A DNA stretch of 30,389 nucleotides from positions 1 through 30,389 of the IMG/VR virus record IMGVR_UViG_3300023115_001509, one strand, 5' to 3'. Positions 1 through 30,389 of this stretch are shown piece by piece; within the stretch, counting starts at the first letter, position 1, and every line of letters starts with the position of its first letter. Origin of the DNA: a virus. Below the pieces are notes generated by a model that did no database searches, was not told where the DNA came from, and was given only the letters and a program-made list of their open reading frames with translations. A program made the position numbers and the translations under genes.

Positions 1-1
1 T

Positions 2-148
2 GACACTGTTCCTTCTGGTAAGGCAGGTCTGAGCGTTGCTGCTACTGAGAACCTGGGTGTTTATGGTGAAGTCAGCTTCGTCGGTTCTGGCGTTGCTGGT
101 GTTGACCGTGGTTACGGCACCAAGGCTGGTGTTAAGTGGACCTTCTGA
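2..148 (+). CDS. C-terminal fragment of a beta-barrel-like outer-membrane protein
   Basis: An open frame runs in from the left edge for 48 codons and stops at TGA 146-148. The tail is rich in Gly, Val, Ser and Thr with alternating polar and apolar residues, and ends in K-W-T-F. A C-terminal Phe after such a strand is the usual closing signal of outer-membrane beta barrels, so a porin-like protein is my inference. The rest of the gene lies outside the window, so the family cannot be fixed. A terminator follows 25 bases later. Confidence 0.55.
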   Translation, partial: DTVPSGKAGLSVAATENLGVYGEVSFVGSGVAGVDRGYGTKAGVKWTF

Positions 149-170
149 TTCACTGAATCCGTGCTATAAT
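143..170 (+). promoter_or_regulatory. Putative sigma-70-type promoter overlapping the upstream stop codon
   Basis: A perfect -10 box, TATAAT, lies at 165-170. The best -35 candidate, TTCTGA at 143-148 with 16-base spacing, is weak and includes the stop codon of the preceding gene. The expected start point falls inside the 5' arm of the terminator hairpin that follows at once. The same layout occurs after psbA at 20883-20938. Confidence 0.45.
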
Positions 171-173
171 ACT

Positions 174-197
174 GGGGACTTCGGTCCCCCTTTTTTT
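174..197 (+). terminator. Intrinsic terminator (GGGGAC-TTCG-GTCCCC, T7)
   Basis: A six-base stem, GGGGAC 174-179 with GTCCCC 184-189, is capped by the stable TTCG tetraloop and followed by seven T residues (191-197). The same hairpin recurs at 30335-30350. The next gene's ATG begins directly after the T tract. Confidence 0.85.
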
Positions 198-386
198 ATG
201 CTTAAAAAGATTCTCCTTCACCCAGTTACGCACTTCAATCTTTTGGTTGTTGGATTTTTAGCTTTGATTCAATCTATGCATACACACGCTCATTACACAA
301 TGGAGATTGATGCTGATAGTTATGTCTACAACTTTTGTAGAAAAAATGTAGAGAAGTGCCAAAAATTTATCGATAAAGACTACTGA
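198..386 (+). CDS. Small membrane-anchored protein, unknown function
   Basis: This gene encodes 62 residues. I chose ATG 198, directly behind the terminator T tract, because the same frame upstream of it runs through the preceding gene and the terminator. Residues about 8-26 form one hydrophobic segment, and the rest is polar with two Cys. The stop overlaps the next ATG in a TGATG junction, so the two genes are probably translated together. I do not recognise the family. A small cyanophage accessory protein is the fair description. Confidence 0.6.
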   Translation: MLKKILLHPVTHFNLLVVGFLALIQSMHTHAHYTMEIDADSYVYNFCRKNVEKCQKFIDKDY

Positions 387-610
387 TGACCATACCATTC
401 TTTGTTGAAGAACCTATTACTTGGAAGAAAGTAGAAGTTCCTTATGATATCGTCCAGTATTGTGATGCTTTCACTATTGACGCGGATCGTGAAGACCTCC
501 GCTATATTGATTGTGTGTGGATGCATATGGGATATTATGGTGTTCCAACACACGTTATGAAGGCAGTGAGAGAAGAATGGAATCCTTCTGTGGTGCCAGT
601 TTTTGAGTAG
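386..610 (+). CDS. Hypothetical protein, 74 residues
   Basis: The product is acidic and soluble, with many Asp, Glu, Trp and Tyr residues and no membrane segment or clear motif. The ATG overlaps the preceding TGA by one base, and the TAG stop overlaps a possible GTG start of the next gene. The tight coupling and ordinary composition support a real gene. No function can be given. Confidence 0.65.
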   Translation: MTIPFFVEEPITWKKVEVPYDIVQYCDAFTIDADREDLRYIDCVWMHMGYYGVPTHVMKAVREEWNPSVVPVFE

Positions 611-645
611 TGTTAAATACTATTGGACGTGCGAATACTTCCCAG

Positions 646-801
646 ATGAAAATTAATCTCTGGTATTGTAAGAGAATGAATCAATGGCGTTGGACCCTGA
701 CTGATGAAACAGACGATCGTAGAATGGAGTCAGGACAACGCCCAGATTTAAGAGTAGCAATGGAAGATGTTGCCAAAACCGTAGAGTATATGCTACAATA
801 A
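646..801 (+). CDS. Hypothetical small protein, 51 residues
   Basis: The frame can start at GTG 610, overlapping the previous stop, or at ATG 646. I prefer ATG 646 because the extra residues upstream look unstructured. The short form is rich in Trp, Arg and Asp and has no recognised motif. It ends nine bases before tRNA-Val, so it is likely co-transcribed with the tRNA. Function unknown. Confidence 0.55.
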   Translation: MKINLWYCKRMNQWRWTLTDETDDRRMESGQRPDLRVAMEDVAKTVEYMLQ

Positions 802-809
802 CAACATAA

Positions 810-881
810 GGGCGATTAACTCAGCGGTAGAGTGCCTCCTTTACACGGAGTAGGTCGGCGGTTCGAATCCGTCATCGCCCA
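810..881 (+). tRNA. tRNA-Val (anticodon TAC)
   Basis: A full cloverleaf of 72 bases can be drawn. The acceptor stem GGGCGAT 810-816 pairs with ATCGCCC 874-880. The anticodon stem CTCC/GGAG encloses loop TTTACAC, with anticodon TAC at 842-844, and the T-loop is GTTCGAATC. CCA is not encoded. It reads GTA-type Val codons, which are more common in AT-rich phage genes than in the host; that usage reason is an inference from general knowledge. Confidence 0.95.
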
Positions 882-882
882 T

Positions 883-890
883 TATAAATA
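883..890 (+). promoter_or_regulatory. T4-type late promoter motif TATAAATA
   Basis: This is an exact TATAAATA, the late promoter core of T4-like phages, two bases after tRNA-Val and about 45 bases before the next ATG. It would drive the zinc-ribbon-like gene at 936. A small CTTCAA/TTGAAG hairpin follows at about 891-912. Confidence 0.55.
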
Positions 891-935
891 CTTCAAACAT
901 TCCTGATTGAAGTAAGGAACACATTATATTGACCA

Positions 936-1193
936 ATGGATAACATAAAGGTAAGGTGCCGCTCTTGTAGTAGAGAGTTGGAAGGGCACCCAAGTAAGAC
1001 CGTCTCTTGCGGTTGTTCTAATATGACAACTATTCGTGGTGAGAAGATTTCGGCAGTTGACTTATCGTTAGTTGTTATGTTAAACTCTTATCAATCCAAA
1101 GGAAAGACAAACGTTCTTTCCAATGAGGATATTCTCTGGCAAGAGCAGAGAAGGCAACGCAAGGTTCGTAAACTGGACTTTGAAGTTCGCTAA
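936..1193 (+). CDS. Small zinc-ribbon-like protein, unknown function
   Basis: The 85-residue product has Cys8-x2-Cys11 and Cys25-x-Cys27 in its first 30 residues, a likely single metal site of zinc-ribbon type. The C-terminal 20 residues are basic and rich in Arg, Gln and Lys. This could fit a nucleic-acid or RNA-polymerase binding role, but that is speculation. It follows a late promoter motif and precedes the HNH gene. Similar short CxxC proteins are common in T4-like cyanophages. Confidence 0.65.
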   Translation: MDNIKVRCRSCSRELEGHPSKTVSCGCSNMTTIRGEKISAVDLSLVVMLNSYQSKGKTNVLSNEDILWQEQRRQRKVRKLDFEVR

Positions 1194-1195
1194 AA

Positions 1196-1231
1196 GTTCT
1201 AATTTTTATAAATAAATTAGAACCATAAATA
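1196..1231 (+). promoter_or_regulatory. Late promoter motifs embedded in a hairpin before the HNH gene
   Basis: A perfect 10-bp inverted repeat, GTTCTAATTT 1196-1205 and AAATTAGAAC 1214-1223, holds TATAAATA at 1207-1214 in its loop. A second late-type motif, CATAAATA, is at 1224-1231, just before ATG 1237. Transcripts from upstream would carry the whole hairpin; late transcripts would start downstream of its 5' arm. This resembles the way T4 restricts homing-endonuclease translation to late transcripts. Confidence 0.55.
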
Positions 1232-1236
1232 ACTTT

Positions 1237-1596
1237 ATGCCATATAAGGATAAAGAAAAGCAAAGAGAAGCACAACGACTCTGGGCACAAAAACAAAGTT
1301 CTGAATTCAAAAAGGTAAAATACCAAAGAGAAAAGAACAATAAACAGTTGATGGTTGAAAAATTAAATCAACTTAAAATGGATCGTGGATGTTGTGATCT
1401 CTGTGGTGATTATCATCCTCCTTGTTGTTTTGATTTTCATCATATAGATAAATCAAGCAAAGAAAGAGAGGTTGCAACCTTAGCACATAAAGGATATAAG
1501 TGGGAGACAATCCAAGCAGAGATAGATAAGTGCTATATGCTCTGTGCTCCCTGCCATCGTAAAATACACGCTGGTTTATTGGAAATTATAGGGTGA
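1237..1596 (+). CDS. HNH endonuclease (free-standing homing-type)
   Basis: The 119-residue protein has a lysine-rich basic N-terminus (residues 1-45), then a compact HNH fold: Cys53-x2-Cys56, the paired His68-His69, and Cys103-x2-Cys106 with His107 and His111. The Cys pairs would bind structural zinc; the His residues and metal would cut DNA. Such enzymes in T4-like phages usually nick or cut near their own insertion site and spread by recombination. It sits between two tRNA genes, and its last codons overlap the start of tRNA-Ser by five bases. No intron splice sites are evident, so I call it free-standing. Start ATG 1237 lacks a strong ribosome site. Confidence 0.85.
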   Translation: MPYKDKEKQREAQRLWAQKQSSEFKKVKYQREKNNKQLMVEKLNQLKMDRGCCDLCGDYHPPCCFDFHHIDKSSKEREVATLAHKGYKWETIQAEIDKCYMLCAPCHRKIHAGLLEIIG

Positions 1597-1678
1597 GTTG
1601 GCAGAGCGGTTTATTGCGTTAGTCTTGAAAACTAATGTGTCTTCACGGGCACCCTCGGTTCGAATCCGAGACTCACCG
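1592..1678 (+). tRNA. tRNA-Ser (anticodon TGA)
   Basis: This is an 87-base class II tRNA. The acceptor stem GGTGAGT 1592-1598 pairs with ACTCACC 1671-1677. The anticodon loop CTTGAAA carries TGA, a long variable arm follows, and the T-loop is GGTTCGAATCC. CCA is not encoded. It reads TCA-type Ser codons. Its first five bases are also the end of the HNH gene, including the stop codon. Confidence 0.93.
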
Positions 1679-1737
1679 TTTAAGATAAGTTACAAATTTA
1701 ATATTTTCTTCAACACTGTTACGAAATGAACACTTTG

Positions 1738-1765
1738 TTGACAGTTTAGAAGTACCTGCTATCAT
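1738..1765 (+). promoter_or_regulatory. Sigma-70-type promoter
   Basis: TTGACA at 1738-1743 and TATCAT at 1760-1765 are separated by 16 bases. It lies after tRNA-Ser and 27 bases before the first gene of a run of overlapping small genes, so it probably drives 1793-2567 and perhaps gnd. Confidence 0.6.
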
Positions 1766-1792
1766 AGCTAGTAGATACTAAACGTCAACAAA

Positions 1793-1969
1793 ATGGATCA
1801 ACACACCTATAATAATTGGGTGAAGATCAAAGAGACCTTCGAAAAGTCTGGTAATACAGACAATATGTTTTACAAAAGAGCCTGTGCTATTACATCTGGA
1901 AAACCAGATCCATTGGAGCACATATTAGGAAGACCACCTTTGTATGGCAAACAAAATGGAACCGATTGA
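1793..1969 (+). CDS. Hypothetical protein, 58 residues
   Basis: ATG 1793 opens 58 codons ending at TGA 1967-1969, directly downstream of a good promoter. The product is soluble and charged, with no motif that I recognise. It overlaps the next gene (ATG 1944) by 26 bases. Support comes from the promoter, the coding-like composition and its place at the head of a chain of overlapping genes. Confidence 0.55.
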   Translation: MDQHTYNNWVKIKETFEKSGNTDNMFYKRACAITSGKPDPLEHILGRPPLYGKQNGTD

Positions 1970-2159
1970 ACCTAATCCTTTAGTGACAAGACAAGAGTGT
2001 CAGGAGATGATTGATGCTGCCATACGTCGTCACAATCGGAATGCTTCGATTATTAGTATGTGTGTTGGTTGGGTTGTTCTTGCACTTTTTGCTGAAGGTC
2101 TACTTCGACTTATCGGAGTAATACCACCTGTTTTCCCATGGTTGAACATCACATTGTAG
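1944..2159 (+). CDS. Small membrane protein, 71 residues
   Basis: A charged N-terminal half (residues 1-35) has the look of a helix-forming segment. It is followed by a hydrophobic stretch at about 36-57 and a proline-rich end. One membrane span is likely, with the charged part facing the cytoplasm. It overlaps both neighbours by 20-26 bases, typical of compact phage genes. Function unknown. Confidence 0.6.
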   Translation: MANKMEPIEPNPLVTRQECQEMIDAAIRRHNRNASIISMCVGWVVLALFAEGLLRLIGVIPPVFPWLNITL

Positions 2160-2320
2160 AGTGGATAGGTGTTATCACCTTATTTCTTTTCGGTATCACT
2201 ATGATTTGTCAAGGACATTTCATTTATCACGGAAAGCGTGGTTATAGACACTCTGAACGTGAAAAAGAAAAAATGAGTAATGCTCGCAAACAAGTAGAGG
2301 ATTTATTCAAAAACAAATGA
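2138..2320 (+). CDS. Small membrane protein, 60 residues
   Basis: One hydrophobic segment at about residues 8-28 is followed by a strongly basic and charged tail (KRGYRHSEREKEK region) to the end. The topology suggests a membrane anchor with a cytoplasmic basic tail. ATG 2138 lies inside the end of the previous gene, and the stop overlaps the next ATG (ATGA). No known family recognised. Confidence 0.6.
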   Translation: MVEHHIVEWIGVITLFLFGITMICQGHFIYHGKRGYRHSEREKEKMSNARKQVEDLFKNK

Positions 2321-2430
2321 CCGAAGAAGACTACCAACAGTTACAGGAAAGGGTCAAAGAATTGAGAATGGCATTGTTATTTGAGGAACCTTGTCCTCTT
2401 TACGAAGAGGTTGAAGATGAACTGGACTGA
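2317..2430 (+). CDS. Microprotein, 37 residues, acidic helix
   Basis: The ATGA overlap with the preceding stop suggests translational coupling. The product is very acidic (many Glu and Asp), probably helical, with no membrane segment. Its last codons overlap the next gene at ATG 2417. Only position and coding-like sequence support it. Confidence 0.45.
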   Translation: MTEEDYQQLQERVKELRMALLFEEPCPLYEEVEDELD

Positions 2431-2533
2431 ATTTATTGAGTTTATTGCTAGTGTTTTATACCTTTATATTGCCTGGTTAAGTGGAATCTTACTTGGATAT
2501 CTTATCGGTAGGAGGGATGGGGGAGATTTATGA
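2417..2533 (+). CDS. Microprotein with one membrane span, 38 residues
   Basis: Residues about 6-31 are hydrophobic, followed by a short tail beginning GRRDGG. It overlaps the previous gene by 14 bases. A single-span membrane peptide is the likely form; its role is unknown. An AGGAGG-like stretch near its end could serve as ribosome site for the following tiny frame. Confidence 0.45.
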   Translation: MNWTEFIEFIASVLYLYIAWLSGILLGYLIGRRDGGDL

Positions 2534-2567
2534 ACAACTACATAAAGCAATGGAACTAATAAAATGA
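2517..2567 (+). CDS. Possible 16-residue leader-type peptide before gnd
   Basis: ATG 2517 is preceded by a GGAGG-like sequence (2511-2515) and its TGA overlaps the gnd start in an ATGA junction. It may be a real micropeptide or only a means of delivering ribosomes to gnd. It is too short for any family assignment. Confidence 0.3.
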   Translation: MGEIYEQLHKAMELIK

Positions 2568-3601
2568 AAGTAGGATTAATTGGTTTAGGAAGAATGGGCG
2601 AAGGAATGTCTCGCCGCATGAGATCCAGGGGGAATATCGAAGTCTGGGGTTACAGGAGAAATTATGCAAAAGCACAAGAAGCATATGAAAGTGGATATGT
2701 GGACGGCGTTACAACTGACATTGAAAATCTTGTTAAAGTAGTAAAGTCCAAAAAGAATGGTGGAATAGCACCAGGCATCTTCATGATGGTTGTGCCAGCA
2801 GAAACAGTAGAGGAGACCATTAATGAATTACTACGATTTTGTAGTGAGGGCGATATTATTATTGATCATGGCAATAGCAATTTTAAAGACAGTCGGAAAA
2901 GAGCAGAACGCCTTGCAAAACTGGGCGTCCAATATATTGACTGTGGCACTAGTGGTGGTGTTTACGGTTTGGATCGCGGATACTGTCTTATGGTTGGTGG
3001 CGGAGATACTGCAGTCGCCACTTGTGCGCCTATCTTTAGAGCACTCGCCCCAGGTATCGGGTCTGCCCATCGCACTGACCCTATGAGTTGGGAGAGATCC
3101 GCTGAGTATGGTTGGTTACATTGTGGTCCGTCAGGCGCAGGTCATTTCGTAAAAATGGTACATAATGGAATCGAATACGGAATCATGCAGGCATACGCCG
3201 AAGGATTTAATATCCTGCATGAGGCTAATGCTGGGAGTAAGTACGTCAAGGCAGGTGATGCTGAAGTTGCTCCAATGGATAATCCAAAGGATTATTGTTA
3301 TGATATTGACGTTGCTGAGGTGGCTGAGTTATGGCGTCGTGGTAGTGTTGTTGGTAGTTGGTTACTCGATCTTACCGCTGCTGTACTACGAAATGATAGA
3401 CAGCTTAGCAAATTCGATGGGGGAGTTAGCGACAGTGGTGAGGGTCGTTGGACGGTTCACGCTGCTGTGGATCTTGGCGTACCCGCTCCTGTCATCAGCA
3501 CTGCGCTGTATGAGCGTTTTAACTCACGCAGTCTTGGTGCTTTCGCGTCCAAGGTTCTAAATGGTATGAGATATATGTTTGGGGGACATCACGTAAGGTA
3601 A
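2564..3601 (+). CDS. gnd: 6-phosphogluconate dehydrogenase, decarboxylating
   Basis: The enzyme oxidises 6-phosphogluconate with NAD(P)+ to ribulose 5-phosphate and CO2 in the cytoplasmic oxidative pentose phosphate pathway. At 345 residues it is the short form, not the 470-residue one. Visible motifs are the Rossmann GLGRMG at 7-12, the substrate-binding DHGNSNFKDS at 101-110, CGTSGG at 127-132, and the catalytic helix with Lys197, Asn201 and Glu204 (HFVKMVHNGIEYG). Cyanophages use gnd to raise NADPH and pentose supply for nucleotide synthesis, a known theme. It starts inside a tiny upstream frame and ends overlapping the next gene (TAATG). All key residues look intact. Confidence 0.95.
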   Translation: MKVGLIGLGRMGEGMSRRMRSRGNIEVWGYRRNYAKAQEAYESGYVDGVTTDIENLVKVVKSKKNGGIAPGIFMMVVPAETVEETINELLRFCSEGDIIIDHGNSNFKDSRKRAERLAKLGVQYIDCGTSGGVYGLDRGYCLMVGGGDTAVATCAPIFRALAPGIGSAHRTDPMSWERSAEYGWLHCGPSGAGHFVKMVHNGIEYGIMQAYAEGFNILHEANAGSKYVKAGDAEVAPMDNPKDYCYDIDVAEVAELWRRGSVVGSWLLDLTAAVLRNDRQLSKFDGGVSDSGEGRWTVHAAVDLGVPAPVISTALYERFNSRSLGAFASKVLNGMRYMFGGHHVR

Positions 3602-3732
3602 TGGAACACTTGTTAGGAAAAGCACTCATTATAGTGGCAATACCCTTTGTAATCGCTACAATTTACTTCGGTTCTAAGAAGGGGCACTACTATGAATCCG
3701 AACACTATAAGGGCAATGGAACCGCACACTAG
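3601..3732 (+). CDS. Small membrane protein, 43 residues
   Basis: The start overlaps the gnd stop (TAATG). Residues about 6-23 form one hydrophobic segment, followed by a short tail rich in Lys, Tyr, His and Glu. It overlaps the next gene by 41 bases. Probably a single-span membrane peptide; function unknown. Confidence 0.5.
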   Translation: MEHLLGKALIIVAIPFVIATIYFGSKKGHYYESEHYKGNGTAH

Positions 3733-3910
3733 AATGCGGTTTCACTTTGCCTGGTCTTCATTTTCAAGAATGTATGGAGTCAGTCATGTCTCATCAGATA
3801 TGATTGACTTTTGCTATGATTGGGCACACACAGAACAAGAAGCACCACTCGATTGTTTAAACCACGTAGACCGATATTTTAGAGCATTATGGACAGAATC
3901 ACAGAACTAG
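3692..3910 (+). CDS. Hypothetical protein, 72 residues
   Basis: A soluble product rich in His, Trp, Arg and Met, with no membrane segment or known motif. It overlaps neighbours on both sides (41 and 22 bases). The composition is clearly protein-like. Function unknown. Confidence 0.6.
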   Translation: MNPNTIRAMEPHTRMRFHFAWSSFSRMYGVSHVSSDMIDFCYDWAHTEQEAPLDCLNHVDRYFRALWTESQN

Positions 3911-4047
3911 AAAATGAGAATCGCTGGTTAAAGGAAGAGATTCGAAGACTGAGACATCAGTTATCAATAGAAAAGGAAAAAGAATGGGCACATCCAGAAT
4001 CATGTTTGAATAACTGTAACCCCTGGGAAACATGGAAGTCCAACTAG
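3889..4047 (+). CDS. Short coiled-coil protein, 52 residues
   Basis: Residues about 1-33 have a heptad-like Leu/Ile pattern with alternating charges (Glu, Arg, Lys), a good coiled-coil candidate. The tail holds two Cys and Trp residues. It overlaps the genes on both sides. It could dimerise, but no partner or function can be named. Confidence 0.5.
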   Translation: MDRITELENENRWLKEEIRRLRHQLSIEKEKEWAHPESCLNNCNPWETWKSN

Positions 4048-4115
4048 GCATTCTGTTTTTTATGTGTATGTTTGGCGTATTTTTATTTGTAGTTTCTATT
4101 TTAACGGACTGGTAA
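4032..4115 (+). CDS. Single-span membrane micropeptide, 27 residues
   Basis: Nearly the whole peptide is hydrophobic (residues 5-24, rich in Phe, Val, Leu and Met). It starts inside the coiled-coil gene, and its TAA overlaps the next ATG. Such peptides resemble small photosystem subunits in size, but there is no sequence match that I can claim. Confidence 0.4.
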   Translation: MEVQLGILFFMCMFGVFLFVVSILTDW

Positions 4116-4267
4116 TGGGACATTTCGCACGCTGGACATTAGAAACACCAGTAACATTAGGATTTCTTTGTTATCTTTTGGTGGTAGTTCCTATCTTGGG
4201 TATCTGGTTGGTTCACAAATACAACTGGCAGCACTGGGAACCATTTGACAAGCACGACAAAAAGTAG
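4115..4267 (+). CDS. Small membrane protein, 50 residues
   Basis: I start it at ATG 4115, which overlaps the preceding TAA; a longer in-frame start at 4064 would run through the previous gene. Residues about 14-33 form one membrane span, followed by an aromatic, charged tail ending DKHDKK. A perfect promoter -35 box lies inside its last codons. Function unknown. Confidence 0.5.
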   Translation: MGHFARWTLETPVTLGFLCYLLVVVPILGIWLVHKYNWQHWEPFDKHDKK

Positions 4268-4273
4268 TATAAT
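4245..4273 (+). promoter_or_regulatory. Perfect-consensus sigma-70 promoter
   Basis: TTGACA at 4245-4250 and TATAAT at 4268-4273 are separated by exactly 17 bases. The -35 lies in the end of the preceding gene. Transcription should begin near 4280, where a long hairpin starts, and run into tRNA-Pro. No protein-coding gene follows at once, so this promoter appears to serve RNA genes. Confidence 0.75.
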
Positions 4274-4280
4274 TAGTTCT

Positions 4281-4377
4281 GTTGAGAGGGAGGAAACCAC
4301 CACCCACCACCTTCCTTTCAACTGCGGCACTTCGGTTCGGTAGGTTCTTGAAGTGGCGGCGATGAAGAGAACCTACC
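4281..4377 (+). ncRNA. Structured RNA candidate upstream of tRNA-Pro
   Basis: Two strong elements fill the space between the promoter and the tRNA. Hairpin 1 pairs GTTGA 4281-4285 with TCAAC 4318-4322, and GGGAGG 4288-4293 with CCTTCC 4310-4315. Hairpin 2 is a perfect 10-bp stem, GGTAGGTTCT 4339-4348 with AGAACCTACC 4368-4377. Its loop carries GAAGTG (4350-4355), which can pair with CACTTC at 4328-4333 or at 4377-4382, giving a pseudoknot or a switch. No open frame of note occurs here. It could be a small RNA, a tRNA-processing leader or a riboswitch-like element. I cannot match it to a named family. Confidence 0.55.
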
Positions 4378-4381
4378 ACTT

Positions 4382-4455
4382 CGGAATGTAGCTCAGTTTG
4401 GTAGAGCACTGCTTTTGGGAAGCAGGGGTCGCAGGTTCGAATCCTGTCATTCCGA
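4382..4455 (+). tRNA. tRNA-Pro (anticodon TGG)
   Basis: A 74-base cloverleaf: acceptor CGGAATG 4382-4388 pairs with CATTCCG 4448-4454, discriminator A 4455. Anticodon stem CTGCT/AGCAG encloses loop TTTGGGA with anticodon TGG, and the T-arm contains GGTTCGAATCC. CCA is not encoded. Expressed, I infer, from the promoter at 4245-4273 together with the structured RNA before it. Confidence 0.94.
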
Positions 4456-4456
4456 T

Positions 4457-4476
4457 TGCCAGTTTTTCAACTGGCA
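4457..4476 (+). terminator. Hairpin after tRNA-Pro, possible terminator or processing site
   Basis: A perfect 8-bp stem, TGCCAGTT 4457-4464 with AACTGGCA 4469-4476, has a four-base loop. There is no T tract behind it, so it may mark RNA processing or 3' end protection and not intrinsic termination. Confidence 0.45.
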
Positions 4477-4479
4477 TCC

Positions 4480-4508
4480 TTGACTAAATATCATTCAAAC
4501 CTTATAAT
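4480..4508 (+). promoter_or_regulatory. Sigma-70-type promoter
   Basis: TTGACT 4480-4485 and TATAAT 4503-4508 are 17 bases apart, 23 bases before the gene at 4532. A strong promoter by sequence, likely driving 4532-5010. Confidence 0.75.
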
Positions 4509-4531
4509 AAACGGGTTAACCAAACACAACA

Positions 4532-4750
4532 ATGGCACTGACTGAAAAATTCAAGAAAGATATCAGCACTTTGCGTGCTGCTGCTAACGGCGAAATTTTC
4601 CTTGATGTAAAGAATCCGAAACTTTTCAAAAAGGTTCGCCGCTTCTACGAAAATGAAGGAGTAGTGTTCTCTGGAGACCCTCTTGATGATTATGAAATGT
4701 TGATGGAGCAAATCTACAGCGATCTTGAAGTTGTTGAGGTTAGTCAATGA
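4532..4750 (+). CDS. Hypothetical protein, 72 residues
   Basis: A charged soluble protein with alternating Lys and Glu/Asp, likely alpha-beta, and no recognised motif. It has its own strong promoter and overlaps the next gene by four bases (ATGA), so the pair forms an operon. Codon use is like that of other well-expressed genes here. Proteins of this size are common in cyanophage accessory regions; no function can be assigned. Confidence 0.75.
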   Translation: MALTEKFKKDISTLRAAANGEIFLDVKNPKLFKKVRRFYENEGVVFSGDPLDDYEMLMEQIYSDLEVVEVSQ

Positions 4751-5010
4751 AAGTGGTGAAAAAACCAACTGTTCTTATGGAGCAGTTTCCTTATCGTTAT
4801 GTTCAAGTTGGCACTCTGGAAATCAATGGAAAACCAGATTGCCGTATTCAAAAAGTAGATTCCTATACTGGTCGTTATCGGGATATGTATCTCTGTGATA
4901 ACGAAATGCAGTTGCTAACTGCTATGGAAGACTTTGAATACACTAAATGGTTAGACCCTGATATGGTTCCTTGCTATGTCAAGGATGATGAAGACACGGA
5001 GAGTCTATAA
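4747..5010 (+). CDS. Hypothetical protein, 87 residues
   Basis: Soluble, with an acidic C-terminal end (YVKDDEDTES region) and several Tyr and Cys. The ATGA overlap couples it to the gene before. It is followed immediately by a structured untranslated segment and a terminator. No family recognised. Confidence 0.7.
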   Translation: MKVVKKPTVLMEQFPYRYVQVGTLEINGKPDCRIQKVDSYTGRYRDMYLCDNEMQLLTAMEDFEYTKWLDPDMVPCYVKDDEDTESL

Positions 5011-5205
5011 ATCTGCCCTGGTCGGGATGGTCAAAAGACCCTCGCGTTTCCTAGTTCGTAAAACTAGGTGGTGGAGTCAATCCCCTTATGCCCGTGATGG
5101 AGACACGAAAACAACCCTGGTGCGGATGGGGTATCTCCCCGCCTAGTTTCTTGCTTCTAGTCAAAGAGCAAGTGGCGAGCCTGCAAAACCTAATCAGAAC
5201 CCAGA
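5011..5205 (+). ncRNA. Structured untranslated RNA segment before gmd
   Basis: There is no gene in this 195-base span, but it is dense with stems: GGTC/GACC around AAAA (5029-5040), a 7-bp CCTAGTT/AACTAGG (5050-5068), CGTG/CACG (5093-5107), GGGG/CCCC (5128-5140) and CTTGCT/AGCAAG (5150-5172). Two similar boxes, CCCTGG-TCGGGATGG 5016-5030 and CCCTGG-TGCGGATGG 5115-5129, match at 13 of 15 bases. A terminator closes it. It is GC-rich compared with neighbours. It may be a 3' RNA of the upstream operon or a cis-regulator of the glycan operon. The wcaG RNA motif, known before exopolysaccharide and light-induced genes of marine cyanophages, is a candidate that I cannot confirm. Confidence 0.5.
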
Positions 5206-5232
5206 GGGAGGTTGCATAAACCTCTCTTTTTT
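5206..5232 (+). terminator. Intrinsic terminator
   Basis: Stem GAGGTT 5208-5213 pairs with AACCTC 5219-5224, extended by a G-T and a G-C pair outside. The loop is GCATA, followed by TTTTTT 5227-5232. It ends the structured RNA and the operon at 4532-5010. The -35 of the next promoter overlaps its loop. Confidence 0.8.
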
Positions 5233-5240
5233 AGTATAAT
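5212..5240 (+). promoter_or_regulatory. Promoter of the glycan operon, interlocked with terminator
   Basis: TATAAT lies at 5235-5240, right after the T tract. At 17-base spacing the -35 is TTGCAT 5212-5217, in the terminator loop and the edge of its stem. The -35 is weak, the -10 perfect. It is 20 bases before gmd and is the only obvious promoter for the long operon. Confidence 0.55.
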
Positions 5241-5260
5241 GATAAAAACTAAATTGTTTA

Positions 5261-6262
5261 ATGAAAGTTGCTTTAATTACTGGTATTACGGGGCAAGATG
5301 GGTCTTACCTAGCAGAACTTCTCCTTGAAAAGGGATATGAAGTTCATGGTATTGTTCGTCGCTCTTCTCTTATCAATACTGCCCGTATTGACCATATTTT
5401 TGAAAAATTAAATCTTCATTACGGTGATCTTACAGATTCTAGTAACCTAGTTAGTATTATCAAAAAAGTAGAACCTGATGAAATATATAATCTAGGTGCT
5501 CAAAGTCATGTAAAAGTTTCTTTTGAAACTCCTGAGTATACTGGTCAAGTTGATGCTCTTGGTACTCTTCGCATTCTAGAAGCAGTTCGTCTTCTTGGTA
5601 TGGAAGATAAAGTTCGTATCTATCAAGCATCTACATCAGAATTGTATGGTTTAGTTCAGGAAGTTCCTCAAAGAGAAACTACTCCGTTTTACCCACGCTC
5701 ACCTTATGGTGTTGCTAAACTCTACGGATACTGGATCGTTAAAAACTATAGAGAATCCTATGGACTACATGCAAGTTCTGGAATACTTTTCAATCACGAA
5801 AGCCCCCGACGCGGAGAAACGTTTGTTACCCGTAAAATTACCAGAGGATTGTCCCGTATTTCAACTGGGCAACAGGACGTATTATCTCTCGGAAACCTTG
5901 ATGCACGAAGGGATTGGGGACACGCAAAAGACTTTGTAGAAGCAATGTGGTTGATGCTTCAGCAGGAGCAACCTGATGATTATGTCATTGCTACAGGTGT
6001 TCAGTATTCTGTTCGTGAGTTTGTTGAAGAGGCAGCACCCTACTTTGGTATGAATATTGAGTGGATGGGTGAAGGTCTTGATGAAGTTGGATATGATTGG
6101 AATACAAAACGTGCTGTCATCAAAGTAAATCCAAAATACTTCCGTCCAGCAGAAGTTGAAACTCTTCTTGGTGATCCTTCTAAAGCAAAAGAAAAACTTG
6201 GTTGGGAACCAAAAACTTCGTTTAAAGATCTGGTAGAAGATATGTGTATCTATGGTCAGTGA
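5261..6262 (+). CDS. gmd: GDP-mannose 4,6-dehydratase
   Basis: This enzyme converts GDP-D-mannose to GDP-4-keto-6-deoxymannose, the branch point for GDP-fucose, colitose, rhamnose and perosamine. It is a cytoplasmic, NADP-dependent short-chain dehydrogenase fold. Visible are GITGQDG at 8-14 (nucleotide binding), the STSE segment with Thr125 and Glu127, and the catalytic pair Tyr149-x3-Lys153. The 333 residues are near the usual length, slightly short. It is first in the operon, 20 bases after the promoter; ATG 5261 has no strong ribosome site. The downstream fcl-like and colD-like genes decide which sugar is made. Confidence 0.95.
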
Positions 6263-6263
6263 T

Positions 6264-7169
6264 ATGAAAATTGTTCTGTGGGGTAAGAAACTTCATACTG
6301 ATACTTATTCTTATATTCAGTATGGATACTATAGGGCTGCTGAATACCTTGGATACACTGTTGAGTGGTATGGTGATGAAGATGATGTAAGAGGAGTTGA
6401 TTTTTCTAATTCAATTTTTCTCACAGAAGCAAGTGCTTGCGAAAAAATGCCTCTTCGTAAGGACTGTAAGTATTTTATTCATTGCTCCGACAAAGCATTT
6501 CTATATGATTGGAGGAAAAAGTATGGTGATGTAGAAGTTTATAACTTCATTCCAGAATCATATGGGTATACTTGGCCAGATAATCTTGAACGGATTGATA
6601 ATGAGATTTGGTATCATGAAGAGTCAAAGACTATTGTTACCAAGTGGGCATCAGATCTTCTTCCTCCAGAAATTGATGAATGTCCAGTTCAACTCTACGA
6701 TGATTCTTTAGATACATCGTATTTTATTGGAACTCTTCAAGGTTCTAATATTAATACGTTTGCTGAAATTCATAAAACGCATGGTAAAAAATTAGTATGT
6801 GGTGGTGGATGGCAGGGAATCTATGTAAATCAAGTACCAGATATGAATCAAACCATTGAGATGGTTAGGAATTCATATCTTTCATTTGATATTAGAGAGG
6901 ATATTCACTTTAAGATGAAAAAGTATTATCCTTGTAGAGTTTTCAAAAATATTAGTTATGGAAAGTGGACTGGGTGTAACATGGAATCAATCGGTGATTT
7001 GATTGGTGAACATGCTACTTTGGAAAAAGACCTCAACACTTTCTATGATAAATTGTTAGAGGACACTAAGAAGTGTACTGAGAAAAAAATGCGTGATGCG
7101 ATGAACTTTGTTCGTGACTATCACACTTATATCAATCGATTGAATGGATTACTTGTTGTTTTAAAATGA
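6264..7169 (+). CDS. Glycosyltransferase-like protein (GT-B type suspected)
   Basis: The product has 301 residues. I prefer ATG 6264, two bases after the gmd stop (the TGATATGA junction also seen at 11693-11700); ATG 6252 is an in-frame alternative. The N-terminal half has a Rossmann-like alternation. The C-terminal half contains a CRVFKNISYG segment that resembles the nucleotide-sugar binding region of family-1-like glycosyltransferases. It overlaps the next gene by four bases. I infer transfer of a sugar in the glycan pathway; donor and acceptor are unknown. Confidence 0.6.
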   Translation: MKIVLWGKKLHTDTYSYIQYGYYRAAEYLGYTVEWYGDEDDVRGVDFSNSIFLTEASACEKMPLRKDCKYFIHCSDKAFLYDWRKKYGDVEVYNFIPESYGYTWPDNLERIDNEIWYHEESKTIVTKWASDLLPPEIDECPVQLYDDSLDTSYFIGTLQGSNINTFAEIHKTHGKKLVCGGGWQGIYVNQVPDMNQTIEMVRNSYLSFDIREDIHFKMKKYYPCRVFKNISYGKWTGCNMESIGDLIGEHATLEKDLNTFYDKLLEDTKKCTEKKMRDAMNFVRDYHTYINRLNGLLVVLK

Positions 7170-8101
7170 AAAAAGAATCTAAAATTTATGTTGCTGGCAA
7201 CACTGGTCTAGTTGGATCTGCAATTGTTCGAAAGTTAAAGTCTGAAGGTTACGACAATATTGTTTCTTCACCACGGTCTCACTTCGATCTTAGAAAGCAA
7301 TATGATGTTGAAAAATTTTTCAACAATAATAAACCAGAATATGTCTTTCTTGCTGCTGCTAGATGTGGTGGTATCTTTGATAATCTAAATTATCCTGTTG
7401 ATTATCTTTTGGATAATTTGAATATTCAATCTAACATTATTTCAATGGCACATAAGTATGGTGTTAAGAAACTGATGTTCTTTGCGTCTTCATGTATCTA
7501 TCCTAAGAATGTGCAGATGCCAATCAAGGAAGATGACTTGTTGCGTGGTGAACTTGAGCCCACTAATGAAGCATACTCTATTGCTAAGATTGCTGGCATC
7601 AAACTCTGTGAAGCATATCGTAGACAACACAAGGTAGATTTTATTTCAGTAAATCCTTGTAATATCTATGGTCCTGGAGATAAGGTTCATCCCTTGAAAG
7701 GTCATGTGATGTCTTGCCTGATTTATAAGTTCTGGAAAGCAAAGCGTGAAAATCTTCCTACTGTTGAATGTTTTGGTGATGGTTCCCCTAAGAGAGAATT
7801 CCTTTATGTGGATGACCTGGCAGACGCCTCACTCTACTTAATGAATAAGGATACTTCTGAAACGGATACTCTTATTAATATTGGAACTGGAACTGAAATC
7901 AGTATTAAGGAGATTGCTGAACTTATCTCTGATGTGTTAGAATATGATGGTGAGATTCATTGGGATACTTCTAAACCAAATGGTGCTCTCCGTAGAATTC
8001 TTGATGTCTCTAAAGTAAATGCTCTTGGATGGGAAGCAAAAACTTCTCTGATTGAGGGAATTAAAAAAGTTATTTGTGATTTGGATGAGCGTTATGGCTG
8101 A
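7166..8101 (+). CDS. GDP-fucose synthase / ColC-type epimerase-reductase
   Basis: A 311-residue enzyme of the extended short-chain dehydrogenase family (WcaG/Fcl). Motifs: GNTGLVG 11-17, ASSCIYP 107-113, Tyr137-x3-Lys141, and the epimerase pair Cys110 and His180. In the Fcl reaction GDP-4-keto-6-deoxymannose is epimerised at C3 and C5 and reduced to GDP-L-fucose. The homologous ColC acts on the 3,6-dideoxy intermediate to give GDP-L-colitose. The adjacent ColD-like gene makes the ColC role plausible; sequence alone does not separate the two. Coupled to both neighbours by overlaps. Confidence 0.88.
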   Translation: MKKESKIYVAGNTGLVGSAIVRKLKSEGYDNIVSSPRSHFDLRKQYDVEKFFNNNKPEYVFLAAARCGGIFDNLNYPVDYLLDNLNIQSNIISMAHKYGVKKLMFFASSCIYPKNVQMPIKEDDLLRGELEPTNEAYSIAKIAGIKLCEAYRRQHKVDFISVNPCNIYGPGDKVHPLKGHVMSCLIYKFWKAKRENLPTVECFGDGSPKREFLYVDDLADASLYLMNKDTSETDTLINIGTGTEISIKEIAELISDVLEYDGEIHWDTSKPNGALRRILDVSKVNALGWEAKTSLIEGIKKVICDLDERYG

Positions 8102-9257
8102 GTGGAAACTTATGGAAGATGCGATTACACTTCGTGATCGCATGAAAATGGCATGGTTTTTGCTGACTAGTAATCGCCTTACCAATGGTACTAAAGTAAG
8201 AGAATTTGAAAAACAGTGGTCTGAGTGGTTGGGAGTAGATTACTCTTTGTATGTTTCTAGTGGAAGTACTGCTAACTCTCTTTTAGTTGCTGCTGTCAAA
8301 GAACTCTATAATCTCCAAGATGGTGACAAGGTTCTTGTTCCTGCTACTACTTGGATGACTAATGTAGCACCAATTATCCAAAACAATCTAGAACCAATCT
8401 TTTGTGATATCAATCTAAAGAATTTCTCATTTGATCTTGAAGAAGCAGAATATATTGCTACGCAGCATGATATCAAAGCAGTCTTTGTTACTCACCTGAT
8501 TGGTCTTTCCTCAGATGTTGAAGGTATCCAGAATATCTTTCCTAACGCAATCATTATGGAAGATGTTTGTGAGTCTCATGGAGTAACATCTTCTAGTGGT
8601 GTAAAACGTGGAACTCAACATGCTGGAGGTACATTTAGTTTTTATTTTGGTCATCATATGACTACCATTGAAGGTGGTATGGTTTGTACCAATAATTCGG
8701 AACTCTATGATTTGATGAGATTGAAGAGATCTCATGGAATGGCGAGAGAATCCGAACTTTATTTCCCTCAGTACGCATCTCAGAATCCTGATATTGATCC
8801 ATCATTCTTATTTGTAACTGATGGATATAACTTCCGCAATCATGAAGTCTGTGCCGTTCTTGGTCTTTCTCAACTCAAGAGACTTACGAAGAACATTGAA
8901 ATTCGTCGTGAAAACTTCGATTATTATTACCAACGTCTGAGTGAGATGGACAAGTTCTACATTCCACAATATCAGTTTGGCAATAGTAGTTTCTCTTTTC
9001 CAATTATCTCAAGATACAGTAGTATTGAACCGCTCAAAAAAATGCTCAAGGACAATAATATTGAGTATCGTCCTATTATCAGTGGCAACTTGTTGAGACA
9101 TCCTGCCTTCAAGAAGTATGAACTCTGTACCAGACGAGCATTATCTAATGTAGAAATTCTTCATAAGCAAGGACTCTATGTTGGTAATAGTCAGTTTGTT
9201 ACTAATAAGCAAATTGATCTTCTCTTTAATATCTTGGAGGAATATGTTAAGTTTTAA
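8094..9257 (+). CDS. ColD-like PLP-dependent sugar 3-dehydratase (DegT/DnrJ family)
   Basis: The 387-residue protein has the DegT/DnrJ/EryC1 aminotransferase fold: a GSTANS phosphate-binding turn at 57-62, EDVCESHG at 156-163 with Asp157 for the pyridine nitrogen, and the cofactor segment FSFYFGHHMTTIEGG at 181-195. Ordinary members have Lys where this protein has His188. That change is the mark of GDP-4-keto-6-deoxymannose 3-dehydratase (ColD) and CDP-sugar E1/RfbH enzymes, which deoxygenate C3. With Gmd beside it, ColD is the better choice: it would make GDP-4-keto-3,6-dideoxymannose for GDP-colitose. ATG 8094 overlaps the previous gene by eight bases; ATG 8112 is an alternative. Confidence 0.82.
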   Translation: MAEWKLMEDAITLRDRMKMAWFLLTSNRLTNGTKVREFEKQWSEWLGVDYSLYVSSGSTANSLLVAAVKELYNLQDGDKVLVPATTWMTNVAPIIQNNLEPIFCDINLKNFSFDLEEAEYIATQHDIKAVFVTHLIGLSSDVEGIQNIFPNAIIMEDVCESHGVTSSSGVKRGTQHAGGTFSFYFGHHMTTIEGGMVCTNNSELYDLMRLKRSHGMARESELYFPQYASQNPDIDPSFLFVTDGYNFRNHEVCAVLGLSQLKRLTKNIEIRRENFDYYYQRLSEMDKFYIPQYQFGNSSFSFPIISRYSSIEPLKKMLKDNNIEYRPIISGNLLRHPAFKKYELCTRRALSNVEILHKQGLYVGNSQFVTNKQIDLLFNILEEYVKF

Positions 9258-10029
9258 TATGTTAGGCAATATGGGACATCTTGGTAATCAGATGTTCCAG
9301 TATGCCTCTTTGAGGGGTATTGCCAAGAAACATGGGTATGATATGTGTATCTGCCCAAGACAATATGTTGGTTCTCAAATTCCAGTAAAGAATAGTATTC
9401 TTGATTGTTTTGATCTTGATACTAAACTAGAACTTGCTGGACATAAAGTAGTTTCTGAGAGTTCATTTGCTTTTGATGAAAACTTATTTGAGAACTGTCC
9501 TGATGGCATTGACCTTCATGGGTACTTTCAAAGTGAAAAGTATTTCAGTCATATCAAAGAGGATATCCAAAAAGAATTTACCTTCAAAAAAGAGATTTCG
9601 GCACCTGCTAAAGAATTATTTGAAAGTGTATTTGGGGAACAAGAAGTCATCTCACTTCATATTCGCAGAGGTGATTATGTTCTGAATCCAAATCATCCAG
9701 TTCAACCTCTTGAATATTATGAGAAAGCACTTAATATGCTTCCAGAGTCTTCTCCGGTTTTAATTTTCTCTGATGATTCTGAATGGTGTAATCAACAAGA
9801 ACTATTCAGTGCCGATAGATTTACTGTATCGGAAGGAAATGATGCCTTCACCGATTTGTTCTTACAGAGCCAATGTACATATCACATTATCTGTAATAGT
9901 TCATTCAGTTGGTGGGGAGCATGGTTGGCAAATAGTAAAAAAGTTATCGCTCCTAAAAATTGGTTTGGTGGACAGTGCTCTAAGCACGATACATCTGATC
10001 TTTATTGTCCTAGTTGGAAAGTAATATGA
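9244..10029 (+). CDS. GT11 alpha-1,2-fucosyltransferase family protein
   Basis: The 261-residue protein carries the family signatures: GHLGNQMFQYA 11-21, the GDP-sugar binding HIRRGDY 139-145, and NSSFSWWGAWL 218-228. GT11 enzymes move L-fucose from GDP-fucose to O2 of galactose; some relatives in colitose-bearing O antigens are thought to use GDP-colitose. With a ColD-like gene next door, the donor here could be either sugar. The ATG lies within the end of the preceding gene, just after a GGAGG ribosome site (9236-9240). ATG 9259 is an alternative start. It acts in the cytoplasm or at the inner membrane. Confidence 0.9.
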   Translation: MLSFNMLGNMGHLGNQMFQYASLRGIAKKHGYDMCICPRQYVGSQIPVKNSILDCFDLDTKLELAGHKVVSESSFAFDENLFENCPDGIDLHGYFQSEKYFSHIKEDIQKEFTFKKEISAPAKELFESVFGEQEVISLHIRRGDYVLNPNHPVQPLEYYEKALNMLPESSPVLIFSDDSEWCNQQELFSADRFTVSEGNDAFTDLFLQSQCTYHIICNSSFSWWGAWLANSKKVIAPKNWFGGQCSKHDTSDLYCPSWKVI

Positions 10030-10841
10030 AACTACAAACTTTTATCTTCAACTGGAATAGAGTTAATAGTGAAGTTGAGAAAATGTATACTCAACTTCAA
10101 GAGGCAGGTATTGATGCCACCGTTATCAATTCAACCGACAATGAGCGCGATGGTTGGTTGAATGTTGGTGATGACTATTGGTGCTATGGTCAAACTTACA
10201 CAGCATTCAACAACTTTGACTACAATAATGATTATCTGAATATTATTTTTGGTGACGTTGAGTATGATGATTATGTTCATCTTGTAAATAGAACTAAAGA
10301 AGTATTGGAGTCTATCGATAACATTGGTGTCTTCGCACCAGATTATTCCAATAAGGAAAAATGTTGGTGGACTACAGAAGAAACGACTGTAGATTACTAT
10401 GATGATGAGAATGGAATTGAGTTTGATGACGACAGAATCGTAGCATCAACAATATGTGACTTCTTTTGTATCGCTATTCACCGTGACTTGGTTGTTCAGT
10501 ATAAGAGATTCTTAGATCATTTTGTTTCTATTCATGAAGACTTTCCTTTCTGGAAAGGTAATGGTTGGGGTACAGGAACGATTGTATGCATCTTGGCACA
10601 CCTTTCCGGTATGTTAGTCTGTAGAGACAAAGAACTGGTTGTAGGTCATACTGATGTAACTGGTGGAGATGTTACTCTTACTGGAAAGTATTTTAATATC
10701 CTTATGGAAGAATACAAAGAATATATTGGTGACCTTGCACCAGTATTTCAAAGTAAGAGAGATATTATTGTTGCTCGCTGTGGTAAAGCGGGTGGAGGTA
10801 GAGTTCCTACTACACTCAAACGTCTCTGGGCAGTCCAATAA
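10026..10841 (+). CDS. Putative glycosyltransferase (GT-A-like)
   Basis: The 271-residue product starts at ATG 10026 in an ATGA overlap. The first 60 residues look like the N-terminal nucleotide-binding part of a GT-A transferase (VINSTDNERDGWLNVG region), followed by acidic stretches (FGDVEYDD and YYDDENG regions) that could include a DxD metal site. The sequence is Trp- and Asp-rich with no transmembrane segment. Membership of the operon supports a glycan role. The exact family is not clear. Confidence 0.55.
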   Translation: MKLQTFIFNWNRVNSEVEKMYTQLQEAGIDATVINSTDNERDGWLNVGDDYWCYGQTYTAFNNFDYNNDYLNIIFGDVEYDDYVHLVNRTKEVLESIDNIGVFAPDYSNKEKCWWTTEETTVDYYDDENGIEFDDDRIVASTICDFFCIAIHRDLVVQYKRFLDHFVSIHEDFPFWKGNGWGTGTIVCILAHLSGMLVCRDKELVVGHTDVTGGDVTLTGKYFNILMEEYKEYIGDLAPVFQSKRDIIVARCGKAGGGRVPTTLKRLWAVQ

Positions 10842-10844
10842 ATA
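10837..10844 (+). promoter_or_regulatory. Possible late promoter motif AATAAATA
   Basis: AATAAATA overlaps the stop codon of the preceding gene and lies in one of the few gaps inside the glycan operon (20 bases before ATG 10862). It resembles the T4-like late core but is one base off, and the area is A-rich, so chance is possible. Confidence 0.3.
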
Positions 10845-10861
10845 TAAAAAAATAAGAAATC

Positions 10862-11695
10862 ATGTTTGATTATCTAATTGAAAAAATTGAGAAGGCGGAG
10901 TTTATACACGAACCTTTTCCACACCTAGACATTCAAGACTTCTTGTCTGAAGAACACTTCAATTTGATTCTGAACCAAGAGCAGATTCATTTTGATCCTG
11001 TAGAAACAGACCAACAACTTCATGATAAGTTGTTAGGTAGTGGATGGATTATCCATCATCATGCGGGATGTGTCGGTAATTGGACGGAATATCTTGCTTA
11101 TAAGAATGGTCTTGCTAAGTATAGTGCTGCGGAACCAGTTCAAGGTGCTGGTATTACTTTCCGTCTGAAAAAGTATGATGACCCAACAATTCAGGCACTT
11201 GTTGAGTGGATGAATGGTGATGTGTTTCATGATGCTCTGAGAAGAAAATTTAATTTTGAGGATAGCAAGGAGACAAAAATTCTATCTGCTATTCAAAAGA
11301 ATCTCTCACATTATGAGATTTCTCCACATCCAGATATTAGACAAAAGGCATTAACTTACCTTCTTAATATCAATAGAGATGAAACAATCGACGCAGCAGA
11401 TTGCCATACTCATCTACTAGAATTCAAACCAGAATACAAGTACATACAGGATATTTGGACAGTCAGACATGATCTTAACACCTGTTGGGTTCCTTGGGAC
11501 TGGTGTAATACTGTAAAGAGAACAAACGTTAATAACTCCATTGTTATCTTTAAACCCGCTGTCAATCCACCAACTCTTCATGGAATTAAGTTGGATTTTG
11601 ATCACTTACAGTACCAAAGAACTCAAATCTATGGTAATCTAGTCTATAAAAATCCACCTAAACCCACTTATACTGTCTATACAGAATACGTTTGA
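10862..11695 (+). CDS. 2-oxoglutarate/Fe(II)-dependent oxygenase-like protein
   Basis: The 277-residue protein shows the iron facial triad pattern of 2OG oxygenases: His156-Pro-Asp158 in SPHPDIRQK, a distal His240 in PTLHGIK, and Arg253 placed to bind 2-oxoglutarate. A jelly-roll fold is expected, using O2 and 2-oxoglutarate to hydroxylate a substrate. Its place among sugar genes suggests a glycan or nucleotide-sugar substrate, or modification of a protein carrier; this is inference. Such enzymes are frequent in T4-like cyanophages. Confidence 0.7.
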   Translation: MFDYLIEKIEKAEFIHEPFPHLDIQDFLSEEHFNLILNQEQIHFDPVETDQQLHDKLLGSGWIIHHHAGCVGNWTEYLAYKNGLAKYSAAEPVQGAGITFRLKKYDDPTIQALVEWMNGDVFHDALRRKFNFEDSKETKILSAIQKNLSHYEISPHPDIRQKALTYLLNINRDETIDAADCHTHLLEFKPEYKYIQDIWTVRHDLNTCWVPWDWCNTVKRTNVNNSIVIFKPAVNPPTLHGIKLDFDHLQYQRTQIYGNLVYKNPPKPTYTVYTEYV

Positions 11696-11696
11696 T

Positions 11697-12527
11697 ATGA
11701 AAAAATATGCTGTGTTGGGATACGACACCATCAACATTGGTGACGATATCCAGAGTTTTATTGCCTCTACATTGGTAAAACCTTCTTATATTGTTATGAG
11801 AGACAATTATGAAGAAGTTTATGATTTTGAGAGTGGTGAGCGTGTTGAGTTAACCGAAGAAGTTCATCTCATCATGAATGGTTGGTTCATGCATGGTGCT
11901 GACTGGATTGGTCCTACGAAGACCATGCATAATGTCAAGTTTCCATACAAGAATGACTTGATTATTCCCTTATTCATTTCTACTTGTCTTTCTCCAGATT
12001 GTCCAGAACTCTTTGAGGAAGAGTCAATTGAATACCTAAAAGCAAACTCTCCTATTCTTTGTAGAGACAAAACAACAATGGAGATGCTTGAGGAGAGGGG
12101 TATTGAAGTTGAGTTCTCTGGTTGTATTACAGCAACTCTTGATATTGAAAATGTTCCTGATAGCTCAGAATATGAGAAAGAGTATGCTGGAAAGACATTA
12201 TTTGTTCATGGAGATGACTTATTCAGATTTCAGGACATCATTCCCAACAAACAACCTTTGATTATTAACCAATATATTCAAGAGTTGAAAGACATCAATC
12301 CTAAAGAAAGGATTGATGCTGCTGGTGATCTTCTTAGTCAATACAAGTATGCTGATAAGATTTACACCACTAGACTTCACTGTTTGCTTCCTGCTAGAGC
12401 AATGGGATTGAATGTGGAGTTTGTTACGGCAGATGGTAAAGACTGCTATCGAACTAAAGATCTCTTAGAAGGTTCAATGGGAAAGGAAGAACTTAAAGAA
12501 AAATTTTATGAGGTGATTGGACAATGA
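11697..12527 (+). CDS. Polysaccharide pyruvyltransferase family protein
   Basis: A 276-residue protein. The start resembles PF04230 (GYDTINIGDD near residues 8-17, comparable to the N-x-GD opening of the family). The middle has the SPILCRDKTTMEMLEERGI segment, and the C-terminal part has the IYTTRLHCLLPARAMG segment, typical of this family's binding site. Members transfer pyruvate from phosphoenolpyruvate as a ketal onto a sugar, adding negative charge, although some have other roles. ATG 11697 is two bases after the previous stop, and the end overlaps the next start (ATGA). Confidence 0.8.
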   Translation: MKKYAVLGYDTINIGDDIQSFIASTLVKPSYIVMRDNYEEVYDFESGERVELTEEVHLIMNGWFMHGADWIGPTKTMHNVKFPYKNDLIIPLFISTCLSPDCPELFEEESIEYLKANSPILCRDKTTMEMLEERGIEVEFSGCITATLDIENVPDSSEYEKEYAGKTLFVHGDDLFRFQDIIPNKQPLIINQYIQELKDINPKERIDAAGDLLSQYKYADKIYTTRLHCLLPARAMGLNVEFVTADGKDCYRTKDLLEGSMGKEELKEKFYEVIGQ

Positions 12528-13234
12528 AAATTTGTATTTTGAATATTGCTACGAACAAATATATTCAGTTTGTAGAACAACTTCTGGGATCCGTAGAAGA
12601 GAACTTCCTGAACGGGCATGATATTTCTGCTCTTGTTTTTACCAATCATGAAATGGAGGAGACTTCTGATAATGTAAGAATCTGTCAGATTGAGCATGAG
12701 CCTTGGCCAATTCCAACTCTGAAACGGTATCATTACTTTGTGAAGGAGAAAGAATATCTTTCTCAGTTTGATTACATCTATTATATGGATGTGGATATGC
12801 GAATCGAAGGAAAGGTCGGTGATGAAATCTTTGGTGATTTAGTTGCCACGCAACATCCAGGATTCTGGTGGAAGGACAAGTCTCAATACAGTTATGAGCG
12901 TCGCCCACAATCCACAGCATATATTCCTGATGGTGAAGGAGATATGTACTATGCTGGTGGATTTAATGGTGGAAAACCAGAACACTTCCTGAAGATGGCA
13001 CAGACTATCGTTGATAATGTTAATAAAGACTTTGAGAATGGTCTAGTTGCTGTTTGGCACGATGAGTCACATATGAATCGATACCTTGCTTCTAATCCAC
13101 CTACTCTTGCTCTGAATCCTTCATATTGTTATCCAGAAAACGTTCGTGTTAATCCTCAAGGTTGGCATGTTCCATTTGAACCAAAGATTGTTGCTTTGGA
13201 TAAAAATCATGCGGAGGTGAGAAGTGAAAGTTAA
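12524..13234 (+). CDS. GT6 family glycosyltransferase (histo-blood-group ABO type)
   Basis: A 236-residue catalytic domain without a membrane anchor. The GT6 landmarks are clear: DVD at 89-91 in YYMDVDM (metal and UDP binding), a ERRPQS segment at 125-130, YYAGGFNGG 142-150 and WHDESHMN 178-185. Vertebrate members add GalNAc or Gal in alpha-1,3 linkage to galactose, the ABO enzymes requiring an alpha-1,2-fucosylated acceptor. A GT6 gene is known in cyanophage P-SSM2. The GT11 gene in the same operon could build the acceptor, and the epimerase at 13979 could supply the UDP-sugar. Confidence 0.9.
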   Translation: MKICILNIATNKYIQFVEQLLGSVEENFLNGHDISALVFTNHEMEETSDNVRICQIEHEPWPIPTLKRYHYFVKEKEYLSQFDYIYYMDVDMRIEGKVGDEIFGDLVATQHPGFWWKDKSQYSYERRPQSTAYIPDGEGDMYYAGGFNGGKPEHFLKMAQTIVDNVNKDFENGLVAVWHDESHMNRYLASNPPTLALNPSYCYPENVRVNPQGWHVPFEPKIVALDKNHAEVRSES

Positions 13235-13982
13235 ATTGACTGATATTCCAGTTTACTATGTAAATCTGGAAGGTGAGGATGAAAAAAGAAAACATACAGA
13301 ATCCATGCTCAAGAATCTTGGATTCAAGTATGTTGAAAGATTTAATGCTATTAGACATGAAGCAGGAAGAATTATTGGATGTGCTAGATCGCACTACGAA
13401 ATACTAAGTAAGAAAATTGAGCCACCTTTTATTATCTTAGAAGATGATTGTGCTGTTAATCGAAAATTCAAACCTGTAGTTGAGGTACCTGATAATGCTG
13501 ATGCTCTTTACCTAGGAATTTCTCATTGGGGTAGATACATTGGACACTCTGGTCCATTTGTACATACTACAAAGGTTAATAATGAGATTGTAAGAGTTCA
13601 TAATATGTTGGCAACTCATGCAATCTTGTACTACACAAAGGAGTATGTTGATATTTGTCGCAGAGTAGCATATCATCATGGATATGAAATAGAAGACCAT
13701 CTTGATATTGGATTTGCTGAGATACACAAATTTTATAATGTATATTCTTTTGATGAACCAATTTTCCGTCAATATGAATGGAGTGCTGTAACAACAGGAA
13801 GAATCAGTGAAAACTCTTACAATGGTAGAAAAGGAAAAGTTTTGTATGATGCAGTCTTGTCAGATGAGGAAAGTTACTATAGAATAGGTAATACTCAATT
13901 CATATCTCCAATCAAACATTTAATTATGAAAAGAGATGTGACTGGAATACCTGGAATGTTTTTGCCTACTAAAATTTTATGA
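13224..13982 (+). CDS. GT25-like glycosyltransferase
   Basis: The 252-residue protein begins with an IPVYYVNLEGEDEKRKH segment like the start of GT25 enzymes (the LPS galactosyltransferase and procollagen galactosyltransferase family). It then has GRIIGCARSHYEIL around 48-61 and the acidic FIILEDD at 69-75, the usual metal-site signature. GT25 enzymes commonly transfer galactose to LPS core or to hydroxylysine. It overlaps both neighbours. The acceptor is unknown. A second GT25 gene ends this operon. Confidence 0.8.
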   Translation: MKVKLTDIPVYYVNLEGEDEKRKHTESMLKNLGFKYVERFNAIRHEAGRIIGCARSHYEILSKKIEPPFIILEDDCAVNRKFKPVVEVPDNADALYLGISHWGRYIGHSGPFVHTTKVNNEIVRVHNMLATHAILYYTKEYVDICRRVAYHHGYEIEDHLDIGFAEIHKFYNVYSFDEPIFRQYEWSAVTTGRISENSYNGRKGKVLYDAVLSDEESYYRIGNTQFISPIKHLIMKRDVTGIPGMFLPTKIL

Positions 13983-14875
13983 AGTCATTGGTAACGGGTG
14001 GTGCGGGATTTATTGGATCCAATTTAGTAGATACTTTATTGGGTATCGGACATACTGTTGTATGTGTTGATAATGAAAGTTCTGACGCACATGATAAACC
14101 TTATTGGAATAAAGAAGCGATTAATATTCGTGGAGACATCAGAGATTATATTCTGATGTCTTCTGCTATGGAAGGTGTTGACTATGTTTTTCACCTAGCA
14201 GCAGAAGCACGTATCCAACCTTCTATTGAAAATCCAATTAATGCTGTAAGCATTAATGATCTTGGTACAGCAACTGTTCTTCAGTGTGCTAGAGAGAATC
14301 AGGTGAAGAAGTTTATGTTTTCTTCTACCTCTGCTGCTTACGGTAGAAATCCTTCTCCAAACGTAGAAACTCAACAACCAGATGCTTTGAATCCATATTC
14401 AGTGACAAAACTGAATGGAGAGAATCTTTGTAAGATGTATACTGAACTGTTTGGACTTCGAACAGTTATCTTTAGGTATTTCAATGTATATGGTCCTAGA
14501 CAACCAGTTAGGGGTCAGTATGCTCCTGTTCTTGGTATCTTTAAAAGACAGAAGGAATCTGGAGAAAAACTAACCATTGTGGGTGATGGTAATCAAAAGC
14601 GTGATTTCGTTCATGTTGAAGATGTTGCAAGAGCAAATGTGATGGCAGCACTTGCCGACCCGTCTGGGGATGTATATGGTGAAGTTTACAATGTTGGTAC
14701 AGGAATAAACTTTTCCGTTAATGAGATTGCTGAAATGTTCCAACATCCCAAAACTTATATTGCTCCTAGACCTGGTGAAGCAAGGGTGAGTCTTGCTAAT
14801 AACCAAAAAATTAGAAACACATTTGGGTGGAGTCCCACTCATGATCTTGAAAAGTGGGTGACAAGTCAGCAATGA
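13979..14875 (+). CDS. NAD-dependent UDP-sugar epimerase (GalE/WbpP-like)
   Basis: An extended short-chain dehydrogenase of 298 residues with GGAGFIG at 7-13, the SSTSAAYG strand at 115-122 and catalytic Tyr140-x3-Lys144. It resembles UDP-glucose and UDP-N-acetylglucosamine 4-epimerases, which would supply UDP-Gal or UDP-GalNAc. That fits the needs of the GT6 and GT25 enzymes beside it. A dehydratase or other specificity is not excluded. Joined to neighbours by ATGA overlaps. Confidence 0.83.
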   Translation: MKSLVTGGAGFIGSNLVDTLLGIGHTVVCVDNESSDAHDKPYWNKEAINIRGDIRDYILMSSAMEGVDYVFHLAAEARIQPSIENPINAVSINDLGTATVLQCARENQVKKFMFSSTSAAYGRNPSPNVETQQPDALNPYSVTKLNGENLCKMYTELFGLRTVIFRYFNVYGPRQPVRGQYAPVLGIFKRQKESGEKLTIVGDGNQKRDFVHVEDVARANVMAALADPSGDVYGEVYNVGTGINFSVNEIAEMFQHPKTYIAPRPGEARVSLANNQKIRNTFGWSPTHDLEKWVTSQQ

Positions 14876-15597
14876 AAACTGATATTTTTATCTTCGGGTT
14901 TAATAGACCTGACCTTCTAACTCCTCAAATTAAATCTCTTAGGAAACGTATAAAAAGCGATTACACTATAAATGTAGTTTGTGATTATAGAAATCTTGAT
15001 TATATTGGTGAGTTTTCAAAGATTTGTTATGATGAGAGAGTACCTTTTCATCCACATAGATCTGAGCAACAGGTAGTTCCTAGCGCATATCACGGTGCTT
15101 CTGTTACTTGGGCATATAATACAATTATGCTCAAAGAATGTTCTGACTATGTTTTCTTGCTAGATCATGATATGTTTCTTATTGATGATTTTGATATTGA
15201 AGACTATATGAGTGATTGTGATATATCTGGATTGTCCCAAACAAGAGGTAGCACCAGATATGTTTGGCCAGGTCTCATGATTATGGATATGCGAAAAGTC
15301 AAGCAATATCAGTTTGATTTTATGCCTTGTATCGTTGATGGTCATCCTCTAGATACGGGAGGTGGAAACTATCCATTAGTGGAAAATTTAAAATTTAAAC
15401 CAACAGACTGTCAATATCCTGATACATTTAATGGTATAAATTTACTTGAGAATGATGATGGTTATGGATTTGAACTTCATTTAAATCAGAAGTTTGTTCA
15501 CTTTAGAAACGCATCTTCTTGGCACAATCAATACAATATTGACAAGTCTTCTTCGAAGAATGAAGTCATTAAAATTATCACCGAATCTTTTGAGTAA
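14872..15597 (+). CDS. Putative GT-A glycosyltransferase
   Basis: The 241-residue product starts at ATG 14872 (ATGA overlap). The opening FIFGFNRPDLL is typical of GT2-like nucleotide-diphospho-sugar transferases, and LLDHDMFLIDD near residues 96-106 supplies a D-x-D-type metal site. The latter half is variable. Donor and acceptor cannot be told. The stop overlaps the next ATG (TAATG). Confidence 0.65.
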   Translation: MKTDIFIFGFNRPDLLTPQIKSLRKRIKSDYTINVVCDYRNLDYIGEFSKICYDERVPFHPHRSEQQVVPSAYHGASVTWAYNTIMLKECSDYVFLLDHDMFLIDDFDIEDYMSDCDISGLSQTRGSTRYVWPGLMIMDMRKVKQYQFDFMPCIVDGHPLDTGGGNYPLVENLKFKPTDCQYPDTFNGINLLENDDGYGFELHLNQKFVHFRNASSWHNQYNIDKSSSKNEVIKIITESFE

Positions 15598-16388
15598 TGG
15601 ATAAGAACAAGGCAGCATACAAACTGAAAGGACTTCCTCCCGTTTATGTTATCAATTTAGATGACAAACCAGACCGTTGGAAATTTATGGAAGACCAGTT
15701 TAAATACTGGGAAGTAGAAAACTATGAGCGTATTTCTGCTTACGATGGTAGAGGTGACAATGATCTTAGTGAAATTTTAAAAGGTAAGTATCCTGACCAG
15801 ATGACCTCTGGTGAAGTTGGATGTACTACATCACACTTAAAAGCATTGAAAAGATTCCTTGAGACTGATGCTCCTTGTGCTCTCATCATGGAAGATGATT
15901 GTGATATTGGAACTGCTTTCCACTGGGGATTCTCTTGGAAAGACTTCTTTGCCAAAGTTCCTTACGATTATGATGTAGTTCAACTTGCTATTATCAATCC
16001 CGCCTCTATTACAGTTCAACTCCATAAGAGATTTGTCAATGACTTCTCTACTGCTTGCTATCTCATTACTAGACGCCATGCACAGAAGTTGATAGACCTT
16101 CACTGTCGTGGAGACAAGTATAAACTCGATCAGGGCATGAAACCCCGCGCTGTTGCTGATGATTTGATTTACAATTCAGGTAACACATTTGCTATGCCTC
16201 TGTTTCTCTATAAGATTGCCTTAGGATCAGACATCCATGACATTCATGTTGATGTATTCCATAAGAGTAGTCATGACGGTATGTGGGAGTTTTGGCGTAG
16301 TGGATCCACGAATGTTGAAGATTGGAATATAATGTTCGACTACAATCCATATGCTGGGCGTTTGCCACCTGGATTTGAAGGTAAGTAA
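15597..16388 (+). CDS. GT25 family glycosyltransferase
   Basis: The last gene of the glycan operon, 263 residues. It shows the GT25 plan: a VYVINLDDKPDRW start at 16-28, GEVGCTTSHLKAL at 72-84 and the acidic LIMEDDCD at 96-103. Family members transfer galactose or glucose to lipopolysaccharide or to protein hydroxylysine. It is followed by a terminator 32 bases downstream. It is not a close copy of the other GT25 gene at 13224. Confidence 0.85.
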   Translation: MDKNKAAYKLKGLPPVYVINLDDKPDRWKFMEDQFKYWEVENYERISAYDGRGDNDLSEILKGKYPDQMTSGEVGCTTSHLKALKRFLETDAPCALIMEDDCDIGTAFHWGFSWKDFFAKVPYDYDVVQLAIINPASITVQLHKRFVNDFSTACYLITRRHAQKLIDLHCRGDKYKLDQGMKPRAVADDLIYNSGNTFAMPLFLYKIALGSDIHDIHVDVFHKSSHDGMWEFWRSGSTNVEDWNIMFDYNPYAGRLPPGFEGK

Positions 16389-16419
16389 TTATACTCATAA
16401 TGTTATGATATCCGAACAA

Positions 16420-16445
16420 AGGGGGCTTGACGCCCTCTTTATTTT
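16420..16445 (+). terminator. Terminator of the glycan operon
   Basis: Stem GGGC 16423-16426 with GCCC 16432-16435, extended by G-T and G-C pairs, has the five-base loop TTGAC and a T-rich tail (TCTTTATTTTT). The loop itself is the -35 box of the next promoter. Confidence 0.75.
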
Positions 16446-16456
16446 TGCTATATAAT
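16427..16456 (+). promoter_or_regulatory. Promoter of photosynthesis cassette A, -35 in terminator loop
   Basis: TTGACG 16427-16432 and TATAAT 16451-16456 are 18 bases apart. The TTGAC is the loop of the preceding terminator. It lies 24 bases before the hli start and should drive the hli-ferredoxin-peroxiredoxin group. The second hli copy also has an 18-base spacer (26865-26894). Confidence 0.75.
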
Positions 16457-16480
16457 GTAACAGTTCTTAATAAAACGCAA

Positions 16481-16699
16481 ATGACTGTAACAACTAACGA
16501 GCATGGTCAACAGAATATGTTTGCTGTTGAACCCGCAATGTATATGACTGATGAGGATCGTGCTAAGTATGGTCTGGAGTCTCACAATGAGCGTGCCGAA
16601 AAACTGAATGGTCGTGTTGCCATGCTTGGTTTTGCTGCTGCGGTCATTTCGTATGTAACCACTGGCAGTGTGTTCTTTTTCGGTGCCTTCGGCATTTGA
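16481..16699 (+). CDS. hli: High-light-inducible protein (Hli/Hlip), copy A
   Basis: A 72-residue single-helix member of the chlorophyll a/b-binding family. The signature A-E-K-L-N-G-R-x-A-M-x-G-F starts near residue 38 and is followed by the membrane helix. Hlips bind chlorophyll and carotenoid in the thylakoid, quench excess energy and protect photosystem II during assembly. Cyanophages carry many copies and express them early. The N-terminal 36 residues are phage-type and shared with copy B (TN-x-G-Q-x-NMFA pattern). It is first after a strong promoter. Confidence 0.95.
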   Translation: MTVTTNEHGQQNMFAVEPAMYMTDEDRAKYGLESHNERAEKLNGRVAMLGFAAAVISYVTTGSVFFFGAFGI

Positions 16700-16701
16700 C
16701 A

Positions 16702-16788
16702 ATGGTACAGATTTGCTTTACAATCACTAGTATCGCCTTCTTCGTTTTGTTGGCGTATTCCGTAGAACAACTAGCAGAAACTTATTAA
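16702..16788 (+). CDS. 28-residue membrane peptide, copy A
   Basis: One hydrophobic helix (residues 3-18) with a conserved ending SVEQLAETY. Its homologue at 27129 shares TS-x-AFFVLL-x-YSVE and the last residues and is also just downstream of an hli. Conservation between cassettes with several amino-acid changes argues that it is a real gene. It could be a small photosystem or cytochrome-complex subunit, or an Hli partner; no match can be claimed. Confidence 0.65.
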
Positions 16789-16792
16789 AAAA

Positions 16793-17086
16793 ATGTCTTA
16801 TAACATTACTCTCCGCTCTCCTGACGGTACTGAAAACACCATCACCTGTGATTCTGATCAATATATTCTTGATGCCGCTGAAGAGCAGGGTGTTGATATG
16901 AACTACTCCTGTCGTGCTGGTGCTTGTTCTTCTTGTGCTGGTAAGATTGTTTCCGGTACTGTTGATCAAGGTGACCAATCTTTCCTGGATGATGATCAAA
17001 TTGATGCAGGATTTGTTTTGACCTGTGTCGCTTATCCTACTAGTGATTGTGTGATTGAAACCGATCAAGAGGAAAATCTTTACTGA
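16793..17086 (+). CDS. petF: Plant-type [2Fe-2S] ferredoxin
   Basis: A 97-residue soluble electron carrier with the cluster ligands Cys40, Cys45, Cys48 and Cys78 (C-x4-C-x2-C...C). It accepts electrons from photosystem I and passes them to FNR, ribonucleotide or bilin reductases, or other acceptors. Length and acidity are standard. It has a TGATG overlap with the thioredoxin-like gene. It is present only in cassette A, between the 28-residue peptide gene and the 50-residue protein gene. Confidence 0.95.
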
Positions 17087-17379
17087 TGGCAAAGTTCTAT
17101 CTTTTCTCAAAAGAATCCTGCGGTCCTTGTCGTTTAGTTGACAAGTACATTAATGCTCTTGGAGACGAAAGAACCAATATTATTGAAAAGATTGATCTTG
17201 AAGATGTGAGTGATACACCTATTCCTCAAAAAAATCTTGACCTTGCCAAAACATATGGTGTGACAGCTACACCAGTTCTTATCGTTACTGATGAAACTGG
17301 TTTGAAAGTCGCAGAGTATGTTGGTGGGGTTCCTATTACAAAAAATATTAAAGAAACATTTGATAAGTATTATGACTAA
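17086..17379 (+). CDS. Thioredoxin/glutaredoxin-fold protein with CGPC
   Basis: A 97-residue thioredoxin-fold protein with active site Cys12-Gly-Pro-Cys15 close to the N-terminus and a TATP cis-proline near 60-63. CGPC is thioredoxin-like, while the short length before it recalls phage NrdC-type proteins. It may reduce the peroxiredoxin encoded next (8-base overlap) or ribonucleotide reductase. Electrons could come via thioredoxin reductase; direct use of the upstream ferredoxin is speculative. Confidence 0.85.
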   Translation: MAKFYLFSKESCGPCRLVDKYINALGDERTNIIEKIDLEDVSDTPIPQKNLDLAKTYGVTATPVLIVTDETGLKVAEYVGGVPITKNIKETFDKYYD

Positions 17380-17878
17380 ACGAGTTCCCGAAGTAACTTT
17401 CAAGACCCGTATTGATGGTGACTGGGCAGATCTCACCACTGCTGACATTTTTACTGGAAAGCGTGTGGTTGTATTCTCTCTGCCTGGTGCATTCACTCCC
17501 ACTTGCTCCTCATTCCAACTTCCTGGTTATGAAGCATTCTATGATATGATTCGTGAACAAGGTGTTGATGAAATCTATTGTATTTCTGTCAATGATTCTT
17601 TTGTTATGAATGCTTGGTTCAAGGATCAACAAATTGAAAAAGTAAAAGCAATCCCTGATGGGAGTGGTGAATTTACTCACGCTATGGGTATGTCTGTCAA
17701 TAAGGCAAACCTAGGTTTCGGTTTCCGTTCCTGGCGTTATGCTATGGTAGTGAATGATGGTGAGATTGAAATGCTGTTTGAGGAACCTGGCAAGGTGGGT
17801 AACTGCCCTGTCGATCCTTATGAAGTGAGTGATCCTGAAACAGTACTTAACTATCTCAAAACTAATGTCGAATCCTAA
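17372..17878 (+). CDS. Peroxiredoxin (Prx5 type)
   Basis: A 168-residue thiol peroxidase that removes H2O2 and alkyl peroxides. The active-site segment is P39-x2-x-T42-x2-C45 (PGAFTPTC) with Cys45 the peroxidatic residue. The length and the VFSLPGAFTPTCS pattern match the Prx5/AhpE-type family. Start ATG 17372 overlaps the thioredoxin-like gene, its probable reductant. Located with photosynthesis genes, it likely limits oxidative damage when electron transport is kept running in the infected cell. Confidence 0.92.
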   Translation: MTKRVPEVTFKTRIDGDWADLTTADIFTGKRVVVFSLPGAFTPTCSSFQLPGYEAFYDMIREQGVDEIYCISVNDSFVMNAWFKDQQIEKVKAIPDGSGEFTHAMGMSVNKANLGFGFRSWRYAMVVNDGEIEMLFEEPGKVGNCPVDPYEVSDPETVLNYLKTNVES

Positions 17879-18017
17879 TCAACTCTACGAGGACATGGAA
17901 AAACTCAATGCTCTCTATGAAGAGTTGTGTTGGGACCATAGTGATGAACTAGTCTTCACCCACGACGGTGAAGAGATTATTATTTACAACAAAACAAAAC
18001 AGGAGAACGAACAATGA
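17865..18017 (+). CDS. Small soluble conserved protein (cassette A), 50 residues
   Basis: An acidic protein with the core MEKLNALYEELCW and ELVFTHDGEEII...YNKTKQE, shared almost unchanged with the protein at 27499. The ATG overlaps the peroxiredoxin end. In cassette A it precedes the mini-hli; in cassette B it follows the acidic-tail peptide. Function unknown, but strong paralogue conservation shows that it is expressed protein. Confidence 0.75.
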   Translation: MSNPNQLYEDMEKLNALYEELCWDHSDELVFTHDGEEIIIYNKTKQENEQ

Positions 18018-18121
18018 ACGAACGCGCAGAACGTATTAATGGTTGGGCAGCAATGATTGGTGTCATTGCCGCAATGGGATCTTATGCCGCCACAGGTCAA
18101 CTGATTCCTGGTATTTGGTGA
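18014..18121 (+). CDS. hli: Mini high-light-inducible protein, 35 residues, copy A
   Basis: The whole protein is the Hli core: E-R-A-E-R-I-N-G-W-A-A-M-I-G then a helix ending TGQLIPGIW, without an N-terminal extension. Near-identical to 27235-27342. It has the chlorophyll-binding Glu and Asn; Arg after NG is replaced by Trp. The ribosome site AGGAGA precedes it. The stop overlaps the next ATG (TGATG). Confidence 0.88.
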   Translation: MNERAERINGWAAMIGVIAAMGSYAATGQLIPGIW

Positions 18122-18246
18122 TGTTGTTATTTGCTACTTGCCTCTTAGGTGCCTTTATTATTGGATCCCTACTTGGTGATGCAGATGCAGATGATGACGA
18201 TGATCAGGGTGGTGGGATGTTGATTCCCGCTTATAACCCTATCTAA
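18121..18246 (+). CDS. Membrane peptide with poly-Asp tail, copy A
   Basis: A 41-residue product with one N-terminal membrane helix (residues 1-18), then a highly acidic run (DADADDDDD) and a GGGM-x-x-P-x-YN end. The homologue at 27342 keeps the helix, the Asp run and the end but differs in detail. It is translationally coupled to the mini-Hli in both cassettes, suggesting that the two work together. Family unknown. Confidence 0.7.
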   Translation: MLLFATCLLGAFIIGSLLGDADADDDDDQGGGMLIPAYNPI

Positions 18247-18257
18247 ATATTTCAAGG

Positions 18258-18284
18258 AAGTCAGAAGAGATTCTGACTTTTTTT
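18258..18284 (+). terminator. Intrinsic terminator before halogenase A
   Basis: A 9-bp stem AAGTCAGAA 18258-18266 / TTCTGACTT 18271-18279 with a GAGA loop and seven T residues (18278-18284). The halogenase ATG is only 12 bases farther, with no promoter between. Either read-through or attenuation must supply that gene. Confidence 0.8.
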
Positions 18285-18296
18285 GTGCCTAATTTT

Positions 18297-19565
18297 ATGA
18301 AAGTAGCTGTAGTCGGAAGTGGAACAGGCGGATTAGTTTCCGCGATGGTCATGTGCTCAAGGTCTCCTGTGGATTTGGAGGTCGATTTAATACATGACCC
18401 AAATTCTCCCATCATTGGTGTGGGGGAGAGTCTTTCGCATGACTTTGTTCAGTTACTAAGAGGATCTCTACAGTTCCAATTTCCTTTTGATATGAAGGAA
18501 ATAAATGCCACAACCAAACATGGTGTTGCCCTTGTGGATTGGTGTGAGACTCAGAACTTTCCTGAGAGTCTCAATGGATATCTTTCTCTTTCCTGCCAAG
18601 GAGTTCACGCTGACACATATTCGTGGAGACCATTTGTACTTCCTAGACTCAAACATTATTGGGGACACAAGTTCAAGGAAGTCCATGGTGTAGTTAAAAA
18701 TATCTGGCAGGATTCTTCTGGTGCTTACGTATCTCTTGGGGATGAAGTTCTCAAATACAACTACGTTATAGATTGTAGAGGTATACCACAGGAATTTGAT
18801 GATACATATGAGAGCCCAGAATCGATTGTAATCAATTCTGTTATCATAAACGTCTGTGATAAACCAGGCGATTGGGAATGGACCTATCACATCGCTCATC
18901 CAAATGGATGGATGTTTGGTATCCCAGTTAGTAATAGGAGCAGTTGGGGATATCTATACAACAATAAGGTCACCACTGAAGAGGAAGCGATAAAAGACTC
19001 GCATAGATTCTTGCGGGAACATAGAATTCCCAGAGCCCACATCGATTATGATAAGTTGAGGGACAATGTAAAATCATTTTCTTGGCCTCATTATCACTCT
19101 AAAAAATTTGTTGATGGAAAAATTTTAAGGAATGGAAATGCACTCTATACATATGAACCTCTTCATGGATATGGAGTTCCTTTGTATACAACTCTTGCTA
19201 CCATGGCCATAGATTATTTTAATTATGATCTAGAAGAAGATGAGTTAAATGGTCAGTATCAAAAGTATTTGCATTCATTCCGAGACTTTATTGCTTTCCA
19301 TTATCACAGAGGAAGTATTCACAAGACTCCTTTCTGGGAATGGGCTTCTGAAGTATCTATGAACCAAGTCCAAGGATCTGAGTTCATGAAGATCTGTATG
19401 TCTAAGGACTTTACTTTAGAGGGAGCGGTACAGATGGATGACACTTGGACTACATCACCCATTGCTCATCCAATGTTTATCTGGGAACTCGATGCTGTGT
19501 TTGACTTTGGATACTTCAAACACATGCCTGGACTTGCACATAAGTGTACCCAATGTGTTCTATAA
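18297..19565 (+). CDS. Flavin-dependent tryptophan-halogenase-like protein, copy A
   Basis: A 422-residue protein of the PrnA/tryptophan halogenase family (PF04820), which uses FADH2, O2 and halide. Seen: the FAD motif GSGTGG at 7-12, GVGES 41-45, and Lys74 in NATTKHG at the place of the catalytic lysine of PrnA. The family WxWxIP signature appears as W205-M-F-G-I-P210, so the second Trp is Phe. The C-terminus ends with a CTQC pair. Start ATG 18297 is preferred to a GTG four codons earlier. Substrate unknown. Paralogue at 27719. Halogenase-like genes are known in cyanophages but their product is not established. Confidence 0.82.
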   Translation: MKVAVVGSGTGGLVSAMVMCSRSPVDLEVDLIHDPNSPIIGVGESLSHDFVQLLRGSLQFQFPFDMKEINATTKHGVALVDWCETQNFPESLNGYLSLSCQGVHADTYSWRPFVLPRLKHYWGHKFKEVHGVVKNIWQDSSGAYVSLGDEVLKYNYVIDCRGIPQEFDDTYESPESIVINSVIINVCDKPGDWEWTYHIAHPNGWMFGIPVSNRSSWGYLYNNKVTTEEEAIKDSHRFLREHRIPRAHIDYDKLRDNVKSFSWPHYHSKKFVDGKILRNGNALYTYEPLHGYGVPLYTTLATMAIDYFNYDLEEDELNGQYQKYLHSFRDFIAFHYHRGSIHKTPFWEWASEVSMNQVQGSEFMKICMSKDFTLEGAVQMDDTWTTSPIAHPMFIWELDAVFDFGYFKHMPGLAHKCTQCVL

Positions 19566-19592
19566 GGAACTTAAATCCCCAAAACCCAAGGC

Positions 19593-19621
19593 TTGACACC
19601 AAAATAGGTTCGGGTTATACT
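19593..19621 (+). promoter_or_regulatory. Sigma-70 promoter of psbA copy A
   Basis: TTGACA 19593-19598 and TATACT 19616-19621 with a 17-base spacer. Start point expected near 19628, giving a leader of about 180 bases. It aligns with the promoter of psbA copy B. Confidence 0.82.
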
Positions 19622-19636
19622 AAATAAGTCAACGGG

Positions 19637-19784
19637 TTAAGGAATGTAACGTTTCTTATACCAGTCGTAACACTTGTGGAAACGGGTCTAACCACCTTAC
19701 CGAGGCTACGCAAGTAAAATACGCCTCTTATATCTCTGTCTGAGGGTGACAGAGAAATAAGTACCTCCACCATTTCCCTGATGG
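19637..19784 (+). ncRNA. Structured psbA leader RNA, copy A (PhotoRC-like)
   Basis: Four elements in order. Hairpin 1: TAAGGAA/TTTCTTA around 19638-19658. Stem 2: ACTTGTG 19672-19678 with CGCAAGT 19709-19715, whose loop ends in GAGGC (19702-19706), able to pair with GCCTC 19723-19727 (pseudoknot). Stem 3: TCTCTGTC 19733-19740 with GACAGAGA 19748-19755, loop TGAGGGT, whose GAGG can pair with CCTC 19764-19767. Hairpin 4: CCAT/ATGG 19770-19784. The stems differ in sequence from copy B but keep pairing. PhotoRC motifs are known in psbA leaders of cyanobacteria and cyanophages; assignment to that family is from memory. Confidence 0.75.
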
Positions 19785-19806
19785 ACTTACTTACTTTTTC
19801 AAAACA

Positions 19807-20886
19807 ATGACTGCTACTCTTTCACGTCAAAAACAATCGAATACTTGGGAACAATTCTGCAACTGGGTCACCAGCACTGACAATCGTCTGTATGTTGGTT
19901 GGTTCGGAGTCCTCATGATTCCTTGCCTTCTCGCTGCTACTACTTGTTTCATCATCGCCTTCATCGGTGCTCCCCCTGTGGACATCGACGGCATCCGCGA
20001 ACCCGTTGCTGGTTCTCTCATGTATGGTAACAACATCATCTCTGGTGCTGTTATTCCTTCTTCTAATGCAATTGGTCTCCACTTCTATCCCATCTGGGAA
20101 GCAGCCTCTCTGGATGAGTGGCTCTACAATGGTGGTCCTTTCCAACTCGTAGTCTTCCACTTCCTCATCGGCATCTATGCATACATGGGCCGTGAGTGGG
20201 AACTTTCCTACCGTCTTGGTATGCGTCCTTGGATCTGTGTTGCTTACTCTGCACCTGTCGCAGCAGCATCCGCAGTCTTCCTGGTTTATCCTTTCGGTCA
20301 AGGTTCTTTCTCTGATGCAATGCCCCTGGGCATTAGTGGTACTTTCAACTACATGCTTGTCTTCCAGGCAGAACACAACATCCTGATGCACCCCTTCCAC
20401 ATGCTGGGCGTCGCTGGTGTCTTCGGTGGTTCTCTGTTCAGTGCAATGCACGGTTCTCTGGTTACCTCTTCGCTGGTTCGTGAGACCACCGAAAATGAGT
20501 CCCAGAACTATGGTTACAAGTTTGGTCAAGAAGAAGAGACCTATAACATTGTTGCCGCACACGGTTACTTCGGTCGTTTGATCTTCCAATACGCTTCCTT
20601 CAACAACTCCCGTTCGCTGCACTTCTTCCTCGCAGCATGGCCTGTTGTCGGTATCTGGTTCACTGCACTGGGTGTTAGCACCATGGCATTCAACCTGAAC
20701 GGTTTCAACTTCAACCAGTCGGTCATCGACTCTCAAGGTCGTGTCCTGAACACCTGGGCTGATGTCCTCAACCGTGCAAACCTCGGTATGGAAGTAATGC
20801 ACGAGCGTAACGCTCACAACTTCCCTCTTGACCTTGCAGCTGCAGAGTCTACTCCTGTTGCACTCACCGCACCTGCTGTTGGTTGA
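19807..20886 (+). CDS. psbA: Photosystem II D1 protein, copy A
   Basis: The full 359-residue D1 reaction-centre protein with five membrane helices, binding P680, pheophytin, QB and the Mn4CaO5 cluster. Glu at 130 (GREWELSYR) marks the high-light D1:2-type isoform. The C-terminal tail after NFPLDLA is the processed extension. There is no intron. Phage D1 replaces the fast-turning host D1 during infection. It differs from copy B at about eight residues (for example Asn19/Glu, Asn/Thr in the ETTEx segment). Codons are rich in C-ending forms, as in highly expressed host genes. Confidence 0.98.
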
Positions 20887-20911
20887 TTTAAAACTGAATA
20901 ACTGTTATAAT
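20883..20911 (+). promoter_or_regulatory. Promoter overlapping psbA stop and following terminator
   Basis: TTGATT 20883-20888, which contains the psbA stop codon, and TATAAT 20906-20911 are 17 bases apart. The expected start near 20918 is within the 5' arm of the terminator. It would drive the gene at 20939. Confidence 0.65.
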
Positions 20912-20913
20912 GG

Positions 20914-20938
20914 GAGGGTCGAGAGACCCTCTTTTTTT
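20914..20938 (+). terminator. Intrinsic terminator after psbA copy A
   Basis: A 7-bp stem, GAGGGTC 20914-20920 with GACCCTC 20925-20931, a GAGA loop and seven T residues. The ATG of the next gene follows with no gap. Confidence 0.88.
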
Positions 20939-21244
20939 ATGCACGGAAAACTAGATCCAGAAGAACATGTTATGGGAGACAATGAAACAGTAAGAGATCC
21001 TGCTAAAGAATGGCCTAATCCCTGGTTGGGACAACTAGGTTCCGCTATCGCTGATCTTGGATGGGAACCTGGAGATGATATCCACGTAGAGATTGGTGGC
21101 ATGTCTGTCTATGGTATTGACGGTGCTGGAACTAAATGGGCACCACTAAAGGGAACAGTTAAATATAACAAGGATGCTTTTATTGTAATTAAGAACCGTA
21201 GTCGAAGTCCTTTTGTTCCATCACAACCTCCAGAGAGTGTATAG
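20939..21244 (+). CDS. Hypothetical protein, 101 residues
   Basis: I start at ATG 20939, directly behind the terminator; the frame is open farther upstream inside psbA but that is chance. The product is soluble, with a GQLGSAIADLGWEPGDDIHVE segment, Pro-rich ends and a basic stretch near the C-terminus. No known domain. A single long leader-free gene with its own predicted promoter. Confidence 0.65.
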   Translation: MHGKLDPEEHVMGDNETVRDPAKEWPNPWLGQLGSAIADLGWEPGDDIHVEIGGMSVYGIDGAGTKWAPLKGTVKYNKDAFIVIKNRSRSPFVPSQPPESV

Positions 21245-21284
21245 TTTCTGGATCCACCTAGTAGCATTCTTCCAAGTTGTCGTG

Positions 21285-21455
21285 ATGAATTGTATTCAAC
21301 CTGTCAACTGGAAGTATTGCTATCGGGTGGACCAGTGGTTGATTCCAGATCTTGTAGAAGGATATGAGATCTGGTCAGGCAAAACGCATCCTTATCAAAA
21401 CGAAAAGGACTACCTGAACCGTGTACAGGGAACCACATCTACAGAAGAAGAGTGA
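21285..21455 (+). CDS. Hypothetical protein, 56 residues
   Basis: ATG 21285 is the best start; a TTG at 21213 would add a hydrophobic N-terminus and overlap the previous gene. The product is aromatic (Trp, Tyr) and charged, with a polar C-terminal end TSTEEE. No family seen. It overlaps the next frame by up to 35 bases. Confidence 0.5.
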   Translation: MNCIQPVNWKYCYRVDQWLIPDLVEGYEIWSGKTHPYQNEKDYLNRVQGTTSTEEE

Positions 21456-21621
21456 TGAGTGTGCTGCATTGTGGCGCATTTGGTATGAATTGTATTTGGA
21501 AAAAGATCCGTTATCAAAACCAGCTAGAAAGGCATGGTGTAAGTGTGCGGATGAACTTGGTCAGATGGTAAGTGATGAAGTCAAAACAAACCCTAGATAT
21601 AGGGATATAAAGAAGATATAG
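21421..21621 (+). CDS. Hypothetical protein, up to 66 residues
   Basis: The frame has protein-like content (ALWRIWYELYLEKDP, KAWCKCADELG) but no ATG. GTG 21421 is the first start and TTG 21469 an alternative. It lies between the 56-residue gene and plastocyanin. The helical, charged product has no recognised motif. Start uncertain. Confidence 0.5.
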   Translation: MYREPHLQKKSDECAALWRIWYELYLEKDPLSKPARKAWCKCADELGQMVSDEVKTNPRYRDIKKI

Positions 21622-21643
21622 ATAGAGTAGTTGCAAATACCTA

Positions 21644-21967
21644 ATGAAATTCTTTTTTGCACTTCTAGCTACAATGTTTTTTGCACTTCCTGCATGGGCT
21701 GTAGATGTCCAAATGGGTGCAAATGGTAATCTAGTTTTTGAACCTGCTGAGGTATCCATTGCCGCAGGAGAATCAGTCCACTTCATCAACAACATGCTCC
21801 CTCCCCACAACGTAGTGGTAGAGGATCATCCAGAACTATCACACGAAGCTCTCGCTATGTTACCAGGCGAAGACTTTGAATTGACATTCCCAGAGGCAGG
21901 AGATTATACTTACTGGTGTGGTCCCCACAAGGGTGCAGGTATGATCGGAACCGTTCATGTCTCATAA
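21644..21967 (+). CDS. petE: Plastocyanin
   Basis: The 107-residue precursor has a signal peptide (residues 1-19, MKFFF...PAWA, cleaved before VDVQ) for export to the thylakoid lumen. The copper ligands are His55, Cys92, His95 and Met100 (PPHN and CGPHKGAGM). It carries electrons from cytochrome b6f to photosystem I, or to a terminal oxidase. The mature part is about 88 residues, slightly shorter than cyanobacterial forms. It overlaps a small membrane peptide gene at its 3' end. Confidence 0.95.
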   Translation: MKFFFALLATMFFALPAWAVDVQMGANGNLVFEPAEVSIAAGESVHFINNMLPPHNVVVEDHPELSHEALAMLPGEDFELTFPEAGDYTYWCGPHKGAGMIGTVHVS

Positions 21968-22079
21968 CCACAACTATGAACCTATGCCTGCCTGGGTTGC
22001 TTGGGCAGGTGTAGGACTGATGATCTTTACGGTCATCATTTTTGTTGTTTTTACTCTTAGTGTAATGTACTTTGGATAA
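21957..22079 (+). CDS. Single-span membrane peptide, 40 residues
   Basis: It starts within the end of petE and has one long hydrophobic helix (residues about 13-37) after a polar N-terminus with His and Pro. Its position between petE and psbD makes a thylakoid role possible, for example as a small subunit, but I see no match to known Psb or Pet peptides. Confidence 0.5.
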   Translation: MSHNHNYEPMPAWVAWAGVGLMIFTVIIFVVFTLSVMYFG

Positions 22080-22080
22080 C

Positions 22081-22164
22081 ATGGAGCACTTATTTGTTTT
22101 TGCATTTGCTCTGTTGTTGACTACAGCAATGGAAGCAACCTTTCCCGTCAAGAAACCTAAATGA
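22081..22164 (+). CDS. Membrane micropeptide, 27 residues
   Basis: One hydrophobic segment (residues 3-16) and a basic tail FPVKKPK. It starts two bases after the previous stop and ends overlapping the next ATG. Coding status rests on the tight arrangement alone. Confidence 0.4.
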   Translation: MEHLFVFAFALLLTTAMEATFPVKKPK

Positions 22165-22298
22165 TGAACCACGCTGATCACTCAACCTACGAACACATTA
22201 TTCATATGTTACTCTGTTGCATTGCTGGTCTAGGTATCGGCACCCTGGCAGTCTGGGGATACCAAAAAATTAAAGAATCTAAAAATCATAATCCGTGA
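22164..22298 (+). CDS. Small membrane protein, 44 residues
   Basis: A His-rich N-terminus (residues 2-15) is followed by a hydrophobic helix (about 16-32) with two Cys, and a basic tail KIKESKNHNP. An ATG directly upstream (22161) is an equal alternative and would add one Met. Function unknown. Confidence 0.5.
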   Translation: MNHADHSTYEHIIHMLLCCIAGLGIGTLAVWGYQKIKESKNHNP

Positions 22299-22318
22299 TT
22301 AGTTCAGAAACTCCAGAT

Positions 22319-22362
22319 AAGTTGAGGTCGATTATCCATGATACTTGGCCTCAACTTTTTTA
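22319..22362 (+). terminator. Intrinsic terminator before psbD
   Basis: A 9-bp stem, AAGTTGAGG 22319-22327 with CCTCAACTT 22349-22357, closes a 21-base loop and runs into a T-rich tail. It separates the petE group from the psbD promoter. Confidence 0.75.
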
Positions 22363-22395
22363 TCTTAAGAAGGAACCAGTTGGTATTGTTTCCTA

Positions 22396-22424
22396 TTGAC
22401 AAGTTATGTAAAGTTGTGTAAACT
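22396..22424 (+). promoter_or_regulatory. psbD: Sigma-70 promoter of psbD
   Basis: TTGACA 22396-22401 and TAAACT 22419-22424, spacer 17. The leader would be only about 25 bases, unlike the long psbA leaders. Confidence 0.7.
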
Positions 22425-22454
22425 AAATATGAGAAGTAACTGAGAGGTATTTTT

Positions 22455-23516
22455 TTGGCTTCATCTACTCTATCACTACCACGTTCAAATGGAGGTTGGT
22501 TCGATGTCCTCGATGATTGGCTTAAGCGTGATCGGTTTGTTTTTGTCGGTTGGTCTGGCCTTCTCCTTTTCCCTACAGCTTATCTCGCTCTTGGCGGTTG
22601 GCTTACAGGAACCACCTTTGCTACCAGTTGGTACACCCACGGCATTGCGAGTTCATATCTTGAGGGGTGTAACTTTCTTACTGCTGCTGTTTCTACTCCT
22701 GCTGATGCTCTCGGACATTCTCTCCTACTCCTATGGGGTCCTGAAGCTCAGGGAGATTTCGTCCGCTGGATCCAACTTGGGGGACTCTGGCCTTTTGTGG
22801 CGCTCCACGGAGCCTTTGCTCTCATAGGTTTCATGCTTCGGCAGTTTGAAATCGCACGTCTCGTCGGTATCCGTCCTTACAATGCAATTGCTTTTTCAGG
22901 TCCTATTGCTGTATTTGTCTCTGTGTTTCTTATGTACCCTCTGGGACAGTCGTCGTGGTTCTTCGCGCCGTCGTTCGGGGTCGCAGCGATCTTCCGCTTC
23001 CTCCTCTTCCTTCAGGGGTTCCACAACTGGACGTTGAATCCCTTCCACATGATGGGAGTTGCTGGTATACTGGGAGGAGCACTGCTCTGTGCTATCCATG
23101 GTGCAACAGTTGAGAACACTCTTTATGAAGACAGCGAACAGTCAAACACTTTCAAAGCTTTTGAACCTACCCAGGAAGAGGAAACGTATTCCATGGTTAC
23201 AGCAAATCGTTTTTGGTCGCAGATTTTCGGTATTGCATTCAGCAATAAGCGTTGGCTCCATTTCTTTATGTTGTTTGTTCCTGTTATGGGACTTTGGACC
23301 AGCAGCATTGGTATTATTGGTCTTGCACTTAATCTTAGAGCTTACGATTTTGTATCACAAGAGATCAGAGCAGCAGAGGATCCTGAATTTGAGACGTTCT
23401 ATACGAAGAATATCCTCCTCAATGAAGGACTCCGTGCCTGGATGGCTCCAGTAGACCAACCACATGAGAACTTTGTGTTCCCAGAGGAAGTATTACCTAG
23501 GGGCAACGCACTCTAA
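22455..23516 (+). CDS. psbD: Photosystem II D2 protein
   Basis: A 353-residue D2 reaction-centre protein, full length, partner of D1; it binds QA and, with D1, the P680 chlorophylls and the non-haem iron ([10 protein letters not shown] region and the later His). The start appears to be TTG 22455: an in-frame TAA lies 16-18 bases upstream and GAGAGG at 22442-22447 is a suitable ribosome site, while the next ATG would remove part of the N-terminus. The mature start [21 protein letters not shown] is intact. Cyanophages often carry psbD along with psbA, separated by other genes. Confidence 0.97.
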
Positions 23517-23525
23517 ACTTTATTG

Positions 23526-23564
23526 GGATTCTTAATAAAAACAATTTATTAAGAAAACAACTAA
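23526..23564 (+). repeat. 39-base element after psbD, repeated after psbA copy B
   Basis: GGATT, then AATAAA/TTTATT hairpin, then AAGAAAACAACTAA. The element at 30296-30334 has the same length and spacing and matches at about 33 of 39 bases; nearly all changes lie in the loop. No copy follows psbA copy A. It may be a 3' end processing or stability element, or a trace of recombination. Confidence 0.75.
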
Positions 23565-23584
23565 ACCACTTCCCAAACTGTCAT

Positions 23585-23611
23585 ATCACCTCTCCACAGG
23601 GGTGATTTTTT
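23585..23611 (+). terminator. Intrinsic terminator after psbD
   Basis: Stem ATCACCTC 23585-23592 with GGGGTGAT 23599-23606 (one T-G pair), loop TCCACA, then a run of T. The loop coincides with the -35 position of the next promoter. Confidence 0.8.
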
Positions 23612-23621
23612 ATTGTATAAT
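23593..23621 (+). promoter_or_regulatory. Promoter interlocked with psbD terminator
   Basis: TATAAT 23616-23621 follows the T tract. At 17-base spacing the -35 is TCCACA 23593-23598, exactly the terminator loop (four of six consensus bases). It would drive the small genes from 23645 on. Confidence 0.55.
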
Positions 23622-23644
23622 ATTCTCATAGTCAATCAGGCAAC

Positions 23645-24070
23645 ATGACCTACGAAGCAGAAGTTCAATTCAAGTTTGATGCAACCTTCACACCAACCTA
23701 TGGGACATCCTCCTGGACTGATGATGATTTTATCCCTGAAGAACATTATAAAATCACTGCACCAGCAGCAGACCTTAACGCCAAACAGTATTTCAAACTT
23801 TTTGAAAAGTTTCTCCTCTGTGTAGGAATGGATCCTGCTTCTATTCGTAGTGGTGCTATGTCATTGGTATTCAATGACTATGTGCGTGAGGAAGATCAGC
23901 GTAAGGTCTGTAAAGAGTATGAACTCACCATGGATGAAGACCTTGAGAAGAAGTACCAAGAGTTTATGAAGCGTGATGCAGAATGGACACGTCTGAAGAA
24001 AGGTCCTATGGACACTGTTGAGTATACTGAAGAACAAGTACAACAAATGAATCTTGAAAATGGACTGTAA
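23645..24070 (+). CDS. Conserved-type hypothetical protein, 141 residues
   Basis: A soluble, acidic protein. The N-terminal half looks beta-rich (alternating residues 5-50); the C-terminal half is helical and charged (EEDQRKVCKEYELTMDEDLE region). No enzyme motif or membrane segment is visible. It follows its own promoter 24 bases downstream. I do not recognise the family; similar proteins appear in cyanophage small-gene clusters. Confidence 0.75.
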   Translation: MTYEAEVQFKFDATFTPTYGTSSWTDDDFIPEEHYKITAPAADLNAKQYFKLFEKFLLCVGMDPASIRSGAMSLVFNDYVREEDQRKVCKEYELTMDEDLEKKYQEFMKRDAEWTRLKKGPMDTVEYTEEQVQQMNLENGL

Positions 24071-24338
24071 ACCTTATCCTGACGCAATGTTTGAAGAAGC
24101 ACAGCGGAGAGAAACCATGAACAAACACTGGGATGTAATGAACAAGTTGGAAGAATCTTTCTCCAACATCAACTCTATTAGTTTCATGTTAGAAGAACTG
24201 ACTGAAGCAATGGATAACAATCGCATGGATGCTGCTCATGACATTGCACATGCACTAAATGCTTTCCTTCCAGTTTATACTGACAACTGGGATCGAAACT
24301 TCAAGAAAGCATGGGATCAAGTTGTTAAAGAAGTATGA
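24060..24338 (+). CDS. Hypothetical helical protein, 92 residues
   Basis: I start it at ATG 24060, overlapping the previous gene by 11 bases; a TTG two codons earlier is possible. The product is predicted all-helical, with Met-, Glu- and Asn-rich heptads (KHWDVMNKLEESFSNINSI). No known domain. It couples to the next gene by an ATGA overlap. Confidence 0.65.
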   Translation: MDCKPYPDAMFEEAQRRETMNKHWDVMNKLEESFSNINSISFMLEELTEAMDNNRMDAAHDIAHALNAFLPVYTDNWDRNFKKAWDQVVKEV

Positions 24339-24508
24339 TTGTTCCTATTGTTGGTTGTATCTTAGCTGGTTGTCTACAAGATGTGCCAGTGGTTATAGGT
24401 CGTGATCCTGTAATCTATCACCTTAGCAACAAACAACCTGCTAAGATTGACAAGTCTCAATATTCCTGTTATGTTGAAGGGAAGTTCTACACATCATGTC
24501 CCAAATGA
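24335..24508 (+). CDS. Small lipoprotein candidate, 57 residues
   Basis: A short hydrophobic N-terminus is followed by the lipobox L-A-G-C at residues 10-13, which would give a lipid-anchored mature protein of about 45 residues. There are two further Cys near the C-terminus. The signal lacks the usual basic residues at its start, which lowers certainty. The role may lie at the host envelope; no family is known to me. Confidence 0.5.
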   Translation: MIVPIVGCILAGCLQDVPVVIGRDPVIYHLSNKQPAKIDKSQYSCYVEGKFYTSCPK

Positions 24509-24789
24509 AACTCATTCAATTCGGCATCCGTGAAGATTATGGTAAGGAGTATTATATGACGATCCTTACTACAAAGAACTACTCCCTACTTCAGATGTCA
24601 TTTGATGTTGGTGAGTATGGTAATTGGATTGAGTTTCCTTATCTTCAAATCACTATGGGATATGGTAAACTATTCTCATTCCTATTCTCTCTTGGTAAGT
24701 TGGGATTCACTTTTGACATTGCTGGTCGTAACTGGAGAGATGAATTGTTTTATGCCTCAAGAGATTACATGGAGTTAAAAAATGACTGA
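24496..24789 (+). CDS. Hypothetical protein, 97 residues
   Basis: Rich in aromatic residues (Tyr, Phe, Trp) with a YGKLFSFLFSLGKLGF stretch that is moderately hydrophobic but probably not a membrane span. It overlaps neighbours by 13 and 8 bases. No motif recognised. Confidence 0.65.
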   Translation: MSQMKLIQFGIREDYGKEYYMTILTTKNYSLLQMSFDVGEYGNWIEFPYLQITMGYGKLFSFLFSLGKLGFTFDIAGRNWRDELFYASRDYMELKND

Positions 24790-24946
24790 AAAACAAATGA
24801 CTAACTGGCCCTACAATCATAGACACACAACTGAACTCTGGGATATTGCTGCTGAGATCCTCTCAGAACTGTCCCGTAGAGATGAGGTAACGTATCAAGT
24901 AAGAGCAACCCCTGAATCTGTCAAAGCAAAGGTAGAATCACTATGA
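24782..24946 (+). CDS. Hypothetical protein, 54 residues
   Basis: A soluble, charged, probably helical product with no membrane segment. The start lies within the end of the previous gene, and the stop overlaps the next ATG (ATGA). Function unknown. Confidence 0.5.
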   Translation: MTEKQMTNWPYNHRHTTELWDIAAEILSELSRRDEVTYQVRATPESVKAKVESL

Positions 24947-25329
24947 GTATCCCACATTTCAAATCTCAACACGACTGGGAAGCATTTACCCAAATCTTTG
25001 ATAGTCAGTGGCATTGTAAGAAAGCACTGCTGGATCGTGTCAAAGATGATATGTTCCCCAATACATCCTGGAACGGACTTACCTCAAAGTCCATTGAAGT
25101 TATTAATGACATCGTACAAAATCTCCTGTATGATGTTGATCGCAAGTTCAAAGAAACTCACCAGGACTATAAGACTGAGGATGATGAGTTGTTCATCCCT
25201 TACCGTTCCTTCAAGGAGAATGTGCTGGAGGCATTGAATGAAGCACTCACACCCTATGAGTTGCAATATAAGAATGAGTGTCCTCCTTGTGATACACTTG
25301 CTTGTGCTGACCATTTAACTGATGAGTAA
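24943..25329 (+). CDS. Hypothetical protein, 128 residues
   Basis: A helical, acidic protein with a Cys cluster near its end (C-x2-C and a further Cys in NECPPCDTLAC), possibly a metal site. There is no other recognisable motif. Overlaps on both sides place it in the same operon as its neighbours. Confidence 0.65.
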   Translation: MSIPHFKSQHDWEAFTQIFDSQWHCKKALLDRVKDDMFPNTSWNGLTSKSIEVINDIVQNLLYDVDRKFKETHQDYKTEDDELFIPYRSFKENVLEALNEALTPYELQYKNECPPCDTLACADHLTDE

Positions 25330-25505
25330 TGAAAAAGCGTGATGCGGTGTGGATCTGCCGTCGTATGATGAAGATTTGGCATCCAGAGTTCCGTGGTGAC
25401 GTGGGTGCCAAACAAAAATACTGGACTATATTTCTTGACATTCTGTACGAACAAGGTAATATAGATAAAGAAGATCATTCTACTTGGTCCTGCCCTTTCA
25501 AATAA
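25329..25505 (+). CDS. Hypothetical basic protein, 58 residues
   Basis: It starts at TAATG 25329. The N-terminal half is basic and Trp-containing (KKRDAVWICRRMMKIW), the C-terminal half acidic. No family recognised. It ends one base before the next gene. Confidence 0.5.
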   Translation: MKKRDAVWICRRMMKIWHPEFRGDVGAKQKYWTIFLDILYEQGNIDKEDHSTWSCPFK

Positions 25506-25506
25506 C

Positions 25507-25968
25507 ATGAAAGAATTTGATTATGAACTCCCTTATGAGGAACTTGACTTCACGGATCCAGAAATTCGTGGACTTTATCGTATTGGAAGGGGAGAACAAG
25601 GGGTTCTATTGGTACGCCCTTATACAAACGATATTTGTGCTCACTGGCGATTCGTAGATGAAGAAGCTGCTACTAAGAGTTCTAATAAAATATACGAAAT
25701 GTTCTGTGAGTATAAATCGCGGAAAGATTTCATTGGAATGGACATGGCGAGAAAGTTCCTTGAGATGGGATTCACTCGTGCCAGACGGTATGCCAATCAC
25801 TCTTCGGGACGGAAATATGCAGAAAATGGGAGTGTATCTCCCTGCGAGGAAGATTGCCTCACGAATGTCAAAGCAAAAGCGGCCGCGGTCTTCAAAGTAA
25901 TCAGGGACAAAGCCGCATACGATCCTACATATCAAGAGATGCGTAAACAATGGAGAAGTCAGGAGTAA
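25507..25968 (+). CDS. DUF4385-like protein
   Basis: The 153-residue protein has the run LYRIGRGEQGVLLVRPYT, later HWRF, and MDMARKFLEMGFTRARRYANH, which I associate with the DUF4385 family found in phages and bacteria. It is basic in the second half (many Arg and Lys), which could suit nucleic-acid binding. No biochemical function is known for the family. The gene is intact and typical in length. Confidence 0.65.
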   Translation: MKEFDYELPYEELDFTDPEIRGLYRIGRGEQGVLLVRPYTNDICAHWRFVDEEAATKSSNKIYEMFCEYKSRKDFIGMDMARKFLEMGFTRARRYANHSSGRKYAENGSVSPCEEDCLTNVKAKAAAVFKVIRDKAAYDPTYQEMRKQWRSQE

Positions 25969-26096
25969 AAGATACTAGAGTGCCCCTAACGATTACTCTG
26001 GGTGTATTGGGATTGGGTGTGATTGCTATTATTGTGGGTGGTTATTTTCATGGTCATATGGATTTGCCCAAAGTATTATCTAACGCCTTCAAATGA
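25950..26096 (+). CDS. Single-span membrane peptide, 48 residues
   Basis: It starts inside the end of the DUF4385-like gene. One membrane helix (about residues 12-32) is rich in Gly, Ile, Val and Leu, followed by a short His-containing tail. The stop overlaps the oxygenase start (ATGA). Function unknown. Confidence 0.5.
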   Translation: MEKSGVKDTRVPLTITLGVLGLGVIAIIVGGYFHGHMDLPKVLSNAFK

Positions 26097-26680
26097 AATT
26101 CACTTACGTCAGAGATAATCTTCTTACCGAGAAAGAGTGTGAAAGGATTATAAAAGTATTTCATATTGGCCATAAAGAACATACTCCTGGAGTAACTCAG
26201 GGGTCTTATGATATCGATAAAACACATAAAGATTCTCTAGATTGGTGCAAGAGTTTTAAACAACAAGATGGCGTAGACCTATTGTTGGAAGAAAAACTTT
26301 CCATCTTGAGATACGAGTACGAAAAACGACATCCATCTATTTCTCAATGCGAATCTTGGGATTTGTATCATGGATATAATATCCAAATGTACAACCCTGG
26401 CGGTGGTTTTAAGGGTTGGCACTGTGAACAAGGTGGATGGGGATCGTACCCAAATGAAGTGCAGGGTACTAATAGACTTGCTGTTTGGATGGTCTATCTT
26501 AATGACGTTCCCGATGGGGGAACCATGTTTATGGATCAGGAAACTACTATTGAGGCAAAGGTTGGACGTGCAGTTATGTGGCCTGCCTTCTGGACACACA
26601 CTCACAAAAGTCAAGTATCCAACACACAAAAGAAATATATCGCAACTGGTTGGTATACGTTCAATTTGCCTTCCTTATAA
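26093..26680 (+). CDS. 2OG-Fe(II) oxygenase, prolyl-4-hydroxylase-like
   Basis: A 195-residue jelly-roll oxygenase. Iron ligands are visible as His110-x-Glu112 (in GGFKGWHCEQ) and a distal His near 169-171 (WTHTHKSQ), with a basic residue at 180-181 to hold 2-oxoglutarate. The strand RLAVWMVYLNDVPDGG and the later GRAVMWPAFW are typical of the family. HxE in place of the commoner HxD is an accepted variant. It hydroxylates an unknown substrate. This fold is abundant in T4-like cyanophages. Confidence 0.87.
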   Translation: MKFTYVRDNLLTEKECERIIKVFHIGHKEHTPGVTQGSYDIDKTHKDSLDWCKSFKQQDGVDLLLEEKLSILRYEYEKRHPSISQCESWDLYHGYNIQMYNPGGGFKGWHCEQGGWGSYPNEVQGTNRLAVWMVYLNDVPDGGTMFMDQETTIEAKVGRAVMWPAFWTHTHKSQVSNTQKKYIATGWYTFNLPSL

Positions 26681-26705
26681 TTAATATTAGTAAGTACTTT
26701 TACTA

Positions 26706-26861
26706 ATGCCTAGAGGACCTGTAGATAAACACGCATTACTTGCTCACATATACTCCATAAAGTTAGATCTGGACAAGGAAGACATCCCTGACTTGGAGAA
26801 ATGGAAGGCACACGAATACCTTTCAAAGGTCATCGAAAAGATTATGGAGTATGGATATTGA
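26706..26861 (+). CDS. Hypothetical protein, 51 residues
   Basis: A soluble, charged, helical product. It begins 25 bases after the oxygenase and ends four bases before the -35 of the second hli promoter. No known domain. Its clean reading frame and acidic/basic balance suggest a real gene. Confidence 0.6.
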   Translation: MPRGPVDKHALLAHIYSIKLDLDKEDIPDLEKWKAHEYLSKVIEKIMEYGY

Positions 26862-26864
26862 GTG

Positions 26865-26894
26865 TTGCCAAAATTTGTTACAATACTATATAAT
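26865..26894 (+). promoter_or_regulatory. Promoter of photosynthesis cassette B
   Basis: TTGCCA 26865-26870 and TATAAT 26889-26894 with an 18-base spacer, 25 bases before hli copy B. A long dyad covers the -10. Confidence 0.7.
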
Positions 26895-26917
26895 ATTGTA
26901 GTATTTCGTTACAAATT
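26872..26917 (+). promoter_or_regulatory. 46-base dyad over the hli-B promoter (operator candidate)
   Basis: Outer arms AATTTGTTAC 26872-26881 and GTTACAAATT 26908-26917 (one mismatch) and inner arms AATACTA 26882-26888 and TAGTATT 26899-26905 (perfect) flank TATAATATTG. The start point would fall in the second arm, so the symmetry is more likely read as DNA by a protein than as RNA. Confidence 0.45.
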
Positions 26918-26919
26918 AG

Positions 26920-27129
26920 ATGACCGTAACTAAAAATGAGTTTGGGCAAATGAATATGTTTGCCAAAGAACCTACGATGTACATGACCAAAGAGGCTATG
27001 GAGCGTTACGGTTATGAACCATACGCTGAGAAAGCCGAAAAAATGAATGGTCGTGCTGCAATGATTGGGTTCGTTTTCGCAGTCCTGTCTTACGCAACCA
27101 CAGGAAATCTTTTCTTTGGTCTGGTCTGA
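26920..27129 (+). CDS. hli: High-light-inducible protein, copy B
   Basis: A 69-residue Hlip with the chlorophyll-binding segment A-E-K-M-N-G-R-A-A-M-I-G-F and one membrane helix. The N-terminal extension aligns with copy A (TKNEFGQMNMFAKEP). It protects thylakoid chlorophyll-proteins from excess light. The stop overlaps the start of the 28-residue peptide (TGATG). Confidence 0.95.
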   Translation: MTVTKNEFGQMNMFAKEPTMYMTKEAMERYGYEPYAEKAEKMNGRAAMIGFVFAVLSYATTGNLFFGLV

Positions 27130-27215
27130 TGACTGAACTTCTTTTCACTGCAACCAGTGTAGCATTCTTTGTGCTACTTGGTTATTCTGTAGAAAAACTT
27201 TCTGAAACTTATTAA
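27129..27215 (+). CDS. 28-residue membrane peptide, copy B
   Basis: Homologue of 16702-16788: hydrophobic helix with TSVAFFVLLGYSVEKLSETY. The same length and C-terminus with scattered substitutions indicate selection at protein level. Translationally coupled to hli copy B. Function unknown. Confidence 0.7.
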   Translation: MTELLFTATSVAFFVLLGYSVEKLSETY

Positions 27216-27234
27216 GTAAACTAGGAGAAAACAA

Positions 27235-27342
27235 ATGAACGAAAGAGCAGAACGTATTAATGGTTGGGCAGCAATGCTCGGTATCATGGCAGCAATGGGA
27301 TCCTATGCCGTGACTGGTCAACTGATTCCTGGAGTATGGTGA
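27235..27342 (+). CDS. hli: Mini high-light-inducible protein, copy B
   Basis: 35 residues, nearly identical to 18014-18121, consisting only of the Hli helix with its E-R-I-N-G-W-A-A-M motif. AGGAG ribosome site at 27223-27227. The stop overlaps the next ATG. It probably pairs with another Hlip or a photosystem protein to bind pigment. Confidence 0.88.
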   Translation: MNERAERINGWAAMLGIMAAMGSYAVTGQLIPGVW

Positions 27343-27467
27343 TGTTACTCCTAGCAGTTATGATGCTGGGGGCCTGGATATTAATCTCCACTGCTGGTAA
27401 CAGTGATATTGATGATGACGATGACTTTGATGGTGGAATGATGCAACCAGTTTACAATCATCAATAA
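27342..27467 (+). CDS. Membrane peptide with poly-Asp tail, copy B
   Basis: 41 residues, one membrane helix (1-18), a DIDDDDDFDGG acidic run and an ending MQPVYNHQ. Aligns end to end with 18121-18246. Coupled to the mini-hli by TGATG in both cassettes. Function unknown. Confidence 0.7.
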   Translation: MLLLAVMMLGAWILISTAGNSDIDDDDDFDGGMMQPVYNHQ

Positions 27468-27498
27468 ATAATGTACAATAGAAATTTGATATTTTGTT

Positions 27499-27663
27499 AT
27501 GACCAACGAGAACGCTTTGTGGGAAGACATGAGAAAACTCAATGCTCTCTATGAAGAACTTTGTTGGGGGCATGACGATGAATTAGTTTTCACACATGAT
27601 GGTGAAGAGATCATCGTCTATAACAAAACAAAACAAGAAGCTCAAAACAAATCCGAGCTTTGA
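27499..27663 (+). CDS. Small soluble conserved protein (cassette B), 54 residues
   Basis: Homologue of 17865-18017 (KLNALYEELCW, ELVFTHDGEEII). Here it is a separate gene 31 bases after the acidic-tail peptide and just before the halogenase terminator, a different place from cassette A. Its longer C-terminus ends in NKSEL. Confidence 0.75.
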   Translation: MTNENALWEDMRKLNALYEELCWGHDDELVFTHDGEEIIVYNKTKQEAQNKSEL

Positions 27664-27670
27664 TTCCTAA

Positions 27671-27702
27671 AATGGTCGGAAAAAATTTCCGGCCATTTTT
27701 TT
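27671..27702 (+). terminator. Intrinsic terminator before halogenase B
   Basis: A 12-bp stem, AATGGTCGGAAA 27671-27682 with TTTCCGGCCATT 27686-27697 (one T-G pair), a three-A loop and a run of T. It occupies the same position as 18258-18284 but is unrelated in sequence. Confidence 0.85.
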
Positions 27703-27718
27703 GTTGGCCAGGTTCACT

Positions 27719-28984
27719 ATGAGAATTGCTGTCATTGGTGGGGGAACTGGAGGACTAGTCACTGCAATGGTGATGTGTTCCAGATCTCCAGAGAATTTAA
27801 AAGTAGATCTCATCCATGATCCCAACTCACCTATTATTGGTGTGGGAGAAACACTAGCGCATGATTTTGTTCAACTTTTAAGGGGAGCATTACAGTTTCA
27901 GTTTCCCTTTGATATGGAACAAATCAATGCAAGGACAAAATATGGACTCGCTCTGGTAGATTGGAGAGAGTCGCATGATTTTCCTGCGAGTCTTAATGGA
28001 TATCTTTCTAATTCATGTCAGGGCATACATGCTGACACTTATGCATGGAGAGGTTTTGTTTTACCTAGACTGAAACATTACTGGGGACATAAGTTTAAAG
28101 AAGTTCATGGTACTGTAGATAGGTTTTGGCAGGACTCTAGAAGGGCATACCTCTCTATGGATGGAGAGACGCACGAATATCATTATATTATTGACTGTAG
28201 AGGTATTCCGACTGAACTGGATGATACTTTTGATCAACCAGAGTCCATTACAGTCAATTCTGTTATTATTAATGTATGCGATAAACCTGGAGATTGGGAT
28301 TGGACATATCACATTGCTCATCCTAACGGTTGGATGTTTGGTATTCCAGTAAGTTACAGGAGCACTTGGGGATATCTCTATAACAATAAGATCACTACAA
28401 AAGAAGAGGCCATTGAGGACTCACATAGATTCCTTAGAGAACATAGGATTCCTAGACAACATATTGATTACGATAAACTTAGAGATAACGTAAAGTCTTT
28501 TAGTTGGCCTCATTATCACTCGAAGAAGTTTGCTGATAGAAGAATTCTGAGAAATGGAAATGCTCTCTATACATATGAACCTCTTCATGGATATGGAGTT
28601 CCTCTCTATACAACTCTTGCCACTTTAGCGATTGATTATTTTACATATGATATGTCAGAGAATGAATTGAATGATCAGTACACTGCATATCTAAGTTCAT
28701 TCCGAGATCTTATCGCTTTCCATTATCACAAGGGTAGTATTCATGATACTTCTTTCTGGAGGTGGGCATCAGAAGTCTCCTCAAAACAAATCGAAAATTC
28801 CGAATGGATGAGAATATGCCTTGCAGATAACTTTACTCTGGAAGGTGCTGTTCAGATGGATGACACTTGGACCACCGCACCCATTGCCCATCCAATGTTT
28901 ATCTGGGAACTTGATAGGGTTATGAACTTTGGATACTTTGAACATCTCCCAGAACTCGCTCATGTATGTCCTACCTGTAAGTAG
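27719..28984 (+). CDS. Flavin-dependent tryptophan-halogenase-like protein, copy B
   Basis: 421 residues, closely similar to 18297-19565 along its whole length. The FAD motif GGGTGG at 7-12, GVGET 41-45, Lys74 (NARTKYG) and the W-M-F-G-I-P variant of the halogenase signature are all kept; the C-terminus ends in a CPTC pair. ATG 27719 is preferred over an in-frame start at 27701 within the terminator tail. Retention of the same unusual features in both copies suggests a shared, non-standard substrate. It precedes the psbA promoter by 20 bases. Confidence 0.82.
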   Translation: MRIAVIGGGTGGLVTAMVMCSRSPENLKVDLIHDPNSPIIGVGETLAHDFVQLLRGALQFQFPFDMEQINARTKYGLALVDWRESHDFPASLNGYLSNSCQGIHADTYAWRGFVLPRLKHYWGHKFKEVHGTVDRFWQDSRRAYLSMDGETHEYHYIIDCRGIPTELDDTFDQPESITVNSVIINVCDKPGDWDWTYHIAHPNGWMFGIPVSYRSTWGYLYNNKITTKEEAIEDSHRFLREHRIPRQHIDYDKLRDNVKSFSWPHYHSKKFADRRILRNGNALYTYEPLHGYGVPLYTTLATLAIDYFTYDMSENELNDQYTAYLSSFRDLIAFHYHKGSIHDTSFWRWASEVSSKQIENSEWMRICLADNFTLEGAVQMDDTWTTAPIAHPMFIWELDRVMNFGYFEHLPELAHVCPTCK

Positions 28985-29004
28985 AAATACTCAAATTTTC
29001 CCCC

Positions 29005-29033
29005 TTGACAGGAAAACCGTACCGTGTTAATAT
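29005..29033 (+). promoter_or_regulatory. Promoter of psbA copy B, with late motif at its -10
   Basis: TTGACA 29005-29010 and TAATAT 29028-29033 are 17 bases apart, aligned with the copy A promoter. The same place also reads TATAAATA (29031-29038), the T4-type late core, which copy A lacks (ACTAAATA). Early and late use are both possible. Confidence 0.75.
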
Positions 29034-29048
29034 AAATACATCAACAAG

Positions 29049-29186
29049 TTAAGGAATGTAAAGTTCCTTAAAAAAGTTGTTACATCCCTGCCGCTTGACG
29101 GAGGCTAGGCAGGGTTACCAATCCGCCTCTCATATCCCAGTCTGAGGGTGACTGGGAAATAAGTACCTCCACCATTTCCCTGATGG
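29049..29186 (+). ncRNA. Structured psbA leader RNA, copy B (PhotoRC-like)
   Basis: Hairpin 1: TTAAGGAA 29049-29056 with TTCCTTAA 29064-29071. Stem 2: CCCTGCC 29086-29092 with GGCAGGG 29108-29114, loop ending in GAGGC (29101-29105) that can pair with GCCTC 29125-29129. Stem 3: TCCCAGTC 29135-29142 with GACTGGGA 29150-29157, loop TGAGGGT, GAGG able to pair with CCTC 29166-29169. Hairpin 4: CCAT/ATGG 29172-29186. The loops are conserved and the stems covary relative to copy A. Confidence 0.77.
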
Positions 29187-29210
29187 ATCTACTTACTTTT
29201 TTTCAAAACA

Positions 29211-30290
29211 ATGACTGCTACACTTTCACGTCAAAAACAATCGAATACTTGGGAACAGTTCTGCGAGTGGGTCACCAGCACCGACAACCGCCTCTATGTG
29301 GGTTGGTTCGGCGTTCTGATGATTCCCTGCCTGCTGGCTGCTACGACTTGTTTCATTATCGCCTTCATCGGTGCTCCCCCTGTGGACATCGACGGCATCC
29401 GCGAACCAGTTGCTGGTTCTCTCATGTATGGTAATAACATCATCTCTGGTGCTGTTATCCCTTCTTCTAACGCCATTGGTCTTCACTTCTACCCCATCTG
29501 GGAAGCTGCTTCCCTTGATGAATGGCTTTACAACGGTGGTCCTTTCCAACTCGTTGTCTTCCACTTCCTGATCGGCATCTATGCCTATATGGGTCGTGAG
29601 TGGGAACTTTCTTACCGTCTTGGTATGCGTCCTTGGATCTGCGTTGCATACTCTGCTCCTGTCGCTGCAGCGAGTGCAGTGTTCCTGGTCTATCCTTTCG
29701 GTCAAGGTTCTTTCTCTGATGCGATGCCCCTGGGTATCAGTGGTACTTTCAACTACATGCTTGTCTTCCAGGCAGAACACAACATCCTGATGCACCCCTT
29801 CCACATGCTGGGTGTCGCTGGTGTCTTCGGTGGTTCTCTGTTCAGTGCTATGCACGGTTCTCTGGTTACCTCTTCGCTGGTTCGTGAAACCACCGAAACT
29901 GAGTCCCAGAACTATGGATACAAGTTCGGTCAAGAAGAAGAGACCTATAACATTGTTGCTGCACACGGTTACTTTGGTCGTCTGATCTTCCAGTATGCTT
30001 CTTTCAATAATAGCCGTTCTCTTCACTTCTTCCTTGCTGCTTGGCCAGTGGTCGGTATCTGGTTTACTGCTCTTGGTGTTAGCACTATGGCATTTAACCT
30101 GAATGGTTTCAACTTCAACCAGTCTATCGTTGATAGTCAGGGCAAAGTGATCAACACTTGGGCTGACGTTCTCAACCGTGCTGGTCTGGGTATGGAAGTG
30201 ATGCACGAGAGGAACGCACACAATTTCCCTCTGGATCTTGCTGCTGCTGAGTCCACTCCTGTTGCACTCACCGCACCTGCAATCGGTTGA
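29211..30290 (+). CDS. psbA: Photosystem II D1 protein, copy B
   Basis: Full-length D1 of 359 residues without intron, with Glu130 as in copy A. About eight substitutions separate the two (for example Glu19, Thr in ETTETES, Ile-Val swap and Gly in NRAGLGMEV near the C-terminus). The DNA differs far more in the last third than in the middle, a mosaic pattern. It is processed after the NFPLDLA segment like other D1 proteins and inserts in the thylakoid membrane. The downstream 39-base element and a terminator end the unit. Confidence 0.98.
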
Positions 30291-30295
30291 TACTA

Positions 30296-30334
30296 GGATT
30301 CCTAATAAACGACGTTTATTAAGAAAACAACTAA
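30296..30334 (+). repeat. 39-base element after psbA copy B
   Basis: The partner of 23526-23564. The centre forms AATAAAC-GAC-GTTTATT, followed by the invariant AAGAAAACAACTAA. It lies between the psbA stop and the terminator. Confidence 0.75.
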
Positions 30335-30359
30335 GGGGACTTCGGTCCCCTTTCTTTTT
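30335..30359 (+). terminator. Intrinsic terminator after psbA copy B
   Basis: GGGGAC 30335-30340, TTCG loop, GTCCCC 30345-30350, then TTTCTTTTT. The stem is identical to that at 174-189. The remaining 30 bases of the window show no gene. Confidence 0.85.
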
Positions 30360-30389
30360 CTCTGCATATGTAAAGATATGATAACTTCA

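Follow-up and report, generated by a model that had tools for sequence, protein, structure and literature searches.

A putative late promoter inside a predicted hairpin precedes a free-standing HNH endonuclease gene in a T4-like cyanophage

Does a marine phage hold back a mobile HNH endonuclease gene by means of a late promoter placed inside an RNA hairpin, as T4 does for some of its homing genes? The question arises from the window, an IMG/VR virus record of 30,389 bases. Its source type is a T4-like cyanophage (marine), an assignment based on two psbA-type genes, a psbD-type gene, a dehydrogenase adjoining the locus and matches to Synechococcus phages.

The leader, its setting and the proposed switch

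The free-standing HNH endonuclease ORF (1237–1596, + strand, 119 aa) matches PHROG 3106 (E 5e-24); a Pfam scan of the protein gave no match at E 0.01. The protein is under purifying selection, with dN of 0.12 and dS of 0.74–0.96 relative to its counterparts in L018 and L021. The HNH stop codon lies within a tRNA-Ser(UGA) gene (1592–1678, + strand), and most close orthologs likewise have a tRNA-Ser bordering the HNH gene at its 3' end. On the 5' side of the leader is a co-directional PHROG 8074 gene with no assigned function (936–1193, + strand), a possible source of read-through RNA. No terminator-like site was called on the + strand from 936 to 1237, and an Rfam scan identified only tRNAs above the gathering score.

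The first-pass annotation described a perfect 10-bp palindrome with a late box in its loop, and we confirm this arrangement. The 5' arm (GTTCTAATTT, 1196–1205, + strand) is perfectly complementary to the 3' arm (AAATTAGAAC, 1214–1223, + strand), which ends 13–14 nt 5' of the ATG at 1237. The predicted 8-nt loop (TTATAAAT, 1206–1213, + strand) holds most of a T4-type late promoter box, TATAAATA (1207–1214, + strand), whose last A (1214) opens the 3' arm. The box matches the NATAAATA/TATAAATA motif (PMC2984593) and is kept in late-promoter orthologs. A second late-type box had been placed just after the hairpin; it exists as a sequence match (CATAAATA, 1224–1231, + strand) and may be regarded as a candidate element, but it is absent from this place in many orthologs and conserved in part of the family only. 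Further downstream, a small predicted hairpin (CUUUAU-G-CC/GG-AUAAAG, 1233–1255, + strand) pairs two of the AUG bases in both the long and the late RNA; it rests on bases that differ in other orthologs included in the leader comparison.

A 10-bp inverted repeat alone is not unique here, as the window contains five with arms of at least 10 bp (loop 3–14), against 0.47 expected per dinucleotide shuffle. However, only the leader hairpin, among all stems of 8 bp or more in the window, has ATAAATA inside, and no such stem was found in 30 window shuffles. When the local 110 nt were shuffled 20,000 times, stems of at least 10 bp with a loop of at most 10 arose in 55 cases, and the predicted fold of the 75-nt leader (-14.5 kcal/mol, z = -4.8) was matched in stability by 0 of 200 shuffles. 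The count of TATAAATA in the window (3, with 1.8 expected) is weakly above chance; we read it as a late box not from this count, but from the unequal strand distribution of ATAAATA in related genomes (49 vs 6, 51 vs 6 and 61 vs 12) and from NATAAATA, the published cyanophage late motif (PMC2984593).

Another TATAAATA occurs 5' of the second psbA gene (29031–29038), overlapped by a sigma-70-type TTGACA-17-TAATAT and followed by a small inverted repeat; this region (29005–29071) looks like a combined early and late promoter. In addition, one gene block is present twice (16427–20886 and 26920–30290), each time with a small ORF (MTVTTNEHGQQ or MTVTKNEFGQ), a short acidic ORF, an ORF of about 426 aa and psbA.

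The 1191–1236 leader is probably a two-state switch that gates translation of a mobile HNH gene by promoter choice. Read-through RNA from upstream (tRNA-Val and the PHROG 8074 gene) would carry both arms and fold the 10-bp hairpin between -41 and -14 relative to the AUG, where an initiating ribosome needs room, and little HNH protein would be made. Once a late sigma factor (gp55-type) acts, polymerase would use the loop-borne TATAAATA. In the usual T4 late geometry, RNA starts six bases 3' of the final A in the box; applied to TATAAATA, which ends at 1214, this predicts a start at 1220. A late RNA beginning GAACCAUAAAUAACUUUAUG at about this position could not form the hairpin, as it would lack all of the 5' arm and most of the 3' arm, and its start region would be open. 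The second box, if used, would give a leaderless RNA from about 1237. The late start site, the read-through RNA, the effect on translation and the homing activity are features that we infer. The stem ends at 1223 and thus does not sequester a ribosome binding site (RBS) or the AUG by direct pairing. Given that it stops 14 nt 5' of the AUG, and that no Shine-Dalgarno sequence is evident before the HNH ATG, inhibition would be steric, within the ribosome footprint.

The contrast between the two RNAs can be expressed as an opening-energy gap, a threshold-free measure defined as the energy needed to open the stretch from about -18 to +6 at the AUG in the long RNA minus that in the late RNA. Computed values for the window are 11.0 (read-through) and 5.5 kcal/mol (late RNA). 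The first-pass annotation had proposed that read-through RNA folds the hairpin close to the start codon and that late RNA lacks the 5' arm; the position of the box between the arms, the predicted start at 1220 and these modelled energies all agree with that proposal. The resulting gap of 5.5 kcal/mol is modest, in part because the 1233–1255 hairpin over the AUG persists in both RNAs.

Conservation of the leader and promoter class

The match of the window to cyanophage DSL-LC02 starts at the first base of the leader, 1191, and the first 42 of 42 nt, including the 5' arm, are identical. The two are 79% identical over 1191–1571 by blastn, and the ORFs 74% identical by codon comparison. A leader better kept than the coding sequence, together with the retained fold in late-promoter orthologs, indicates that the palindrome did not arise by chance. 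The position in DSL-LC02 looks partly syntenic, as the preceding gene there ends in a similar peptide. In IMG/VR we identified 28 close relatives of the HNH protein (73–100% identity) plus more distant ones, and the exact 28-nt hairpin is present in four contigs.

A comparison of this leader in related phages had been suggested with the original proposal, and it bears that proposal out: late-promoter orthologs keep the fold, with some compensatory changes. Base pairs were counted in an anchored register because MAFFT columns shifted the arms between loop lengths; in the anchored count, L038 fell out of register. In 12 distinct late-class leaders, 86.5% of compared positions pair, versus 80.5% after re-dealing of the arms (25 of 2000 shuffles reached the observed value). 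Extra pair types were as numerous in 4 of 2000 shuffles, and double changes (e.g., T-A to C-G) occur at seven positions. We consider the within-family covariation in these alignments fair but not overwhelming. It is weak (57 of 2000 as high) when all members of this family (family A), including the sigma-70 class, are counted. In a second family (D), pairing is above that of shuffles (19 of 2000 as high), but the number of double changes is not (777 of 2000).

In nine orthologs of this HNH family the promoter is of sigma-70 type (TTGACA or a near match, 17–18 nt, then TATAAT or TATAGT), with its -10 element at the place of the late box in the window. Thus, lateness is not universal in this family. 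The hairpin is shortened in most of these orthologs, and the median gap in opening energy between the long RNA and the leader's own RNA is 6.3 kcal/mol in 16 late-class leaders versus 1.6 kcal/mol in the sigma-70 class (p 0.0025); in L043 and L039 the gap is small or nil. If the hairpin silences pre-late RNA, it should matter for late genes only, and the contrast between classes, as read from sequence, fits the switch model. The protein tree suggests several changes of class, although these are weakly supported and poorly resolved. The sigma-70 orthologs already allow promoter classes to be compared in their need for a hairpin.

The surroundings of the gene may point to a mobile unit. In L027 and L037 the first 22–25 nt of tRNA-Ser lie just 5' of the leader (0 of 300 shuffles); insertion of the cassette into a tRNA-Ser gene would be expected to leave such relics. 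Upstream sequence matched the tRNA of its own locus no better than chance, and matches to tRNA-Ser of other loci were clear only for these two. In S-SKS1, homologs of the flanking genes are present without the HNH gene and tRNA-Ser. In L014 (IMGVR 3300000116_002723), 5' of 2501, the HNH cassette follows a truncated tRNA-Ser rather than the PHROG 8074 gene, with the junction at a shared GTTCG; this could be recombination or an assembly chimera.

Hairpin leaders before other HNH genes, and rival readings

Similar layouts precede unrelated HNH genes. In the S-WAM2 family the stem varies between members (TTATCGGTATAA/TTATACCGATAA, TTACTGG/CCAGTAA or TTTGG/CCAAA), and TTATCGG/CCGATAA is also recorded for this family; GTATAAATA is enclosed in every case. 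The S-RIM50 families have GGATGTAGT/ACTACATCC or GGTATGAT/ATCATACC. The stem of the MRDQ family (GATTAAC/GTTAATC) starts just 3' of the box, and the predicted late start falls inside its 5' arm.

The enrichment was evaluated over all ATAAATA boxes, with HNH genes recognised by motif; a loose motif proved too unspecific for picking out such genes. Predicted starts spanned by a stem of at least 8 bp were found at 39 of 86 HNH boxes versus 10 of 260 others in IMG/VR loci, where many HNH entries are relatives of the queries (Fisher p ~1e-18), and at 5 of 8 versus 7 of 269 in a set made up of the window and six reference genomes (p ~3e-6), although these p-values overstate the case because members of one family are not independent samples. 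Inspection of the data led to one refinement of the stem metric; an earlier form required the 3' arm to lie wholly after the predicted start, which was unsuitable given that the 3' arm in the window itself straddles that position.

Opening-energy gaps show the same contrast. Medians are 7.6 kcal/mol for 5 HNH genes versus 1.5 kcal/mol for 160 other late genes in the reference genomes, and 7.8 (72 HNH) versus 1.9 kcal/mol (119 others) in IMG/VR loci. Among HNH boxes outside the start motifs of the query families, 11 of 20 have a gap above 7 kcal/mol, some of them in distant relatives of the queries; of the other late genes, 13 of 160 (about 8%) reach at least 7 kcal/mol. The largest gap in the reference genomes, 15.5 kcal/mol, belongs to a - strand late box of S-RSM4 (FM207411, loci L112–L121) near 96885, which lies within a 9-bp hairpin (ATCCTATAAATAACATTATAGGAT) that precedes a 63-aa non-HNH ORF.

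Not all HNH genes share this arrangement. In P-SSM2 and S-B43, HNH genes have late boxes without such hairpins, and some HNH genes carry a late box alone or a terminator. F-CphI of S-PM2 is a characterised cyanophage homing enzyme (PMC6083498), and its leader has a terminator followed by a late box in place of the hairpin. In this F-CphI leader (L302, ~16610–16685) the terminator hairpin GGAACTCTTCGGAGTTCC-T7 is followed directly by TATAAATA, to all appearances another arrangement that separates read-through from the gene's own late promoter. Thus, the hairpin would be one of several ways to insulate such genes. Across T4-like marine phages, promoter-in-hairpin leaders may be generally used to time unrelated free-standing HNH homing genes, as a device that has arisen or been exchanged repeatedly and in which the hairpin decays upon a switch to sigma-70; we give this wider proposal an even chance.

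The palindrome might instead be a DNA operator, bound by the HNH protein or another factor to block the promoter in the manner of I-TevI autorepression, with the RNA fold incidental. I-TevI does bind an operator overlapping its own late promoter (PMC2988022), and GGTTC...GAACC is retained in the distant relatives L041, L042, L044 and L060 despite changed inner arms. In three sigma-70-class leaders (L023, L024 and L031) the left arm, AAGGTTC(T/A)AATC, also resembles the T-arm of the adjacent tRNA-Ser (AAGGTTCGAATC; 0 to 2 of 200 shuffles as good). However, most late-class members lack this likeness or show it only at chance level, and the idea of a T-arm operator is unsupported in most of the family. 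The palindrome decays where the promoter is of sigma-70 type, and arms that are unrelated across families nevertheless keep the same relation to the predicted start. We therefore consider an operator unlikely.

Less probable still is a hairpin that protects or processes the mRNA (as a 5' stabiliser or nuclease site), or contributes to insulating the inserted gene, but does not gate translation. Its position at the upstream edge of the cassette in differing contexts (L014, L027, L028, L037 and L041) suits such a role. A late RNA that lacks the hairpin, however, could not be stabilised by it, and the leader has neither a U-tract nor a + strand terminator call; with two G-C pairs and no + strand T run after the stem, the hairpin does not resemble an intrinsic terminator. 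That box and palindrome are merely neighbours in AT-rich DNA, as the five 10-bp palindromes in the window and the weak excess of TATAAATA might suggest, is hard to credit in view of the conservation, compensatory changes, recurrence across unrelated families and enrichment.

Comparison with known control systems

Gating of HNH translation by promoter choice is the reading that we prefer, and the T4-like logic of hairpin and late promoter originally proposed for this leader gains support from conservation of the fold, coupling of late box and hairpin, and enrichment before several HNH families. Control by hairpin and promoter has been described for T4 I-TevI, I-TevII, I-TevIII and segB and for Aeh1 mobE (PMC2988022, PMC3014915). 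Free-standing enzymes under hairpin/late-promoter control are thus already known, namely T4 segB and Aeh1 mobE (PMC2988022). What appears to be new here is a cyanophage form of this T4-known control, before HNH genes. In the literature searched, largely limited to openly accessible papers, we found no description of a late promoter embedded in a hairpin ahead of an HNH gene in a cyanophage. These leaders suggest that T4-like phages commonly, and not only T4, need to delay their homing endonucleases, and their recognisable signature may help in finding and timing mobile genes in uncultured phages.

The T4 controls I-TevI, segB and lysozyme e show the same layout when folded in this analysis. 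I-TevI, in the T4 td intron, has a late box (ATAAATA) within an inhibitory hairpin, and its late RNA lacks part of the structure (PMC2988022); unlike the window gene, it is intron-encoded and GIY-YIG, and its stem pairs with the RBS and AUG region. T4 segB is free-standing, lies in a tRNA gene cluster and has a late box in a hairpin before the gene, but it is a GIY-YIG gene of a phage of Escherichia coli and its hairpin pairs with the start region. For T4 lysozyme gene e, the long RNA forms a hairpin with late boxes in its 5' part, and the late RNA is translated (PMC3014915); this is a lysis gene, however, and no mobile endonuclease. In our folds the stems of I-TevI, segB and e reach the start region, whereas that of the window stops 14 nt 5' of it. 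The mobE gene of Aeromonas phage Aeh1 is likewise free-standing and of HNH type, and an RNA hairpin is reported to limit its translation (PMC2988022, PMC3014915), although that hairpin sequesters the RBS. The seg43(25) gene of Aeromonas phage 25 encodes a segD-like (GIY-YIG) enzyme, but has a predicted hairpin immediately 5' and an unpaired RBS, as in the window (PMC2988022). Because its stem pairs with neither the RBS nor the AUG, the cyanophage leader may be said to work like T4 control without being a strict member of that class, and seg43(25) is a published exception of the same kind.
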